This document shows positions 1 to 64,000 of a stretch of 64,000 nt of DNA, piece after piece. The DNA is from Algimonas porphyrae (GTDB lineage: Bacteria; Pseudomonadota; Alphaproteobacteria; Caulobacterales; Maricaulaceae). The notes below the pieces were generated by a model that saw nothing but the letters and a program-made list of their open reading frames with translations, searched no databases and was not told the origin of the DNA. Where the stretch lies: positions 558,001 through 622,000 of the forward strand of contig NZ_CP163424.1 of NCBI RefSeq assembly GCF_041429795.1, in the 5' to 3' direction. Position 1 is the first letter of the stretch, and every line of letters begins with the position of its first letter. The translations under genes were made by a program, and so were the position numbers.

Positions 1-878
1 TGATACTGTTCAGTGCTGTTCTGGCGGGCTGTTCCGGCACGGATGAATCCGGGACGTCTCTGAATGCTGATCTGCCGACAAGTGCCATACAGCGCGCCGA
101 TGATCCAGTTGTGGCGCGGGTCGAAGAGACCGTGATCTACCGGTCCGATGTGGAACGCGCCGCGGTCGCGCAAGGACTGATCGGTCAGGGCGATGCCCTG
201 TCGACGGGTAGCAATGTGTTCAAGGTGACTGTCGACGAACTGATCGATCAGCGCCTGTTGGCACTCGATGCGATCAGCCAGGACTTGATGAAGCAGGAGG
301 AAGCGCAACGGCGACTGGCCGCGGCGCGAGAGCGCATTCTGGGCAATTACCGGATCGAGACCCATCTGGCGGCGACGGTGAACGAGGAAACGATCCGGAC
401 CCTTTACGAGGCGCAGAACAATCTCGGCTCACGGGGTGAGGAACGGCGCATCCGCCAGATTGTCGTGGCGGACGAAGAACAGGCCACAAATGTGCTGAAC
501 CGGCTGCGCGACGAAGAGGATTTCGAGCTCTTGGCAGCAGAGCTGTCGATCGATGCGCAAACTTCGCAATCGGGCGGTGAACGGGGCTGGCTCAGCCGCG
601 ATATGGTCGAATCCGGTTTGCGCGACGCCGTCTTCGCGGCGCCGATCGGTGGCCGTGTGGGGCCGATCAAAGCGCAGGACGGCTGGGTGGTTCTGGAAGT
701 TCTCGATCGTCGTATCCCCAATCAGCGAAGTTTCGAGGAAATGCGCGAAGACATTGCGCGCTTCATGACATTCGAAGCGATTGACGGCCTGATGTCGGAT
801 CTGCGGGAGGATGCTGCGATCGAACGCGTCTATGAATCCGATATGGCGCCGGACGCGTCTGAAACGCCCGATCCCTGA
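1..878 (+). CDS. Parvulin-type peptidylprolyl isomerase lipoprotein (5' end missing)
   Basis: The frame is open from the left edge (first full codon at base 3), so the start lies outside the window. The first visible residues, ILFSAVLAGC, are a lipobox with the acylated Cys at bases 30-32, so this is an exported lipoprotein. A GTG at base 111 could be mistaken for the start. A SurA-like N-terminal helical part is followed by a parvulin domain (EERRIRQIVV to GWVVLEVLDRR, about bases 430-715) with the GGERGWLSRDMV segment typical of rotamases. The likely role is folding of exported proteins, anchored to a membrane facing the periplasm. It lies 37 bp upstream of argJ on the same strand. I am sure of the family but not of the substrate. 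Confidence 0.85.
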   Translation, partial: ILFSAVLAGCSGTDESGTSLNADLPTSAIQRADDPVVARVEETVIYRSDVERAAVAQGLIGQGDALSTGSNVFKVTVDELIDQRLLALDAISQDLMKQEEAQRRLAAARERILGNYRIETHLAATVNEETIRTLYEAQNNLGSRGEERRIRQIVVADEEQATNVLNRLRDEEDFELLAAELSIDAQTSQSGGERGWLSRDMVESGLRDAVFAAPIGGRVGPIKAQDGWVVLEVLDRRIPNQRSFEEMREDIARFMTFEAIDGLMSDLREDAAIERVYESDMAPDASETPDP

Positions 879-915
879 CAGTGCGCACGCCGAACTTGAA
901 GATTTCCAACGCCTT

Positions 916-2154
916 ATGACGACAGCTATCAGCCCATTTGCGCCAGAGTATTTTCCGACGCTGCCGCCGCTCGACGGTTTCACCATGGCGACGGCAGAGG
1001 CCGGGGTGAAATATCGGGGCCGGACCGACCTCTGGGTGTTACGCTGTGATCCGGGCACATCTGTGGCAGGCGTCTTCACACAAAATCGCTGCCCCGGTGC
1101 GCCCGTGGACTGGTCGCGCAAGGCCTTGTCGGCCCGCCCGGACGGCCCGCGTCTGGTGGTTGTCAATAGCGGGACGGCCAATGTCTTTTCCGGTCAGGCC
1201 GGACGGGACGCCGTCAAGCTGACGGCGCAAGGTGCGGTGGAGGTGTTCGGCGGTCATGCGGACGCGGTCCAGATCGCCAGCACGGGCGTCATTGGCGTCG
1301 CGCTGGACGCCAGCAAGGTCGTGGCGCAATTTCCGGACATGGCCAGCCGGATGCGCAGCGATGGCTGGGACGCGGCGGCCCGCGCCATCATGACGACGGA
1401 TACCTATCCCAAAGGGGCGAGCGCGACGGCGATGATCCACGGGACCCGGGTTACGATCAACGGCATCGCCAAGGGGTCGGGCATGATCGCGCCTGACATG
1501 GCGACGATGCTGGCTTATATAGCGACGGATGCACGCCTCGATCAGGCAAGCCTGCAGGCTCTGTTGACGGATCTGACAGGGCCGACCTTCAATTCGATCA
1601 CCGTCGATAGCGACACGTCGACGTCCGACACACTCTTGCTACTGGCCAGCGGGGCAGCCGATCACCCTGAAGTGACGGGAAGCGATGATCCCGCACTGGC
1701 GGATTTCCGACAGGCTCTGCGCCGTGTAATGTTCGATCTGTCGCAGCAGATCGTGCGCGACGGCGAAGGCATCAGCAAGCTGATCGAGGTCGTCGTCACG
1801 GGCGCGGTCAGCAATGCCAGCGCCGACGCGGTTGCCCGGTCCATCGCCAATTCGCCTCTGGTCAAGACGGCCGTCGCCGGAGAAGATGCGAATTGGGGCC
1901 GGATCATCATGGCGGTCGGTAAGGCTGGCGAACCGGCCGAGCGGGACCGGCTCAGCATTCATATCGGTCCGCACTGCCTGGCCACGAATGGCCAGCCTGA
2001 CCCGAATTACCGTGAAGCCATGGGGGCGGCCTATATGAAGCAATCGGAGATCCGGATCGGGGTCGATCTCGCGCTCGGCGAGGGGGCCGCAACCGTCTAT
2101 GGCTGCGACCTGACCCACGCCTATATCGACATCAATGCGGATTACCGATCGTGA
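916..2154 (+). CDS. argJ: Bifunctional ornithine acetyltransferase / N-acetylglutamate synthase ArgJ
   Basis: ArgJ transfers acetyl from N-acetylornithine to glutamate and can also acetylate glutamate from acetyl-CoA, in the cyclic arginine pathway. The 412-residue protein is of normal length. The segment KGSGMIAPDMATML holds the Ala-Thr autocleavage site whose Thr becomes the nucleophile, and GEDANWGRI near the C-terminus is also typical. ATG 916 was chosen because MTTAISPFAPEYFPTLPP matches the usual ArgJ start; an upstream in-frame ATG at 811 would overlap the parvulin gene by 68 bp. The stop overlaps the GTG of the Nudix gene by 4 bp, so the two are probably translationally coupled. Confidence 0.96.
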   Translation: MTTAISPFAPEYFPTLPPLDGFTMATAEAGVKYRGRTDLWVLRCDPGTSVAGVFTQNRCPGAPVDWSRKALSARPDGPRLVVVNSGTANVFSGQAGRDAVKLTAQGAVEVFGGHADAVQIASTGVIGVALDASKVVAQFPDMASRMRSDGWDAAARAIMTTDTYPKGASATAMIHGTRVTINGIAKGSGMIAPDMATMLAYIATDARLDQASLQALLTDLTGPTFNSITVDSDTSTSDTLLLLASGAADHPEVTGSDDPALADFRQALRRVMFDLSQQIVRDGEGISKLIEVVVTGAVSNASADAVARSIANSPLVKTAVAGEDANWGRIIMAVGKAGEPAERDRLSIHIGPHCLATNGQPDPNYREAMGAAYMKQSEIRIGVDLALGEGAATVYGCDLTHAYIDINADYRS

Positions 2155-2579
2155 AAACCCCTGTTCTGTGGGTCGCCGCCTGCGGCCTGATCGATGCGGA
2201 CGGACGCGTGCTGGTGACGCAGCGTCCCGACGGTCGGGATCATGCCGGTTTGTGGGAGTTTCCCGGCGGCAAGATCGAACCGGGTGAGCGGCCTGAAGAG
2301 ACGCTGGTGCGCGAGCTCTATGAAGAGCTATCGGTCGAGCCGTGTCTGGACTGCTTGGAACCGCTGACTTTCGCCAGCCATGCCTATCCCGATTTCCACC
2401 TGATCATGCCGACCTATGTCTGTCGGCAGTGGGACGGCATGGTTCGCCCGCGCGAAGGGCAGGCGACGAAATGGGCTTGGGCCGAAGATATTGTTCGGCT
2501 GCCCCTCTTGCCGGCTGACATCCCGTTGGCGCGCCATCTGGCTGCGCGCCTGCCCAAGGGACGGCGGTTTCTGACTTGA
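2151..2579 (+). CDS. mutT: Nudix hydrolase, MutT-like (8-oxo-dGTP diphosphatase)
   Basis: 142 residues with a GTG start overlapping the argJ stop. The Nudix box is GKIEPGERPEETLVRELYEE followed by LSV. The acidic REXXEE core that binds metal is intact, but the Gly normally found after EEx is Ser here. The family cleaves oxidised nucleoside triphosphates, and the WEFPGGKIEPGE start of the box is typical of MutT proper. The parvulin-argJ-mutT order is common in Caulobacter-like genomes. Related Nudix enzymes with other nucleotide substrates cannot be excluded. Confidence 0.88.
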   Translation: MKTPVLWVAACGLIDADGRVLVTQRPDGRDHAGLWEFPGGKIEPGERPEETLVRELYEELSVEPCLDCLEPLTFASHAYPDFHLIMPTYVCRQWDGMVRPREGQATKWAWAEDIVRLPLLPADIPLARHLAARLPKGRRFLT

Positions 2580-2696
2580 TGGCTGGACTGGGCAGATGAT
2601 ACTTTTCAGGATCTTGAAAACCTGGGTCGCAGCCGGATTTCGCGTAAGCGCTCAACTGGCTGCGAATATTTTCGCACAAGACCCGGTGTGGCTGAC

Positions 2697-3617
2697 ATGA
2701 GCGACACTTTATCTGCGATCCGGACCCGGATGGGGCGTGCCGAAGTTGCGATCCTTCTCGTTCTGGGCCTGCTCTGGGGCGGGTCCTATTTTTTCGTCGA
2801 AATTCTGCTGCAAAGCCTGCCGCCATTTTCGATCATTGCCGTACGGTTGACCCTGGCCAGCGCAGTCCTGTGGGGGCTGGTGGCGGTGACACGCACACCT
2901 GTCCCACGACACGCAGGCGGCTGGGCGACGCTCGCCACGGTCGGACTGATCGGCGTCGCCGTGCCGTTCATGCTGATCGTATGGGGACAAACCCGCATTA
3001 CGGGTGGCCTGGCGGCCATACTCAACGCCACAGCCCCGCTCTTCACCGTTGTGATCGCGGGGCTGTTTCTGACCGATGAGCGGATCACGCTGGCCAAATT
3101 CGGGGGCGTTGCAATCGGTCTGCTCGGCGTCGGGGTGCTGGTCGGGCCGTCGGCGATTCTCAATGCGAATGGCTCCGCGCTGGGTCAGGCCGCGGTCATA
3201 CTGGCCGCATTATGCTATTCGGTCGCCGGCATCGTCTCGCGACGTTTTTCACGGATCGGCATCTCTCCGCTCATGGTTGCGACGGGGCAATGTAGTCTCG
3301 CCGCCATACTGATGGTCCCGCTCGCAATAGCAACAGATGGTCTGGCTCCGCTCGCCGCCGCGCCGTGCGACGCCTGGCTGGCGCTGCTGGCTTTGGCACT
3401 ACTGTCGACGGTGCTGGCCTATATCCTTTATTTCCGCCTGATCGACCGGGCTGGTGCGACCAATGCGGTGCTCGTCGCCTATCTGATACCCGTCTCAGCC
3501 ATCGCCTTGGGGGCGATGTTTCTCGGGGAAAGATTAACGCCGATGCAGCTGGCCGGTGGGGCGCTGATCGGCGTCGGTCTTCTTGTGACAGATGGTCGGA
3601 TTTTCAGCCGCGCTTGA
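2697..3617 (+). CDS. EamA/DMT-family permease
   Basis: A 306-residue, very hydrophobic protein with about ten membrane segments arranged as two repeated EamA halves, an inner-membrane drug/metabolite exporter family. Typical segments are LLWGGSYFFVEILL near the N-terminus and GERLTPMQLAGGALIGVGLL near the end. ATG 2697 is preferred; a GTG at 2688 is in frame, and neither has a clear ribosome site. The 3' end overlaps the convergent GlsB-type gene by 14 bp. The substrate cannot be predicted. Confidence 0.85.
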   Translation: MSDTLSAIRTRMGRAEVAILLVLGLLWGGSYFFVEILLQSLPPFSIIAVRLTLASAVLWGLVAVTRTPVPRHAGGWATLATVGLIGVAVPFMLIVWGQTRITGGLAAILNATAPLFTVVIAGLFLTDERITLAKFGGVAIGLLGVGVLVGPSAILNANGSALGQAAVILAALCYSVAGIVSRRFSRIGISPLMVATGQCSLAAILMVPLAIATDGLAPLAAAPCDAWLALLALALLSTVLAYILYFRLIDRAGATNAVLVAYLIPVSAIALGAMFLGERLTPMQLAGGALIGVGLLVTDGRIFSRA

Positions 3618-3855
3618 AAATCTTCGATGCGATGATGGACACGAGAATGGCGCCGATGACCGTGCCAATAAAGCCAGCGACTTCGCCCATTGTGTAAAAG
3701 CCGAGCGTCTGTCCGAGCCAGGTGAAGAGCAACCCGCCCAGGATTCCGGCAAGGATCATCATGATCAACCCTTTGGGCTCATGACGATCCGGTAGAATGA
3801 TCTTGGCGACGAATCCGGCAAGCGCCGCGACGATAATAGTCCAGATAATGCTCAT
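3604..3855 (-). CDS. GlsB/YeaQ/YmgE-family stress membrane protein
   Basis: An 83-residue protein starting MSIIWTIIVAALAGFVAKII, with three membrane segments, the DRHEPKGLIMMILAGILGG loop typical of transglycosylase-associated proteins, and a basic tail. ATG at 3855 was chosen because GGGAG lies 8 nt upstream; an in-frame codon 15 bases further out lacks this. The family is induced by general stress in many bacteria, with unknown biochemical role. A GGAAC is present upstream (minus strand, around 3916-3920), but no proper -10 follows at the right distance. Confidence 0.88.
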   Translation of the reverse strand: MSIIWTIIVAALAGFVAKIILPDRHEPKGLIMMILAGILGGLLFTWLGQTLGFYTMGEVAGFIGTVIGAILVSIIASKIFKRG

Positions 3856-3933
3856 GACAGAGGCTCCCACAAATGATGCAAACTTATAGCACGTTAATCC
3901 GGCTAGACCAAAGCCGTTCCATGAAAGACCCGC

Positions 3934-4608
3934 TCAACCGTCCAGCGGAATGACGCCGCGCGGCGTCGTCGCGAAGAAGGCGCGTGGTCCGTCCAGCTCG
4001 TCGGCAATCGCCGGATGGCCCACATCGAGCCCGCCCGTAAAGGTTCCGAAGCTGGGCAGGATGATACGCTGTCGGCTGACAGCGAAGCAGGGCCTGGCCA
4101 CTCCGCCGCGCCGGGTCTGGACCCGTACTTTGGGATGCAGATGTCCGCATAGATTGACGCCCACCGTACCGAATGGATGGGTTGGCAGATGGGTCAGTAG
4201 AAAATCGCCGCATTGCAGATGATCCTCGCGCCCGCCGATGAGCCCGTCCGGAATGTCGGGATCATGATTGCCAAGGATCCAGGTGAAGCGTGAAACCCTG
4301 GCGACCAGCGCATTGGCCGCGTCAAAATCGCGCGCGCTCATGCGCTCTCCGGCAGCAATGTCGTGGAAGCTGTCGCCGAGCGCAGCAACATGCCGGGGCT
4401 GAAAGTGATCGATCAGCGCGTCCAGTCGCGCGAGCGTGTCCATCGTATCATAGGTCGGCAGAGGTGCACCGCCGATAGCCTGCAGATAGGACGCCTTTTC
4501 GAAATGCAGATCGGCGACCAGCAAGGTCTCGCAGTCCGGCAGGAAGGCGGCCTTGCGGTAGTCGAACACGATCAGTCCCGCGCGGGTTGCGAACTCAAGC
4601 CGTTCCAT
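3934..4608 (-). CDS. pdeM: Ligase-associated metallophosphoesterase PdeM
   Basis: A 224-residue calcineurin-like phosphoesterase. Metal-binding motifs occur in the expected order: VADLHFEK (DxH), ALGDSFHD, ILGNHDPD and GHLHPK. PdeM is one of four proteins that travel with the cisplatin-damage-response ATP-dependent ligase, and all four occur here. ATG 4608 (MERLEFATRAG) matches the usual start; the longer in-frame version adds a basic, proline-rich stretch that is really the end of the helicase read in another frame. It overlaps the helicase stop by 14 bp, so the two are co-transcribed. The exact DNA substrate of the family is not settled. Confidence 0.92.
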   Translation of the reverse strand: MERLEFATRAGLIVFDYRKAAFLPDCETLLVADLHFEKASYLQAIGGAPLPTYDTMDTLARLDALIDHFQPRHVAALGDSFHDIAAGERMSARDFDAANALVARVSRFTWILGNHDPDIPDGLIGGREDHLQCGDFLLTHLPTHPFGTVGVNLCGHLHPKVRVQTRRGGVARPCFAVSRQRIILPSFGTFTGGLDVGHPAIADELDGPRAFFATTPRGVIPLDG

Positions 4609-7210
4609 GACCCGGCGTCGTTGGGGTTGCGGGCGTTCTGGCGCCGCCGTCTGGTTCCTGTTTCGCCGCCCTGTCCACATAATCTCTGACCTGATCCAGC
4701 AGCGAGTCGCCGACCCCGTTCATATAGTCCTGAACATGGCTTGCTTCTGCCATGAGCCGGTCCTGGGCTTCGCCGCGAATCCGTTCCTTGCCCACTTGCA
4801 TCATGGCCGGAATAGACAGGGGGCTGGCATGGGGCAAAGTCCGGAATACAGTCTTGCCAGCAACTTCGCTCAGGAAGCCGCGCAACCGGCCAATGTCGAG
4901 CAGGTCGCTTTCCGCCTCCTCCCGCGCGATCCGCAGCAATATGTGATCCGGTTCGTATTTCAGCAGCACGTCATAGATCAGGTCCGTCGAGAACGTGACC
5001 TGTTTCATGGTGCGCTGCTGACCGGGCAGGCGCTGTTCGGTCAGTCCGGCAATGGTTGCGATCTTACGGAAACTGCGCTTGATCATTGGCGAATTGACGA
5101 TCCAGTCGTCCAGCTCGGCATCCAGAATATCCGTATCGAGCAGACCGTCGAGCGAATTGACCGGCTCCAGGCTGGTGATGGTCAGCGCATAATCGGTGAT
5201 GGTGAAATTGATCGGGGCGAGGCGTTGTGTCTCCATCCGCTTGGTCAGCAGGAAGCCCAGTGCATTATTGACTTTCCGCCCCTCGAATGTGTGGACCAGC
5301 AGCACATGATCGTTGCGGTCGAAGAAGCTTTCCACCAGCAATCCGTCAGGTCCAGGCAGGTCGGAGAAGAGCGATTGCAATGTCAGCCACTGTTCGACCT
5401 GATCGGGCAGCCGGTGCCATTGTGCCGGATCGCTGACCACGGCGCGCACCCCGTCCGCCAGATAGGAGGAGAGCGGCATCATTCCGCCCGCATAGGCAGG
5501 GATTTTCGGTCGGGCCCGCGGGGCGGGAACGGCCTCGACCGCCATGTCGCGAATGCCCTGATAGCGCAGCGTCTCTCCAGCGAAGGCGAATGTATCGCCG
5601 GGGTTGAGGTTCATGACGAACCGTTCCTCGATCTCGCCGACGACGCGCCCGCGCTTGGATTTGGGTGATGGAATGCGGCGAACCTTCAGCTTGGCATATT
5701 CGACGATGGTGCCGATATTCATGCGGTGTCGCCGCGCGGCGAATTTATCTGCAATCATGTAGCCGCGTGAGGTCTGTCTCAACCGCTTGAACCGCTCATA
5801 ATTTTTCAGCGCATAACCACCATCGACGGCGAAGGCGAGAATGGCGTCGAAATCCGCCTTGGTGACATGGCGGTAGGGCCAGGCGGAACGGATCTCGGCG
5901 AGCGCTTCGCGTTTTTTCAGCGGTCCGGCGCAGCCGCGATTGACCAGATATTGCACGACCACATCCATCGCCCCGTCGGAATAGGTCTCGCCGTCGCGAT
6001 GACCGCCCTCGATCGCCTGAATGGCGACGTCGCATTCGACGACCTCCAGCGGATTGGTCGGGACCAGAACGGCCTTGGAGGCTTCGTCGATGCGGTGGTT
6101 GGACCGTCCGATCCGTTGCAGCAGGCGCGAAACGCCCTTGGGTGCACCGACCTGGATGATTACATCCACATCGCCCCAGTCGATCCCCATCTCGAGCGCC
6201 GAAGTCGAGACCACGGCGCGCATCTGTCCCGACGCGATCAGGCTTTCCGTCTTCTGCCGCCGATCGCGGGCCAGCGATCCGTGATAGACGCCGATCGGCA
6301 GCCCGTCCTCATTGGCTTCCCAGAGCTGCTGGAACAGCACTTCCGCCTGGGCGCGCGTATTGACGAAGACGATGGCTGTCCGGTGATCGCGAATGATCTG
6401 GTAGATGTCGCGCACGGCAAAGCGCGACGAATGTCCGCCCAGCGGGAAGCGCCCTTCCGGCTCGATGATGGTGATCGCCGGCGGCGTATCGCCCGCCACC
6501 TCGATCCGGTCGGCGGGTGCGCCTGTCGGACCGAGCCAGGCGGCGGCTTTGTCCGGCTGAGCGACTGTTGCCGACAGGCCGAAACGGACATGATCGGGGG
6601 CCAGCGTCTGCAGCCGGGCCAGAGCGAGCGCCGTGAAATCGCCGCGCTTGCCGGTCGTGAAACTATGCATTTCATCGATCACCACGCATTTCAGCGACGC
6701 GAAATAATTCGGCGCGTTGTCGTAGGAGAGCAGCAACATCAGCGATTCCGGTGTTGTGAGCAGAATGTCCGGCGGGCGTGTTTGCTGCTTCTTACGCTGA
6801 TAGCTTTTCGTGTCGCCCGTGCGAATGCCGATCTCGATGGGGAGGCTCAGATCCGTCACGGGCCGCATCAGATTGCGCTCAATATCATTGGTCAGCGCCC
6901 GCAGCGGCGAGATGTAGAGTGTATGCAGGGCGGGTTCAGCGTCGCTGGGTCTGTCTTCCTTTTTCTTGGCGAGATCGCAGAGCGATGGCAGGAACCCGGC
7001 CAGCGTCTTGCCGCCGCCCGTCGGTGCGATCAGTAGCGTGTCGCGTCCCTGTGCGAATTGGTCCACCATGCGCCGCTGATAATCGCGCACGCGCCATCCC
7101 TGCGCGGCGAACCAGCCGTCAATGTCAGACGGAATCAGTGGTTCGGACGATGTAGGCGCGACGGACACAAGATTGGATACGTATGAAAGCGTCGATCCGC
7201 TCCGATTCAT
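4595..7210 (-). CDS. Ligase-associated DEXH-box DNA helicase (Lhr-like)
   Basis: About 871 residues. Helicase motifs are clear: APTGGGKT (Walker A), VIDEMHSF (DEXH box with Met at the third position), LSATVAQP (motif III) and QRIGRSNHR (motif VI). The rest is the long Lhr-type C-terminal region. It is assigned to the ligase-associated subgroup because pdeM follows and the exonuclease and ligase lie just across the gap. The start is uncertain: ATG 7210 (MNRSGSTLS) is my choice, ATG 7264 would add 18 residues, and a GTG near 7172 is possible. The homologous region begins around WFAAQGWRVRDYQ. The tail after YVDRAAKQEPDG is short and probably disordered. Confidence 0.92.
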   Translation of the reverse strand: MNRSGSTLSYVSNLVSVAPTSSEPLIPSDIDGWFAAQGWRVRDYQRRMVDQFAQGRDTLLIAPTGGGKTLAGFLPSLCDLAKKKEDRPSDAEPALHTLYISPLRALTNDIERNLMRPVTDLSLPIEIGIRTGDTKSYQRKKQQTRPPDILLTTPESLMLLLSYDNAPNYFASLKCVVIDEMHSFTTGKRGDFTALALARLQTLAPDHVRFGLSATVAQPDKAAAWLGPTGAPADRIEVAGDTPPAITIIEPEGRFPLGGHSSRFAVRDIYQIIRDHRTAIVFVNTRAQAEVLFQQLWEANEDGLPIGVYHGSLARDRRQKTESLIASGQMRAVVSTSALEMGIDWGDVDVIIQVGAPKGVSRLLQRIGRSNHRIDEASKAVLVPTNPLEVVECDVAIQAIEGGHRDGETYSDGAMDVVVQYLVNRGCAGPLKKREALAEIRSAWPYRHVTKADFDAILAFAVDGGYALKNYERFKRLRQTSRGYMIADKFAARRHRMNIGTIVEYAKLKVRRIPSPKSKRGRVVGEIEERFVMNLNPGDTFAFAGETLRYQGIRDMAVEAVPAPRARPKIPAYAGGMMPLSSYLADGVRAVVSDPAQWHRLPDQVEQWLTLQSLFSDLPGPDGLLVESFFDRNDHVLLVHTFEGRKVNNALGFLLTKRMETQRLAPINFTITDYALTITSLEPVNSLDGLLDTDILDAELDDWIVNSPMIKRSFRKIATIAGLTEQRLPGQQRTMKQVTFSTDLIYDVLLKYEPDHILLRIAREEAESDLLDIGRLRGFLSEVAGKTVFRTLPHASPLSIPAMMQVGKERIRGEAQDRLMAEASHVQDYMNGVGDSLLDQVRDYVDRAAKQEPDGGARTPATPTTPGHGTA

Positions 7211-7285
7211 TTCAGCCCAGGCGCCATTGTCCCACCGGGCATCGGGGCCGCGGCCTTCGTCCATTCTGCGTCGTGAGTGACACGA

Positions 7286-7350
7286 GCGCGGACTGTGTTC
7301 CCTGATGGGGAACGAGAAATAGAACCATTTTCAGCGAACACAGTCCGCGC
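7286..7350. repeat. 15-bp perfect inverted repeat upstream of the helicase gene
   Basis: GCGCGGACTGTGTTC at 7286-7300 is exactly complementary to 7336-7350, with a 35-base centre. Inside the centre, GTTCC and GGAAC form a second small palindrome (7297-7313). It sits 76 bp upstream of the chosen helicase start, so an operator or cruciform role is possible. No U-tract follows, so a terminator is unlikely. Confidence 0.75.
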
Positions 7351-7775
7351 GCCTGAGGAGCGCATCCGGTCGTCAGCGCCGTGGCCCCGAGGGGCCACCA
7401 TGGCCTCACCCCGGAGCGGGATAGACGAAGCTGCCCCTTTCGAGGACAGCCTCATCATCCCGGTTTTAGCGGGAGGGCGCATCCGGGGCCTGGTCCGAAA
7501 CAGACCAGACCTGGGACTCGTATCTCGCCCCCGCCTCACCATTGGTCGCTTCGCCGGGTGGGGCCCTGCGTGCCGTATGACCTCACGCAACGCCCAACCC
7601 CCAAGCCCCCGCTCATACCAAAAGCCATACACTCTCTCGTGTCCGAAGCAGGTGAAGCTAGAAAAGCATGGGAAATGAAGGGGTGGACGGAATTGGCAGA
7701 CTTTCTGACAAGCCTCTGAAAACACCGGCGGCGTTAAAGGTATAGGCGGGGATCAATCCAAGCAGGTCTCTATAA

Positions 7776-7876
7776 TTCCGCTCAGGCCGACTTGATCGGC
7801 CTGCCTATTTCCCACCTGTTTCCGCCAGCCGAGACGGCAGGAGATAGGCTCGCCGGTCAAGTCGGCGACAGCGGAA
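7776..7876. repeat. Imperfect palindrome, arms about 35 bp
   Basis: The left arm (7776-7810, TTCCGCTCAGGCCGACTTGA and onward) matches the reverse complement of the right arm (841-876 of the same kilobase, ATAGGC to GCGGAA) with a few mismatches. The loop is about 30 bases. A small perfect hairpin GGCCGA/TCGGCC lies inside the left arm. It looks like a mobile intergenic repeat rather than a gene part. Confidence 0.65.
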
Positions 7877-7898
7877 GAAGGGGAGGAAAGTCTATTTC

Positions 7899-8012
7899 TT
7901 CTCTTCCGTCATTGCAGAGCGCGATTGTGCGATCCATGGCAGGGGCCGTCAGGCTAGCCGAGAGATCGAGGCCATGGATCAGACAATCAAGTTGTGTGAT
8001 GGCGGGAAAGAA
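7899..8012. repeat. Imperfect palindrome, arms about 40 bp
   Basis: GATTGT, two bases, then GATCCATGGC in the left arm (7923-7940) is mirrored by GCCATGGATC, two bases, then ACAATC (7971-7988). Weaker pairing extends outward through CCGTCATTG and TGATGGCGGG. The arm text resembles the CGTCATTGC-GAGC type of dispersed repeat seen in many alphaproteobacterial intergenic regions. Copy number cannot be judged from one window. Confidence 0.6.
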
Positions 8013-8037
8013 AACGCGCCCTTTTTCAAAACCCTCA

Positions 8038-8159
8038 CCGTCCTCTCCCCCTCCGACTTCGCTAACGCTCAGCCACCTCCCCCGGACAGGGGGAGGGGGA
8101 CCGCGACGCGGGAGTGAACGTGAGCGAACGAAGCGACGGGGTGGAGGGGGAGAGGACGG
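8038..8159. repeat. Palindromic repeat with 17-bp perfect ends
   Basis: CCGTCCTCTCCCCCTCC at 8038-8054 pairs exactly with 8143-8159. An inner hairpin CCTCCCCC/GGGGGAGG (8076-8096) and a third arm (GACTTCGCT near 8055, AACGAAGCGAC near 8127-8137) make a branched fold. Such C/G-block elements are dispersed repeats in related genomes; only one copy was noticed here. Confidence 0.7.
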
Positions 8160-8232
8160 AGAAATCTGCATCAGAGGATGAACGGTGGCGAAGGTCTCAT
8201 TCCGTCCCGGCATGCGGGAGCGCCTTCAGCTC

Positions 8233-8583
8233 TCACGCGCATCCATCATCTTTTAACGGGTCATGACCCCAGTTCTTGAGCGAGTAGGTCCAGTTGCTGG
8301 TTTCGACATCCTCTTCCGTCGCGCCCTGACTGCAATGGCGTTTGATATAGCCGACGACCCTAGCCATATGGTCCCACTGATCGTCGCTCAGATCGTCCTT
8401 TTTGGTACGTTTTATGGTGACGATGCGGCGACCGGATTTATGACCGGTACTCTCGCCATTGTCGCGATCCCCGACTGACCTGGATTCGTCCGTATCCAGC
8501 CAGTCATCCAGTTGTTGGGGCGCCATATTGACGAGGTCGCGCCATTCGTCCCAGATTTGGTCACGGCTTTTGGAAGATGACAT
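8233..8583 (-). CDS. DUF3140 domain protein
   Basis: A 116-residue small soluble protein starting MSSSKSRDQIWDEWRDLVN. The signature of this family is visible: LVNMAPQQLDDWLDTDESRSVG, then GHKSGRRIV, DHMARVVGYIKRH and the C-terminal WTYSLKNWGHDP. Function is unknown. ATG 8583 was chosen because the family similarity begins there; the frame stays open for 1.1 kb upstream, but that part is antisense to the exonuclease gene and shows no similarity. It lies back-to-back with the exonuclease gene (102 bp apart), splitting the repair locus. Confidence 0.75.
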   Translation of the reverse strand: MSSSKSRDQIWDEWRDLVNMAPQQLDDWLDTDESRSVGDRDNGESTGHKSGRRIVTIKRTKKDDLSDDQWDHMARVVGYIKRHCSQGATEEDVETSNWTYSLKNWGHDPLKDDGCA

Positions 8584-8616
8584 GAGGGCGGCTTCTGCTG
8601 CGTATGAAAGATCGTG

Positions 8617-8645
8617 TTTGTAACGGCAGGACCGGTTTTGCGTTC
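8617..8645 (+). promoter_or_regulatory. Possible ECF-type promoter for the exonuclease-ligase operon
   Basis: TTTGTAAC (8617-8624), 16 bases, then CGTTC (8641-8645). The -35 is identical to the twin promoters at 32.7 kb, and the spacing is the same, but the -10 differs. A second candidate, GGAAC (8652-8656), N16, CGTC (8673-8676), is closer to the EcfG consensus but would start almost on the ATG. Confidence 0.4.
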
Positions 8646-8685
8646 CGCAGGGGAACGTTTTGTCGCGCCGCCCGTCAGGAGTGAC

Positions 8686-9723
8686 ATGATGGACCCGGCC
8701 CCAATCGACTCCGAAAGCTGGATGGAAGTCCGCGACGGGCAGTTCTACTGCGCGCCCGCCGACGTCTATGTCGACCCGATGGAGCCGAGCCCGCGCGCCG
8801 TCATCACCCATGGCCATGCCGATCATGCGCGCAAGGGGCACGGTACAGTCTGGGCGACGCCGGAAACCATGGCGATCATGGATACGCGCTATTACATTTC
8901 CGACGATACGGTGCGCGTGCCGCTGCGCTATGGTGAGCGGCATGATCTTGGCGGCGGGGTGACGCTCTGGTTTGCCAGCGCCGGCCACATTCTCGGCTCC
9001 GCCCAGGCCGTGTTCGAATATCAGGGCCAGCGCATCGTGGCGGCCGGCGATTTCAAGCGCCATCCCGATCCGACCTGCGCGGCGTTCGAGGTCGTGCCCT
9101 GCGACGTGTTCATCACAGAAGCCACTTTCGCCCTGCCGGTGTTTCAGCATCCGCCACTCGAACAAGAGGTGGAAAAGCTGATGCGGAGTATGCGAACGCT
9201 CCCAGACCGCACCCACATCGTCGGCGTTTACGCGCTCGGCAAATGCCAACGCGTGATGAAAACATTGCGGCTCGCGGGGTATGAGCACCCATTCTATCTG
9301 CACGGCGCGCTGAAACGCCTGACCGAACTCTATGAGAGCTACGGGCAGGATTTCGGGGACTGGCAGCTGGTCAGCGAGATCCCGCGCAAGGATAGGGACC
9401 TGTTCCGGGGAAAGATCGTGCTCTGCCCGCCCGCCCAGATCAATGACCGGTGGTCCCGCCGCTTCGCCGACCCGCTTCCGACGGTCGCCAGCGGCTGGAT
9501 GCAGATCCGAGCGCGGGCCCGCCAGAAGCGCGCCGAGCTGGGTCTGGTGGTCAGCGACCATGCCGACTGGAACGACCTGCTGCGGACGTGCCGCGAAACC
9601 CAAGCGAAGACGGTGTGGATCACGCATGGCCGTGTGGAAGCGCTGGAATATGCGCTGAAGAAGGAAGGCATCAACGCGAAGGGGCTGCACCTGATCGGTA
9701 TGGAAGAGGAGATCGGAGAATGA
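8686..9723 (+). CDS. Ligase-associated DNA exonuclease (metallo-beta-lactamase fold)
   Basis: A 345-residue SNM1/Artemis-like nuclease of the beta-CASP type. The metal site HGHADHARKGH (HxHxDH), the GHILGSAQAVF motif and GDFKRHPDP are present in order; VVSDHADW lies near the end. It is expected to process DNA ends for the adjacent ligase. ATG 8686 or ATG 8689 is the start: AGGAG at 8678-8682 is 4 or 7 nt away, so 8689 is also plausible. The last codons ATGA overlap the ligase start, a sign of tight coupling. Confidence 0.92.
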   Translation: MMDPAPIDSESWMEVRDGQFYCAPADVYVDPMEPSPRAVITHGHADHARKGHGTVWATPETMAIMDTRYYISDDTVRVPLRYGERHDLGGGVTLWFASAGHILGSAQAVFEYQGQRIVAAGDFKRHPDPTCAAFEVVPCDVFITEATFALPVFQHPPLEQEVEKLMRSMRTLPDRTHIVGVYALGKCQRVMKTLRLAGYEHPFYLHGALKRLTELYESYGQDFGDWQLVSEIPRKDRDLFRGKIVLCPPAQINDRWSRRFADPLPTVASGWMQIRARARQKRAELGLVVSDHADWNDLLRTCRETQAKTVWITHGRVEALEYALKKEGINAKGLHLIGMEEEIGE

Positions 9724-11324
9724 GCTTTCCCGCCTTCGCCGACCTGCTCGACGACCTCTATTTCACTAACTCCAATCTCGCCAAGGAAGCGATCCTCGCG
9801 GAGTTCCTGCGAACGACGCCCGACCCGGACCGGGGGTGGGCGCTGGCGGCGATTGGCGGGACACTCAGTTTCGACCTGTTCAAGCGCAATCTCGTCAAGA
9901 CGCTGATGGAGGAGCGGATGGACCCGTACCTCTTCCAGCTCTCGCGCCACTATGTCGGCGAGATGAGCGAGACCGTCGCGCTGGCCTGGCCGCAGAGCCC
10001 GGATCCCGTCCGCCTCAACCGTCTGCCGGACCTCCATGAGGTGATCGAGGAGTTCAAGGTCCGCAACAAGGCGGGCATCCGGGACTATCTGATCACCCTG
10101 CTCGACAATATGGCGCCGCACCAGCGTTGGGCGTTGCTCAAGCTCGGCACGCGGGGACTGCGCATCGGCATGAGCGCACGGACGGTGAAGAAGGCGCTGG
10201 CCAATATGAAAGGCGTCGATGTCGGCGTAATCGAGGAGCTGTGGCACGGCATTTCGCCGCCCTATGCGGACCTGTTCGCATGGATCGACGGGACGGCGGC
10301 GATGCCAGACATCAGTCAGGTGCTGACCTACTCGCCCGTCATGCTGAGCCATCCGATCGACGAAGAGGCTGATCTGGATCGCCTGTCGCCGGACACCCAT
10401 ACGGCGGAATGGAAATGGGACGGTATCCGCGTGCAGGTGGCGGGCATGAACGGCGCGGCACGCATCTATTCGCGCACGGGCGACGATATCTCGCACAGCT
10501 TTCCGGATCTCGCGGCCACCGTGAATTGGGACGCGGTGATCGATGGGGAGTTGCTGGTCCGACCCAATAGCGCGATCGGGTCGTTCAATGATCTGCAACA
10601 GCGATTGGGCAAGAAGAAACCTTCGGCTGCGCTCATGAAGCGTCTGCCCGCCCATTTGATCGCCTATGACATCATCAGCCAGGACGGGGTGAGCTTCCGC
10701 GAGCAGACGTTGGACGAACGGCGTGACACGTTGAGCGCATTCATCGCCGAACGGAACCCGGATCGCTATTCGCTGTCCGAATTGCTGGACTGGAAATCGG
10801 TTGCGGATCTGAAGGCTCTGCGCGAAGACGCCGCCGCCTCAGAGGGCCTTAAAGAGGGGCTGATGATCAAGCGTCGCGATTCTTCTTATGTCGCGGGCCG
10901 GCCCAAACACGCCTGGTACAAGTGGAAGCGCGACCCTTTCCTGCTCGATGCCGTTCTGATGTATGCGCAGCGCGGGACGGGCAAGCGCTCATCCTTTTAT
11001 TCCGACTATACATTCGGGCTCTGGAAGACGGTCGACGGCGAAGAGACGCTTCTGCCCATTGGCAAGGCCTATTTCGGTTTCACGGATGAAGAGCTCAAGC
11101 AGCTCGACAGCTGGATCAGACGTCACAAGGTCGCGCGTTTCGGGCCAGTGCAGGAAGTGGAAAAAGAGCTCGTCTTCGAAGTCGCGTTTGATTCCGCTCA
11201 CCGCAGCGCACGTCACAAATCCGGCTACGCGCTCCGCTTCCCGCGCATCAGCCGCATCCGATGGGACAAACCCGCCCATGAGGCCGACCGGCTCGAAATC
11301 ATGGAAACGATCATCGGCAAATAG
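9720..11324 (+). CDS. Cisplatin-damage-response ATP-dependent DNA ligase
   Basis: A 534-residue ligase. The adenylation motif is EWKWDGIRVQ, with the Lys of KWDG as the AMP acceptor. IDGELLV, EGLMIKRRDSSYVAGR and WYKWKRD are motifs III, IV and V. An N-terminal helical DNA-binding domain (about residues 1-190) and a C-terminal OB domain (GKAYFGFTDEEL to FDSAHRSARHKSGYALRFPR) complete the enzyme. It starts at the ATG that overlaps the exonuclease stop. It seals nicks or joins ends in the four-protein repair module. Confidence 0.94.
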   Translation: MSFPAFADLLDDLYFTNSNLAKEAILAEFLRTTPDPDRGWALAAIGGTLSFDLFKRNLVKTLMEERMDPYLFQLSRHYVGEMSETVALAWPQSPDPVRLNRLPDLHEVIEEFKVRNKAGIRDYLITLLDNMAPHQRWALLKLGTRGLRIGMSARTVKKALANMKGVDVGVIEELWHGISPPYADLFAWIDGTAAMPDISQVLTYSPVMLSHPIDEEADLDRLSPDTHTAEWKWDGIRVQVAGMNGAARIYSRTGDDISHSFPDLAATVNWDAVIDGELLVRPNSAIGSFNDLQQRLGKKKPSAALMKRLPAHLIAYDIISQDGVSFREQTLDERRDTLSAFIAERNPDRYSLSELLDWKSVADLKALREDAAASEGLKEGLMIKRRDSSYVAGRPKHAWYKWKRDPFLLDAVLMYAQRGTGKRSSFYSDYTFGLWKTVDGEETLLPIGKAYFGFTDEELKQLDSWIRRHKVARFGPVQEVEKELVFEVAFDSAHRSARHKSGYALRFPRISRIRWDKPAHEADRLEIMETIIGK

Positions 11325-11386
11325 TTTCGCTTGATCGAACACGGATCGATGACGCACAGGTCCTGGTCAACCGGAAAGGACAATAT

Positions 11387-12043
11387 ATGCCTGACAGACG
11401 CGATATTGCCGTGATCGGACTAGGGACGTTCGGCACGGCCCTGGCCCGCGAAATGTCTCGAATGGGCGACCGGGTTACGGGGATCGACCGGGACGCGCAA
11501 TGCGTGGGCGCGATGGACGGCGAAATCGATGCCGTCATGCAGGCCGACGCCACGGACGCCAAAGTGCTCAATCACGCCGGGATCGGCAATTTCGACAGCG
11601 TCATCGTCGCCATCGGGGACGATATGCAGAGCAGCCTTCTAACCACGCTGGCGGTCATGCAGGCGGGATGTACCGATGTCTATGTCAAGGCCCAGACGCC
11701 CGAACATGCCCGTATCCTGAAGGCCATGGGCGTCAACAACCTGCTGGAGCCCGAAGCGAGCTTCGCCTTGCATCTATCGCAGCTGCTGCATAATCCGCAC
11801 ATTGTAGATTTTCTCAATCTCGGAAACGGCAATTATATTGCCACCATCAATGCCCCGTCCGGCACGGCCTGCAGCACGGTCGCCGATCTGCCGCTGGCGA
11901 AATATAATCTGGCCTGTATCGGCGTCGATATTGGCGAGCGGATCCTGACTGGCGAGCTGGCGACACACGCGCTGACAATTTCCGACCGATTGATCCTGGC
12001 GGGAAAACGGGCCGATTTGCGCCGTTTCGCCCTGCATGGCTAA
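11387..12043 (+). CDS. ktrA: Potassium uptake regulatory subunit KtrA/TrkA family
   Basis: A 218-residue cytoplasmic gating ring protein. The N-terminal RCK domain binds a dinucleotide (IAVIGLGTFGTALAREM, with the acidic residue in GIDRD after the second strand). The C-terminal TrkA-C domain covers about residues 135-215. AAAGGAC lies 7 nt before the ATG. The stop is 3 nt from the GTG of the channel subunit gene, so the two form an operon. Confidence 0.92.
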   Translation: MPDRRDIAVIGLGTFGTALAREMSRMGDRVTGIDRDAQCVGAMDGEIDAVMQADATDAKVLNHAGIGNFDSVIVAIGDDMQSSLLTTLAVMQAGCTDVYVKAQTPEHARILKAMGVNNLLEPEASFALHLSQLLHNPHIVDFLNLGNGNYIATINAPSGTACSTVADLPLAKYNLACIGVDIGERILTGELATHALTISDRLILAGKRADLRRFALHG

Positions 12044-12046
12044 GCT

Positions 12047-13357
12047 GTGAACAAACTGTCCATTCCGGCCTGGCTCGTGCTCGTCTACGGGGCCTGGATC
12101 GCGCTCGGAACGGCGTTGCTGAAGCTCCCCATCGCCGCCCATCAGCCGGTCAGCTGGATCGATGCGTTTTTCACCGCCGTCTCCGCCGTTACCGTGACCG
12201 GTCTAATCGTGGTCGATACCAGCAGTGCCTGGACCCTGTTCGGTCAGGGCGTGATCATGGCGCTGATCCAGTTTGGCGGCCTGGGCCTGATCACCTTTGC
12301 CGTCTTCGTGCTCGCGGCTATCGGAGCGCGGATCGACGTCTCGAAGCAGCGCTATCTGGCCGAGGAGCTGAATGTCGATACGATGGGCGGGCTGATCCCA
12401 TTCGTGAAGCGCATTCTCGGCATTTTCATCGTCTGCGAACTGCTCGGCATGGCGCTGATCGCGACGCAGTTCGTGCCGGAATATGGCTGGGGCATGGGCC
12501 TCTGGCATAGCCTGTTCCATTCCATCAGCGCCTTCAACAATGCGGGCTTTTCGACCTTTTCCGACAGTCTGATGGGGTGGGTCGGCAATCCTGTCATCAT
12601 CTGGACGATCAGTCTGCAATTCATCCTGTCCGGTCTGGGGTTTCTGGTGCTCTCCGAACTGTTCCGGATCCGGCGCTGGCGGCGACTGTCCTTGCATACG
12701 CGCCTGATGCTGATCGGGACTCCGCTGCTCATTATTGTCGGTGTCGGCGGTTATGCGGCCCTGGAATGGACCAATCCGGCGACCCTCGGGAGCCTCGACG
12801 GTACGTTTGCCCGGTTGCAGGCCAGCTGGTTCGAAGGGGTCACGCCGCGCACGGCGGGGTTCAACGCCATGGATACGGCGGGCGTGACGGACGCAACGGC
12901 CCTGCTGACCATGGTGCTGATGTTCATCGGGGGCGGCGCGACGTCGACGGCGGGCGGGATCAAGGTCACGACGGCTTTCGTGCTGTTGCTTGCCACGATC
13001 GCCTTTTTCCGCCGATCCGGCGTCATCCATGTGCAGCGCAATGAAATCGGCCCCAGCGCCGGGCTCAAGGTCATGGCGTTGCTGTTCGTCGGATTGATGC
13101 TGATCTTCACCGCCCTGTTCGTGCTGATCCTCACGCAGGAGCTCGACTTTCTTGATGCTGCGTTCGAAGTCTTCTCGGCCTTCGGGACGGTCGGTCTGTC
13201 GCGCGGCGCGACGGGCGCGCTTGATACGCTTGGCAAATTGACCATCTGCGTCGTCATGTTCCTCGGACGGCTGGGCCCTCTGACACTTGGATTCATGCTG
13301 GCGACCAAGACACCGCCGCGCCTGCATTATCCGGAAGGTAAGGTCTATCTTGGATAA
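12047..13357 (+). CDS. ktrB: Potassium transporter KtrB/TrkH family
   Basis: A 436-residue membrane channel subunit with four pore-loop repeats, including FFTAVSAVTVTGLIVVD, HSISAFNNAGFSTF, FEGVTPRTAGFNAMD and FEVFSAFGTVGLSRG. It conducts K+ with the KtrA ring bound to its cytoplasmic face. GTG at 12047 is the start; no ATG lies nearby in frame, and it follows ktrA by 3 bp. The length is normal for KtrB. Confidence 0.93.
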   Translation: MNKLSIPAWLVLVYGAWIALGTALLKLPIAAHQPVSWIDAFFTAVSAVTVTGLIVVDTSSAWTLFGQGVIMALIQFGGLGLITFAVFVLAAIGARIDVSKQRYLAEELNVDTMGGLIPFVKRILGIFIVCELLGMALIATQFVPEYGWGMGLWHSLFHSISAFNNAGFSTFSDSLMGWVGNPVIIWTISLQFILSGLGFLVLSELFRIRRWRRLSLHTRLMLIGTPLLIIVGVGGYAALEWTNPATLGSLDGTFARLQASWFEGVTPRTAGFNAMDTAGVTDATALLTMVLMFIGGGATSTAGGIKVTTAFVLLLATIAFFRRSGVIHVQRNEIGPSAGLKVMALLFVGLMLIFTALFVLILTQELDFLDAAFEVFSAFGTVGLSRGATGALDTLGKLTICVVMFLGRLGPLTLGFMLATKTPPRLHYPEGKVYLG

Positions 13358-13393
13358 AAGTCGTTTAAAGTCTGTGATTTAGCGAAGAGTCTC

Positions 13394-13419
13394 GGAACAT
13401 TTCGCCCCTCGCCCCCGTT
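13394..13419 (+). promoter_or_regulatory. EcfG-type general stress promoter
   Basis: GGAAC (13394-13398), 17 bases, CGTT (13416-13419). This is an exact match to the alphaproteobacterial EcfG/SigT consensus GGAAC-N16-17-CGTT. Transcription would begin near 13427, giving a leader of about 58 nt before the DUF892 gene. Confidence 0.75.
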
Positions 13420-13484
13420 GCTTTGGTGAACCCGACGCTCTGCCCGCCTGGCAGGGCCGCCCGCAAACCAAGGAGAAACGACAC

Positions 13485-13985
13485 ATGGCTATCGAAAATC
13501 TGAAACAACTTTACATCGCTGAACTGAAGGACCTGTATGACGCTAACGAACAGGCGAATGCGACCGTCGAGAAGCTGATCGACGCCGCCAGCTGTTCGGA
13601 CCTGCAGGATGCGCTGAAGCGCTCCATCGAGGGCACGAAGGAAGGCAATGCGGCGATCAAGTCGATCCTCGACAGCCACGGCGAAGGTGTTGGAAACGCG
13701 ACCTGCAAGGGCATGAAAGGCCTGACCAAGGAAGCCGAAGAACATGTGCTGGATGAAGAATTCGGCGATGACAGTGTTCGCGATGCCATGCTGATCAGCC
13801 AGTATCAGCGCATGGCCCACTATGCGATCACCGGTTACGGCACGGTCGAAGCCTTTGCAAAGCGCCTCGGCGATTTCGAAAACGCCGCGACGCTGGAAGA
13901 GTGTAAGGAAAAGACGATGGAAGGCGATCTGCGCTTTACCAAACTGGCCCACGCATCCATCAACGAAAAAGCGATGGCCGCCTAA
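13485..13985 (+). CDS. Ferritin-like DUF892 (YciE/YciF) protein
   Basis: A 166-residue, mostly helical protein of the YciE/YciF family. Conserved pieces are LYIAELKDLYDANEQ at the start, the internal EHVLDEEFGDDSVRDAMLI, and QRMAHYAITGYGT with acidic and His residues typical of a ferritin-like four-helix bundle. AAGGAG lies 9 nt before the ATG. Relatives are general stress proteins of unsettled function, which fits the EcfG promoter upstream and the strong terminator behind. Confidence 0.9.
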   Translation: MAIENLKQLYIAELKDLYDANEQANATVEKLIDAASCSDLQDALKRSIEGTKEGNAAIKSILDSHGEGVGNATCKGMKGLTKEAEEHVLDEEFGDDSVRDAMLISQYQRMAHYAITGYGTVEAFAKRLGDFENAATLEECKEKTMEGDLRFTKLAHASINEKAMAA

Positions 13986-14004
13986 CGGCCTGAGCCCATT
14001 TACC

Positions 14005-14042
14005 AAAAAAGCCGTCCGCAGAATCTGCGGGCGGCTTTTTTT
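14005..14042 (+). terminator. Rho-independent terminator after the DUF892 gene
   Basis: AGCCGTCCGCAG and CTGCGGGCGGCT form a long stem with a short AAT-type loop, flanked by A6 and a run of seven or more T. Strong and likely active in both directions. Confidence 0.9.
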
Positions 14043-14060
14043 GTGTCTGACGAAAATTAG

Positions 14061-14082
14061 AGGCGGGCTACTCAGCCCGCCT
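14061..14082 (-). terminator. Hairpin terminator after the DUF2959 gene
   Basis: AGGCGGGCT (14061-14069) and AGCCCGCCT (14074-14082) pair perfectly around ACTC. On the minus strand it is followed by TCTAATTTT, 30 bp past the DUF2959 stop. Confidence 0.7.
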
Positions 14083-14111
14083 ATTCCGCTAATCCTAATT
14101 CGGGTGGCGGG

Positions 14112-14786
14112 TTACGATCCCCGCATTGACTGAATGAAGTCGTCAGCCGCTGAAATGGATTGTTCCATCTCGGCGATCAGGCGCGCCACATCATCTTCCA
14201 GATCGGCCTGTTCGCCTTCCAGTGAGGCGATCGAGCGCGCATTCAGATTATGTTTCAGGAAAAGCACGCGGTCACGGAAGACGGATAGAACCGGGTTCAT
14301 CGATTCGGTGGCGCGGTCCATCTTGTCGGCAAGAACGTCATAGGTCTGCCGGGTCTGCCGCAGCTGGCGTTCGGAGGATCGGCGCAGCCCGGCGTCGGAA
14401 TAATCATCCAGTTCCGCTTCCCATTCCCGGAACAGATCGCGCGAGACGCGTTTCACGGACTCAACGCGGTTGCGCACTTCGGACGCCTGAGCGTCGGCCC
14501 GGTCATAGGCGCGACTGAGATCGTCATAGCGGTCTTCCAGCTCGCCGCCATCGACGGCGACGACCGCGCGGAAAGCGCTCAGCGCATCTTCGAACTCTTC
14601 CTTCGCCTCATCCTGCGACTTGGCGACATCGCCGACACGGTCGACCAGTATGTCACGCTTCTCGATGCCAAACTGTTCCTGGATCGTGTAGGCTGCTGTC
14701 GCGCAGCCCGTCACGGTGGCCGGCACCAGCATGGCGGCGCACATGATCAAGGCCAGTCGATGTGATGTGTGTCGTGATCGGCTCAT
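14112..14786 (-). CDS. DUF2959 lipoprotein
   Basis: A 224-residue lipoprotein: a signal segment, lipobox TVTGC (Cys about residue 28), then a long charged helical region typical of DUF2959 (GIEKRDILVDRVGDVAKSQD, then repeated Arg/Glu heptads), probably an extended coiled coil in the periplasm. ATG 14786 was chosen because AGGGAG lies 6 nt upstream. Function of the family is unknown. A weak EcfG-like element (GGAAC-N16-TGTT, 14839-14863 on the minus strand) lies upstream, but its -10 is off consensus. Confidence 0.85.
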   Translation of the reverse strand: MSRSRHTSHRLALIMCAAMLVPATVTGCATAAYTIQEQFGIEKRDILVDRVGDVAKSQDEAKEEFEDALSAFRAVVAVDGGELEDRYDDLSRAYDRADAQASEVRNRVESVKRVSRDLFREWEAELDDYSDAGLRRSSERQLRQTRQTYDVLADKMDRATESMNPVLSVFRDRVLFLKHNLNARSIASLEGEQADLEDDVARLIAEMEQSISAADDFIQSMRGS

Positions 14787-14966
14787 TATGGGCTCCCTGA
14801 AAGCGTGGTGACCCGGAACGGGCCGTGCTGCTGTGACTAACACAGGGTTGCCGCTTTCGTTCCCGGCTGATGGCGGTCCTGTATCGAGCCTGCCCTGATT
14901 GGGGCTGAACCGGGAAAGCCTGCCGACTGTGGCACGGCCCTTCCGCTATCTGCGTCTGCATGGCAG

Positions 14967-15884
14967 ATGAGCGGCATGAGCGCTCCTCTCGATACGACCC
15001 CTCGCGATCATCCGGATCAGCGGACCGGTCTGCCCCCGCTTGCGACGGGCGGCGATGTGCCGGGGCAGGTCTTGCGGCTCGATGATACGGAAAACATGCT
15101 GAAGTCCAGTTTCCGGACGATGGCCCTGTTCGAATTCTTTGCCGACGCGAAACGTCCGGCCTCGATCGGCGAGATCGCTGACAATCTCAACATGCCGCAA
15201 AGCTCGGCCTCGGCCCTGACCAAATCCCTGCTCGATAGCGGCTATCTGGAGCGCGACGTCGAAAGCCGGGCCTTCTATCCGACATTGCGCCTCAGCTTTC
15301 TAGGCGACTGGCTGGTCCGGATGGCGGCCCTGCCGGATGACTTCACGGATAATTTGGCCCGACTGTCCGAAACCATCGGCGAGACCGTCTTTCTGGCGAT
15401 GCGCAACGGGATCTATTCGCAATATATCTACACGCATCACCATGACGGTCCGGTGCGGGAACATGTCGAAACCGGATCGGTGCGCCCACTCGTCTGTTCG
15501 GCGACCGGCTATGCCATGCTGAGCGGCGATGCGGATGCGGATATCGGCAAGCTGATCCGGCGCACCGTACATGAGGTCGAAAACAGTTTCTGGAAGGAAA
15601 CGGCTGGCGCCGCGCTGGAGGGGGTTCAGGACACACGGGCACAGGGCTATGCCATTGCCGTCGGCCCGTCCCATGAAAGTACGGGGGGGATTGCCGTGGC
15701 TCTGCCGTCGCGGACCGTCCGGCGCCATCTCTGCGTCGGGGTCGGCGGTCCTGCGGATGTGATCCGCGAACGCGGCGCGGAGATCGCGCCCGTGCTGCGC
15801 GGCTTCGTCGCGGGTCTGCCACGCTCGATCGAAGACGCCATACTGGGCCGTGGGGCGCTCGCGCGTCTGCCGGGGCCGGAATGA
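14967..15884 (+). CDS. IclR-family transcriptional regulator
   Basis: About 305 residues. A winged helix occupies roughly residues 40-105 (SIGEIADNLNMPQSSASALTK is the helix-turn-helix, GYLERDVESRAFYPTLRL the wing), followed by an IclR effector domain with GETVFLAMRNG and RPLVCSATGYAML. It binds DNA as a dimer or tetramer and responds to a small metabolite not predictable here. The N-terminal extension is longer than usual. ATG 14967 and ATG 14976 are both possible. No obvious target operon adjoins it. Confidence 0.88.
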   Translation: MSGMSAPLDTTPRDHPDQRTGLPPLATGGDVPGQVLRLDDTENMLKSSFRTMALFEFFADAKRPASIGEIADNLNMPQSSASALTKSLLDSGYLERDVESRAFYPTLRLSFLGDWLVRMAALPDDFTDNLARLSETIGETVFLAMRNGIYSQYIYTHHHDGPVREHVETGSVRPLVCSATGYAMLSGDADADIGKLIRRTVHEVENSFWKETAGAALEGVQDTRAQGYAIAVGPSHESTGGIAVALPSRTVRRHLCVGVGGPADVIRERGAEIAPVLRGFVAGLPRSIEDAILGRGALARLPGPE

Positions 15885-16015
15885 GGGCTCTGGATGAGAC
15901 TTAGAGGGCGCTCTGCCTGGCGGCAGTCAGGTAAGTATCGCGACAACCCCTCGCTGCGCTCGGAGCAGATATTGGGGTTGGTAAAGTGACGGCCCCACAA
16001 AGCCCGTGGCGGCTT
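15885..16015. other. Gap between the IclR gene and the 6S RNA
   Basis: No gene is seen. The only structure is a CAACCCC/GGGGTTG inverted repeat (about 15943-15980), which may end transcription of the IclR gene, although no T-run follows it. Confidence 0.4.
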
Positions 16016-16044
16016 AAAAATCCTCGTGAACCTCAATTTGAGGT
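16016..16044 (-). terminator. Putative terminator of the 6S RNA transcript
   Basis: The perfect palindrome ACCTCAATTTGAGGT (16030-16044) is followed on the minus strand by GAGGATTTTTAAG, giving a T5 run. Confidence 0.5.
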
Positions 16045-16165
16045 GGGTGCCGGAATTAAACGGACCACGGTCCGAACAGAGCCAGCTCCCGAAGGATACA
16101 GTAAGGTCCGGTGGATTAGTGCTGCTCACGCAACCCGCAGAAACCGTCCGGCACTATGTGGGGCG
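16035..16165 (-). ncRNA. ssrS: 6S RNA (RNA polymerase-binding regulatory RNA)
   Basis: Downstream of zapA on the same strand, the standard place for ssrS in proteobacteria. A perfect closing stem GTGCCGGA/TCCGGCAC (16147-16154 with 16047-16054) encloses about 92 nt. Inside are an apical hairpin capped by TTCG (ATCC-TTCG-GGAG) and a small GGAC-CGTG-GTCC hairpin on the 3' side, in keeping with the 6S open-promoter mimic. 6S RNA sequesters housekeeping RNA polymerase in stationary phase. Ends are approximate. A covariance search would settle it. Confidence 0.72.
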
Positions 16166-16220
16166 GGGCGCGTCCGCGCGCAAGCCTCAATGTCGGGTGC
16201 GGTTAACGGACGGGCTGCGT

Positions 16221-16586
16221 TCAGTCGCTGTCCGAGAGGCGTTCGGCCAGCCGCTCGATGCGCTGCGCGGCGGACATCAGGCTTTCAGCCGCTTTGACTT
16301 CCGCCGACGCCTTGGCTTTCAACGCATCGTCGGCTTCGGCCCGGAGTGATCCCAGCCGCGCATTCACCTGCGCATCCACATTGCCCTTGGGGTCGTCCAT
16401 TTCGTCCAGCAGGGTGATCCCCGCCATGACCAGCAGGCGCAGATCGCCGATCTGTCCGAACTGATTGGCCATTTCGGCCACTCTGGCATCCAGTCGCTGT
16501 CCCAGCCGCATCAGCCGTTCTTCTTCGCCGGTTTCGCAGCCCAACCCGTAGGAGCGACCATTTATATTCAAGCTGACCTTACCCAT
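16221..16586 (-). CDS. zapA: Cell division protein ZapA
   Basis: A 121-residue FtsZ-ring-associated protein. It starts MGKVSLNINGRSYGLGCETGE and continues RLMRLGQRLDARVAEMANQFG, the ZapA globular part, then a coiled-coil tail (about residues 70-118). It stabilises FtsZ filament bundles at mid-cell. ATG 16586 gives the family start; a longer in-frame version would read into the upstream gene. It overlaps the stop of the DUF4164-like gene by 8 bp. Confidence 0.92.
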   Translation of the reverse strand: MGKVSLNINGRSYGLGCETGEEERLMRLGQRLDARVAEMANQFGQIGDLRLLVMAGITLLDEMDDPKGNVDAQVNARLGSLRAEADDALKAKASAEVKAAESLMSAAQRIERLAERLSDSD

Positions 16587-16908
16587 GGCCGTCTCCCTGC
16601 GGCTCCGCGCCGCCTTGCAGAACGTTCCGCAATGTACTGATCGTGGCGTCGAGCTCAGCGCGGGTCTGTCGCGACAGGGTCTCGAATTCCGCTTCGCGCA
16701 CACGCCGGGCTTCCAGCGCATCATCCAGTTCCGCCGCCAGCCGCGCCCGGTCTTCGGACAGGGCCCCGGCTTCCGTCACCTGTGTTTCCAGTTGGGACAG
16801 TCTGGCCAGCATCGGATCAAGCGCGCGTTCCAGCGCGCCGAGCGCATCCGACAGGGCGCGCGCCGCATCGGTAAGACCTGTCTGTTCCATGTCAGCGCTG
16901 TCAATCAT
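16579..16908 (-). CDS. DUF4164-like coiled-coil protein upstream of zapA
   Basis: 109 residues, almost wholly predicted helix with heptads (LSDALGALERALDPMLARLSQLETQV, broken here only for citation). Alphaproteobacteria often carry a small DUF4164 coiled-coil gene directly before zapA, and the 8-bp overlap supports one transcript. The role is unknown, perhaps linked to the Z ring. The start may be ATG 16908 or the internal ATG 16890. Confidence 0.75.
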   Translation of the reverse strand: MIDSADMEQTGLTDAARALSDALGALERALDPMLARLSQLETQVTEAGALSEDRARLAAELDDALEARRVREAEFETLSRQTRAELDATISTLRNVLQGGAEPQGDGHG

Positions 16909-17122
16909 CGCAATCGGGGTAAAGTCCTCTTCTTGCTGACTGAATGACGCAAGAAATGCCGTTCAACAAGGGTATTTTTGGCTCTGGCGCATTGCCCCGA
17001 CGGGTCGTTCCGCGTAACGGCGGTCCAACCTCAAGACGCTGGCGACCCGCGCCGGCCCAAATGGCTCATGCCCGCCCGGATCCGTTCCGGTGGGCCAGAT
17101 TTCAGGATCGACCCAACCGCCC

Positions 17123-18133
17123 ATGACTCTCAAGATCGCCATCAACGGCTTTGGTCGCATCGGCCGCCTCGTCGCGCGTGCCCTGCATGAATATGACATT
17201 TCCGATGTCGAGCTGGTTCTGATCAACTCGCCCGGCAAGATTGAAACCTCCGCCCATTTGCTGCGCTACGACTCCGTTCATGGCCGATTCGCGGCGACCG
17301 TGGAGGAAGGCGACGACTGGATCGATTTCGGGCGCGGCAAGGTCCGCATGACGCATGAGCGCAACCCGGCTGACGTGCCGTGGGAGATGGCGGATCTGGT
17401 CATGGAATGTACCGGCCTGTTCCGATCGCGTGAAAAATGCCAACCTCATTTCGATGGCGGGGCGAAAGCCGTGCTGATCTCAGCCCCCGGCGAGAACGTC
17501 GACCAAACCATCGTCTACGGCGTCAATCACGATCTGCTGGGCAGCGAAGACCGGCTCGTTTCCTGCGCATCCTGCACAACCAACTGTCTGGCTCCGATCG
17601 CCAAGGTCATTCTGGACGCGGTCGGCATTCAGCGTGGCTTCATGACGACGGTTCATGCCTATACGCAGGATCAGCGCATTCTCGATAATTCGCACAAGGA
17701 TCTGTACCGGGCCCGCGCGGCCGGCCTGAACATGATCCCGACCAGTACGGGTGCGGCCAAGGCGGTCGGCACGGTCATTCCGGAACTGGATGGTCGTCTG
17801 GCAGGCGCCGCCGTGCGTGTCCCGACAGCGAATGTCTCCATGATCGATCTGGCCTTCCAGCCCGAAAAGAACACGACGGCCGAAGAGCTGAACGCCGCCA
17901 TGAAACTCGCCGTACAGGGCCCGATGAAAGGCATTATCTGTTATTCGGAAAACCCGCTGGTCAGTTCCGACCTCAATCACGATCCACACAGTGCGACCTA
18001 CGCCGCCCTGCTGACCAAATCCATGGACGGCGATCTGGTCAAGGTCATCGCCTGGTACGATAATGAGTGGGGCTTTGCGAACCGGATGATCGATGTCGCG
18101 CGCGTCATGGGTCAGCGGCTCGGGCTCGCCTAG
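17123..18133 (+). CDS. gap: Type I glyceraldehyde-3-phosphate dehydrogenase
   Basis: 336 residues; converts glyceraldehyde-3-phosphate to 1,3-bisphosphoglycerate. The active-site segment SCASCTTNC contains Cys151, and the nucleotide fold INGFGRIGRLVAR is at the start. At the end of the second strand, the Asp that normally binds the NAD ribose is Ser36 (INSPG), which may allow NADP. ATG 17123 (MTLKIAINGFG) was chosen; 11 upstream in-frame residues do not fit the family. First gene of gap-pgk-fba, with pgk 3 bp behind. Confidence 0.95.
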   Translation: MTLKIAINGFGRIGRLVARALHEYDISDVELVLINSPGKIETSAHLLRYDSVHGRFAATVEEGDDWIDFGRGKVRMTHERNPADVPWEMADLVMECTGLFRSREKCQPHFDGGAKAVLISAPGENVDQTIVYGVNHDLLGSEDRLVSCASCTTNCLAPIAKVILDAVGIQRGFMTTVHAYTQDQRILDNSHKDLYRARAAGLNMIPTSTGAAKAVGTVIPELDGRLAGAAVRVPTANVSMIDLAFQPEKNTTAEELNAAMKLAVQGPMKGIICYSENPLVSSDLNHDPHSATYAALLTKSMDGDLVKVIAWYDNEWGFANRMIDVARVMGQRLGLA

Positions 18134-18136
18134 ACA

Positions 18137-19342
18137 ATGGATATCAAACGTCTCGAAGAGGCAGACCTGTCCGGCAAGACCGCGCTCGTGCGCGTCGACT
18201 TCAACCTGCCGCGCAGTGAGGACGGATCGATCAGCGACGATACGCGGCTTCAGGCTGCACTCCCCACGATCCGTTATCTACGCGAACAGGGCGCAGCGGT
18301 CGTGCTGTTGTCGCATTTCGGGCGTCCCAAGGGAAAGGTCGATCCGGCCCTTTCACTGGGTTTCGTTGCGGCGCCGCTGGCCGAAGCGCTCGAAACGCCG
18401 GTGCGTTTTCTCTCTGCGCCGAATATCAATGCGCTGGATGATCTCGGTTCCGGCGATGTGCTGCTGATGGAAAATACGCGCTTCCAGCCGGGTGAGACGA
18501 CGAACGATCCCGCGCTGGCAAAGGAACTGGCCGAATTTGGCGATCTGTTCGTGATGGACGCCTTTTCCGCCGCCCACCGCGCCCATGCCAGTTCTGCCGG
18601 CATTGCGGACTATCTGCCGACCTATGCCGGGTTGGCGATGGCGCGTGAGCTGGATCATCTGGCGGCCGCGCTGGATCATCCCGAAACGCCCGTTATGGCC
18701 ATTGTCGGCGGAGCCAAGGTCAGTACCAAGATCGATCTGCTGGAAAATCTGGTCACCAAGCTCGACCGCCTCGCCATTGGCGGTGGCATGGCCAATACTT
18801 TTCTGCTGGCCAAGGGTCACGATGTCGGCAAAAGCCTGGCCGAGCCCGACCTGATCGGCAAGGCGACTGATATTCTTAAGGCGGCGCAGAAAGCGAATTG
18901 CGAAATCATTCTGCCGGTCGATGTCGTCACGGCAACCGAATTCAAAGCCGGTGCAGAGACGCAGGTCCGCGCCATACCCGATCCCGGCAGCGACGGCGTC
19001 AAGTCGGACGAGATGATCCTTGATGTCGGACCCGAAACTGTGACCGAGTTGATGGACGCGATGGACAAGTCCAAGACGCTGATCTGGAACGGACCGCTGG
19101 GCGCGTTCGAAACGCCGCCTTTCGACACCTCGACCATCGAAGCGGCGAAATATGCGGCGCGGCGGGTGCGCGCCGACGCGCTGATCGCGGTTGCTGGCGG
19201 CGGGGACACGGTTGCGGCACTCAACGCAGCCGATGTCGTCGACGCCTTTACCTTCGTCTCGACCGCAGGCGGCGCATTTCTGGAATGGATGGAAGGCAAG
19301 ACCCTTCCCGGCATCAAAATTGTGACAAGAGGGAGCGCGTGA
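18137..19342 (+). CDS. pgk: Phosphoglycerate kinase
   Basis: A 401-residue two-domain kinase making ATP from 1,3-bisphosphoglycerate. Typical pieces are RVDFNLPRSEDGSISDDTR, LLSHFGRPKG, LLMENTRFQPGE, VGGAKVSTKIDLL, WNGPLGAFE and the C-terminal GGGDTVAAL. The start is 3 bp after the gap stop, and the next gene begins 2 bp after its own stop, so the three glycolytic genes form one operon. Confidence 0.97.
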   Translation: MDIKRLEEADLSGKTALVRVDFNLPRSEDGSISDDTRLQAALPTIRYLREQGAAVVLLSHFGRPKGKVDPALSLGFVAAPLAEALETPVRFLSAPNINALDDLGSGDVLLMENTRFQPGETTNDPALAKELAEFGDLFVMDAFSAAHRAHASSAGIADYLPTYAGLAMARELDHLAAALDHPETPVMAIVGGAKVSTKIDLLENLVTKLDRLAIGGGMANTFLLAKGHDVGKSLAEPDLIGKATDILKAAQKANCEIILPVDVVTATEFKAGAETQVRAIPDPGSDGVKSDEMILDVGPETVTELMDAMDKSKTLIWNGPLGAFETPPFDTSTIEAAKYAARRVRADALIAVAGGGDTVAALNAADVVDAFTFVSTAGGAFLEWMEGKTLPGIKIVTRGSA

Positions 19343-19344
19343 AG

Positions 19345-20394
19345 ATGAGCAAGATGGATGAAATGGTCGCCGTGGCAAACGCCATGGTCGTGCCCGGCAA
19401 GGGCATTCTGGCGGCGGATGAGTCGACCGGGACGATCGGCAAACGCTTCGCTTCGATCGACACGGAGAATGCGGAAGACAATCGCCGCGACTGGCGCGAC
19501 ATGCTGTTCCGCACGCGTCCCGCCATGGACGACCATATTTCCGGCGTCATTCTGTTCGACGAAACCATCCGGCAGAAAGCCTCGGACGGAACCTCCATGG
19601 TCGATCTGATCAAGGCGACCGGTGCCATTCCGGGCATCAAGGTCGATAAGGGCATTACCCCTCTGGCCGGACGTCCGGGCGAGACTATCACCCAAGGTCT
19701 GGACGGTCTGCGCGAACGGCTGGCGGAGTATTATGCGCTCGGTGCGCGCTTCGCCAAATGGCGGGCCGTGATCGAGATTTCCCATCCCGACGTGGCCGTG
19801 GGCCGCACGCCTACGGAAGGCGGGATCAAGGCCAATATGCACGCGCTCGGTCGCTACGCCGCCCTGTGTCAGGAAGCGGGTATCGTGCCGATTGTCGAGC
19901 CGGAGGTGCTGATGGGCGGCGCGCATAGCGTCGAGCGCTGTCACGAAGTCACGGAACGCTGCCTCAATTCGTTGTTCACCGAACTCTATGAACAAGGCGT
20001 GGCGCTGGAAGCGACGATCCTGAAGCCGAACATGGTCGTGGCCGGAAAGGAATGTGCGGATCAGCCATCGCGCGAAGATATTGCAGCGCGCACCATCAAG
20101 GTGCTGAAGGATACGGTCCCGGCGGCTGTGCCGGGCATCGCCTTCCTGTCTGGCGGGCAGGCGAATGAGGAAGCGACCCGCAATCTCGACATGATGAACA
20201 AGATCGGCGGCTTCCCCTGGAAACTGACTTATTCCTACGGGCGCGCCTTGCAGCAATCCGCACTTTTTGCCTGGCAGGGCAAGGCGGCGAATTACGATGC
20301 TGCGCAGGCGGCCTTCGCGCACCGCGCGCGGATGAATGGTCTGGCATCCAAGGGCGAATGGTCGCCGGAGGTCGATGCCGAAGTCGACGCATAG
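19345..20394 (+). CDS. fba: Class I fructose-bisphosphate aldolase
   Basis: A 349-residue Schiff-base aldolase of the animal/plant type, splitting fructose-1,6-bisphosphate. KGILAADESTGTIGKR near the N-terminus and EATILKPNMVVAGKE, with the Schiff-base Lys, identify it. GPA-type C-terminal tail residues are replaced by an acidic DAEVDA end. ATG 19345 was chosen because it follows pgk directly and GGGAG lies upstream; the longer frame runs back into pgk. It overlaps ybeY by 20 bp. Confidence 0.95.
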   Translation: MSKMDEMVAVANAMVVPGKGILAADESTGTIGKRFASIDTENAEDNRRDWRDMLFRTRPAMDDHISGVILFDETIRQKASDGTSMVDLIKATGAIPGIKVDKGITPLAGRPGETITQGLDGLRERLAEYYALGARFAKWRAVIEISHPDVAVGRTPTEGGIKANMHALGRYAALCQEAGIVPIVEPEVLMGGAHSVERCHEVTERCLNSLFTELYEQGVALEATILKPNMVVAGKECADQPSREDIAARTIKVLKDTVPAAVPGIAFLSGGQANEEATRNLDMMNKIGGFPWKLTYSYGRALQQSALFAWQGKAANYDAAQAAFAHRARMNGLASKGEWSPEVDAEVDA

Positions 20395-20848
20395 ACCGGG
20401 CCTGACGATTGAGATTGCCCGGCTGGACGCAGCCTGGCCGGATATCGACGATCTGATCCGCCCGGCTGTCCAGGCCGCCCTGTCCACCGTCGATGCCCCG
20501 CTGCTGGGCGAATTGTCCATCGTGCTGAGCGATGACGATAAGGTCCGGACGCTGAACAGGGATTTTCGTGGACGGGATAAGCCGACCAATGTCCTGTCCT
20601 TTCCAATGCCGCCGGAAACCGCGATGATGGGCGACGTCGTTCTGGCACGCGAAACGATTGCGCGCGAAGCGCGGGAGCAGGGCAAGTCCTTCCCCAACCA
20701 TTTTGTCCACCTTCTGATCCACGGGGTGCTGCATCTTCAGGGCTTCGACCATGAGGCCGATCAGGATGCGGCGGATATGGAAGCGCGCGAAGTCCGGGCC
20801 TTGGCGTGTCTGTCGATTGACAATCCCTACAGCTCGGATAGTGGCTAG
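20375..20848 (+). CDS. ybeY: Endoribonuclease YbeY
   Basis: A 157-residue zinc-dependent RNase involved in 16S rRNA 3'-end maturation and ribosome quality control. The metal motif HGVLHLQGFDH is exact, preceded by RDFRGRDKPTNVLSFP. ATG 20375 (MPKSTHRPGLTIEI) was chosen because GGAGG at 20366-20370 is well placed inside the end of fba. ybeY-corC-lnt is a widely conserved order. Confidence 0.95.
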   Translation: MPKSTHRPGLTIEIARLDAAWPDIDDLIRPAVQAALSTVDAPLLGELSIVLSDDDKVRTLNRDFRGRDKPTNVLSFPMPPETAMMGDVVLARETIAREAREQGKSFPNHFVHLLIHGVLHLQGFDHEADQDAADMEAREVRALACLSIDNPYSSDSG

Positions 20849-20854
20849 CGCGCT

Positions 20855-21793
20855 ATGACCACCGATCCATCGTCGCCTTCGGACCAACCCGACCCGGCGT
20901 CAGAATCCGTAAAGCCCTCCCTGTTCAGCAAGGTCTTCCGCCGTCGCTCCGTCGATGCTGGCACGGAGGAGGCTGCCTCGCCAACCGCGAAAGCGGCGGC
21001 GCAGGAACGGATGATGGACGCGGCAGAGCGCTTCCACCTGCTTCGTGTAGACGATGTCATGGTGCCGCGGGCCAACATTGTTGCCATCGAGAAAACAGCG
21101 ACACTGAAGGAATTGTCCAAGGCGTTTCGTGATGCGGGTCATTCCCGGCTGCCGGTCTTCGAAGACACGCTCGATAATCCGATCGCCATGGTCCATATCA
21201 AGGATCTGCTGCCCTATCTGATGTTCGATGCGCGCGGGCGCACGGCCAAGACCTATCCGGACCGGAAAGTCATCCGGACCATCAAGCGCCCCGTCCTGTA
21301 TGTGCCGCCCTCCATGCTGGCTCAGGATTTGTTGCGCCGGATGCAGGTTCGGCGCATCCATATGGCGATCGTGGTCGACGAATATGGCGGGACGGACGGT
21401 CTGGTCACCATCGAGGATCTGATCGAGCCGATCGTCGGCGACATTGAAGACGAACATGATGAACTGGACGACACGCTGAGCAAGGTCGTGCGGGATGATG
21501 GCAAGATCTGCTGGGACGCCGATGCGCGCATGAGCATCGATGCATTCGAGGAGGCGATCGGACGCGACTTCGCCACACTGGACGAAGAAGAGGAAGTCGA
21601 TACGCTGGGCGGGTTGGTCTTCACCCTGGCCGGACGCGTGCCGGAGCGCGGCGAAATCATCGTTCACCCGCAAGGGGTGGAGATGGAAGTCGTCGACGCC
21701 GATCCGCGCCGGGTGAAGCGGTTGCGTGTCACCCTGCCGAAACAGACGGCCCCGACGGCCGAGGACGTCGCCGCCATTCTGAGCCACCCATGA
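20855..21793 (+). CDS. corC: CorC/YbeX-type CBS-domain transporter-associated protein
   Basis: 312 residues without membrane segments, as in YbeX/CorC. Two CBS domains (about residues 65-185, VDDVMVPRANIVAIEK onward, with FVEYGGTDG-like VVDEYGGTDGLVTIEDL at the end) are followed by a CorC_HlyC domain (about residues 220-300). Links to Mg/Co efflux and to ribosome integrity are reported for the family. The ATGA stop overlaps the lnt start by 4 bp. Confidence 0.92.
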   Translation: MTTDPSSPSDQPDPASESVKPSLFSKVFRRRSVDAGTEEAASPTAKAAAQERMMDAAERFHLLRVDDVMVPRANIVAIEKTATLKELSKAFRDAGHSRLPVFEDTLDNPIAMVHIKDLLPYLMFDARGRTAKTYPDRKVIRTIKRPVLYVPPSMLAQDLLRRMQVRRIHMAIVVDEYGGTDGLVTIEDLIEPIVGDIEDEHDELDDTLSKVVRDDGKICWDADARMSIDAFEEAIGRDFATLDEEEEVDTLGGLVFTLAGRVPERGEIIVHPQGVEMEVVDADPRRVKRLRVTLPKQTAPTAEDVAAILSHP

Positions 21794-23406
21794 GCGAACG
21801 CCGTCGCGGCGTCGTGGCAGTCCCGCCCCTGGCTCGCCGACGCGGCTGGCTGGCGGGACTCGCCGTTACGGCTATCGGTGCCTTTGCGGCGCTGGGTTTT
21901 GCGCCGTTTCACATCTGGGGCGCGACACTTCTTTCGCTGTCGCTCCTGTTCGTCCGGCTGATCGGGGTCTCGGATGGGGACCGCCCTGTCCGTGCCGGGT
22001 TCAGAACCGGGCTGCTATTCGGCCTGGGCTGGTTTTCTGCCAGCTGCTTCTGGATCGCATCGGCCTTTATCCAGCGCGGCCCGGAATTCATCCCCATGAT
22101 CCCGCCGCTGGTCGGGGGGCTGGCGATCCTTCTGTCGCTCTTCTGGGGTATTGCAGGGGCGCTGACCGTCCGTTTCGCGCGCGGGCGATCCGTATGGTGG
22201 GCCGCTGGCCTCTTCATTGCGACCTATATGCTGGCCGAACTTGCGCGCGGCCATGTCCTGTCCGGCTTTCCGTGGAACATGGCGGCCTATGCGTTCGAAC
22301 CGGGCGGCGCGATCAGTCAGAGCGCCAGTCTGGTCGGCGTCTATGGGTTGAGCCTGATCGCCTACGGGATTGCGGCCCTGTTCGGGATCGCCCTGCTGAC
22401 CCGCAACGCGATATCGGCTGTGGGCGGCGTGGCCATTCTGGTCGTCCTGTTCTCCTTCGGGCAGCTGCGTCTGGCCTCCGCATCGACCGATATTCAGCCG
22501 GGTGTCCTGCTGCGGCTTGTCGACGCACCGTTCCACCAGTCGGAGAAGATCAACCCGGCCACGACCAATCAGGTGATCGACAATCATATCCGCGCCAGCC
22601 TTGCGCCGGGGTTGGAGGATGTCACCCATCTGGTCTGGCCCGAAGGGGCGGTCAACGGCCTTGCGATAGAGGATGAAAGACTGCTGCAAATCATGGGTGA
22701 ACTGCTGGTTCGCGCCGATGACAGCCCGCCGGTCTGGTTGATGAATTCGCTCCGGATGGAGATAAGCCCCGACCCGCGCACCGGTGTCGCCAAGTCGCGC
22801 TACTATAATAGTGCCGTCGCCGTAACGTTTGACGCTTCGGGCTTCCCGGCGATCGCTGCAACCAATGACAAGGCCAAGCTGGTCCCCTTTGGAGAGTTCA
22901 TTCCGGGTGGGGAAATCGTAGAGCAGATCGGGGCGCGGCTCGTGTCAACGGCGCTCGGCTCGATCACGCCGGCACCGGAAAAGCGGATTGCGCAATTTCC
23001 GGGCCTGCCGCCCATTTCGCCGCAGATCTGTTACGAAGTCATCTTTCCGGGTCTGACGCCACGCGCCCGCAATGGCCGTCCGGCTCCGCAGGCGATCCTC
23101 AATCAGAGCAATGATGCCTGGTTCGGGGCGACAACTGGCCCGCATCAGCATGCCGCCATCGCGCGCTACCGCGCGATCGAGGAGGGACTGCCGCTGATCC
23201 GCTCCGCGGCGAACGGGATTAGCGGCGTGTTCGATCCCTACGGACGCGCCGATCGCGTCCTGTCAGCGGAAGGGATCGACCATCTGGATGCAGTCCTGCC
23301 CATGGCCATTGGCTCAACTGTTTCGATGAGGCAGGTCAATGCAGCGCTGCTCTTGATTAATCTATGTTTATTCTTACTAGGGGCGATTGGTTCGCGCCGT
23401 AGTTAG
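21790..23406 (+). CDS. lnt: Apolipoprotein N-acyltransferase
   Basis: 538 residues; adds the third acyl chain to lipoproteins in the inner membrane. About seven membrane segments cover residues 15-225, then a periplasmic nitrilase-type domain with the triad WPEGAVNG (Glu), KLVPFGEFIPGG (Lys) and ICYEVIFPG (Cys). One more membrane helix closes the protein. Several lipoproteins elsewhere in this window are its likely clients. Confidence 0.95.
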   Translation: MSERRRGVVAVPPLARRRGWLAGLAVTAIGAFAALGFAPFHIWGATLLSLSLLFVRLIGVSDGDRPVRAGFRTGLLFGLGWFSASCFWIASAFIQRGPEFIPMIPPLVGGLAILLSLFWGIAGALTVRFARGRSVWWAAGLFIATYMLAELARGHVLSGFPWNMAAYAFEPGGAISQSASLVGVYGLSLIAYGIAALFGIALLTRNAISAVGGVAILVVLFSFGQLRLASASTDIQPGVLLRLVDAPFHQSEKINPATTNQVIDNHIRASLAPGLEDVTHLVWPEGAVNGLAIEDERLLQIMGELLVRADDSPPVWLMNSLRMEISPDPRTGVAKSRYYNSAVAVTFDASGFPAIAATNDKAKLVPFGEFIPGGEIVEQIGARLVSTALGSITPAPEKRIAQFPGLPPISPQICYEVIFPGLTPRARNGRPAPQAILNQSNDAWFGATTGPHQHAAIARYRAIEEGLPLIRSAANGISGVFDPYGRADRVLSAEGIDHLDAVLPMAIGSTVSMRQVNAALLLINLCLFLLGAIGSRRS

Positions 23407-23460
23407 GGCTCGCGGCGGTTCCACAAGAAATAAGAGCCCCCGGTGGAAGGGGATATAACC

Positions 23461-23886
23461 ATGACCAGCAAGCACGCACCTCGATCTGCAAACCCCGTTG
23501 ACGTCCATGTCGGCGCGCGCGTCCGCCTGCGACGTCAAGTCATGAAAATGAGCCAGGAAAAGCTTGGCGACCAGCTGGGCGTGACGTTTCAGCAGGTTCA
23601 GAAATATGAACGCGGGACCAACCGGGTCGGCGCGTCCCGGCTCTGGCGTCTGTCGCAAGTGCTGGAAGTTCCGGTTTCCTATTTCTTCGAAGGCATGACC
23701 GATCAGATCGAAGCGGGCGAGTTCGGCGAGAATGATCAGATGCCTATCGTGTACGACTTCATCAACAGCTCCGACGGCGTTGCACTCGCCAAAGCTGTCA
23801 GCCAGATCAAGAACAAGGCCGTGCGCCGCCAGATACTCGAACTGGCCCGCAGTCTCGCCAAAGACAGTGCTGCCAAGAGCGACTAA
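23461..23886 (+). CDS. XRE-family helix-turn-helix regulator
   Basis: A 141-residue protein. The HTH covers about residues 18-72: RLRRQVMKMSQEKLGDQLGV, then TFQQVQKYERGTNRVGASRLWRL cut here by commas, LSQVLEVPVSYFFEGM. The C-terminal helical part (AVSQIKNKAVRRQILELARSL) probably dimerises. ATG 23461 follows GGAAGGGG. In Caulobacter-like genomes such a gene sits between lnt and metK or trmB; here trmB follows at once. Targets are unknown. Confidence 0.88.
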   Translation: MTSKHAPRSANPVDVHVGARVRLRRQVMKMSQEKLGDQLGVTFQQVQKYERGTNRVGASRLWRLSQVLEVPVSYFFEGMTDQIEAGEFGENDQMPIVYDFINSSDGVALAKAVSQIKNKAVRRQILELARSLAKDSAAKSD

Positions 23887-23923
23887 CTTGTCTTGAGGCG
23901 GACGCGCCGCTAGGCCGCCCGCC

Positions 23924-24595
23924 ATGAATTCCCAACCGGACGACACCCGTTTCCGTACCTTTGGCCGCGCCAAGGGCCGGACCCTGACAGTCTCGCAACA
24001 GGCCGTCATGACCGAACATTGGCCGCGGCTTGAGATCAGACCGGGCGATACGCTGCCGGACGGTCCGATCTGGCTTGAAATCGGCTACGGCATGGGATCG
24101 CATGTGTTGCATCTGGCACGGACCCATCCGGACATGTCCATCATCGGCGCGGAGCCGTTTCTGAACGGGACGGCCAAAGCTGTACGTGGAGCCGCCGAAG
24201 AGGGGCTGGACAATCTGCGTCTGTTTCGGGGCGATGTGCGCGAATTGATGACCGAAATGCCGGATCGCTGCCTGGAACGTGTCTACATCCTCTTTCCCGA
24301 TCCGTGGCCGAAGTCGCGCCACAATAAGCGTCGCCTCATCCGGACAGCCTTTATCACAGAGCTGCACCGGCTCATCGCGCCGGGCGGATCGCTGATCTTT
24401 GCGTCCGATATACCGCATTATGTCGACTGGGCGCTGACCCGCTTCCGCAGCCATGCGCGCCAGACAGGCGGCGGATTTGTCTGGGATGGCAGCGATCCGA
24501 AACAGCCACCAGAAAACTGGCCGGGCACCAAATACGAAGCCAAAGCGCGCCGGGAAGGGCGGACCCCCTACTGGTTCACCTTCACGCGGGTTTGA
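23924..24595 (+). CDS. trmB: tRNA (guanine-46-N7)-methyltransferase
   Basis: A 223-residue SAM-dependent enzyme making m7G46 in tRNA. The SAM site is WLEIGYGMGSH, the adjoining acidic residue is in IIGAEPF, and the family motif FPDPWPKSRHNKRRL is intact. The start codon is ATG 23924. The N-terminus RFRTFGRAKGR is typical of alphaproteobacterial TrmB. Confidence 0.95.
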   Translation: MNSQPDDTRFRTFGRAKGRTLTVSQQAVMTEHWPRLEIRPGDTLPDGPIWLEIGYGMGSHVLHLARTHPDMSIIGAEPFLNGTAKAVRGAAEEGLDNLRLFRGDVRELMTEMPDRCLERVYILFPDPWPKSRHNKRRLIRTAFITELHRLIAPGGSLIFASDIPHYVDWALTRFRSHARQTGGGFVWDGSDPKQPPENWPGTKYEAKARREGRTPYWFTFTRV

Positions 24596-24647
24596 CCTCT
24601 TGACAGAATAGGGTGAAAAGCCCCCAACCTGAGAGAGGGGCAGTGCC

Positions 24648-25376
24648 ATGTCCGGACCCAACATCGACTTGGAAGAGCGTAATCCGCTTGGCGGGCTGGA
24701 CCGGCTCGTCACGGGCGCCGGATTGGCGATCATTGCTGTCTTTCCGACACTGTTTGTCGCAATCTTTCAGCCCTGGAAGCTGGCCCCTTTGCTGATCGCG
24801 GATGATCCTGATGGGCGACAGGGCATGATCCTGTCGCCCGGGGCCTATTTCGTTCTCTCGCTGGCCGTCATTCTCGTCTTTGTCGGGTCACTCGTCACGC
24901 CCGAAATCGTGCAGAGCAATGGCGGTGCAATCGGTCCGAAACTGGCTGTCGATGTCGCGGCCGCCGCCGCAGAGGGTGATATCTGGAAGACCCTGTCGCG
25001 GATCGCGCCGGTTTTCGTCGCGGCCGTGCTTTTCGGTATTCTCGGTCGGGCTTTAACGCGGTTCGCGGGGGAATGGTGGGATATACGCGTGTCCTTGCGG
25101 GCCAGCTTCTACGCCATTGCGACCGCGATCTGCTGGATCATCTTGTCGAGCCTGATTATCGACGCTGCTGGCGTGGCGATGGAGGGCTGGAACAAGCAGA
25201 CCCTCTACGATCTCAATACCATCCCGATCCTGTCTCTGCCCATGTGGGTCTATTTCTGGTGTTTTCGAATGGGTGGGTCCATGTCCACGTTTCGCGCGCT
25301 CGGGCTGACAGCCGCAATGGCCGTTCTCATCCTTGGTTTCTTCCTCGTGTTCAGCCTCGTTCTCAACGCGATCTGA
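24648..25376 (+). CDS. Uncharacterised multi-pass membrane protein
   Basis: 242 residues with about five membrane segments (roughly 25-47, 68-88, 122-142, 158-178 and 215-240). The N-terminus is GPNIDLEERNPLGGLDRLV. It resembles YIP1/DUF-type membrane proteins in layout, but I cannot name the family. GAGAGGGG precedes the ATG. It lies between trmB and the rimP terminator with no visible partner. Confidence 0.75.
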   Translation: MSGPNIDLEERNPLGGLDRLVTGAGLAIIAVFPTLFVAIFQPWKLAPLLIADDPDGRQGMILSPGAYFVLSLAVILVFVGSLVTPEIVQSNGGAIGPKLAVDVAAAAAEGDIWKTLSRIAPVFVAAVLFGILGRALTRFAGEWWDIRVSLRASFYAIATAICWIILSSLIIDAAGVAMEGWNKQTLYDLNTIPILSLPMWVYFWCFRMGGSMSTFRALGLTAAMAVLILGFFLVFSLVLNAI

Positions 25377-25457
25377 ACCGCATAGCGACACTTGCCAAGA
25401 CGGTATGCGAGGCCTATATGAGCCTCACATCGCCGGATCTGGCAGTTGCCAGCCAGG

Positions 25458-25487
25458 CGGCCCCCGGTCACGGCGGGCCGTTTTTTT
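25458..25487 (+). terminator. Hairpin with T7 directly before rimP
   Basis: CGGCCC (25458-25463) and GGGCCG (25475-25480) pair around an 11-nt loop and are followed by seven T. It ends only 22 bp before the rimP start. It either ends transcription from upstream or acts as a leader terminator controlling the rimP-nusA-infB operon. Confidence 0.75.
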
Positions 25488-25509
25488 ATTGGGACTTTGA
25501 AGGATCGTC

Positions 25510-26073
25510 TTGAAGACCAAGACCCATATTGATGAGCGCATTCTGGCGCTTGCTGAGCCCATTGCTGCAGATCTGGGTCTGCGGATCGTGCGCGTGCGCG
25601 TCATGGCCGGAAAACGCCGGACCGTGCAGATCATGGCTGAACGTCTGTCCGACGGCCTGATGGGGATCGAGAATTGCGAAGCGCTGTCGCGTGAGCTGTC
25701 GGCGACGATGGAAGTGGAAGATCCGCTGGACGATGCCTATGTGCTGGAGGTCAGTAGCCCCGGTATCGACCGGCCTCTGACCGCTATCGAGGATTTCAGC
25801 GCCTATGAGGGCTATCTGGCCCGGCTGGAGCTGGACCGCATGGTCGAAGGGCGCAAGCGCTTTCGCGGCGTGCTGGCAGGGGTCGAGCCTGATCCTCAGG
25901 GGTCGAAAATGGTCGATATCAATCTCGACGGGGATGATGAGCATACGACCTCGATCCCGTTTGACTGGATCGCCGAGGCCAAGTTGCTGATCACGGATGA
26001 GCTGGTCGCCGAGGGTCAACGCAAGAAAGACGCAGCGAAAGCTGCTGCTTCGAACAACGAAGAAGAGGAATAG
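25510..26073 (+). CDS. rimP: Ribosome maturation factor RimP
   Basis: 187 residues; assists 30S subunit assembly. KTHIDERILALAEPIAADLG, the central GIENCEALSREL and VLEVSSPGIDRPL are diagnostic. The start is TTG at 25510, with AAGGAT upstream; no ATG or GTG fits. The acidic/basic tail (KDAAKAAASNNEEEE) is a local extension. nusA starts 4 bp after the stop. Confidence 0.93.
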   Translation: MKTKTHIDERILALAEPIAADLGLRIVRVRVMAGKRRTVQIMAERLSDGLMGIENCEALSRELSATMEVEDPLDDAYVLEVSSPGIDRPLTAIEDFSAYEGYLARLELDRMVEGRKRFRGVLAGVEPDPQGSKMVDINLDGDDEHTTSIPFDWIAEAKLLITDELVAEGQRKKDAAKAAASNNEEEE

Positions 26074-26077
26074 TACC

Positions 26078-27787
26078 GTGGGTATCGCCGGCGTTTCCGC
26101 CAACAAGCTCGAGTGGCTTCAGATCGCGAAAGCGGTTGCCGAGGAAAAGAGCATCGACAAACAGATCGTCCTGCGTGCGATCGAGGAAGCCTTCGAACGG
26201 GCCGCCAAGATGCGTTACGGCGCTGAGCTGGATATCCGCGCCTTCCTGCATCCCGAGACGGGCGAGATGAGCCTGCGACGGGTCATGACGATCGTGGCCG
26301 ATGAAGAGGTGATGGAACCCCAGGCGCAGGTCGGTCTGTCGACCGCGCAGATGGATGATCCTGACGCTGCAATCGGCGCGGAAATTTCCACGCCGCTGCC
26401 CATGATCGAACCGAGCCGCGTGCAGACGCACTTGGCCAAGCAGGTCATTACGCAAAAGACCCGCGAAGCCGAACGCGCTCGTCAATATGAAGAATTCAAG
26501 GACCGCATCGGCGAGATCATCAACGGTATCGTCAAGCGCGTCGAATATGGCCACATCATTGTCGATCTGGGCCGCGCCGAAGCGGTCGTGCGTCGCGATC
26601 AGGCCCTGCCGCGTGAAAACGTCAAGCCGGGCGACCGGATTCGCGCCTATATCATGGATGTCCGCGAAGAGCCGCGAGGCAGTCAGATTTTCCTGTCACG
26701 CGCCCATCCGCAATTCATGGCGCAATTGTTCGCGCAGGAAGTGCCGGAAGTCTATGAAGGCACGATCCAGATCGTGGCCGTCGCCCGAGACCCGGGCAGC
26801 CGCGCCAAGATCGCCGTCTATTCCAATGACAGTTCGATCGATCCGGTCGGGGCCTGTGTCGGTATGCGCGGCTCGCGCGTGCAGGCCGTGGTCAATGAAT
26901 TGCAGGGCGAACGCATCGACATCATTCCTTACACCGAAGATCTCGGGACTTTCATCGTCAACGCCTTGCAGCCTGCGACCGTCACCAAGGTTGTCATCCA
27001 TGAGGAAGACGAACGGATCGAAGTCGTCGTCCCTGAAGAGCAGCTCAGCCTCGCCATCGGCCGTCGTGGCCAGAATGTGCGTCTGGCCTCGCAGCTGTCC
27101 GGCTGGGCGCTGGATATCCTGACCGAAGAACAGGAAAGCGAACGGCGTCAGCAGGAATTCCGCGAACGCTCGCAGCTCTTCATGGATGGTCTGGATGTCG
27201 ACGAAATGGTCGCGCAGCTGCTCGTTTCCGAAGGCTTCGAGACGATGGAAGAAGTCGGCTATGTCGAACTGGACGAGCTGTCCTCTATCGAAGGCTTCGA
27301 CGAGGAAACGGCGATGGAGCTGCAAGCCCGAGCCCGTGAATATCTCGAAAAGATCGCCGAGGAGCAGAATGCCAAACGGACCGAGCTGGGTGTCGAAGAC
27401 GGCGTGCTCGAAATCGATGGCGTCACCCTGCCGATGGCCGTGATTTTCGGTGAAAACGAAATCCTGTCCGTCGAGGATGTGGCCGGTCTCATCCCGGATG
27501 ATCTGACGGGTTATGTCGAATATAAGGACGGCGAGCGGATCCGCGAACCCGGTCTGTTCGAAGACATGAAGTTCACCGCCGAGGATGCGACCAACCTGAT
27601 CATGCGGGCCCGTGTTCACGCGGGCTGGATCAGCGAAGAAGACCTCTACGCCAGTGCAGAAGGCGATGCGGAAGACGGAGAAGGCGCCGTCGATCCGGAC
27701 GCCTATCAGGCTCCTGAACGTCCGATCGATGCCGCCGAAGCGCTGTTCAACAGCGACGGCGCGAACACAGAAGGAACAGGCGCATAA
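26078..27787 (+). CDS. nusA: Transcription termination/antitermination factor NusA
   Basis: 569 residues. An N-terminal polymerase-binding domain (to about 130), an S1 domain (NGIVKRVEYGHIIVDLGRAE), two KH domains (GMRGSRVQAVVNELQGE and GRRGQNVRLASQL) and C-terminal helix-hairpin-helix repeats of the alphaproteobacterial type. GTG 26078 (GIAGVSANKLEWLQ) was chosen because GAGGAA lies upstream; the longer frame is antisense to nothing useful and overlaps rimP. The acidic tail is family-typical. Confidence 0.95.
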   Translation: MGIAGVSANKLEWLQIAKAVAEEKSIDKQIVLRAIEEAFERAAKMRYGAELDIRAFLHPETGEMSLRRVMTIVADEEVMEPQAQVGLSTAQMDDPDAAIGAEISTPLPMIEPSRVQTHLAKQVITQKTREAERARQYEEFKDRIGEIINGIVKRVEYGHIIVDLGRAEAVVRRDQALPRENVKPGDRIRAYIMDVREEPRGSQIFLSRAHPQFMAQLFAQEVPEVYEGTIQIVAVARDPGSRAKIAVYSNDSSIDPVGACVGMRGSRVQAVVNELQGERIDIIPYTEDLGTFIVNALQPATVTKVVIHEEDERIEVVVPEEQLSLAIGRRGQNVRLASQLSGWALDILTEEQESERRQQEFRERSQLFMDGLDVDEMVAQLLVSEGFETMEEVGYVELDELSSIEGFDEETAMELQARAREYLEKIAEEQNAKRTELGVEDGVLEIDGVTLPMAVIFGENEILSVEDVAGLIPDDLTGYVEYKDGERIREPGLFEDMKFTAEDATNLIMRARVHAGWISEEDLYASAEGDAEDGEGAVDPDAYQAPERPIDAAEALFNSDGANTEGTGA

Positions 27788-27807
27788 TGCGCCTCTGACC
27801 CGGGCCG

Positions 27808-28524
27808 CTGACTGCGGAAACCGACATCAACGCCCCTGACGAGGGGGACAAGCGTGGCCACAAGTCGCGTGAGCGCCGCTGCGTCGCCAGCGGCGACGTA
27901 CGCGATCCTGCGTGGATGGTTCGCTATGTTCTCTCGCCGGACGGCGCAGTGGTTGCGGATGCGCTCGGTAAGTTGCCGGGACGCGGCTGCTGGGTGTCTG
28001 CCGATGCAGATGCGCTGCGCCAGGCGGTACAGAAAGGGGGCTTCAATCGGGGCTTCAAGACCAAGGTCTCTGCCGATGCGGACGTGTTGATCGATCAGAC
28101 CCGGACGCAGTTGCGTCGGCGCCTGCTGGGTCAATTGACCATGGCGCGCAAGGCTGGGCGGCTGGTCTTTGGCGAAACGGGCGTAAGGGAACCGGCCTCG
28201 CGAGGTGATGTGGCGATCCGGATCGAGGCCACGGATGGTGCACCCGATGGGCGTGGCAAGATCCGCACGCTTAGCCTGGCGACTGCACGCGAGATGTCCT
28301 CGCAAGGGGTGAAGCGGCCCGATCCGCCGGTCATCGGCTGTTTTACGGCCGCCGAGATTGGCCAGGCGCTGGGGCGCGATCCGGTCGTGCATGCGGCGAT
28401 AATATCCGGCCCGATGGTCGGCGAAGTGAAGATCACCGCGCAGAAACTGGCCGGTTTCGAGCCATTACTGCCGCCCACCTGGTCCGATGCGCGGCATGAA
28501 ATTGCGCTGGAACCACCGCCTTAA
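27808..28524 (+). CDS. YlxR-type RNA-binding protein with ribosomal L7Ae-like domain; start codon not canonical
   Basis: The gene lies between nusA and infB, as YlxR genes do. The YlxR motif begins RERRCVASGDVRD (bases about 27871-27909) and continues through LPGRGCWVSADADALRQA. The second half (about bases 28100-28440) looks like an L7Ae/L30e-type fold. The conserved motif starts upstream of the first ATG (27916), yet between the in-frame stop at 27796-27798 and that ATG there is no ATG, GTG or TTG. Candidate starts are CTG 27808 or ATC 27826 (GCGGA 7-11 nt before). I give 27808 as the left limit; starting at 27916 would delete the conserved Arg/Cys motif. Confidence 0.75.
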   Translation: MTAETDINAPDEGDKRGHKSRERRCVASGDVRDPAWMVRYVLSPDGAVVADALGKLPGRGCWVSADADALRQAVQKGGFNRGFKTKVSADADVLIDQTRTQLRRRLLGQLTMARKAGRLVFGETGVREPASRGDVAIRIEATDGAPDGRGKIRTLSLATAREMSSQGVKRPDPPVIGCFTAAEIGQALGRDPVVHAAIISGPMVGEVKITAQKLAGFEPLLPPTWSDARHEIALEPPP

Positions 28525-28664
28525 GGCGGTTGAATAAATAGGTTTTGCCGCTAGGTTGCGGCCCGTCGCAAGGCGGGACGCATGGATGGCGGTCTCCAAG
28601 GTGGACGAATGGGTTGGGCAGCCCGGACGACCGCCCCGACGAATTGACGAAGTGAAAGTGAAGC

Positions 28665-31514
28665 ATGAGCGACAATAATAACAACCGTCCCCGCCGCCCC
28701 GGCGGACCTGGTGGACCCACACGCAGCCCGCGCCGCACGACGGCGCGCCCTTCGGCTGTGGTCGTGGAAAAGAAAAAGAAGCGTCTGGTCAAGCCGGGTG
28801 CCGGTGGGACAGGCGCAAGCGGCGCCAAGCCGAAAATTCAACTCAAGCCACGTGGCGACGCGGCAGCGCCGAAGGCTGCGCCCAAGCCAGTCACGCCGAA
28901 AGTCGACGCACCGGCTGCAGCTGCCCCCACAGCCAAGGCCGAACCCAAGGCCGTGAACATTCCGGCACCGGAAGGCGCGACGGCCCGTGCATCCAGCGGA
29001 CCGCAAGCCGCGACGCCGAAAAAAGCCACACCGACCAAGGCACCGACCCTGGCCCCACCGATCAAGTCGGCTGCAGAGGCCAAGCCCGCACCGACACCGA
29101 AACCCGCTCCGACTAAAGCGGCCGCACTCACGGAAGAGCAGATTGCCGCCGCTGCGCGCGAGCAGGGTCTGTCTGTGGCCGAGTTCAAGGTCCGTATGGA
29201 AGCGCTGCAGAAAGCGCAGGCTCAGGCCGCCGAACGCGCTGCCAGGAAGGCGGCCGAAGCCGAAGCGCGTCAAGCCCGCATGCGTGAAGAGCAGGAAATG
29301 CTCGAAGCCAAGAAACGCGCTGAGGAAGAAGCCGAACTGAAACGGATCGAGGAAGAGGAAGCCGAAGCCCGCCGCAAGGAAAAAGAAGAGCAGGAGCGTC
29401 TGCAACGCAAATCTGTCGGCTCGCCGCTCGAACGCGGCAAGACCGAAGCCGAGATGAGCGAGCTGGAAAAAGCTGGCGGTCGCATCAAGAAGAAACGCAA
29501 TACGCCGCCGCCGACCCGCTCCAAGGGCGAGCAGAAGCGTCGGCGAGGCAAGCTGACGATCGTGTCCGCCCTCTCAGGTCAGGAAGATCGCCAGCGCAGC
29601 CTGGCAGCGGTCAAACGCAAGCGCGAACGCGAACGTCAGCGCCGTATGGGCGGTAGCGGTTCGCGCGAGAAAGTGCAGCGCGAAGTCACCGTTCCAGAAA
29701 CCATCACCATTGCCGACCTCGCCAATCGTATGGCCGAGCGCGGCGCCGATGTGGTGAAATACCTGATGCAGCAGGGCACGATGTCCACGCTCAACGATGT
29801 CATTGATGCCGATACGGCACAGCTCATTGTTGAAGATTTCGGTCATACGGTCAAACGGGTTTCAGAGTCCGATGTCGAAATGGACTTCCTGATCGACGAC
29901 ACGCCGAGCCAGGAAAAGGACCGCAAGCCGCGTCCACCCGTGATTGCGATCATGGGGCATGTCGATCACGGCAAGACCTCGCTGCTGGACGCATTGCGCG
30001 CGACCGATGTCGCCGCGGGCGAAGCCGGCGGGATCACGCAGCATATCGGGGCCTATCAGTTGCAGCTGAAATCGGGTGACAAGATCACCGTGCTCGACAC
30101 GCCGGGCCATGCGGCCTTTGCGCAGATGCGGACGCGCGGCGCGGAAGCCGTCGATATTGTCGTTCTGGTCGTGGCCGCCGATGACGGGGTGAAGCCGCAA
30201 ACGATCGAGTCGATCCGCTACGCCAAGGCAGCCGGGAAGCCGATCATCGTCGCCATCAACAAGATGGATACGTATGAAGCCAATCCGCAAAAGGTCGAAA
30301 CTGACCTGCTGCAATATGAAATCATCACGGAAAACATGTCCGGTGACGTGCAGGCGATTCCGGTCTCGGCCAAGGAGAAGACCGGCCTGACCGAACTTGC
30401 CGAAGCGATCACGCTTCAGGCCGAACTGATGGAACTGAAAGCCAATCCGAAACGCAATCCGGACGGGCTGGTGATCGAATCCCGGTTCGAGAAGGGGCGC
30501 GGCGCCGTCACGACCCTGCTGGTCAAGCGCGGCACGCTTAAACGCGGCGACATGATCGTGGCCGACGAATATATGGGCAAGGTCAAGGCGATGATGGACG
30601 AGCGCGGCAAGCAGGTGAAATCTGCCGGTCCGAGCGTTCCCGTCGAAGTGATGGGCCTGGACGGCGCACCGATGCCGGGCGAGCCCTTCGCCGTGGTCGA
30701 TGGCGAGAAGAAAGCCGGAGAGATCGTCGAATATCGTCAACGCAAGAAGAAGCAGGATGCGGCAGCGCAGCCTTCGGCTCTGGCGTCGATGGAACAGATG
30801 ATGGCCAAGCTGCAGAACAAGGAAGTGTCCGAACTGCCACTGCTGGTCAAAGCCGATGTTCAGGGCTCCGCCGAAGCCATCAAGGCGTCGCTCGAAGGCC
30901 TGTCAAACTCAGAGGTCAAAGCCAATGTCATCTATGCGGCGGCGGGCGGTATTTCCGAATCCGACGTGCAGATGGCCATGACGGCGGGTGCGCCGATCAT
31001 CGCGTTCAACGTCCGACCCAATAAGCAGGCCAAGGAACTGGCCGAACGGGAAGGCGTCGAAATCCGCTACTATTCGATCATCTATGAGCTGATCGAATAT
31101 ATTGAGGGCATTCTGACGGGCATGATCAATCCGGAGCGCCGCGAAACCTTCATCGGCTACGCCGAGATCCTGGAAGTGTTCAACATTTCCAAGCTGGGCA
31201 AGGTTGCGGGCTGTCGCGTCACGGATGGTCGTGTCGAACGCGGCTCCGGTGTGCGTCTGCTGCGCGACGATGTCGTGATCCACGAAGGCACGCTCAAGAC
31301 GCTCAAGCGTTTCAAGGATGAAGTCGAGAAGGTGCAGAGTGGCATGGAATGCGGCATGGCCTTCGAGAACTATGAAGACATCCGCAAGGGCGATCAGATC
31401 GAGTGCTTCACGGTCGAAATGGTCGATCGCTCGCTCGACGATGTCGCCATGTCCGACATGGAAGCGGAAAGCGCGAGTGCAAGCGCAAGTGCAAGTGAGA
31501 GCGAAGACGCCTAG
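28665..31514 (+). CDS. infB: Translation initiation factor IF-2
   Basis: A 949-residue GTPase that brings initiator tRNA to the ribosome. A long low-complexity Ala/Pro/Lys N-terminal region (about 1-150) is followed by a highly charged coiled coil (150-270), then the G domain with [13 protein letters not shown] and NKMD, then domains II-IV. The C-terminus ends in a local Ser/Ala/Glu repeat ([15 protein letters not shown]). ATG 28665 is preceded by AAGTGAAAG, a weak ribosome site. Confidence 0.97.
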
Positions 31515-31542
31515 ATCTTCCGCATCGATACACAAAAGGATC

Positions 31543-31566
31543 AGGGAGGCTCCGGCCTCCCTTTTT
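31543..31566 (+). terminator. Rho-independent terminator after infB
   Basis: GGGAGGC, TCCG loop, GCCTCCC, then T5. It shows that infB ends its transcript here and is not read through into rbfA, 3.3 kb away. Confidence 0.9.
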
Positions 31567-32132
31567 CATGCGTGGCGTTCGGCCTGCAGGGCTAACAGCT
31601 CTTCCAGTTCGGTGGATTTGCGTCGGGCCAGACGGTAGCCATAGATCATCAAGGCAGCCACCAGCAGAAGAGCAGGCACGATGATCGCTAGCAGGATGTC
31701 CGGATTGGCTGCATCCTCATGACCAGCCCGGTCAAATAGATAACCGACGCCATACCCCAAGCCAATGCTGGGCAGGGGTGTTAGCAGAAAATAAAGGCCG
31801 AGATTGCGCGCGGCCCGTGTGCGTTTAATCAGAAAAGGCAGGAGTTTTCCTGGTTCTTCGGAATAGGCGGCGATCAGCCGCGCCTTGTCACGGCGGTATT
31901 TCCATACGCTCCAGATGAGGCCGCCAGCGCCAAGCAGGCTGAGAAGTCCCTTTGTCGGAATGCGACCGAGAAACTCCAGGGCGAGAATAACGATCAGCGA
32001 AATCAGGCTGACGGCAAAGCTGATCCGGTTGACCCGGCGCAGCGCCCGGTTCTGTTTCTGTAGCCGTGCTATCAGCTTGTCGGCGTCTAGCGGCGGGGCA
32101 GAACTCTGCCACAGGGATTGCAAATCGCTCAT
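31566..32132 (-). CDS. Membrane protein coupled to the ECF sigma factor (possible anti-sigma factor)
   Basis: 188 residues: a short cytoplasmic N-terminus (SDLQSLWQSSAPPLDADKL), four membrane segments (about 36-57, 62-78, 113-135 and 145-168) and a charged tail. There is no zinc-binding HxxxCxxC anti-sigma motif. Its ATG overlaps the sigma gene stop by 4 bp, the usual arrangement for sigma/anti-sigma pairs, so an anti-sigma role is inferred from position only. The stop abuts the infB terminator. Confidence 0.7.
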   Translation of the reverse strand: MSDLQSLWQSSAPPLDADKLIARLQKQNRALRRVNRISFAVSLISLIVILALEFLGRIPTKGLLSLLGAGGLIWSVWKYRRDKARLIAAYSEEPGKLLPFLIKRTRAARNLGLYFLLTPLPSIGLGYGVGYLFDRAGHEDAANPDILLAIIVPALLLVAALMIYGYRLARRKSTELEELLALQAERHA

Positions 32133-32632
32133 CGTCCTGTCTCCATCATGTCTCTGAGCGTGTCTTTGCTACGGTGAAGCCGGACCCGCACATTGCCGGG
32201 TGTCAGGCCCAGAACGTCGGCGATCTCCAGATTGTCAAATCCTTCCAGATGCAATGAGACGATCTGTCGGCTGGCGACAGGCAAATTCCGTACAGCTGTG
32301 AGAAGACGGTCGCGTGCCAGGGACAGGTCCGTAACCTCTTCTGCACTTTGGGACGGATCGATCATGTGACTCAGTGCGTCATCGCCCTGTTCAGCCGGTC
32401 TGCAGGTGGCTCGTCGCACATGATCGACGCAGACATTATGCGTAATCCGGGCGATAAAGGTTTTCAGGCTCGCATCGCCGCGGAAGGTCGGCAGAGCACG
32501 GTAGAGCGCGAGCAAGACATCTTGCGTCAATTCTTCGATCAGGGCCGGACGACGTTCATAGGTAGACGCAATCCGGCCGATCAGCGGCGCCTGTTCGCGC
32601 ACAATGGTCTCAAAATCCAGAACCCCGGTCAT
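32129..32632 (-). CDS. ECF-type RNA polymerase sigma factor
   Basis: 167 residues. Region 2 is FETIVREQAPLIGRIAS through RPALIEELTQDVLLALYRAL and ITHNVCVDHVRRA; region 4 is LPVASRQIVSLHLEGF and NLEIADVLGLTPGNVRVRLHR. No region 1 or 3, so ECF type. ATG 32632 is chosen over the ATG at 32641 and TTG at 32653 because the predicted promoter -10 (32642-32646) would start RNA just at 32632-32636, making a leaderless message. The partner membrane protein overlaps the stop. It is probably autoregulated. Confidence 0.9.
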   Translation of the reverse strand: MTGVLDFETIVREQAPLIGRIASTYERRPALIEELTQDVLLALYRALPTFRGDASLKTFIARITHNVCVDHVRRATCRPAEQGDDALSHMIDPSQSAEEVTDLSLARDRLLTAVRNLPVASRQIVSLHLEGFDNLEIADVLGLTPGNVRVRLHRSKDTLRDMMETGR

Positions 32633-32641
32633 ACTGGCCAT

Positions 32642-32668
32642 AGTCGCCGTCAAAGCAGATATGTTACA
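32642..32668 (-). promoter_or_regulatory. ECF-type promoter of the sigma operon
   Basis: On the minus strand TTTGTAAC (-35 core TGTAAC at 32663-32668), 16 bases, CGACT (32642-32646). The same boxes and spacing occur in mirror image at 32691-32717. Confidence 0.65.
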
Positions 32669-32690
32669 AACATCTTCAAAGACGCTTTTT

Positions 32691-32717
32691 TGTAACGAAT
32701 ATCCTCATTCTCCGACT
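32691..32717 (+). promoter_or_regulatory. ECF-type promoter of the divergent membrane-protein gene
   Basis: TTTGTAAC (core 32691-32696), 16 bases, CGACT (32713-32717). RNA would start near 32724, 23 nt before the ATG at 32747. Confidence 0.65.
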
Positions 32718-32746
32718 GTTCTCCCGTCAAACACGGGAGTTTACAG

Positions 32747-33106
32747 ATGACACATTTTGATCGAAAAAACGAAACGTCAAATGCGCACCTGCTTCGGGCA
32801 ACGATTATGGGTTCGCTAGGGGGCTATGCCGTATTGTTGGGCTTACTGTTCGCCGTTCATGACACCCCATGGGGCGTCATGGATCGGCTCACCCCTTTTC
32901 TGATAATCGGTAGCGCAGGTCTGGCTTTGTCGATCGGCCCGCTTATATTCGCGCGTTGGCAGGAAAAGCGTCCGATTACGGGTCGTGGACCGGGCAAGGC
33001 GTGTTCGCACGAAGCGCTGGCCCCGCAGCGGATCATCGGCCTGATGGCAATGGGCATGATGCTTGGTGCCCTGATCAGTCAGACTGTGAAACTTTTCATC
33101 AGCTAA
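32747..33106 (+). CDS. Small membrane protein divergent from the sigma factor
   Basis: 119 residues with three membrane segments (about 20-40, 50-68 and 95-115) and a basic central loop (ARWQEKRPITGRGPGK). I do not recognise a family. It is the first gene after the mirror-image ECF promoter, so it is the best candidate target of the sigma factor; the TraB-like gene follows 26 bp behind and may be co-transcribed. Confidence 0.7.
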   Translation: MTHFDRKNETSNAHLLRATIMGSLGGYAVLLGLLFAVHDTPWGVMDRLTPFLIIGSAGLALSIGPLIFARWQEKRPITGRGPGKACSHEALAPQRIIGLMAMGMMLGALISQTVKLFIS

Positions 33107-33132
33107 GTCATCATCAGCCAGAGGAGACCATC

Positions 33133-34011
33133 ATGAAAGACATATTCATAACCGCCGCGCTTTGCAGTTTGCTGACCGCAACGCCGGCGCTGGCCGCGCC
33201 GCCCGCCTGGGAAATTACTGATGCGGATAGTCGCGTCGTTCTGTTCCCGACTATCCACGTTCTGCCAGACGGGCTCGACTGGGAAACGCAGGCCCTGAAA
33301 GCTGAAATTCAGCAGGCGGATGAAGTCTGGTTCGAAATCGAGGATGCGACATCGCCACAGGCCGTGGCCGAGATTCAGGCGCTGATGGGCGAAAAGGGAT
33401 TGTCGCCGGACATGCCACTATCCAAGCGTCTGAGCGAGGATCAACTCGCCACGCTGACAGCGACCTTGGACTCGCTTGGCGTTCCGCTGGCGCAGATCGA
33501 CCCGATGCGGCCCTGGCTGGCGGCGGTCATGCTCAGCATGACAAGCCTTGTACAGGCTGGGTTCAATCCCGAAAACGGCGTCGAGAAAGAGCTGGAAGAC
33601 GATTATGCGGATCGTCCCCGTCGCGGGCTCGAAAGCCCCGCTTTTCAGGTCGGCATGCTCGCCAGTCTGGAAGGTGACGACCAGGTCGGTTTTCTGATGA
33701 GCAGTCTGGATGATCTGGACAGCATCGGCGAGACGCTTTTGCAGGTCGCGCACGCATGGTCGAAGGGCGATGTCGAAATGATCGAAACTGAATTGCTGGC
33801 CGAAATGCGCGCAGATTATCCAGATATTTTTGCGGCCATGTTCACCAACCGGAATGCGAACTGGGCGGAGATTATCGACGCGGAGATGCAGGGCTCAGGC
33901 CGTGATTTCATTGCCGTCGGCGCGGGCCATCTGGTGGGCCCGGAGTCGGTCCAGTCCATGTTGCAGGCCCGTGGCTATACAGTCCGCCGCATCAGTCTGG
34001 TCGACGAATAG
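33133..34011 (+). CDS. TraB/GumN-family exported protein
   Basis: 292 residues with a signal peptide (cleaved near ATPALAAPP). The TraB/GumN fold is indicated by FPTIHVLPDGLDWETQAL near the start, EVWFEIED, the GVEKELEDDY segment, and the C-terminal DFIAVGAGHLVGPESV. Two conserved GxH-type histidines suggest a metal-dependent activity; a peptidase role is proposed for the fold. GAGGAG precedes ATG 33133. An in-frame upstream extension would overlap the previous gene and lacks a signal. Confidence 0.88.
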   Translation: MKDIFITAALCSLLTATPALAAPPAWEITDADSRVVLFPTIHVLPDGLDWETQALKAEIQQADEVWFEIEDATSPQAVAEIQALMGEKGLSPDMPLSKRLSEDQLATLTATLDSLGVPLAQIDPMRPWLAAVMLSMTSLVQAGFNPENGVEKELEDDYADRPRRGLESPAFQVGMLASLEGDDQVGFLMSSLDDLDSIGETLLQVAHAWSKGDVEMIETELLAEMRADYPDIFAAMFTNRNANWAEIIDAEMQGSGRDFIAVGAGHLVGPESVQSMLQARGYTVRRISLVDE

Positions 34012-34080
34012 AGGTCGCAGATGGGGACGCAGACTGCGCCCCCATCGCCCCACATGGATGATTGTCCGGGCTGACTGTCT

Positions 34081-34761
34081 CTAGAATCTGCGCCCGAAGC
34101 CGACACCGACGATCCACGGATCGATTTGCACATCGGACGTGACGATCAGTCCGCCAGCATTGGCGACAACGTCGGTTTCCAGGAACAGTTTCTTGACGTC
34201 GATATTGGCAAACCAGATGTCATTAACTGGAATATCGACCCCGGCATTGAGCGCCCAGCCAAATTCGTCACTATATTCGATCGTGTTGGCGACCGGGCCT
34301 GAGTCGGCATTGAAGAAGGCCGTATAGTTGATCCCGGCACCGACATAGGGACGGACCTTGCCCCGCGGATTGAAGTGATATTGCGCGGTGACCGTTGGCG
34401 GCAGCAGCCAGACATCGCCAAGATCGACATCGCCCAGCAAGGAGTTCTCGACCGAGACGTCATGCGGCGTGACGGCGAAAATGGCTTCGACAGCGAAGTT
34501 TTCGGTGAAGAAATAGGAAATGTCGAGTTCGGGGACGATCTGGTTCTCGATCGACACAGTACCGCCCAGCGGAACGGTCGTGCCCGCTTCATCCGGCATG
34601 ACGGACAGGCCGCGAACCCGCACGAGCCACGGATCATCCACTGATCCGGCCAGGGCCGTCGGGGCGACCATGAACGGGGCCGCGATCAGACCGCACAGCA
34701 TCGTGGTCTTCAGAATGGATGACTTCAGAAAATCTTGTCTGGGAAGGGATGGCGTCAGCAT
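34081..34761 (-). CDS. OmpW-family outer membrane protein
   Basis: 226 residues: signal peptide ending PTALAGSVDD, then an eight-strand barrel with the typical DISYFFTENFAVEAIF, TAQYHFNPRGKVRPYVGAGINYTAF and the C-terminal Phe (VGFGRRF) recognised by the BAM machine. OmpW proteins pass small hydrophobic molecules through the outer membrane. AGGAGACC precedes ATG 34761; the frame upstream is unrelated. It ends 70 bp from the convergent TraB gene. Confidence 0.92.
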   Translation of the reverse strand: MLTPSLPRQDFLKSSILKTTMLCGLIAAPFMVAPTALAGSVDDPWLVRVRGLSVMPDEAGTTVPLGGTVSIENQIVPELDISYFFTENFAVEAIFAVTPHDVSVENSLLGDVDLGDVWLLPPTVTAQYHFNPRGKVRPYVGAGINYTAFFNADSGPVANTIEYSDEFGWALNAGVDIPVNDIWFANIDVKKLFLETDVVANAGGLIVTSDVQIDPWIVGVGFGRRF

Positions 34762-34899
34762 AATGGTCTCCTTGTTCTGACGCGGATCCTGTCCGACATT
34801 TCGCAGGTCATAGATGTGATGGGCGACACGAAACCGTTCCGTTTCCGACGCTGCGGGATCATCTTTCAATTTCGCGGCGCGGTCCCTATCTGCATCGTC

Positions 34900-35292
34900 A
34901 TGGCCCGCAACAGACCTCCTTCCCAACGTCAGCTCAAGGCAGGCGAACTTATTCGCCGCGCACTGGCGGATATTATCAACCGCGAGGACCTGCGGGACCC
35001 GGCCCTGCAAGGTGTCAGCGTGACCATCGCCGAAGTGCGGGCATCGGCGGATTTGAAGGTGGCGACGGTTTTTGCGGCGCCGCTTGGGACCGACGCGGAT
35101 GCGGACGCCGTCATTGCGGGCCTGCAACGCTGCGGGCGGTTTCTACGCGGACGTCTTGGACGCGAACTGGAAATGAAAAGCACGCCGCGCCTGAATTTCA
35201 GGCTCGACACCACCTTCGATACTGCTGACGATATGGCGCGCCTGCTGGCCCGCCCTGAAGTCGCGCGCGATCTGGGTTCGGAAGAGGAATGA
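34900..35292 (+). CDS. rbfA: 30S ribosome-binding factor RbfA
   Basis: A 130-residue KH-type protein needed for 16S rRNA 5'-end maturation. RPPSQRQLKAGELIRRALADI at the start and TPRLNFRLDTTFD near the end are typical. ATG 34900 was chosen because the family match begins there. It is separated from infB by the sigma-to-OmpW block but is still followed by truB, rpsO and pnp. Confidence 0.93.
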   Translation: MARNRPPSQRQLKAGELIRRALADIINREDLRDPALQGVSVTIAEVRASADLKVATVFAAPLGTDADADAVIAGLQRCGRFLRGRLGRELEMKSTPRLNFRLDTTFDTADDMARLLARPEVARDLGSEEE

Positions 35293-35319
35293 AAAAGCCG
35301 CACCGGAGGGCGGCTTTTT
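35292..35319 (+). terminator. Terminator after rbfA
   Basis: A5, GCCGC, 8-nt loop, GCGGC, T5, beginning at the rbfA stop codon. It separates rbfA from truB transcription. Confidence 0.8.
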
Positions 35320-35361
35320 GTTTCACAGTTACGGATGATCTGCCATCAGGCAGACTTGGCT

Positions 35362-35784
35362 CTAGGAGATCGGCTCGCCCGTGACGGTAGGCGGCTGGAG
35401 AGGGTCCATCGGGATCGAAACTGTATCAGGATATTTGTAGATTGCGCCGGTCAGCGCATCGACGCCGACACCGATCGGCCCACCGAGAACGAGGTTGCCT
35501 GCCGTAGAGCCCTCGACCTTGCCGGAAATAGTGCGACTCGCCGTCTGATAACCAGTCTTGTTGCAGGTAATATTCAGTGCCTTGCTCGAACGGGGCAGTT
35601 TGACGTCTGCCGGTGTCTGAAATTGCTTGTTCACGGCGAAGTCGGATCCACCTTTTGCTACGCAATCCGCGCCCGTCACTGAGCCTGTATCGAATTGTAC
35701 GAGCTGGTTCTTGCCGTTAACGACGGTGGAGCAGGCCCCCAAGCTGATGGCGCAGGCGGCTAGTGTCAAAAATCTGATGGTCAT
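35362..35784 (-). CDS. Small uncharacterised lipoprotein
   Basis: 140 residues with lipobox SLGAC, cutting before Cys17. The mature part has a carboxypeptidase-regulatory or PEGA-like look (LPRSSKALNITCNKTGYQTAS, cut after 20 residues) and then a Gly-rich hydrophobic stretch (NLVLGGPIGVGVDALTGAIY) as seen in small outer-membrane lipoproteins. GGGGGAC precedes ATG 35784. It sits on the opposite strand inside the rbfA-truB interval. Confidence 0.8.
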   Translation of the reverse strand: MTIRFLTLAACAISLGACSTVVNGKNQLVQFDTGSVTGADCVAKGGSDFAVNKQFQTPADVKLPRSSKALNITCNKTGYQTASRTISGKVEGSTAGNLVLGGPIGVGVDALTGAIYKYPDTVSIPMDPLQPPTVTGEPIS

Positions 35785-35931
35785 TAAAGTCCCCCATAAT
35801 CCGCGCCCTTCGATGACAGCTAGTCGGCGGCGACAAGACACTCAACCAAGCGGTTCAGTTTATGACGAATTTTCAATGAAGATAGACCGTCCTTCTTGCC
35901 AGACTCTGTTTGCATCGCCAAGCCCCCCCCC

Positions 35932-36861
35932 ATGGACCCCAACGGACGTAATCGACGCAAGCGCGGGCAGGCCGTGCATGGCTGGGTGGTGCTGGACAAG
36001 CCGCTGGAGCTTGGCAGTACCAAGGCCGTCGCAATCGTCAGGCGGCTAATGGACGCCCAAAAAGCCGGTCATGCAGGAACGCTCGATCCGCTGGCGACGG
36101 GGATTCTGCCGATTGCACTGGGCGAGGCGACCAAGACGGTGCCGTTTTTGATGGACGCGGCCAAATCCTATGAATTCGACATCGCGTTCGGGGTCAGTAC
36201 GGCGACGCTGGACGCGGAAGGTGACGTCACGGGAAAGAGCGATGCCCGCCCGACCCGCACAGCCGTTACCGGCGTCCTGCCCCGCTTTATGGGTACGGTG
36301 GAGCAGGTGCCGCCCAGATACTCCGCCATCAAGATCGACGGCAAGCGCGCCTATGATCTGGCGCGGGCAGGCGAAGCAGTCGCGATGAAGACGCGCCTTG
36401 TCAGAATCGACGCTGTGACGATGACAGCCTTTGACGGCGACACGGCATCCTTCACCGTCGATTGCGGCAAAGGTACCTATGTGCGCTCCTTGGCGCGCGA
36501 TATTTGCGTCGCCCTCGGTGTGGACGGGCATGTGTCCCGGCTGCGCCGCACACGGGTCGGGCCATTCGATCTGCAACGGTCATTGACGCTGGACGCGCTG
36601 TCGGAATTATGCGATGGCGCGCGCGCCGATGAGGGGTTGCTGCCGCTCTCGACCGCACTGGACGACATCCCGGTGCTGGCCGTGACCGACCCGCAGACGA
36701 CCGCTTTGAGGCAGGGCCGTGCAATCGCCGCCCCCCAATCTCTCCAATCCTCTGCCCTATCGAATAGGGAATGGATATTGGCCGAGGCTGAGGGTTTGCC
36801 AATTGCGCTGTGCCAACCACGTGGAGAGGAGCTTTTTCCGAAACGCGTGTTCAACCTTTGA
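35932..36861 (+). CDS. truB: tRNA pseudouridine-55 synthase TruB
   Basis: 309 residues; makes pseudouridine 55 in the T loop of tRNA. The catalytic Asp lies in [12 protein letters not shown], and the N-terminus [17 protein letters not shown] is typical. ATG 35932 follows a run of nine C (35923-35931) where a ribosome site should be, so no Shine-Dalgarno is visible; ATG 35896 is in frame upstream. The stop is 19 bp before rpsO. Confidence 0.93.
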
Positions 36862-36880
36862 ACGCAATATGGAGAAACCG

Positions 36881-37150
36881 ATGTCGATTACCCCAGAGCG
36901 TAAGGCCGAACTGGTCACTGAATACGCAACCAAACCCGGTGATACCGGATCCCCCGAAGTCCAGGTCGCGATCCTGACGCACCGCATCAAGACGCTGACT
37001 GAACACTTCAAGACCAACGCCAAGGATAACCATTCCCGCCGCGGCCTTCTGACCATGGTCAATAAGCGCCGTCGCCTGCTGGATTATCTGAAGGACAAGG
37101 ACGAAGCCCGCTATCAGGACCTGATCAAGCGACTGGAACTGCGCCGCTAG
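36881..37150 (+). CDS. rpsO: 30S ribosomal protein S15
   Basis: 89 residues starting [39 protein letters not shown] and the C-terminal LIKRLELRR are the S15 pattern. GGAGAAA precedes the ATG. In front of pnp, as in most proteobacteria. Confidence 0.97.
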
Positions 37151-37170
37151 GCCCCGTTCCTGATAAGAAT

Positions 37171-37200
37171 AAAGCCGCCGAAGAGGGCTTCGGCGGCTTT
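37171..37200 (+). terminator. Long hairpin between rpsO and pnp
   Basis: AAAGCCGCCGAAG and CTTCGGCGGCTTT form a perfect 13-bp stem around AGGG. The T-run is only the three bases within the stem, so it may be an attenuator or RNase III processing site rather than a full terminator. Confidence 0.75.
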
Positions 37201-37308
37201 CGTGCATTCAGCACATTCGAAAAAAGCGTCCACCCGCCATTCAAGCCCATTGAGGGATACCAGCGCGGGGCAACGGACGTCATACGTACGAAACGAAAGA
37301 CTACACAC

Positions 37309-39522
37309 ATGTTCAACAAACATTCCGTCACGATCGATTGGGCGGGCCGCGAGCTCACATTGGAGACCGGTCAGGTTGCCCGCCAAGCCGACGGTGCCGT
37401 CATGGCCACTTATGGCGAGACCAAACTGCTGGCGACAGCCTGCTATGCCAAAGAGGCGCGTCCGGGGCAGAACTTCTTCCCGCTGACCGTCAATTATATG
37501 GAAAAATTCTATGCCGCCGGTAAGGTGCCGGGTGGCTATTTCAAACGCGAAGGCCGTCCGACCGAGCGCGAGACGCTGATCTCCCGCCTGACCGACCGTC
37601 CGATCCGCCCGCTGTTTCCAAAGGGCTTCCGCAACGAAGTTCAGGTGGTAATCACGGTCCTGCAGCACGACCTCGAAAACGAACCCGACATTATCGGCAT
37701 GGTTGCGGCGTCTGCTGCTCTGGCCTTGTCCGGCGCGCCTTTTGCCGGTCCGATTGGTGCGGCCCGCGTCGGCCTGATCGATGGTGATTATGTCCTCAAC
37801 CCGATGCTCGACGAAATGGTCGAGTCCGAACTCGACCTCGTTGTCGCCGGGACGCACGAAGCCATCATGATGGTGGAATCCGAAGCCAAGGAACTGACCG
37901 AAGAGCAGATGCTCGGCGCTGTCATGTTCGCTCACGAAGCCTGTCAGGACGTCATCGAAGCGATCCACGATCTGGTCGAAAAAGCCGGCGCCAAACCTGC
38001 TTACGACTATGTCACTCCAAACCTCGAAGACGAGAAGAAAGACGTCAAGAAAATCGCCGAGAAAGGCATCAAGGCGGCTTACAAGAAGAAAGACAAGATG
38101 GAGCGCCAGGACGCGCTGCGCGATGCCAAGGCAGACGCCAAGACCAAACTGGTCGTTTCGGATGAAAATCCGCATGGCATGACCGAAGCCGTCTTCAACG
38201 ACGTGTTCAAATCCGTCGAATCCGAGACGGTTCGCCAGAGCGTGATCAAGACCAAGAAGCGCATCGACGGTCGCAAGACCGACGAAGTGCGTCCGATCGA
38301 AGCCATGGCGGGTCTGCTACCCCGTACGCACGGGTCCGCTCTGTTTACGCGCGGCGAAACGCAGGCCATCTGTGTGGCAACGCTGGGCACGTCCGAGGAC
38401 GAGCAGTTCGTTGATCAGCTGACCGGCACGATCAAGAACAAGTTCATGCTGCACTATAATTTCCCGCCCTACTCGGTCGGGGAAACGGGACGCATGGGCG
38501 GCACGTCGCGTCGCGAACATGGCCACGGCAAGCTTGCCTGGCGCGCGCTGCAGGCGGTTCTGCCCAGCAATGAGGACTTCCCCTACACGATCCGTCTGGT
38601 GTCCGAGATCACTGAGTCCAACGGCTCCTCATCCATGGCGACGGTCTGCGGCTGTTCACTGGCGATGATGGATGCGGGTGTTCCGCTCAAGCGTCCGGTT
38701 TCCGGTATCGCCATGGGCTTGATCAAGGACGATAATGGCGTTGCCGTTCTGTCGGACATTCTGGGTGATGAAGATCACCTTGGCGACATGGACTTCAAGG
38801 TTGCCGGGACAAGCGAAGGCATCACGTCTTTGCAGATGGACATCAAGATCGCCGGCATCACGGAAGACATCATGGAAACGGCTCTGGCCCAAGCCTATGA
38901 CGGTCGCCTGCACATTCTCGACAAGATGAATGAAGCCCTGACCGAAAGCCGTGAGAGCGTCGGCGAATTTGCCCCGCGCATCGAGCAGATGAGCATTCCG
39001 GTCGACAAGATCCGTGACGTCATCGGTTCCGGCGGCAAGGTCATCCGCGAAATCGTCGACACGACAGGTGCCCGCGTCTCGGTCGAAGATGACGGCACGA
39101 TCAAGATCGCGTCCAACGACCAGAAATCCATCGACGCCGCCAAGGAATGGATCACATCGCTGACGGCTGAGCCAGAAGCGGGCAAGGTCTATAAGGGCAA
39201 GGTCGTCAAGGTCGTCGACTTCGGTGCCTTCGTGAACTTCTTCGGCAAGAAGGACGGTCTGGTTCATGTCTCCATGATCAAGCCAGAGCGCGTCAATCAC
39301 CCGTCCGATTTCCTTGAAGAAGGACAAGACGTCTGGGTCAAGCTGATGGGCTTTGACGATCGCGGCAAGGTTCGCCTGTCGATGAAACATGTCGATCAGG
39401 AAACGGGCGAAGAAGTTGAAGTCGAAGAACGCGCGCGCTCCAAGCGTGACGATGACGAAGACGGCGATGACAAGCCCCGTCGTCCGCGTCGCCGCCGTTC
39501 GCCGCGTAAAGACGAAGACTAG
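37309..39522 (+). CDS. pnp: Polyribonucleotide nucleotidyltransferase (PNPase)
   Basis: A 737-residue phosphorolytic 3'-5' exoribonuclease of the degradosome. Two RNase PH domains (the second with [20 protein letters not shown], split after 20 by this comma, and [18 protein letters not shown]) are followed by a KH domain ([19 protein letters not shown]) and an S1 domain ([20 protein letters not shown]). The tail is Arg/Asp rich. ATG 37309 is the normal start. Confidence 0.97.
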
Positions 39523-39566
39523 CTCGCGACGACGAGAAAGGCCTGAGATCAGGTTGAACCAATAAG

Positions 39567-39590
39567 CCCGGCCTTCTGGCCGGGTTTTTT
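39567..39590 (+). terminator. Rho-independent terminator after pnp
   Basis: CCCGGCC, TTCT, GGCCGGG, T6. The convergent lipoprotein gene ends exactly at its right edge. Confidence 0.92.
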
Positions 39591-40225
39591 CATGGCGCAG
39601 CCACCGCGTCTGACGAGGTGCGAACCCAGACATAGGCGCGGTCCGTCACCCATGTACCCGCATCCGACGGATTGAGCGATGCGCTGCGATGCTCGGTCTC
39701 GGACAGCTCGGCTGTCTCGTGTCGGACGCTATAGGCCGGTCCTGATACGGGGGTGAAACGCTGCTCCGCGATCAGCGTGGCCCCGTCTTCATCCATCCAG
39801 ATCGTGCCTTCCCCGTGAACGCCCCAGCCATTCTGGATGATGCGCATCTGGCCCGCCGGGTAATCCCAGAACTGATAGAAACTCCAGAAGTCGCCCTGAC
39901 TGGGTTGACCGTCTTTGAGCGCATACATGCGCGCCGTCATGGACAGATCGTCTGGTCCTGCCGTCCATTCGATGACGTAGGAATCCCACGGCTCGCCCTC
40001 TGAACGGTAGGTCGCATTATCGGCAATCCACTGACCCGTCCCGGCGCTCATGTAACGGATATTGGCGCGAGCCCAGTCCGGCACAGTGGTCAAGGCGAGC
40101 GTCGGATCGCCCGCCTCCGTAACGAGTTTGGCCTTTGCGGGCGTTTCGGGGGCCTCGGCCATACAGCCTGCAAGAGCAAAACAGGCCAGTCCGGCTCCAA
40201 GGATCAATCGCGTTCCCATTTTCAT
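39590..40225 (-). CDS. Uncharacterised lipoprotein
   Basis: 211 residues with lipobox FALAGC (Cys about residue 21). The mature part is rich in Trp and Tyr (QGDFWSFYQFWDYPAGQMRI), suggesting a beta-rich fold; I do not recognise the family. AGGGACAGGGT precedes ATG 40225, though ATG 40219 is also possible. It lies 49 bp downstream of the PQQ-dependent dehydrogenase gene on the same strand, so they may be co-transcribed. Confidence 0.75.
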   Translation of the reverse strand: MKMGTRLILGAGLACFALAGCMAEAPETPAKAKLVTEAGDPTLALTTVPDWARANIRYMSAGTGQWIADNATYRSEGEPWDSYVIEWTAGPDDLSMTARMYALKDGQPSQGDFWSFYQFWDYPAGQMRIIQNGWGVHGEGTIWMDEDGATLIAEQRFTPVSGPAYSVRHETAELSETEHRSASLNPSDAGTWVTDRAYVWVRTSSDAVAAP

Positions 40226-40274
40226 ACCCTGTCCCTTCCTTGTGCGCGTTACGCGTCAACGTCCCCAAAAGAGT

Positions 40275-41447
40275 CTATTCCTTCGGCATTAACCGGATCA
40301 GTCGCCCATTGTCAGGGTCTTCGACCAGAATCAGCAGCGCACCATCCTCATCGACAGCCAGATCGCGAACGCGGAACGTATCCGGACCCGTTTTCAGATC
40401 ACCCAGCAGGGCGGTCTCCATACCCGTGTTCAGATCGACATGACGAATATCTTCTGACGCCAGCCCGCCGCTCAGCGCGTCCCCCTCCCAGTCGGGGAAA
40501 AGCGCGCCGCGATAGATCACCAGACCGGACGGTGCGATGGACGGCGTCCAGTCATGCACGGGCGCTTCGAAGCGCGGATCGGTTTCGTCGGGGCTAATCC
40601 GGGCACCCTGATAGTCGCGCCCTGTCGTGACGACCGGCCAGCCATAATTGGCGCCGGCGCGCAGACGGTTGAGTTCGTCCCCGCCGCGCGGACCATGCTC
40701 ATGCGACCAGATCGCGCCCGTCTCCGGGTCGATGGCCAGGCCCTGCACATTGCGGTGGCCGATCGTATAGATTTCGGGCTCCGCGCCCTCGCCGAAGTCA
40801 GGATTATCGTCCGGCGGGCTGCCGTCGCGATTGATCCTGACGACGGACCCCAGATGCGAGTCCGGTTTCTGCGCTTCCTCGCGCAAGGCCATTCCATCAC
40901 CCAGGCTCAGCAGCAGCGTGCCATCATCAGGAAAGACGATCCGGCCGCCATAATGGCGACCTGATGCTTTCGGAAAGCTGGATTCGAACAGAGTCTGCGC
41001 GTCCAGCATCTGGTCGCCATCCAGCCTCGCCCGCAGCAGGGCGGTCCCGTTCGCGTCCCAGTCACCATAGGAGTAGGAGAGGTAGATATCACCCGTTGCG
41101 GCAAAGTCCGGGGGCAGCCCGATGTCCAGCAATCCACCGTGGCCTTTGACGGCGATGCGCTTGTCACGCTGAGCGATCAAAACATCCGGCAGCCCGGCAA
41201 TCTCTCGCGCCTGTCCGCCTTCCACGAGCCACAGAACGCCGAGTTTTCCGGTAATCAGATAGGCTGCGTTCCCGAGGGGTTCGACCGACCATGGGCGTTC
41301 AAGCCCGTCAATGACCGTTTCCATGACGAATGAGTCGGATCCGAGTCGCTGAATATCCGGGGCGGGCTGGGGTTCCCGGCATCCGCTCAAGCCGACGCTT
41401 AGCAAGGTAAAGATTGTCAGGCTTGCGAAGTGGTCGCGTCGTAGCAT
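40275..41447 (-). CDS. PQQ-dependent sugar dehydrogenase (aldose dehydrogenase type), lipoprotein
   Basis: 390 residues with lipobox VGLSGC. The beta-propeller of the soluble glucose/aldose dehydrogenase (YliI) family is shown by GLERPWSVEPLG, YLSYSYGD, GGRIVFPDDGTLLLSLGD, YTIGHRNVQGLAIDP, WSHEHGPRGGDELN and YGWPV. It oxidises aldoses in the periplasm with PQQ as cofactor. AAGGAC precedes ATG 41447. The in-frame upstream extension is antisense to the divergent gene and has no support. Confidence 0.9.
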   Translation of the reverse strand: MLRRDHFASLTIFTLLSVGLSGCREPQPAPDIQRLGSDSFVMETVIDGLERPWSVEPLGNAAYLITGKLGVLWLVEGGQAREIAGLPDVLIAQRDKRIAVKGHGGLLDIGLPPDFAATGDIYLSYSYGDWDANGTALLRARLDGDQMLDAQTLFESSFPKASGRHYGGRIVFPDDGTLLLSLGDGMALREEAQKPDSHLGSVVRINRDGSPPDDNPDFGEGAEPEIYTIGHRNVQGLAIDPETGAIWSHEHGPRGGDELNRLRAGANYGWPVVTTGRDYQGARISPDETDPRFEAPVHDWTPSIAPSGLVIYRGALFPDWEGDALSGGLASEDIRHVDLNTGMETALLGDLKTGPDTFRVRDLAVDEDGALLILVEDPDNGRLIRLMPKE

Positions 41448-41538
41448 GAAGTGTCCTTCGGATTTGACCCCTCGGACACAGTAGGCGTAGCGAAGATAAT
41501 GACAACCACTTGGCCGCAGCGATGAAAGCACGACATCC

Positions 41539-42015
41539 ATGAACGTCACATTGCGATTTCTGGCGGGCTGGCTCTTTGGCGCGTCCGTAACGACGGTGCT
41601 GGCCGTGATCGGGCAGACCCAGATCGTTCTGGCCCGCCTCAATGCCGTCGGGGCGGAGATCACTCTTGGCGACCGGCTGTCCATGACAGCTTATGATCTG
41701 ATCCATCTCGGCTCGATCTACGGAATTATCATCTTCGCGGGCACGTTGATCGCCTATCTGGCAGGCCTGCTGGTTTATCGCGCAGCCGGTTTTGGGCGTC
41801 CGGTTGTTTTCATCACAGCGGGGACCGTCGCGATGGTTGTCATGCTGCTGGCGATGAAAGCAGCCTTTTTCGACATTACCCTGATTGCCGGTGCGCGCGG
41901 CCCTCTGGGCCTGAGCCTGCAACTGGGCGCCGGGGCTGTCGGTGGCTGGGCTTTCGCCGGACTGACACAGCGCCTCAAGGTCAGGCAATCACGCCGAAAG
42001 CGCGTGACAGTCTAG
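41539..42015 (+). CDS. Uncharacterised four-helix membrane protein
   Basis: 158 residues with four membrane segments (about 5-27, 58-80, 87-107 and 118-142) and a strongly basic end (RLKVRQSRRKRV). No family recognised. It faces the hybrid kinase gene and the two stops overlap through CTAG. Confidence 0.7.
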   Translation: MNVTLRFLAGWLFGASVTTVLAVIGQTQIVLARLNAVGAEITLGDRLSMTAYDLIHLGSIYGIIIFAGTLIAYLAGLLVYRAAGFGRPVVFITAGTVAMVVMLLAMKAAFFDITLIAGARGPLGLSLQLGAGAVGGWAFAGLTQRLKVRQSRRKRVTV

Positions 42016-44675
42016 GCGGCTCGCCCGACGGTCTGGATCTGGCTGAGTGCAGCCTCGATTTCTGCTTTCGTCACGGGATGGGTCAGCACATGATCGAACA
42101 TCGCGTCATCGGCATCAACACCGGTCTGTCCGGGTCGTGCCAGTGCAATGAGGGGAACCTGCCCCGCTGGCACGGGCAATTGCCGAATTCGCGCCGCCGT
42201 ATCACGTCCGCCCAGCGCGGGGCTGTGCAGGTTCAGAATGACGACGTCGAAACGTTTGCGCTCGAGCTGTTCAATCAGCTGGTCGGCCTGATCGACGGCG
42301 ACTGTCTGGCAGCCCATTGATTTGAGCGCGGCACGCATTTCGCTGGTCTGAAGGGTCAGGTCATCCCCGACCAGTAAGGTCAGGGAGGATAGGGCCGTCG
42401 CTCCCTGTGCCGACAGTCTGGCGGGCGAGACGTCCGTCGTCTCGGCGAAGAGCTGCTGCTCCAGCATCAGGTCGATAATTTCTTCCGGCTCGCTCAACGC
42501 GTCCAGGCCAGCGGGTGCCGGGGCGGTAAGTGTCTGCGGGCCGGCTTCTGCGGCAAGCATTGTTTCTGCCTCGACCGCCAGTTCGGGCTCATAGGCATCG
42601 GCGCGGGGCAGGCGCGCCGTGAAATGAAATTCGGATCCGCGCCCTTCGCGCGAGGTGACGGTCAGGTCGCCATCCATCATGCGGGCCAGTTTGCGGGCAA
42701 TCGCAAGGCTGAGACCTGCGCCGCCATATTTACGCGTCATGGTGCTGTCGGCTTGCAGGAAGGGTTTGAACATGCGTTCCTGCACGGCTTCGCTGATCCC
42801 CTGACCCGTATCGGCCACAACCAGGCTCAGCGCCATATGTTTGGGCCCGTCCGGTTCGGCGGTGGCGTGCAAATGGATGCGGCCTTCATGCGTGAAGCGG
42901 ACGGCATTTGACAGCAGGAAGCGAACGCATTGGCGAATCCGTTTCTGGTCGCCGACGATCAGCGTACCGACTTCGGGCGCAACATAATGGCTGAAGGCGA
43001 CGTTTTTCTGTTCTGCCGCAGGCTCCCAGCTTTTCGCTTCTGCCGTAATCGTGCGCGACAGATCGGCCTCGTCAGCAGCCAAAGCCAGACGGTTGCCTTC
43101 GATCGTGGACATGGTGATCAGACTGTCGAGCAGATCGAATAGAAGTTGTCCGCTCTCCTGCACCGCCTCGGCCTGGGCTTTTGTTGTCGGGTCGGAGGCA
43201 TTGTGGATCATGGCGTCGCTAATGCCGATGATACCGTTCAGCGGAGTCCGCAGCTCATGATTGACGATACCGAGGAATTCGGTCTTCATCTTCTCCGCAG
43301 AGAGCGCGTCTTTCTGGAGCGCCTGGACCTTGCGGCTGAGCTTTTCGCGGTAGCGCAGGAAGGCCAGCAGCATGTTGAACGCGATGGTCAGGACAGCCAG
43401 CAAGACCCAGAGCAGGCGGTTCATCTTGGTCTGCTGTTCCAGCTGTACAGCCTTCAACGCCGCTTCGCGTGCCAGTGCATCTTCGCGTTCCAGCTGACGC
43501 CCTTGCGTGTTCTCCAGACTGGACAGAAGAGCGGTCATATTGGCCGAGTTTGAATTCTGGACGCGGGAGATGATCAGGTCGGTCCGGCGCTTCATCAGCG
43601 CCAGCGCGAAAGCCGAGTCTTCGCGGTGCATGGCAATCAGGGCTTCCGCATGAATGACGGCTTCGGCGGTGATGTCGTTAAGCAGCTCGTCGCGACTGTA
43701 AACCCAGCCCTGTTCCGTCATGATCGCGCGGGCTTCCGCTTCGCGGCCGAGCCCGGCAAGGCCGAGCATATGGGCATAATGCGCGCGCCTGCGGATCTGA
43801 GGGTGTTTGGTGACGGCCAGTGATTGCCGGGCCAGATCGCGGGCTTCTGCGTAGCGCCCGACTTCGACAAAGGTCTGTGCCACATAGACCTCGCCCAAGC
43901 CTTCGATCATATTCTCGGGCTGGGGTTCGATCAGCATCAGTTCTGCAACTTGGGCCGCGCTTTCAAAATCCCGGACCCGATTAAAAGCATAGACGAAATT
44001 GGTCATCAATTCGTAGCGATTGAGGGTTTCCCCGATGGCTGCCTTGGCCTTGCGCTGCGTCCGGGCCGCGTCGAGCATGAATACAGGATTGCCTTGAAGT
44101 CCGTGCAAGGTCATGGCGACTTCGGATGCCAGCAGACGGGCACTCGTGGCCCAGTCCGACAATTCCGTCGGTATAATATGCATCGCTTGATCAAGGTGCT
44201 CTGCGGCCCGAACCGTATCGTTGAGTGACACCAGGGTGAAGGCCGTCAGGCTCTCGGCAATGGATTCGATGTACCAGTCGGTCTGATGCGGGTGGGATTG
44301 AAAATAGCTTCTGAGTTGATCGAATCGATCGACCTGATTCTCATTGTCGAACAGGGTGAGGACGGTTTCGGAAAAGTCCAGAATGCGAAGGGAGGCGGGC
44401 GACATGGCGTTCGCCTCCGCGCGGGCCGTTTCGACCGCGGCCTCGATCCGGGATTTGTCCGCATTGACCAGGGCTTCGATCAGCTCGTTCATGAGGTCGT
44501 AACCCAACCGGTCGCGCTTGCGAAGCGACAGTTCGACCGGATTGACGGGTTCGGCTTCACTGAAAAAATCGACGACCGCGTCGCTGATCAGAATAGATCT
44601 GTCCGAGGCCTGTGCCAACGGCACGCAGCACAGGCTGAATAAGCAGCTCAGCCAGAGATATCGCGCAAAGAGTGT
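42012..44675 (-). CDS. Hybrid sensor histidine kinase with TPR sensor and degenerate receiver
   Basis: 887-888 residues starting at TTG (44678-44676), with a signal peptide (LFARYLWLSCLFSLCCVPLAQA). A large periplasmic helical region (about 30-410) looks like TPR repeats, e.g. GRYAEARDLARQSLAVT. One membrane segment lies at 422-443. HisKA has His474 in NHELRTPLNG; the ATPase domain has LLSNAVRF, ADTGQGIS and YGGAGLSLAI. The C-terminal receiver (about 764-885) keeps the acidic pair GDD, but the phospho-Asp is Asn816 (VVILNLHSP) and the conserved Lys is His867. A GG-leader peptide gene lies 126 bp upstream on the same strand. Confidence 0.88.
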   Translation of the reverse strand, partial: TLFARYLWLSCLFSLCCVPLAQASDRSILISDAVVDFFSEAEPVNPVELSLRKRDRLGYDLMNELIEALVNADKSRIEAAVETARAEANAMSPASLRILDFSETVLTLFDNENQVDRFDQLRSYFQSHPHQTDWYIESIAESLTAFTLVSLNDTVRAAEHLDQAMHIIPTELSDWATSARLLASEVAMTLHGLQGNPVFMLDAARTQRKAKAAIGETLNRYELMTNFVYAFNRVRDFESAAQVAELMLIEPQPENMIEGLGEVYVAQTFVEVGRYAEARDLARQSLAVTKHPQIRRRAHYAHMLGLAGLGREAEARAIMTEQGWVYSRDELLNDITAEAVIHAEALIAMHREDSAFALALMKRRTDLIISRVQNSNSANMTALLSSLENTQGRQLEREDALAREAALKAVQLEQQTKMNRLLWVLLAVLTIAFNMLLAFLRYREKLSRKVQALQKDALSAEKMKTEFLGIVNHELRTPLNGIIGISDAMIHNASDPTTKAQAEAVQESGQLLFDLLDSLITMSTIEGNRLALAADEADLSRTITAEAKSWEPAAEQKNVAFSHYVAPEVGTLIVGDQKRIRQCVRFLLSNAVRFTHEGRIHLHATAEPDGPKHMALSLVVADTGQGISEAVQERMFKPFLQADSTMTRKYGGAGLSLAIARKLARMMDGDLTVTSREGRGSEFHFTARLPRADAYEPELAVEAETMLAAEAGPQTLTAPAPAGLDALSEPEEIIDLMLEQQLFAETTDVSPARLSAQGATALSSLTLLVGDDLTLQTSEMRAALKSMGCQTVAVDQADQLIEQLERKRFDVVILNLHSPALGGRDTAARIRQLPVPAGQVPLIALARPGQTGVDADDAMFDHVLTHPVTKAEIEAALSQIQTVGRAA

Positions 44676-44741
44676 CAAAACATACCCAATCTCCAGATCG
44701 GCTAGCCTGACGGGCTTAAGGAACGGTATCTTTACAAAAGA

Positions 44742-44765
44742 AAACCCGCTCAGATGAGCGGGTTT
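44742..44765 (-). terminator. Terminator between the GG peptide gene and the kinase
   Basis: AAACCCGCTC and GAGCGGGTTT pair perfectly around a 4-nt loop. On the minus strand TTTTCTTTTG follows. A second hairpin, GACAGC-GAAT-GCTGTC (44783-44798), sits between it and the peptide stop. The peptide gene is thus a separate transcript from the kinase. Confidence 0.8.
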
Positions 44766-44804
44766 GTGTCCACATGATGAAAGACAGCGAATGCTGTCAG
44801 TTTT

Positions 44805-44879
44805 TTAGAAGTCTTGGCCGACAATGATCGGCACGCCGCCGGTCACGACTTCGAGTTCTTCAACAGTCAGTTCACGCAT
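44805..44879 (-). CDS. Short double-glycine leader peptide (24 residues), predicted export substrate
   Basis: Too short for routine gene calling. The ATG at 44879 is preceded by AGAAGGA, 9-10 nt away. The leader is MRELTVEELEVVTGG and the product after the Gly-Gly is the nonapeptide VPIIVGQDF, followed by TAA. The leader obeys the rule for C39-cleaved peptides: hydrophobic residues at -4 (Val), -7 (Leu) and -12 (Leu), Glu at -8, Gly at -2 and -1. The C39-domain exporter gene ends 211 bp upstream on the same strand. The core is far shorter than class II bacteriocins, nearer the size of a pheromone. Existence as a gene is inferred from leader, ribosome site, terminator and context. Confidence 0.82.
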   Translation of the reverse strand: MRELTVEELEVVTGGVPIIVGQDF

Positions 44880-45090
44880 TATATTGAGTCCTTCTCTTTG
44901 TGGTTGCGCGAGCGGATTATTCCACTCGCGGGAGAATACTTAAGCAAAAGTAAACTTCCCCTATCAAGAGAAAAATGTATTATTTTGAGATTTTTTATAG
45001 TTAACGCACTGTAAATGCACTATTTTATGGTTAATCAGTTGTGTCAATTCGATGCGTTCTAACTGAGGTTGTGCAATAATTATTCATTAA
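44880..45090 (-). promoter_or_regulatory. AT-rich leader and promoter region of the peptide gene
   Basis: This 211-bp gap is visibly AT-rich (for example TATTATTTTGAGATTTTTTATAG near 44979-45000 in pieces) in a GC-rich genome. A 9-bp hairpin, CGCGAGCGG/CCACTCGCG (44907-44930), lies 28 nt before the peptide start in the mRNA leader. Exact promoter boxes are not clear. Confidence 0.55.
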
Positions 45091-47190
45091 CTATGATTGT
45101 GACACTGTGATGACCCTGTCACTGGCCTCCAGAAAGGCCGGGCGGTGCGCAACGATCACCCGCGTCATGTCCAAACCGGACACAAGTGCGACGATCTGCG
45201 CCTCTGTCTCTGTGTCCAGATTGGCAGTGCCTTCGTCCAGAAACAGAATGTCGGGTTTCTGATAAAGCGCGCGGGCCAGCAGGAGGCGCTGTTTCTGCCC
45301 GCCCGACAGGATTGATCCCATATCGCCGATGACGGCCAGATAGTTCATCGGGATGGCCGCAATCGTTTCATGGATGCGGGCGGCCTGTGCGGCCTGAATG
45401 ACGCGCTGCATGTCAATTTCCGGATCGAAGAAAGCAATATTATCGGCAATCGTTCCCGACAGGAGCCGGTCATCCTGCATCACCACGCCAACGCGGCTGC
45501 GCCAGTCCGCTGGGTCGATCGTGCTCAGATCCCGCCCATCGATCTGGATGCTGCCATCATTCGGCGCGTAAAGTCCCAGCATCAGCTTCATCAATGTCGT
45601 CTTGCCGCCGCCTGACGGACCGGTCAGCGTCACCATCTCGCCCGCTGCAACATCCAGATCGAAGTCTGTTACGACCAGCGGGTCTTCGGGCGAATAGGCG
45701 AAGGTCACGCCGTTCAGCGTAATCCGTCCCTCGAGCGGGCCCAGCGGGGCATAGCCATGCTGGTCGCGGTCGGGCGCAGCGTGGATAATGTCAGCCAGAC
45801 GGTCGAGATGAAGCGACAGCAGACGGAATTCGTTGCCCTTGGTGACCAGCTGGACAACCGCATCCGCGAAATATTGCCGGTAGATCAGGAAGGCGACGAG
45901 CATGCCGACCGTGAAGGTGGATCCGCCAGGGTCATCCGGGGCCGTCATCATCCAGGCGGCAGCCACGACGACGGCAACGACCTGCACACCGATCAGCAAT
46001 GTCTGCGCAAATGTCTGCGCCACCTGCCAGCGTTGATGGGCCATGTCGGAATTGATGAAATCGGTAAACAGATTGGCCCAGCTTGCCTCCCGCTCCGCTT
46101 CGCGGCCAAACAGCTTGACGGTCGTGGACGCCCGGATGCTCTCGATGACATGGCTGTTTTCCAGTGCCCGGGCATAGATGGCTTCTTCCTGAGTGGCGCG
46201 CAGTCGCGGGTAAAGAACCAAGGTCGCCAGTACGAGCAGGGCGGTCGTGATGACCACGATCAGCGCCAGCAGCGGCGAGAAGATGAACATGACGAACAGC
46301 ATCAGAGTCGCCATCGCCCCGTCTATCAGAACGGAAACGACGGATTGGGATAGCGCTTCCTGAATCGGCTGTGTTGAATTCATCCGGCTGATAATGTCGC
46401 CGACATGGCGGCGTTCGAAATAGCGCACGGGCAGGCGGATCAGGTGACGAAAGATATTGCCGACCATCTGTCGTGACAGCTGCGCGCCGAAAGTCACGAT
46501 CGTGTAACCGCGTGCCGCTTCGACGATGGCCCGCATCACGGTCAGCGCGCCAAAGCCGATCGCCAGAGCTATCAGCAAATTTCTGTTGCCACCTGGCAAA
46601 TCGGGGGAGGGTAGGACGGCATCGACGATCAGTTGAAACAGAAAGGGTGCCATCAGAATCGTGCCCAGCAAAGCGATCGACAGGAGCAGTGTCTGCGCCA
46701 CAGCGCGTTTGGCCCCGACGAGTGACGACCAGAGATCGGACAGGCGTGGGCGGATCCGGTCCGTGATGGGCTGGAAATCAGCCGCCTGCGTCAGTTCCAG
46801 CGCAACCCCGGTAAAATGATCGGAAACCTTGGACAGGGGCAATGTTCGCTGTCCGATGCCCGGATCGTGGATGAAAACCCGGTCGCCGCGTACGCGTTTC
46901 AGGACCACATAATGGTTCAGGTCCCAATGCAGGATGGCGGGCGTGGCCAGCTTGTGCAGCTGGTCCAGATCAACGCGCAGAGCCCGCGGCGACAGGCTGA
47001 GAGATCCGGCGATCTTGATGATTTGCTTCAGCGACGTGCCTCGCATGGAGAGCAGATATTTGTCCCGCAGCGAATTCAGATCGACGTCATGGCCATGATA
47101 GCGTGCCACCATGGCGAGGCAGGCCAGACCGCATTCCGTCATTTCCGTCTGCAGAATGACGGGGAGACGGCTGGAGAACAGCTCAGCCAC
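45091..47190 (-). CDS. C39-peptidase-containing ABC exporter (PCAT)
   Basis: 699 residues. The N-terminal C39 peptidase has Gln14, Cys20 in EMTECGLACLAM, His93 in HWDLNHYVVL and Asp109 in IHDPGIG, so it looks active. An exporter membrane domain (about 160-445) is followed by an ATPase with GPSGGGKTTLMK, LSGGQKQRLLLAR, FLDEGTANLD and VIVAHRP. Such proteins remove the double-Gly leader and export the peptide through an HlyD-type adaptor and TolC. The start is GTG 47190, with GGAG 8-9 nt upstream inside the end of the mini-HlyD gene; the two overlap by 8 bp. Confidence 0.95.
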   Translation of the reverse strand: MAELFSSRLPVILQTEMTECGLACLAMVARYHGHDVDLNSLRDKYLLSMRGTSLKQIIKIAGSLSLSPRALRVDLDQLHKLATPAILHWDLNHYVVLKRVRGDRVFIHDPGIGQRTLPLSKVSDHFTGVALELTQAADFQPITDRIRPRLSDLWSSLVGAKRAVAQTLLLSIALLGTILMAPFLFQLIVDAVLPSPDLPGGNRNLLIALAIGFGALTVMRAIVEAARGYTIVTFGAQLSRQMVGNIFRHLIRLPVRYFERRHVGDIISRMNSTQPIQEALSQSVVSVLIDGAMATLMLFVMFIFSPLLALIVVITTALLVLATLVLYPRLRATQEEAIYARALENSHVIESIRASTTVKLFGREAEREASWANLFTDFINSDMAHQRWQVAQTFAQTLLIGVQVVAVVVAAAWMMTAPDDPGGSTFTVGMLVAFLIYRQYFADAVVQLVTKGNEFRLLSLHLDRLADIIHAAPDRDQHGYAPLGPLEGRITLNGVTFAYSPEDPLVVTDFDLDVAAGEMVTLTGPSGGGKTTLMKLMLGLYAPNDGSIQIDGRDLSTIDPADWRSRVGVVMQDDRLLSGTIADNIAFFDPEIDMQRVIQAAQAARIHETIAAIPMNYLAVIGDMGSILSGGQKQRLLLARALYQKPDILFLDEGTANLDTETEAQIVALVSGLDMTRVIVAHRPAFLEASDRVITVSQS

Positions 47191-47374
47191 GCAGCCAGCT
47201 CCAGATGGTCTGACCGTTCACATCGATTCCGAACAGGATTCCGCCAATCATCGACCCCACGCCCATGATCAGCACACCGACACACCAAAGCGGCAACGGA
47301 CCACATAGAACCACCTCACCAAACAGAGCGCGCGAGCGGCGCTCCATGGCTTCCTTGCGAAATAGCTGGCTCAT
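47183..47374 (-). CDS. Mini HlyD-like protein (N-terminal anchor only)
   Basis: 63 residues. SQLFRKEAMERRSRALFGEVVLCGPLP matches, in layout, the cytoplasmic start and first strand of HlyD/CvaA adaptors (written here in full only to its first 27 by family; key residues are FRKEA, the Arg pair and GEV). One membrane segment follows, then GIDVNGQTIWSWLRG and a stop. A normal adaptor has over 300 further periplasmic residues; here the exporter gene begins at once. The 8-bp overlap with the exporter suggests coupled translation. ATG 47374 follows AGGGAGG; ATG 47389 and 47413 are in frame. Confidence 0.7.
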   Translation of the reverse strand: MSQLFRKEAMERRSRALFGEVVLCGPLPLWCVGVLIMGVGSMIGGILFGIDVNGQTIWSWLRG

Positions 47375-47475
47375 CGCCTCCCTCTCCATCGGGGGTTCCA
47401 CAGACCCATTCATCCCTAGGCCTAGCGATGCGCTCTCTCTTGTAAAGAGAGGCTTTGAGGGGCAAAGCGCGGCAC

Positions 47476-48945
47476 ATGGATGTCTCTCAAACTGCGGGCT
47501 GGTGGTCGCTTCTTCCGCCCATTCTGGCCATTGGACTGGCCCTGTGGACCCGACAGGTCTTTTTGAGCCTCGGGCTCGGCATTGCAGCGGGTTATCTGAT
47601 TTTGGCGGGCGGAAATCCGGTCGCGGCTACATTCGACACGATCGATGCCGTAGTGACTGTCTTTTCCGATGCGGGCAATACGCGCATCATTCTCTTCACC
47701 TTGGTCGTTGGCGCGTTGATTGCGCTGATCCAGCGCTCGGGCGGTGTGGCCGGATTTATCGCAGGCCTGCTGGCTTGGCTGGAGCGACGCACGCAAAAAG
47801 CCCAATCCAAGAATCAGCGCGTCCTTGTCGAACTGCTGGCGCTCGGCACAGGACTATTACTGTTCATCGAAAGCAATATTTCCATCCTGACGGTCGGTAC
47901 GCTGTTTCGCCCCGTGGCAGACAAGCTCGGCATGCCCCGCGAAAAGCTGGCGCTGATCGCCGATACGGGCTCAGCGCCGTCCTGCGTGCTCATCCCGTTC
48001 AATGCATGGGGCGCCTATCTGATGGGGCTGATCGCCGCGGAAGGTCTGAGCCAGCCCTTTTCGCAACTGGTGCAGGCGACGCTGCTTAATTTCTATCCGA
48101 TGCTGATCCTGGTCGTCCTCATTATCGTCATTCTGTCGCGCAAGGATATTGGCGAGATGAAAACCGCCGAAGCGCGAGGCACGATCCTGCGTGACGGGGC
48201 CGTGCCGATGATTGCAGATGAGGCAGCGGAGACTCCGCCCGTGCCGAAAATATTGTCCGGGGCCATGAAGCCCCGCGCATTCAACATGATCCTCCCGATC
48301 CTGACAATGGTCGTTCTGGTCCCGCTTTTCCTGATCATGACGGGTGAGGGGGACGGCTGGTTCGCCCGCATGCAGGACGGCTCAGGTTCTTCGGCCGTGC
48401 TCTATGCGACCAGCCTCGCCGTCATGCTCGCCATGCTGCTCTATAAGGTGCAAGGCATTCTGGGGGTGCGGGAGAGCATGGAGACCGCGCTCAAGGGCAT
48501 GGGTGGGATGGTTCCGCTGGCGATCCTGATGCTGCTGGCGTTTGCACTTGGCAGCCTGTGCCGGACATTGGGAACGGGCGTGTTCACGGCGGACGTCACA
48601 TCGGCGTTTCTGTCACCGGCGCTGATGCCGGCGCTCGTCTTCCTGATCAGCTGTTTCGTCGCCTTCTCGACCGGGACCAGCTGGGGCACGTTTGCCATCA
48701 TGGTGCCGATCGCCGTCCCGCTCGCATCCAGCTACGGCATCGATCCCTCGCTCGCCATTGCCGCTGCGATCGGCGGCGGTGTGTTCGGCGATCATTGCAG
48801 CCCGACATCCGATACGTCGATCATCGCCTCGATGGCGACGGGCTCGGATCATATCGACCATGTCCGCACGCAGCTGCCTTATGCATTGGTTGCGGGCAGT
48901 TTGACAGTCGCGGCCTATCTGGTTCTGGGTGTGATCTATGCTTAG
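47476..48945 (+). CDS. NhaC-family Na+/H+ antiporter
   Basis: 489 residues with about eleven membrane segments. The NhaC signature GGGVFGDHCSPTSDTSI is intact, with STGTSWGTFAIMVPIA before it and ESNISILTVGTLFRPV in the first half. It exchanges Na+ (or another cation/organic ion) for H+ across the inner membrane. ATG 47476 (DVSQTAGWWSLLP) fits the family start; a second in-frame codon at 47455 adds seven residues. The stop overlaps the avidin-like gene by 8 bp. Confidence 0.9.
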   Translation: MDVSQTAGWWSLLPPILAIGLALWTRQVFLSLGLGIAAGYLILAGGNPVAATFDTIDAVVTVFSDAGNTRIILFTLVVGALIALIQRSGGVAGFIAGLLAWLERRTQKAQSKNQRVLVELLALGTGLLLFIESNISILTVGTLFRPVADKLGMPREKLALIADTGSAPSCVLIPFNAWGAYLMGLIAAEGLSQPFSQLVQATLLNFYPMLILVVLIIVILSRKDIGEMKTAEARGTILRDGAVPMIADEAAETPPVPKILSGAMKPRAFNMILPILTMVVLVPLFLIMTGEGDGWFARMQDGSGSSAVLYATSLAVMLAMLLYKVQGILGVRESMETALKGMGGMVPLAILMLLAFALGSLCRTLGTGVFTADVTSAFLSPALMPALVFLISCFVAFSTGTSWGTFAIMVPIAVPLASSYGIDPSLAIAAAIGGGVFGDHCSPTSDTSIIASMATGSDHIDHVRTQLPYALVAGSLTVAAYLVLGVIYA

Positions 48946-49378
48946 GCTGGCCTGTCTTGCCATGTTGCTGTCCGCCTGCCAGACGGCGAGCGCGCACGAA
49001 ATGGACGGTCTCTGGATCAATGAAGCCGGCTCGGCTGTGGAGATCAGTGTCGCCGCGGACGGTTCGCTCACAGGTCATTACCGGACGGAACTGGGCGCGC
49101 CCGATGCACAGAGCCGCTTTCCTTTGACAGGCTGGGTACAGGGCGACGTCATCGCCTTCAGTGTCAGCTTTACCGATTTCGGTTCAATCACCAGCTGGTC
49201 AGGTCAGCTATCCGAGGACGAAGACGGCCCGTTCATCCGCACGCTCTGGCACTATACCAAGGACATTCCCGACGCGGAAGAAAGGGACGACCTCTGGCGT
49301 ACGATCAATACAGGGGCGGCCACGTTCCGTCCTGGTCAGGAACCGGATAATGGCCTTCCGCCTCAGTCGGGATCGTAG
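48938..49378 (+). CDS. Avidin-family lipoprotein
   Basis: 146 residues; lipobox LLSAC (Cys14). The mature part follows the avidin/streptavidin pattern: GLWINEAGS, GSLTGHYRT, FPLTGWV, TSWSGQL, FIRTLWHY, LWRTINTGAATF. By alignment with streptavidin, biotin contacts Asn23, Ser27, Tyr43, Ser88, Thr90, Trp92, Trp108 and Trp120 are kept (Asn28, Ser32, Tyr48, Ser83, Thr85, Trp87, Trp104, Trp120). Ser45 is Thr50, Trp79 is Phe78 and Asp128 is Ala128. It overlaps the antiporter gene at its start and the convergent VOC gene by 16 bp at its end. Biotin binding is plausible but unproved. Confidence 0.8.
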   Translation: MLRLACLAMLLSACQTASAHEMDGLWINEAGSAVEISVAADGSLTGHYRTELGAPDAQSRFPLTGWVQGDVIAFSVSFTDFGSITSWSGQLSEDEDGPFIRTLWHYTKDIPDAEERDDLWRTINTGAATFRPGQEPDNGLPPQSGS

Positions 49379-49722
49379 GCGATTTCCAAGCGTAACCCGT
49401 CCGGATCCGGCAGGAACAGGCTTCGCGCATTGCCGAAGGACTGAATGATCGGCACATCGAGGCCTGCCTCACGTAAAGCCTCTGCAATCGATTCCAGGGC
49501 GTCCTCGCTCCCGACGCTCACGCTATAATGGTTCACGCCGGGGCCATGCCGTTCGTAGGACTGCGAATGCCGCGCTGGCTGCAGGTCGATTTCAAACCCA
49601 TTCGCGAAAGACCAGACATGGTCACGCGTCTTGGAAAAGCCGAGAGCGGGCAGAAGCGTACTGTAATGACGCAGGCTGGCCTCCATATCGGAAGCCAGAA
49701 TAACGATATGATCAAACTGCAC
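49363..49722 (-). CDS. VOC-superfamily protein (glyoxalase-like)
   Basis: 119 residues with a paired beta-alpha-beta-beta-beta fold: MQFDHIVILASDMEASLRHY at the start (His likely a metal ligand), NHYSVSVGSEDA in the middle and FLPDPDGLRLEIAY at the end with the metal-binding Glu. The family includes glyoxalases, dioxygenases and resistance proteins; the substrate cannot be told. Confidence 0.88.
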   Translation of the reverse strand: MQFDHIVILASDMEASLRHYSTLLPALGFSKTRDHVWSFANGFEIDLQPARHSQSYERHGPGVNHYSVSVGSEDALESIAEALREAGLDVPIIQSFGNARSLFLPDPDGLRLEIAYDPD

Positions 49723-49731
49723 GGCTGAGTG

Positions 49732-50886
49732 CTAGTCCACCAATTCGTCCCAGAAGCGCTTGGCTTTGTCGAAAAAGCCTTTGCTTTCAGGGCTGACTTC
49801 GTCGCCGGAGAGCTCGGCAAATTCTTCCAGAAGCTCCCGCTGGCGTCCGGTCAGTTGAGCCGGAGTTTCCACAGCCAGTTCGACATACATGTCGCCGCGC
49901 GCCTGACTGCGCAGAACGCTCATACCCTTGCCGCGCAGGCGCAGCCGTTTGCCGCCCTGACTGCCTTCCTCGACCTTGATCTTGGTTCGGCCGCCATCGA
50001 TGGTCGGCAGTTCCAGCTCGCCGCCGAGTGCGGCGACCGTCATCGGTACGGGGGCGCGCATGAATAGGTTCGCGCCCTCGCGCTCGAACATATCGTGCGG
50101 TTTGACGGAGACGAATAGATAGAGGTCCCCGCGCTGCCGGTTGGTGGCGCCGCGTTTCGGGGCCTGATCGCCCTGACCTGATAGCCTGATTCGGGTGCCG
50201 TCCTCGACGCCGGCCGGGATGGAGACGTCCAGCTCGGTTGGCTGGCGGACCTGTCCCTGACCGTCGCACTCGCGGCAGGGATCAGAGACATACTCCCCCT
50301 GTCCGCCACAGGTCGGGCAGGGGCGCTCCATGGTGAACATGCCCTGCTGCGTGCGGACCCGGCCCGCGCCGGAACAGGTGCTGCAGGTCTCGACGGACGC
50401 ACCGGGTTCTGCACCCATGCCGTCGCATCGTCCGCAATCTTCAGCGATCGGCACTTCGATTTCGATATCCTTGCCGCGGAAGGCCTCTTCCAGCGTAATC
50501 TCCATTTCGTAGCGAAGGTCATTGCCGCGCGCGACGGATTGTGCCCGGCGGCCACCGCGACCTCCGAACATGTCGGCAAACCCACCGGCGCCGCCCTGAC
50601 CGAAAATCTGGCTGAAAATGTCGCCGAAATCCTGGAAGCCACCGCCGCCCATACCGCCTTGTTCGAAGGCGGCGTGACCCATCCGGTCATAGGCCGCGCG
50701 CTTCTGCTCGTCGGAGAGGATGCCGTAAGCCTCGTTCAGCTCCTTGAAGCGCGCCTCGGCCTCCGGATCATCCGGATGGCGATCAGGATGGCACTCCATG
50801 GCCTTCTTGCGGAAAGCGGATTTCAGCTGCTTGGCGTCGGCGGTTTTCGCCACGCCCAGCACATCGTAATAGTCACGTTTGGACAT
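49732..50886 (-). CDS. dnaJ: Chaperone DnaJ
   Basis: A 384-residue type I J protein. J domain with HPDRHPDDPEAE (HPD), a Gly/Phe linker with many GG pairs, four CxxCxGxG zinc repeats (CGRCDGMG, CSTCSGAG, CPTCGGQG, CRECDGQG) and a C-terminal substrate domain. It stimulates DnaK. It starts 14 bp inside the end of the fkbM-type gene, so its translation is coupled to that gene and not directly to dnaK. Confidence 0.97.
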   Translation of the reverse strand: MSKRDYYDVLGVAKTADAKQLKSAFRKKAMECHPDRHPDDPEAEARFKELNEAYGILSDEQKRAAYDRMGHAAFEQGGMGGGGFQDFGDIFSQIFGQGGAGGFADMFGGRGGRRAQSVARGNDLRYEMEITLEEAFRGKDIEIEVPIAEDCGRCDGMGAEPGASVETCSTCSGAGRVRTQQGMFTMERPCPTCGGQGEYVSDPCRECDGQGQVRQPTELDVSIPAGVEDGTRIRLSGQGDQAPKRGATNRQRGDLYLFVSVKPHDMFEREGANLFMRAPVPMTVAALGGELELPTIDGGRTKIKVEEGSQGGKRLRLRGKGMSVLRSQARGDMYVELAVETPAQLTGRQRELLEEFAELSGDEVSPESKGFFDKAKRFWDELVD

Positions 50887-51721
50887 GATCAGTCTTTTTC
50901 TTGAAGACGGCGTTCATCGCCGTGTCGTCCTGCAGGACGTAGTTTTGGGCATGGGCCAATTCAACGAGGGCGTTGCGACTTTCCGCAGACAGTTCGAGAA
51001 TGAGGCGATGCGGATGCAGGGCTTCCGGAGCGTCGGTGAAAAAAGCGCGCAGGGCCTGTTCGTCGTGACCTTCAATGTCGAGCTTCATGGCGTCGATCCG
51101 GTCTACACCGAGCCGTGCGCAAAGCCCGGTCAGTGTTTCAACCGGTACGGTTTCGCCGCTTTCGCCGAGCGAGGCTTCGCCCCGATTGCCGCCGCCATCC
51201 GACAGACACGCCTCGCCTGGCACGTCCGATATAGCGGAGCGGACAAGTTCGATATCGGCATCTGACGCGGCTGCATTAACGCTGAGACGGGCCGCCATTT
51301 CCGCGCTGGGCTCGACCGCGATCAGACGAACGGTGCGGTCTGCCGCGCGCGCATAGGCGTTGACGAAAAGGGAATAGAGCCCGGCATTGGCCCCAATGTC
51401 GAGGAAGACGAATTCGCCCGTGCCTGCGCTCACAGCCTGTTGCAGGGCGCCACGTTCCTCGGCGTCCCAGATTTGCACGCCTGCCAAGGCCCGCTTTTCG
51501 CAGCGATTGCCGGATGGGTAGAGGCGGGCCCTCACCCCCGGTGCAACGGTGACGTCGAACGGTTCAGCCAGCCCCCGGATCGCCTGCTTGCGGGCCAGGC
51601 TGATGCGCCAGCGCCCCAGCTGCGTGTCCGTATACCGGTCCGCGCGCAGGCGGATGCGTTCGCGCGCCAGCGGCAGGGCGTAAGCCCCGAAATCGGCGAT
51701 ATGGTGTGTCGTCCCCGTCAT
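50873..51721 (-). CDS. FkbM-family methyltransferase
   Basis: 282 residues. An FkbM-type SAM fold (about residues 95-260) has EFVFLDIGANAGLYSLFV as motif I, LIAVEPSAEMAARL as the acidic loop, and MKLDIEGHDEQAL. The N-terminal 90 residues are not recognised. ATG 51721 was chosen because an upstream in-frame ATG (51748) would sit in the terminator. It lies between dnaK and dnaJ, overlapping dnaJ by 14 bp. The methylated target is unknown. Confidence 0.88.
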   Translation of the reverse strand: MTGTTHHIADFGAYALPLARERIRLRADRYTDTQLGRWRISLARKQAIRGLAEPFDVTVAPGVRARLYPSGNRCEKRALAGVQIWDAEERGALQQAVSAGTGEFVFLDIGANAGLYSLFVNAYARAADRTVRLIAVEPSAEMAARLSVNAAASDADIELVRSAISDVPGEACLSDGGGNRGEASLGESGETVPVETLTGLCARLGVDRIDAMKLDIEGHDEQALRAFFTDAPEALHPHRLILELSAESRNALVELAHAQNYVLQDDTAMNAVFKKKTDHVQT

Positions 51722-51747
51722 TGCAGAACCCGGATCAGTCCGGCGCA

Positions 51748-51780
51748 AAGCAAAAGGCCCCGCCGTTCCCGGCGAGGCCT
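51748..51780 (-). terminator. Hairpin between dnaK and fkbM
   Basis: GGCCTCGCCG-GGAA-CGGCGGGGCC on the minus strand, followed by TTTTGCTTT. It should end or reduce dnaK transcription before fkbM-dnaJ. Confidence 0.8.
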
Positions 51781-51792
51781 GTTCGCGAGCCC

Positions 51793-53718
51793 TTAGGCCG
51801 CGTTTTCGTCATCGACGTCTTCGAATTCCGCATCGACAATGTCGTCATCTTCTTCGACATCATCGCCCGGCTTCGTCGCGTCCTTGGCTTTCTGCTCTTC
51901 CTCGGCCTGCGCCGTGGCGTAGATCGCTTCGCCCATCTTCATCAGCGCGGCGGTCAGGACCTGGACCTTGTCCGTAATGCCGGCGGCATCGGCATCGTCG
52001 TCCGTCATCATCTCTTTCAGCTCGGACAGAGCCGTTTCGATCGATGTCTTGGTCTCTTCGTCGACCTTCTCGCCATGTTCGGCCAGATCGGACTCCGCCT
52101 TGTGAATGATCGCTTCGGCCTGATTGCGGGCCTCGGCCATGTCGCGACGTTTCTTGTCGTCCTCGGCATTGGCTTCGGCGTCCTTGATCATCGCTTCGAT
52201 ATCGTCATCGTTCAGACCCCCAGACGCTTGAATGCGGATCTGCTGTTCCTTGCCGGTCGCCGCGTCTTTCGCTGACACGTTGACAATGCCGTTGGCGTCA
52301 ATGTCGAACGTGACTTCGATCTGCGGCATGCCGCGCGGGGCCGGCGGAATGCCGACAAGGTCGAACTGACCTAGCAGTTTGTTGTCCGCAGCCATTTCGC
52401 GTTCGCCCTGTGCGACCTTGATCGTGACGGCGGCCTGATTATCGGCAGCGGTCGAGAAGGTCTGGCTCTTCTTGGTCGGAATCGTCGTGTTCCGGTCGAT
52501 CATACGCGTAAAGACACCGCCTTCGGTCTCGATACCGAGCGACAGAGGGGTGACGTCCAGCAGCAGCACGTCTTTGACATCGCCCTGCAGCACGCCGGCC
52601 TGAATGGCCGCGCCCATGGCGACGACTTCGTCTGGGTTCACGCCCTTATGCGGTTCCTTGCCGAAATAGTCCGACACGGCCTTCTGCACGGCGGGCATGC
52701 GGGTCATGCCGCCAACCAGTACGACATCGTCGACGTCGGAGGCTTTCAGACCGGCATCGGCCAGCGCCTTCTTGATCGGCGTGATGGTGCGCTTGATCAG
52801 ATCCTCGACCAGGCTTTCCAGCTTGGCGCGGGTCAGCTTCATATTCAGGTGCTTCGGGCCGGTTGCGTCCGCCGTAATAAAAGGCAGGTTGACCTCATAG
52901 GTCGAAGCCGTCGACAGTTCCTTCTTGGCCTTTTCGCCTTCTTCGCGCAGGCGCTGCAGCGCGAGCTTGTCGCTTTTCAGATCGATGCCTTGCTCTTTCT
53001 TGAACTCATCGGCGAGATATTCGACGATCCGCATGTCGAAGTCTTCACCGCCGAGGAAGGTATCGCCATTCGTAGCCTTCACCTCGAACACGCCGTCGCC
53101 AATTTCCAGGATCGAAACGTCGAACGTGCCGCCGCCCAGATCGTAGACTGCGATCGTCTTGCCGTCTTCCTTGGCGAGGCCATAGGCCAGCGCCGCTGCT
53201 GTCGGCTCGTTGATGATGCGCAGCACTTCGAGGCCCGCAATCTTGCCAGCATCCTTGGTCGCCTGACGCTGGGCGTCATTAAAGTAGGCGGGAACGGTAA
53301 TGACGGCCTGAGTGACGGGCGTGCCGAGATAGTCTTCCGCCGTTTCCTTCATCTTGGTCAGGGTCATGGCGGAAATTTCCGCCGGGCTCAGCGCCTTGTC
53401 GCGGCCCTGCACATAGGCATCGCCGCCCGGTCCCTTTACGATTTCATAGGGGACCAGCTTGGCATCCTTCTTGACGGCCTTGTCTGTGAACGGACGACCG
53501 ATCAGCCGTTTGACGGCATAATAGGTGTGGTCCGGGTTGGTGACGGCTTGACGGCGGGCCGTCTGACCAATCAGTCGTTCGCCGTCTTCGGTGAAGGCGA
53601 CAACGGATGGTGTGGTGCGCGCACCTTCTGAATTTTCAATGACCTTCGGCTTGTCGCCGTCCATGACGGCCACACATGAGTTGGTGGTGCCGAGATCAAT
53701 ACCGATCACTTTCGACAT
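51793..53718 (-). CDS. dnaK: Chaperone DnaK (Hsp70)
   Basis: 641 residues, normal length. [17 protein letters not shown] starts the ATPase domain, [14 protein letters not shown] and [14 protein letters not shown] follow, the substrate domain is at about 390-510, and the tail ends in the acidic [16 protein letters not shown] precedes ATG 53718. A sigma-32 promoter about 100 bp upstream is present. Confidence 0.98.
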
Positions 53719-54079
53719 GGGTTTCTCCTCTTCCGGGCCCGCCTCTTCGCAGCGCCCAACGAAATCAATATGATGTGAGTTCCCGCACGTCCCCAAACGG
53801 CCCGGCGGAAGCGTTCGAGACCGATATGGGAGGCGAAAACAGAGTCTCAAGGGGTCAGCTGGCAGTTTTCTTCCGATCGATGGCGGACTTGCGATTTCCA
53901 CGGAAAATCGCGTGTTCAAACGAAAGGGGAACAGAAGAGCCCGGTAGACCCGCCGACAGGTCGACAGTTTTTTACATGGAGACGACATTATGAGAAAGTC
54001 TTCGTCTCTCTTGCAGATATTTAAGTTGCGTGCCTGTACGAGCTCTCCAATCAGATTTCCTGAAAAGGGAGACGGGGTT
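53719..54079. other. Divergent promoter region between dnaK and the metalloprotease-like gene
   Basis: A 361-bp gap. It holds the dnaK heat-shock promoter and the two leaders. A frame from 53990 joins the next gene, but lacks a ribosome site and signal peptide. No further gene is seen. Confidence 0.6.
53824..53851 (-). promoter_or_regulatory. Sigma-32 (RpoH) promoter of dnaK
   Basis: CTTGAGA (53845-53851 read on the minus strand), 14 bases, CCCATAT (53824-53830). Both boxes match the RpoH consensus CTTGAAA / CCCATNT. The leader would be about 100 nt. Confidence 0.75.
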
Positions 54080-55579
54080 ATGGCATATCGGCTCAGGGCC
54101 GCGATGGCGGGATTGGCGCTTGGCATGTTGGTGGCATGCAGTCCCGATCCGGTCGAGCAACCGGCAGAGTTGGACGCAAGGGCAGACGCCCAAACAGACA
54201 CACTGGCAGAGAGCGTCTCTCCGATCACGCTGACGCTGACAGATGGCGGGGATGGGCCTTGGACGCTCGATATTGCGATCGATGGACCAGATATGGATGG
54301 GTCAGAGATCGATTGGTCAGGGTCGAGCCCCGTCTTTTTCTCGCGCTCCAATGGCGATTATCGGGTCGCGCGTTACGCCGCACAGGATGACGGCGTCAAA
54401 CTTGCGCGTATCGGCGGCTTCGACACGCTGATTTTTGACGAAAATGTGCGAGCAGCCCGGTTCGCAGTGACGCCATTTTCAGGTAATATCCGGGCCGACT
54501 ACACGCCTTTCATTCCATTTTCCGACGGTGGCGTAGCCCTGTTTACGGGGCAGTTCGAGCTGTTGCCGGCAACGGACACAGCCGCAATCGAAGGGCTTGG
54601 CGGGCGGCTATCGAACTGGTCCGGGGAACAGCGCCCCATTCCGCTTACGCTAAGATCCGATCGGTCTATGCTGGTGGACGGCAGACGCCAGTCCGGCGAG
54701 ACGACGGTGATGGTCGATGGCGGCGGGGAATATATATATTTTGGCACGGCCGATCTGGTTGAAGGCGAGTATTTCGTCGGTGTCATCGATCCGGGTCTGC
54801 CCGCCTGGATCCGCGAGGACTTCGACGATACGCTCGGTACTATCTTCACCGCGCTGGAAGAGCGTTTCGGCTACGGGCTGCCGGACCGAGCCACCATATT
54901 ATTCGCCTATCGCGGTGACGACATGCAGGGGTTAAGCAATAAGGGCGGCGCGCTGCCGGGCAATGTGCTGGCGCTGGAGACAGCGGGAACCGCGCTGCGC
55001 CAGCCGAGCGACGCCGTCACCGGCTATTTCCAGTTCTTCTTTGCCCATGAGGCGGCGCATCTGTTCCAGCAGGCCAGCGGCAAGTCATTGGGAAATCAGG
55101 ACGCGGCCTGGATCCATGAAGGCCATGCCAGTGCCGTTGCCTACCGGCTATTGGTCGAACAGGGCCTGCAGACCCGGGAGGCCTATGAAGTCCGCCTGGC
55201 CGAGGCCTTTAATCGCTGCGCAGCGGAGCTGAATGGTCGTGCCCTGTCAGAGACGCTCTATACGGGTTATATCGGGGCATATGATTGCGGCGAAATCATC
55301 GCGGTAGCATCTGACGCCGCTCTGCCGGATCATGATCTGTACGATCTTTGGGCGAATATGGTCAGCATTGGCGACGACCCGAACCGCTACGACGCTGAGG
55401 ATTATTTTGCGGCATTGCAGGCACTGGGCGCGAGTGAGCCTATCGTGGGTGCGTTGCGCGTTTTAACCACTGAAACCCTTCCAGATGCCGACGCGGCTCT
55501 GCGCGGTCTTCTCTCTGCCGTCGATCTCGACTTTGTGGTGAGCGATGGGCGGGTCAGCCGGATCGCGATGGCAGAATGA
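54080..55579 (+). CDS. Lipoprotein with a gluzincin-like zinc metalloprotease domain
   Basis: 499 residues. Lipobox GMLVAC (Cys about residue 23). After an unassigned beta-rich N-terminal half comes a zinc motif: HEAAH (His323, His327) and 20 residues later Glu347 in WIHEGHA, the HExxH-E arrangement of gluzincins. It probably acts in the periplasm on peptides. ATG 54080 was chosen because GGAGACGGGG precedes it and the signal peptide begins there. The ATGA stop overlaps alkB. Confidence 0.82.
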
Positions 55580-56223
55580 CAACCCGGAACCCGCCCGCAT
55601 TTCCGCCCGGCTTTGCGCATTATCCGCTCTATTTCTCGCCCGATCAGCAAGCCGAGCTGATCGATACGGTCAAGGCCGGCGTGGCCCAAGCGCCGTTCTT
55701 TCAGCCGACGATGCCGCGCACGGGCGCGCCATTATCCGTTGTGATGAGCAATTTCGGCCCGCTCGGATGGGTGACGGACAAGGATGATGGCTATCGCTAT
55801 CAGGCGGATCATCCGAAAACGGGCGGGCCCTGGCCGGACCTTCCCCGCCTTTTGAAGGATCTCTGGCATGATGTGACGGATTGGCCAGGACTGCCCGAGG
55901 CCTGTCTGATCAACTGGTACCGGGCCAGCGCGAATGACGGGAAAGGCGCAAAAATGGGTCTTCATGTCGATAATGACGAACACGCCATGGGCGCCCCCGT
56001 GGTCTCGGTCAGTCTCGGCGATCCCGCTCTATTCCGCATTGGCGGGGAGGCTCGCGGCGGGAAGACGGCCGGACTGAAGCTCTTCTCCGGCGATGTCGTC
56101 GTGCTCGCCGGAAAGGCGCGCCGCAGCTATCACGGTATCAGTAAAGTCGATTACGGTCAGTCAGCCCTCGTGCCCCATGGCGGACGAATCAACCTGACGA
56201 TGCGGGTGGTCGGCGCATGCTGA
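55576..56223 (+). CDS. alkB: AlkB-type 2-oxoglutarate/iron-dependent dioxygenase
   Basis: A 215-residue enzyme that removes alkyl groups from damaged DNA bases. The iron site is GLHVDNDE (HxD) with the distal His in RSYHGI, and 2-oxoglutarate is bound by Arg in GRINLTMR. NWYRASANDGKGAKMGLHVD cut to this form is the usual central motif. The start overlaps the previous stop as ATGA, an odd pairing of a periplasmic lipoprotein with a DNA repair enzyme. Confidence 0.9.
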   Translation: MTTRNPPAFPPGFAHYPLYFSPDQQAELIDTVKAGVAQAPFFQPTMPRTGAPLSVVMSNFGPLGWVTDKDDGYRYQADHPKTGGPWPDLPRLLKDLWHDVTDWPGLPEACLINWYRASANDGKGAKMGLHVDNDEHAMGAPVVSVSLGDPALFRIGGEARGGKTAGLKLFSGDVVVLAGKARRSYHGISKVDYGQSALVPHGGRINLTMRVVGAC

Positions 56224-56257
56224 GCGACGATCAAATGTCTGGCAATTCTGGCAATCC

Positions 56258-56283
56258 GGAACTCTGATCGAAGTTTGCGCGTC
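56258..56283 (+). promoter_or_regulatory. EcfG-like promoter of the DUF302 gene
   Basis: GGAAC (56258-56262), 17 bases, CGTC (56280-56283); one -10 mismatch from CGTT. The start would be about 26 nt before the ATG. Confidence 0.45.
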
Positions 56284-56316
56284 TATTTGGTAACAGATCG
56301 AAGTTGGAGCCTTGTC

Positions 56317-56826
56317 ATGATTCGCACCACCACACTCGCCTTAACAGCCATAACTCTCGCCGCCTGCGCATCGACCGAAACGGTTTACAGCGCCGAATTG
56401 TCCATGACGCCGGAGCGCCATACGGTCTATGTGTCGGATGACGGATTTGCCGCGGTGGAAGCCCGGCTCCGCGACGCGATTGCAGACCGTCCGTTGACGC
56501 TCTTCACGGTTGTCGATCACGGCGAAGGCGCCCGCAATGCCGGAATGCCGATTGGCCAATCCAAACTCTTTCTTGTTGGCAATCCCGAAGTTGGCACGCC
56601 CTTCATGATTGCCGATCCGCAGCTCGGCCTCGACCTGCCACTCAAGATCCTGATCCATGATGCGCCGGACGGCACCCATCTCGCCTATAGTCACCCCGGC
56701 GAGGCGGCGCAGCGTCACGGGGTTCGTGCGGACGTAACGCCGCAGATCGACCGTATTCATGATGTCATGGATGGGCTGTTGACGGAAGCGGCAGGCACGA
56801 CGGTCCGGATTATCAACGAAAGCTGA
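56317..56826 (+). CDS. DUF302 lipoprotein
   Basis: 169 residues, lipobox ITLAAC. The DUF302 domain is evident from LFTVVDHGEGARNAG, LFLVGNPEVGTPFM and DLPLKILIHDAPDGTHLAY. The family has a mixed alpha/beta fold of unknown function. GGAG lies 8 nt before ATG 56317; the frame upstream of it has no signal peptide. Confidence 0.88.
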   Translation: MIRTTTLALTAITLAACASTETVYSAELSMTPERHTVYVSDDGFAAVEARLRDAIADRPLTLFTVVDHGEGARNAGMPIGQSKLFLVGNPEVGTPFMIADPQLGLDLPLKILIHDAPDGTHLAYSHPGEAAQRHGVRADVTPQIDRIHDVMDGLLTEAAGTTVRIINES

Positions 56827-56902
56827 TACTTAGCACTACAGACAGAGCCGTGGTCGGCGCGCCGAACTGACGGCGCGGCCTGATTTGGTGCCTAGATGTG
56901 TG

Positions 56903-58204
56903 TTATTCGTCGGCGCTCGCCGCGTCCGTCTGGGCGCGCAAAGTCCGGAGCGCAGCGAGATAGTCTTCACCCGCGTCAAACTTCATGACAAAGCGTAGTT
57001 GAGTTTCCATGCCCGTTACGGGTTTACCAGTCTCGAAGCGCCACTGGGACACGGACTTGAGGCTGGCCGCGTGAAAGCAATCGGACTTTGACCCCATTAC
57101 GGATATGTTTTGCGTTGATCCATCGGGCGCGACGTCGTAGCTGACATTCACCCAGCCCACATTGGCGATCCCGTTCTCCAGCAGAACGCGTCCATCGGGG
57201 GTCGCCTTCGCCGCTTCGCTCAGAATGGACGTGGGTGCGCCCTCCTCATCAATCAGACAATGCATCGGCATGACGGGTGGCACATTGGAAACGAGCGCGG
57301 GATAGTCGACGGGCGAAGTGTCGGCGGCAGCTGCGACCGCGCCGCAGCCCAAAATAGCGAGGGCGAGCGTCGTGAACAGTCTGGGCCGGGTCGGCCGGTC
57401 GTTGAGAATAGCGTCAAGGCGCATGATAAAATCTCCTGAAATATGCGGAGGCGTGGCCGTGGGAACGGGCAGGCCGTGTGGGGTTCGCAACAATCTCGCG
57501 AACATCTGCGCATAGTCGCGCGGATTATGGTCGGCAGTCGCAGCGCGGTCTGCGCGCATCTCGGCCGCCTGACGCCAGCCGGAGACCAGCCAGCGCAGTC
57601 CCGGGTTGAACCAGAACGCAGATTGAAGAGCCAGCAATGCCAGCGTAACGTCCGGATCGCGCCGGATAATATGGGACCGTTCGTGCGCCACCAACATGGC
57701 GCGCTCGGACCCGTCGAGCGATTGCCAGAGCGCTTCGGGTACGACGACGCGGCTGGATGGCCAGCCAAGCGCATGGGGCGGGACGGCTTTGCGGGTCAGG
57801 GCGAGGTCCGGCATCAGGACCGTAACAGGCAGGCGGTGCAGCCACAGGGTTCGCCATAGCAGCTGCGACAGCATCACAGCCGTACCTGCCAACCAGACCA
57901 GCCACAAGATCAGGGGCAGTGCGGGCCCGAAATCCAGCGCGTGCGATCGGACCGGGATATCTGTTACGCTTGCCAGCGTGGGCAAGGCGGCCGTGATAGT
58001 GTCCGGGACCAGGGCTGTCACGATCGGGATCATGTCCGGGCGCAACAGAAGTATGACTGAGAGCAGCGTCGGTCCTGTTCCCACTGCAATCAGACCAAGC
58101 CATCCGCCAGGTGCGGGGCTGCGCTCGGCGCGGACGCCAAGCCAGAACTTTGCCCACAGCCCGACTCCCAGCAGCCAAATCTGCGCCAGAAGCATAGCGC
58201 TCAT
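56903..58204 (-). CDS. M56/BlaR1-like membrane peptidase with TonB-like C-terminus
   Basis: 433 residues. Four N-terminal membrane segments surround a cytoplasmic zinc peptidase with HERSH (HExxH) and MRADRAA. The C-terminal periplasmic part (about 300-415) is not a penicillin-binding sensor but resembles the TonB C-terminal domain (NVGWVNVSYDVAPDGSTQNI and SVSQWRFETGKPV). BlaR1 relatives cleave their BlaI partner on induction. The start overlaps the BlaI-like gene stop by 4 bp. Confidence 0.85.
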   Translation of the reverse strand: MSAMLLAQIWLLGVGLWAKFWLGVRAERSPAPGGWLGLIAVGTGPTLLSVILLLRPDMIPIVTALVPDTITAALPTLASVTDIPVRSHALDFGPALPLILWLVWLAGTAVMLSQLLWRTLWLHRLPVTVLMPDLALTRKAVPPHALGWPSSRVVVPEALWQSLDGSERAMLVAHERSHIIRRDPDVTLALLALQSAFWFNPGLRWLVSGWRQAAEMRADRAATADHNPRDYAQMFARLLRTPHGLPVPTATPPHISGDFIMRLDAILNDRPTRPRLFTTLALAILGCGAVAAAADTSPVDYPALVSNVPPVMPMHCLIDEEGAPTSILSEAAKATPDGRVLLENGIANVGWVNVSYDVAPDGSTQNISVMGSKSDCFHAASLKSVSQWRFETGKPVTGMETQLRFVMKFDAGEDYLAALRTLRAQTDAASADE

Positions 58205-58593
58205 GTTTCGGTCCCTCGACTCTCGTCCGCGTCCGGATGATCCGCGAGCAGGCGGTCGATTTCCTCCAGCTCTGCGTCGGACAATAGTGAGCCTCCCATG
58301 AAAGCGGAGGTGGGCAACGGCCCGTCAATTTCCAGCACACGCCCGAAGAAGCGTCGCATCAGCGCGGCCACGGTGTGCGCTTTACTCTGAGCGGGGGCAT
58401 ATGCGCGCACTCCATCGGCGCGCGTTTCTTCGAGCAGGCCCTTGGCGACCATGCGTGTCAGAGTGGTACGTGTTGAACTGAGTGACCACCCTAGCATTAT
58501 ACCTGGGCCGTCATGGATCTGTCGTGCCGAGAGCGGCGCGACGTTCCATAAAGCCTTCAGGATTGCGAGTTCGGTTTCAGATGGGTGTGACAT
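58201..58593 (-). CDS. BlaI/MecI-family repressor
   Basis: A 130-residue winged-helix repressor: SETELAILKALWNVAPLSAR at the start, STRTTLTRMVAKGLLEE (recognition helix) and a dimerisation tail with LLSDAELEEIDRLLAD. It likely represses its own operon with the M56 peptidase. The start ATG is inside the first of two identical operators. Confidence 0.9.
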   Translation of the reverse strand: MSHPSETELAILKALWNVAPLSARQIHDGPGIMLGWSLSSTRTTLTRMVAKGLLEETRADGVRAYAPAQSKAHTVAALMRRFFGRVLEIDGPLPTSAFMGGSLLSDAELEEIDRLLADHPDADESRGTET

Positions 58594-58624
58594 ATGTCAC
58601 ATGTATGATGTGACATATGTCACA
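58586..58624. promoter_or_regulatory. Twin BlaI-type operators
   Basis: TGTGACATATGTCACA occurs at 58586-58601 and again at 58609-58624, each a perfect 16-bp palindrome, centres 23 bp apart (about two helical turns). The first covers the repressor start codon. Confidence 0.88.
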
Positions 58625-58752
58625 CGTCAAGCAAAAAATCACAATGATGTCTGGACCGTTGACGCAAGCGGCAAGCGAGACAGTCGGGATTGTCAATGAG
58701 AGCTGAGAATTTCGCGCTTGTCGGTCGGTTCTGACCGGGCATAGAGCGCGGC

Positions 58753-59016
58753 ATGACTATTCCTGATCTGATCGGCCTTTCCGGCGTGGCGCTGATACTG
58801 ACAGCCTATTTCGCGCTCCAGACTGAGCGCGTCAGGTCTGAAGACTGGCGGTTTTCCGGCATAAACGGTCTTGGCGCGCTGCTGATCCTCGTCTCGCTCT
58901 ATTTCACCTTCAATCTGGCCAGTTTTGTGATCGAAATCTTCTGGCTGCTCATTAGCGGTTACGGTTTATGGAAGGCGTGGCGGCGACGCGACAAAACGTC
59001 CGTGGAACCGGGATGA
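58753..59016 (+). CDS. Small membrane protein, CBU_0592-like
   Basis: 87 residues: three membrane segments (about 6-20, 38-55 and 57-75), starting MTIPDLIGLSGVALILTAYF and ending WRRRDKTSVEPG. It resembles the CBU_0592 family of small membrane proteins of unknown role. The ribosome site is weak (GAGCG). Confidence 0.75.
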   Translation: MTIPDLIGLSGVALILTAYFALQTERVRSEDWRFSGINGLGALLILVSLYFTFNLASFVIEIFWLLISGYGLWKAWRRRDKTSVEPG

Positions 59017-59029
59017 CTGGCCGGACGTA
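59004..59029 (+). promoter_or_regulatory. EcfG-like promoter of the PNPOx-like stress gene
   Basis: GGAAC (59004-59008), 17 bases, CGTA (59026-59029). One mismatch from CGTT. The -35 lies inside the end of the preceding gene, and RNA would start about 23 nt before ATG 59059. Confidence 0.5.
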
Positions 59030-59058
59030 GCCTTGGGACACAATCCAAGGAGATTATC

Positions 59059-59586
59059 ATGGCCGACTTGTCGCAATTCGAAACCAATCCGCAGACCCAG
59101 CTACTGGAAGAAATAAAGGGCGCCCGATGCGTCATGCTGGGCTCTCCCAATGCTGACGAACATATGCAGCCCATGTCCCCGCAGATCGACGATAAGTCGA
59201 TCGAAGATGTCAGTCAGGGCGCGCCGTCCGTGATCTATTTCTATTCCGATCGGACGTCGGACCTCGGACGGGCTGTGCTCGCAAAACCCGGTGCGACGGT
59301 CCGGGCTTGCCATATCGGATCGGATTATCAGGCCTGCGTCGAAGGCGAAATCTATCCCGTTGAAGCAGACACAGCCTTGATTGAGCGGTTCTGGAATCCC
59401 GTTGTGGCAAGCTGGTATCCGGACGGTCAGGACGATCCGAAAATGCTGATGCTGCGCCTTGATATCGATAATGCCGCTGTCTGGGCGTCGACGGGCAATC
59501 CGCTGAAATTCGTCTATGAAACTGCTAAAGCCAATCTGACCGACACGCAGCCCGATCTGGGCAAGAGCAAAGTGATTTCAGGCTAA
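59059..59586 (+). CDS. Pyridoxamine 5'-phosphate oxidase-like general stress protein
   Basis: 175 residues, similar to general stress protein 26. A split-barrel flavin-binding fold is indicated by ARCVMLGSP, IYFYSDRTSDLGRAVLA and ERFWNPVVASWYPDGQDDPK. CAAGGAG precedes the ATG. The family may bind FMN or another cofactor; enzymatic role is uncertain. Its promoter suggests general stress control. Confidence 0.9.
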   Translation: MADLSQFETNPQTQLLEEIKGARCVMLGSPNADEHMQPMSPQIDDKSIEDVSQGAPSVIYFYSDRTSDLGRAVLAKPGATVRACHIGSDYQACVEGEIYPVEADTALIERFWNPVVASWYPDGQDDPKMLMLRLDIDNAAVWASTGNPLKFVYETAKANLTDTQPDLGKSKVISG

Positions 59587-59607
59587 CGCCCCTCACGATT
59601 GCATGAA

Positions 59608-59634
59608 AGGCCTCGCTCCGGCGGGGCTTTTTTT
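59608..59634 (+). terminator. Rho-independent terminator after the PNPOx-like gene
   Basis: GCCTCGC, TCCG, GCGGGGC, then T7. Confidence 0.9.
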
Positions 59635-59662
59635 GTGATCCGTCATGACCTAGAGACCCGGC

Positions 59663-60943
59663 ATGGCCGATATATTTGATCCTCTGTCCCTGCCCTGTGG
59701 GCGCACATTACCCAACCGGATCGCGAAAGCGGCCATGGAAGAGAATATGGCCGATCAGACAGCCGGGCTCGGCCAGGTTCCAGGTGACGCGCTGGTTAAT
59801 CTCTATTCGGCTTGGGCCGATGGCGGGGCAGGCATGATCATCACGGGTAATGTCATGGTCGACCCGACAGCCCTGACCGGACCGGGCGGCGTTGTGCTGG
59901 AGGGGGATACGCTGGCGGACCCACAAGTTCGCGAACGATTCTCGAACTGGGCGGCAGCCGGAAAGGCGGGCGGCGCTGCCATGATCATGCAGATCAGCCA
60001 TCCCGGACGCCAGATCTATGCCGCGCAAGGTACGGAAGCGGTCAGTGCCTCGGACTCCCGGCTCGATATGGGACGGGAATCCCTTTCCAATATGTTCGCG
60101 CCGGCGCGCGCCATGACCGATGATGAAATTCGCGGCTTGATCCGCCGTTTCGGCGAGACTGCGCTGGCGGCGAAATCAGCCGGATTTGACGGTGTCGAAG
60201 TTCACGGCGCGCATGGCTATCTGCTGGCGCAATTCCTGTCGCCGCTGACGAACCGACGCGATGATGACTGGGGCGGATCGCTTGAAAATCGTGCGCGCCT
60301 TCTGCTGGAAATCGTCCGGACGATCCGCGACCGGGTCGGCGAAGATTTCATTCTTGGCGTGAAGTTGAACTCCTCGGACTTTCAGAAAGGCGGGTTCGAT
60401 GTCGGTGATGCGACGCAGGTGGTGGACTGGCTCGGGGCCGAAGCGGTGGACTTTGTTGAAATCTCCGGCGGCACTTATGAATCGGCGGCTATGATGGGCG
60501 ACAGTCAGGATGGCCGGATCAGCCAGAGCACAGTCGCGCGCGAAGCCTTCTTTCTGGAATTTGCCGAACAGATCGCCACCGCCGCGACGATGCCGCTCAT
60601 GGTGACGGGCGGGATTACGCGGCGCGATACGATCGAACAGGCGCTGGCGACGGATGCGATCGATCTGGTCGGGATCGCCCGCGCACTGATCGTGACGCCG
60701 GACCTACCGAATCGATGGAAAGCCGGCGAAGGTGTCTCGGGCAGCGTTCAGACGGTGTCATGGAAGAACAAAGCCTTTCGAAGCGTCGCCAATATGGCGC
60801 TGGCCAAGGCGAATTTGCGCCGGTTGAGCCGCGGGCAGGCGCCCAAGATATCCATCAACCCGGTGCTAGCCAGCCTTGTGCAGCAGAAGAACCAGGCCAT
60901 GCAGACGAAACGCTACAAAGCGTGGCTGGAGCGCTCAGGCTAG
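59663..60943 (+). CDS. NADH:flavin oxidoreductase / Old Yellow Enzyme family
   Basis: 426 residues forming an FMN-binding barrel. LPNRIAKAAMEENMAD starts the fold; VEVHGAHGYLLAQFLSPLTN holds the substrate His-Gly-Ala-His and Tyr; NRRDDDWGGSLENRARLLLE follows, with phosphate binding at VTGGITRRD and DLVGIARALI. It reduces enones or related substrates with NAD(P)H. The last 60 residues are an extension not part of the barrel. The stop overlaps the convergent hydrolase stop. Confidence 0.92.
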   Translation: MADIFDPLSLPCGRTLPNRIAKAAMEENMADQTAGLGQVPGDALVNLYSAWADGGAGMIITGNVMVDPTALTGPGGVVLEGDTLADPQVRERFSNWAAAGKAGGAAMIMQISHPGRQIYAAQGTEAVSASDSRLDMGRESLSNMFAPARAMTDDEIRGLIRRFGETALAAKSAGFDGVEVHGAHGYLLAQFLSPLTNRRDDDWGGSLENRARLLLEIVRTIRDRVGEDFILGVKLNSSDFQKGGFDVGDATQVVDWLGAEAVDFVEISGGTYESAAMMGDSQDGRISQSTVAREAFFLEFAEQIATAATMPLMVTGGITRRDTIEQALATDAIDLVGIARALIVTPDLPNRWKAGEGVSGSVQTVSWKNKAFRSVANMALAKANLRRLSRGQAPKISINPVLASLVQQKNQAMQTKRYKAWLERSG

Positions 60944-62799
60944 GACCGCATTGGCCATTCGATGCGGCTGGCCGTGTCATGTCCGATATGGAGTGTGTTA
61001 CGTGCAACGGCTTGTTCGGTCGTAGTGTAGGGATTGCCGACCGTGTTGAGGTTGCGTGCATAGTTGGGGAAGTTGCTGGACGATACGTGGACGCGAAGGG
61101 CGTGGCCTGACTGGATCGTCAGGCTGAGCAAGATAGGCGGCAAGGTGATATCGTATCGCTGGCCTGGTTCCATGAAGACCTCCCGATCCACGCCGTCGCG
61201 ATAGCGCATGCGCAGAATGGTGTCGCCGATATTGAAGGCGCGCCCGTCCGGATGAACGTCCATTATCTTGACGGTGAAATCAGTATCAGGCCGGTCCGAC
61301 GATACAGTGAGCGAAACCTGCGCATAGCCAAGCAGGTCCATCGGTGCGTTCAGCGGGCCGGAATCGAATACCAGCACGTCTTCGCGCGCCTCCAGCGGTG
61401 TCTGGTCGAAGCTACCATCTTCATGGTCGCTGCCCGTGCCGCCAATCTCGCCGCCGAGACTGGGCACCGGGTCGGCCGGATCGTAGCGATAGGACAGTGC
61501 TTGCGCCTGCCCTTCCGCTGGGTCCGCCGCTCCGAAGGTTCCGTCAACGCCGAGCGCCCAAACCGCGCCGCCGCCGAAAGCCAAACGGTCCGTATCGGCC
61601 CAGAAGCCGTCTGAAAGATAAGCCCGTACGCCAGTAAAGGGGGGCGCTTGTGTGTCGGAGCCCTCAACGGACATCCACGCATCGAGGAAAGCTATGATCT
61701 CCGAATCAAGGTCGAACCGGGCGTCTCCGAGCGGCAGCTCGCCCATATTCCAGTCCGGAGTCTCCCGGCCAAAGCTGCAATGCCCGCCCTGCGTCAGCCG
61801 CAAAGTCTGGTTGTCCCGGCCTTCGGCCAGGTTCTGCGCGCGGTTCCAGTCGAAATAGCTGACGGTTGACCGCGTAGAAATATCGTAGATGGCTTCGGCC
61901 CAGTAGCCTGGAATGGCGATAGTCTCGCCCTGGCTGATGCGGTTTTCGCTCCAGGCAGGATGAGCGGGTCCCCGCCGCAGATAGTCCGCCACCTCGTTGC
62001 GGGGTGAATCCAGTTCATTCATGATTTCAATCATGGGCAGGTGCATACGGGTTTCGTCATAGCGCGCGTGATCTACGCCCGATCCCGTATTCTCCACGGC
62101 GACCTTGGCGAGCTGGCGTCGCCGTGCGTCGTCGCTCATTCCGGCGGGGAGTTGCGGCCAATCCTGATGCATCGCCTCAAGGAAATAGTCCATCCAGCCC
62201 TGTTGCCAGGCGCCGCCGCGCCAGAAATTTCCCTGCTCCCGGAATGGGCCGGCTTCGGCCACGCCTACACCTGCCGACAGGGCGATCATACCCATATGGG
62301 CCGGATGGCCCGCCGCGGCGAGCTTGAGCTGGTTCTCGGCGGAGGACGAACAGCCCATCGTGGCCACGCGCCCATCGGACCATGGCCGCGCGACGATCCA
62401 GTCCAGAGTGTCCCAGCCATCTTCAGCCGGACGGGGTAGCATGGCGAAATCGCCCTCGCTCAGATAGCGTCCGCGCTCATGTTGCTCAACGATGGCGTAG
62501 CCGCGCTCCAGAAGGGCCTGATGCCGGGCGCGCAGTTCTGACGTGTAGGGCGTGCGGATGAGGATTGTTGCGACGGGCTTGCGACCGCCATTCGGAACGT
62601 AGACGTCCGTATTCAGCCGTACATTGTCGCGCATGCGGACCTGTCGGTCCCGTTCCACCAGCGCGGTTGCAGGCGGGTCGAAAGCGGGGCGATCCGTCGC
62701 CGTTTCTGGTGTTGCGTTTCTGGCAGAAAGAGTGGTGCAGGAGACTAAGGTCGTGCCGATGACGGCAGCCGCCAGAAAAGTCCTGATTGTCTGTGCCAT
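60940..62799 (-). CDS. CocE/NonD-family hydrolase, lipoprotein
   Basis: A 619-residue alpha/beta hydrolase with a C-terminal X-Pro dipeptidyl-peptidase beta domain. Lipobox TTLVSC. PWSDGRVATMGCSSSA is the nucleophile elbow, with Ser in place of the usual Tyr after the catalytic Ser; the His lies in TQGGHCSFG. Family members hydrolyse esters or peptides. The Shine-Dalgarno AAGGGGA lies in an 18-bp perfect palindrome next to ATG 62799. Confidence 0.88.
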   Translation of the reverse strand: MAQTIRTFLAAAVIGTTLVSCTTLSARNATPETATDRPAFDPPATALVERDRQVRMRDNVRLNTDVYVPNGGRKPVATILIRTPYTSELRARHQALLERGYAIVEQHERGRYLSEGDFAMLPRPAEDGWDTLDWIVARPWSDGRVATMGCSSSAENQLKLAAAGHPAHMGMIALSAGVGVAEAGPFREQGNFWRGGAWQQGWMDYFLEAMHQDWPQLPAGMSDDARRRQLAKVAVENTGSGVDHARYDETRMHLPMIEIMNELDSPRNEVADYLRRGPAHPAWSENRISQGETIAIPGYWAEAIYDISTRSTVSYFDWNRAQNLAEGRDNQTLRLTQGGHCSFGRETPDWNMGELPLGDARFDLDSEIIAFLDAWMSVEGSDTQAPPFTGVRAYLSDGFWADTDRLAFGGGAVWALGVDGTFGAADPAEGQAQALSYRYDPADPVPSLGGEIGGTGSDHEDGSFDQTPLEAREDVLVFDSGPLNAPMDLLGYAQVSLTVSSDRPDTDFTVKIMDVHPDGRAFNIGDTILRMRYRDGVDREVFMEPGQRYDITLPPILLSLTIQSGHALRVHVSSSNFPNYARNLNTVGNPYTTTEQAVARNTLHIGHDTASRIEWPMRS

Positions 62800-62802
62800 G
62801 CG

Positions 62803-62820
62803 CGTCCCCTTAAGGGGACG
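62803..62820. promoter_or_regulatory. Perfect 18-bp palindrome overlapping the hydrolase ribosome site
   Basis: CGTCCCCTTAAGGGGACG, four bases from the start codon. In mRNA it would pair the Shine-Dalgarno GGGGA with UCCCC. It also lies just past the stop of the next gene and could end its transcript. Confidence 0.7.
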
Positions 62821-62822
62821 AA

Positions 62823-64000
62823 CTACAGCCCGATGCTCTGATAGTGCAAGGCAATATCCGAAATGGCGACATAGAAGGCGGCGGTGCGCAGGTCTTCGAG
62901 CTCCGGCTTGTCATGGAGCGCCTTGCGGATGTTCTGATAGGCTAGACGCATCGTATCATCGAGGCCTGCCCGGACCAGGTCGAGCTCGTCTGCGCCTTCC
63001 ATCCATTCGGATTTGAACTCTTCCGAGAACTTGATGCCATTATCTTCCAATGCCTCGATCAGGTGGCGATTGCGGGATTCCTCATTGCGGCGCTGCATCC
63101 GGCCGAAGCGGATGTGACTGATATTCTTGACCCATTCAAAATAGGAGACGGTCACGCCGCCGGCATTGGCATACATATCAGGAATGATGGTGACGCCGCG
63201 GTCGCGCAGGATCTTGTCGGCCTTGGCTGTGACGGGACCGTTGGCCGCTTCGATGATCAGCTGCGCTTTGATCTTATAGGCATTGTCGAGATTGATCTGA
63301 CCTTCCAGCGCCGCCGGGATCAGAATGTCGCAATTATCTTCAAGTGCGGACTTGCCGTCTTCGTCAAATTCACCGCCTTCGAATTCCGACAGGTGACGGC
63401 CAGCCATCAGGTGCATTTTCAGCGCTTCAATATCGAGTCCGTCCGGATTGCGGATCACACCATCGCGTTCGATAACCGCGGTGATTTTGGCCTTGTCTTC
63501 CTCGGCCAGGAACTTGGCCGCGTGATAGCCCACATTGCCGAGGCCCTGAACCACGATGATTTTGTCTTCGAGATCGGGTCGCAGGCCGGCCGCTTCGACG
63601 TCTTCGGGATGACGGAAGAATTCGCGCAGCGCATATTGCACGCCGCGGCCCGTGGCTTCGACCCGGCCTTCGATCCCGCCCAGATGGACAGGCTTGCCGG
63701 TCACGCACGCGACATTGTCGATATTGGTATTGTTGAGGCGACGATACTCATCCATCATCCAGCTCATCTCGCGCTCGCCCGTGCCCATGTCGGGGGCGGG
63801 CACGTTGAGCGACGGATGGATCAGATCGCGGCGGGCCAGCTCGAAGGTGAACCGCCGGGTAATGCGCTCCAGCTCATGTTCTTCCCAGTCGCTGGGATTG
63901 ATACAGAGGCCACCCTTGGAGCCGCCAAACGGCACTTCGACCAGCGCGCATTTATAGGTCATCAGCGCTGCCAGCGCTTCCACTTCGTCCTGATTGACGT
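62823..64000 (-). CDS. Glu/Leu/Phe/Val dehydrogenase (glutamate dehydrogenase), 5' end missing
   Basis: The frame is open to the right edge: VNQDEVEALAALMTYKCALV precedes the GTG at 63983, so that GTG is internal and the start lies outside the window. Key parts are VPFGGSKGGLCINPSDW (substrate Lys region), NVPAPDMGTGEREMSWMMDEY, the NAD(P) motif VVQGLGNVGYHAAKFL and EAANGPVTAKAD. It interconverts glutamate and 2-oxoglutarate. About 390 residues are visible. Confidence 0.94.
   Translation of the reverse strand, partial: VNQDEVEALAALMTYKCALVEVPFGGSKGGLCINPSDWEEHELERITRRFTFELARRDLIHPSLNVPAPDMGTGEREMSWMMDEYRRLNNTNIDNVACVTGKPVHLGGIEGRVEATGRGVQYALREFFRHPEDVEAAGLRPDLEDKIIVVQGLGNVGYHAAKFLAEEDKAKITAVIERDGVIRNPDGLDIEALKMHLMAGRHLSEFEGGEFDEDGKSALEDNCDILIPAALEGQINLDNAYKIKAQLIIEAANGPVTAKADKILRDRGVTIIPDMYANAGGVTVSYFEWVKNISHIRFGRMQRRNEESRNRHLIEALEDNGIKFSEEFKSEWMEGADELDLVRAGLDDTMRLAYQNIRKALHDKPELEDLRTAAFYVAISDIALHYQSIGL

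Follow-up and report, generated by a model that had tools for sequence, protein, structure and literature searches.

A putative short-peptide signalling module with a C39 exporter and a TPR hybrid kinase in marine alphaproteobacteria

What is the role of a 24-codon gene that lies between a peptide exporter and a membrane kinase in a Gram-negative bacterium? In Gram-negative bacteria, C39 exporters are tied to toxins. An earlier note on this locus had proposed a Gram-negative peptide signalling circuit, and our analysis of the window (the whole stretch of 64,000 nucleotides) supports this candidate reading. The peptide gene, the C39 exporter, the 63-aa mini-HlyD and the TPR kinase were all confirmed in Algimonas porphyrae LMG 26424, as follows:

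47183..47374, minus strand: mini-HlyD, 63 aa; CvaA-type adaptor cytoplasmic N-terminus plus a single TM helix, with a short tail
45091..47190, minus strand: C39 peptidase-ABC exporter, 699 aa, GTG start, assigned from Pfam domains
45019..45047, minus strand: sigma-70-like promoter TTGACA-17-AATAGT upstream of the peptide gene, a consensus match only
45027..45034, minus strand: TTAACCAT, an exact CtrA half-site by sequence match (motif as defined in the excerpt of PMC3692519), between both promoter hexamers
44805..44879, minus strand: peptide precursor gene, 24 codons plus stop
44879-44835, minus strand: leader MRELTVEELEVVTGG, the N-terminal part of the precursor
44834-44808, minus strand: core VPIIVGQDF, after the leader and before the stop
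44742..44765, minus strand: intrinsic terminator hairpin between the peptide gene and the kinase gene
42012..44678, minus strand: TPR hybrid histidine kinase, 888 aa from TTG, start uncertain
43317..44678, minus strand: sensor part of the kinase, residues 1-454, the basis of profile A3 and of the structure model

The 75-bp gene had been described as carrying a ribosome site and a terminator, and both were located: AGAAGGA lies 5' of the ORF and the hairpin follows it. The promoter search of the region gave 3 matches against 1.4 expected. Pfam returned no match for the peptide and none for mini-HlyD. Upstream on the same strand, the exporter shows Peptidase_C39 (E 4e-36), ABC_membrane and ABC_tran domains, and its Cys20, His93 and Asp109 are the same in all 12 sequences of an alignment that includes the window's exporter, which bears out the intact Cys/His/Asp site reported earlier. 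With this triad, the ABC membrane and ATPase domains and a Gly-Gly (or Gly-Ala) substrate encoded nearby, it has the make-up of a PCAT.

The tiny HlyD-like protein was likewise found where the note had placed it, its gene overlapping the GTG start of the exporter by 8 bases. Its short tail carries a conserved Trp and the periplasmic adaptor body is absent; orthologues align to about residues 3-46 of a 411-aa HlyD. The mini loci thus encode proteins of 63-106 aa in place of the full-length periplasmic adaptor (HlyD/CvaA) of tripartite type 1 secretion. Since the adaptor lacks the part that reaches the outer membrane, release of the peptide may be periplasmic. We also considered that mini-HlyD is a decayed gene and rejected this, as the size range holds across the loci read and the tail Trp is invariant in the 12 aligned sequences.

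How consistently do these genes travel together? Among 107 of 128 C39 loci (the other 21, with short flanks, were left out), all 31 mini-HlyD loci carry both a GG-leader peptide gene and a TPR kinase, and no TPR kinase turned up in the 6 kb scanned downstream at any of the 70 full-length-HlyD loci; as the 107 loci share ancestry, the counts are not independent. Ten of the 21 short-flank loci have mini-HlyD, with a kinase visible in one and the remainder too short to show it. The genome sample includes metagenome assemblies, and of at least 581 confirmed contig-search candidates the analysis covered the best 80. The peptide gene accompanies the exporter at all 31 mini-HlyD loci with sufficient flank, and no frameshifted leader occurs among the loci read; on both points the earlier expectation held. 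The module is shared within a single GTDB family of marine alphaproteobacteria, and the gene order is kept where flanking genes differ, with gaps of about 142-280 bases from exporter to peptide gene and 54-188 from peptide gene to kinase. One locus (L092) combines a mini-HlyD of 71 aa with an atypical long core, and this core speaks against a signalling module. In 384 other genomes of the class sample the sensor profile had no match at E 1e-30; weaker kinase matches (E 1e-17 to 1e-29) occur in two families (f4 and f5), where no peptide ORF was seen upstream in 12 loci read, of which 11 also entered the shuffle test. A divergent kinase within the sample (G035), with no visible peptide ORF, counts against a signalling module. 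In G003, G014, G011 and G024 the kinase sits at the end of a contig, and its upstream stretch is unreadable.

Complete GG (or GA) precursors were found at 37 loci; 34 of these follow an exporter or exporter fragment, and the other three adjoin a kinase where the sequence read shows no exporter. Single cores have 5-11 residues, and eight of the 37 precursors carry tandem cores in 2-4 copies. The leader has a pN/pS of 0.35, and this together with the 37 precursors argues that the peptide ORF is not a chance one. At core position 1, pN is 0.73 vs a pS of 0.81, and at positions 2 and 3 pN is 0.21 and 0.16; the leader and the P-I of the core are under purifying selection, and core residue 1 is nearly free. 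Core and sensor did not covary significantly in partial Mantel tests on 25 loci, with exporter or kinase distances removed and distances near saturation (partial r -0.03, p 0.61; -0.14, p 0.92); in the same 25 loci core distances track the kinase core given the sensor (0.22, p 0.017). This negative core-sensor result weighs against a signalling module.

Three kinases without an adjacent C39 exporter (L189, L200 and L202) keep a leaderless ORF of 8-11 codons for the core, with ribosome site and terminator, encoding MRGPIIIL, MTKNPIIIG and MSIRKQPIVDF. The pattern, which was defined only after the ORFs had been seen, arose in 0, 1 and 0 of 1000 shuffles for the three loci and was not found before 12 more distant kinases. 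The retention of the core beside exporter-less kinases suggests that it is tied to the kinase and not to export. Since G005 branches within its genus and G023 groups with G022, leader loss looks derived at least twice. The C39 genes that G023 and G040 have are on separate contigs and only distantly related (38% and 30% identity). Leaderless cores set against a periplasmic sensor count against the signalling module; the same genes illustrate how small a signal gene may be.

The membrane kinase with a large helical domain that had been noted downstream of the peptide gene was found at 44678-42012, and consists of an N-terminal hydrophobic segment, a helical domain of ~400 residues, a TM segment (425-441), HisKA, HATPase_c and a receiver. 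Most kinases of the module have the hydrophobic segment and one TM, so that the TPR domain is predicted, by hydropathy only, to lie outside the cytoplasm. Gram-positive bacteria and the phages that infect them have TPR receptors that read short linear peptide pheromones. The sequence profile of the sensor supports TPR and matches generic TPR proteins only. When the sensor model (pLDDT 77.9) was compared with the PDB by Foldseek, the five best matches were NprR, RapH and Rap of phage phi105, two matches in all reaching E 0.001; for a second orthologue (pLDDT 72.1), RapH and the Rap-CSF complex rank first. TM-scores to RRNPPA chains are modest (0.29-0.49 by query), and generic TPR proteins score similarly, more so for the second model, which weighs against the signalling reading. 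As modelled, the sensor may resemble the Gram-positive RRNPPA receptors. The window receiver has Asn at the phospho-acceptor site, which is Asp in 22/22 relatives aligned over that site, and the kinases of G001 and G015 lack a receiver. No response regulator lies between or beside the window genes; the receiver is fused to the kinase instead, and is degenerate. The lack of a linked cognate regulator and this degenerate receiver point against a signalling module.

Taking these observations together, the locus is probably a signalling module built on a short linear peptide, in which an RRNPPA-like TPR kinase senses, on its periplasmic side, a core exported by C39. The 24-codon gene would be transcribed separately, and the exporter would cleave after Gly-Gly and translocate the core, VPIIVGQDF at this locus, through the inner membrane. 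With the adaptor reduced to a membrane anchor, the core would probably be released in the periplasm and not through an outer-membrane channel. Linkage, fold and core retention suggest that the periplasmic TPR domain of the neighbouring kinase binds it there, an arrangement similar to an RRNPPA receptor shifted to the outside of a histidine kinase. The kinase may then pass the signal to an unlinked regulator. One may also speculate on feedback with the CckA-ChpT-CtrA cell-cycle network, as CtrA-type boxes before peptide genes suggest cell-cycle coupling. TTAA-N7-TTAA occurs in 12/41 regions before peptide genes vs 1/50 background intergenic regions, drawn from 21 sources; TTAA-N6-TTAA also occurs in 7/41 (resampled maximum 7), and the N7 spacing is thus not wholly specific.

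Could the peptide instead be a very small antimicrobial, microcin- or RiPP-like, exported by the C39 transporter, with the kinase merely regulating the cluster? Bacteriocins are the main known context of GG leaders and C39 exporters, the leader matches four NCBIfam models of bacteriocin-type peptides, each below cut-off, and some related full-HlyD exporters accompany larger bacteriocin-type GG peptides. However, the single cores are very short, the gaps on either side of the peptide gene leave little space for an immunity or modification gene, the adaptor is too short to reach the outer membrane, residue 1 varies within a fixed P-I frame and the core is kept beside kinases lacking exporter or leader, all of which make this explanation unlikely. 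We give still less credence to a cis-acting leader, in which translation of the ORF or a stalled nascent chain, together with the terminator, sets read-through into the kinase gene. In 29 of 34 loci a terminator does separate the ORF from the kinase gene, and the leaderless ORFs preserve the same order, but neither tandem cores with spacers nor a conserved Gly-Gly leader alongside a C39 exporter would be expected of an attenuator.

A quorum-sensing signal that acts wholly outside the cell, leaving through a TolC-like channel and a full adaptor whose genes lie elsewhere, with mini-HlyD as an accessory, is a possible though somewhat doubtful alternative. It would follow the ComAB-ComC-ComD logic of Gram-positive bacteria, and in one genome (G022) the GG precursor adjoins the kinase while the only C39 exporter found, with a full HlyD, is located elsewhere. 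Against it, a search of the window's own genome with one CvaA-type HlyD gave no good partner: one weak 28% match, which adjoins another ABC gene, and two short fragments. This explanation overlaps with periplasmic signalling, the difference being the final location of the peptide.

The periplasmic signalling module, if correct, points to an undescribed peptide signalling system. Cultured, non-pathogenic marine species, among them A. porphyrae and Litorimonas cladophorae, belong to the family, which makes Gram-negative use of such peptides directly testable, and 38 natural peptide-kinase pairs are available (some kinases are cut by contig ends). More tentatively, and with the odds against it, one may envisage a Gram-negative RRNPPA counterpart, in which prosthecate bacteria use periplasmic self-signals of 5-11 residues, made from single-core, tandem or bare 8-11 codon genes, with an outward-facing TPR kinase wired to the CtrA network.

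Several known systems share parts of this arrangement. The Gram-positive ComC-ComAB-ComD and Blp-type loci likewise bring together a double-glycine precursor, a C39 exporter and a membrane histidine kinase; ComD-type systems, however, have polytopic membrane sensors, longer pheromones and a linked response regulator, which the present module lacks. Class II microcin/CvaAB type 1 secretion has a C39 exporter and a homologous adaptor N-terminus, whereas here the adaptor is truncated to an anchor, the core is far shorter and a kinase is present. The Nostoc protein HetC is, as here, a Gram-negative C39 exporter, with no adaptor gene nearby and a proposed delivery of its signal to the periplasm; the excerpt of PMC10986499 names no kinase partner for it, and calls Gram-negative C39 roles beyond toxins probable, without evidence. 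According to the excerpt of PMC4997328, which names no kinase partner either, GG peptides of Synechococcus have a role in biofilm development. FimS of Porphyromonas gingivalis is a histidine kinase with a periplasmic TPR sensor, for which a polypeptide ligand was proposed; it belongs to another phylum, and the excerpt of PMC11053733 does not speak of a peptide gene linked to it. The RRNPPA systems of Bacillota (Rap-Phr, NprR-NprX, PlcR-PapR, AimR) have cytoplasmic receptors and re-imported peptides, whereas here the TPR domain is predicted, from hydropathy only, to form the outward-facing portion of a histidine kinase, and the peptide is made with a C39-type leader. Their peptides are short, linear, single or tandem in the precursor and variable at one position (excerpts of PMC9765709 and PMC11343458). 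The present peptides are similar in their shortness, tandem precursors and one variable position, and the TPR receptors of those systems give the first PDB fold matches of the modelled sensor.

The peptide encoded by this locus is quite probably a ligand of the adjoining TPR hybrid kinase. The earlier note had claimed that a nonapeptide precursor, a C39 exporter, a mini-HlyD and a kinase occur together, and all four genes were found on a single strand, in the following order:

47374-47183, minus strand: mini-HlyD, first gene
47190-45091, minus strand: C39 exporter, second gene
44879-44805, minus strand: peptide gene with a ribosome site, third gene
44678-42012, minus strand: kinase, fourth gene

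The ribosome site and terminator claimed for the peptide gene are both present, the terminator being strong; the gene also has a promoter-like pair, TTGACA-17-AATAGT. The organism's own genome yielded one C39 domain.

In the genus set (18 genomes, the own one included), an exporter orthologue with at least 65% identity occurs in 14 of the 17 other genomes, three of these being fragments at contig ends; genome G012 has a match of 44% only, and the orthologue is absent from G003 and G005. A short double-glycine (GG) peptide gene lies behind the exporter in the 11 genus loci with a sufficiently long contig, our own counted, and the TPR kinase comes next even where the flanking genes differ (G006, G008, G013, G016, G017). 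In G009 the peptide gene, MRELSTEELDVVVGG-NPITIEI, is found on a different contig, following the end of the exporter. Searching the whole family (137 genomes; 40 loci fetched) extended the arrangement to further genera. Among 128 distinct C39 loci, 107 had flanks of at least 1300 bases upstream and 1000 downstream of the exporter: all 30 loci of the mini-HlyD class carry the kinase as well as a peptide that is short or tandem, none of the 70 with full HlyD carries the kinase, and one of the seven scored as lacking HlyD does. This last locus, L092, was rejected as a locus without HlyD, since it encodes a 71-aa mini-HlyD; counting it, the kinase is found in 31 of 31 mini-HlyD loci. The peptide, which the earlier note had proposed to seek beside exporter and kinase genes in relatives, was thus found in all 30 tabulated mini-HlyD loci, that of L092 being atypical and longer. 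Because the loci share descent, the linkage shows a conserved unit and not 107 independent trials.

Outside the family, exporter matches at E 1e-205 were found in three genomes of the order sample (398 genomes), at four loci; a kinase was seen at none of the four, with full HlyD at three and too short a flank at L197. The sensor was found at E 1e-30 in none of 384 other genomes of the class sample. As far as sampled, the module appears confined to one family. Other C39 loci were also noted. G015, which has the mini-HlyD module, carries a second C39 exporter (locus L047, 8519-11841), downstream of which lies a full HlyD of 411 aa; an ORF for a larger GG peptide (MEYMMRELTTDEMHKTGG...) is nearby on the opposite strand. 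Loci L098 and L099 encode one or two larger bacteriocin-type GG peptides (MRELKDIETDEVNGG..., MRELTFEEANEVGGG...), and no kinase match was found there.

We collected 37 complete Gly-Gly or Gly-Ala precursors (33, 1 and 3 from separate locus sets; one cut by a contig end was left out), of which 28 have a single core of 5-11 residues (for example APIIVDF, YPIIVDF, LPIVIDF, SPIVIDF, RPIIVEW), eight are tandem and one is long. The tandem cores are FPIIIG (x3), RSIKT (x4), FPIDIEV (x2), TPIDIEL (x3), IPVIDF (x4), LPADIEW (x4), LPIDIEV (x3) and GPVIIET (x3), and in all eight a core stands directly before the stop codon. Core residue 2 is Pro in 31 of the 37; three loci of a single genus have the deviating cores KIVVD, KVVVDY and KRLKIKV. 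The leader has a pN/pS of 0.35. Core residue 1 has pN 0.73 against pS 0.81, and residues 2 and 3 have pN 0.21 and 0.16. G031 and G033 encode the same peptide with three synonymous changes in the DNA, and the peptides of the close pair G112/G113 differ at residue 1. By these substitution patterns, the peptide gene is evolving as coding sequence.

The kinase was found in 45 of the 137 family genomes (profile A3, built from its sensor part, E 1e-15), and we read the stretch upstream wherever a C39 exporter was not adjacent. G022 retains a GG precursor with three cores before its kinase. Leaderless ORFs, each with a ribosome site and terminator, precede the kinase in G005 (MRGPIIIL), G023 (MTKNPIIIG, GTG start) and G040 (MSIRKQPIVDF), those of the three loci concerned (L189, L200, L202) being 8-11 codons long. 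The core in G023, NPIIIG, is also that of a GG precursor in G036. Shuffling the same 400 bases 1000 times reproduced the pattern, defined post hoc, 0, 1 and 0 times, and it was seen in front of none of another 12 kinases (G035, and eleven from other families). A C39 domain was not found in G005 (96% complete); G023 and G040 have a single C39 gene apiece, distant and on a different contig. In the kinase tree G005 falls inside the genus, beside G006 and G017 (96/95), and G023 is sister to G022 (100/99), which suggests a joint loss of leader and exporter within the genus, the core staying with the kinase; G040 forms a long branch whose placement is unsure. This retention is the best argument that the core may act on the kinase. 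Beside other TPR kinases, micro-genes of this size may go unnoticed. TPR histidine kinases also occur in other families of the order (L210-L221; E 1e-20 to 1e-29, profile A3), where a peptide ORF was not found before the kinase and where several kinases, judged by eye, share one upstream gene.

By a simple hydropathy scan, 35 of 41 kinases are predicted to have a hydrophobic segment at the N-terminus and a single TM ahead of the H-box; in the other six, L189 and L200 among them, the N-terminal segment falls below threshold. Sequence profiles of the sensor match TPR proteins. The AlphaFold2 model of the window sensor, built with seven sequences, is all-helical with mean pLDDT 77.9; its top five Foldseek matches among 350,542 PDB chains were NprR, RapH, phi105 Rap with peptide, NprR, and NprR with NprX; by our count, 22 of the 50 chains among the matches listed are RRNPPA proteins, the Gram-positive peptide-pheromone receptors. 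The L. cladophorae orthologue (pLDDT 72.1) first matched RapH and a Rap-CSF complex, with RRNPPA making up 14 of the 50 matches listed, amid many other TPR proteins. As TM-scores to RRNPPA chains were 0.29-0.49 by query, the models suggest that the folds are alike but do not prove membership. In the window receiver (42045-42374, minus strand) Asn replaces the phospho-acceptor Asp (FDVVILNLHSP), which is kept in all 22 relatives aligned over this site; the kinases of G001 and G015 have no receiver domain, and the window module includes no response regulator. Core and sensor distances over 25 loci did not correlate once exporter or kinase distance was removed, a test of low power because the cores are very short and the sensors share 27% mean identity; the result does not support pairwise coevolution.

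We compared 41 regions upstream of peptide genes with 50 background intergenic regions: TTAACC is present in 31 of the former and 6 of the latter, TTAA-N7-TTAA in 12 and 1, and [GT]TTAACCAT in 13 and 1. CtrA sites are given as TTAA-N7-TTAAC (full) and TTAACCAT (half) in PMC3692519, and an exact half-site lies between the two promoter hexamers of the window. At 29 of 34 loci a terminator separates the peptide and kinase genes; ten rounds of resampled controls gave between 2 and 7 each.

The mini-HlyD of several loci aligns to about residues 3-46 of full HlyD and continues into a tail of its own, in which one Trp is invariant across the 12 sequences aligned; all periplasm-spanning parts are missing. 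Queried with one CvaA-type HlyD, the own genome yielded a single weak match (28%), located next to another ABC gene, plus two short fragments. Since the mini-HlyD cannot span the periplasm and only this weak match was obtained, the simplest reading is that the peptide is released into the periplasm. The rival, an extracellular signal, overlaps the best explanation and departs from it only in the peptide's final location; the confidences of the readings therefore do not sum to one. That best explanation is the signalling circuit first proposed for this locus, to which linkage, coding selection and leaderless cores beside kinases all point: the peptide would probably be released into the periplasm and be read there by the RRNPPA-like sensor of the kinase.

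Double-glycine peptides in Gram-negative genomes were reportedly surveyed early on by Dirix and colleagues. In titles and abstract openings of the open PMC literature, we found no description of a peptide gene, C39 exporter and TPR kinase together in these bacteria. Periplasmic release has likewise been proposed, on similar grounds, for HetC (PMC10986499). FimS is described in PMC11053733 as a periplasmic TPR kinase whose ligand is unknown, and RRNPPA systems have tandem pheromones and variability at one position (PMC11343458, PMC9765709).
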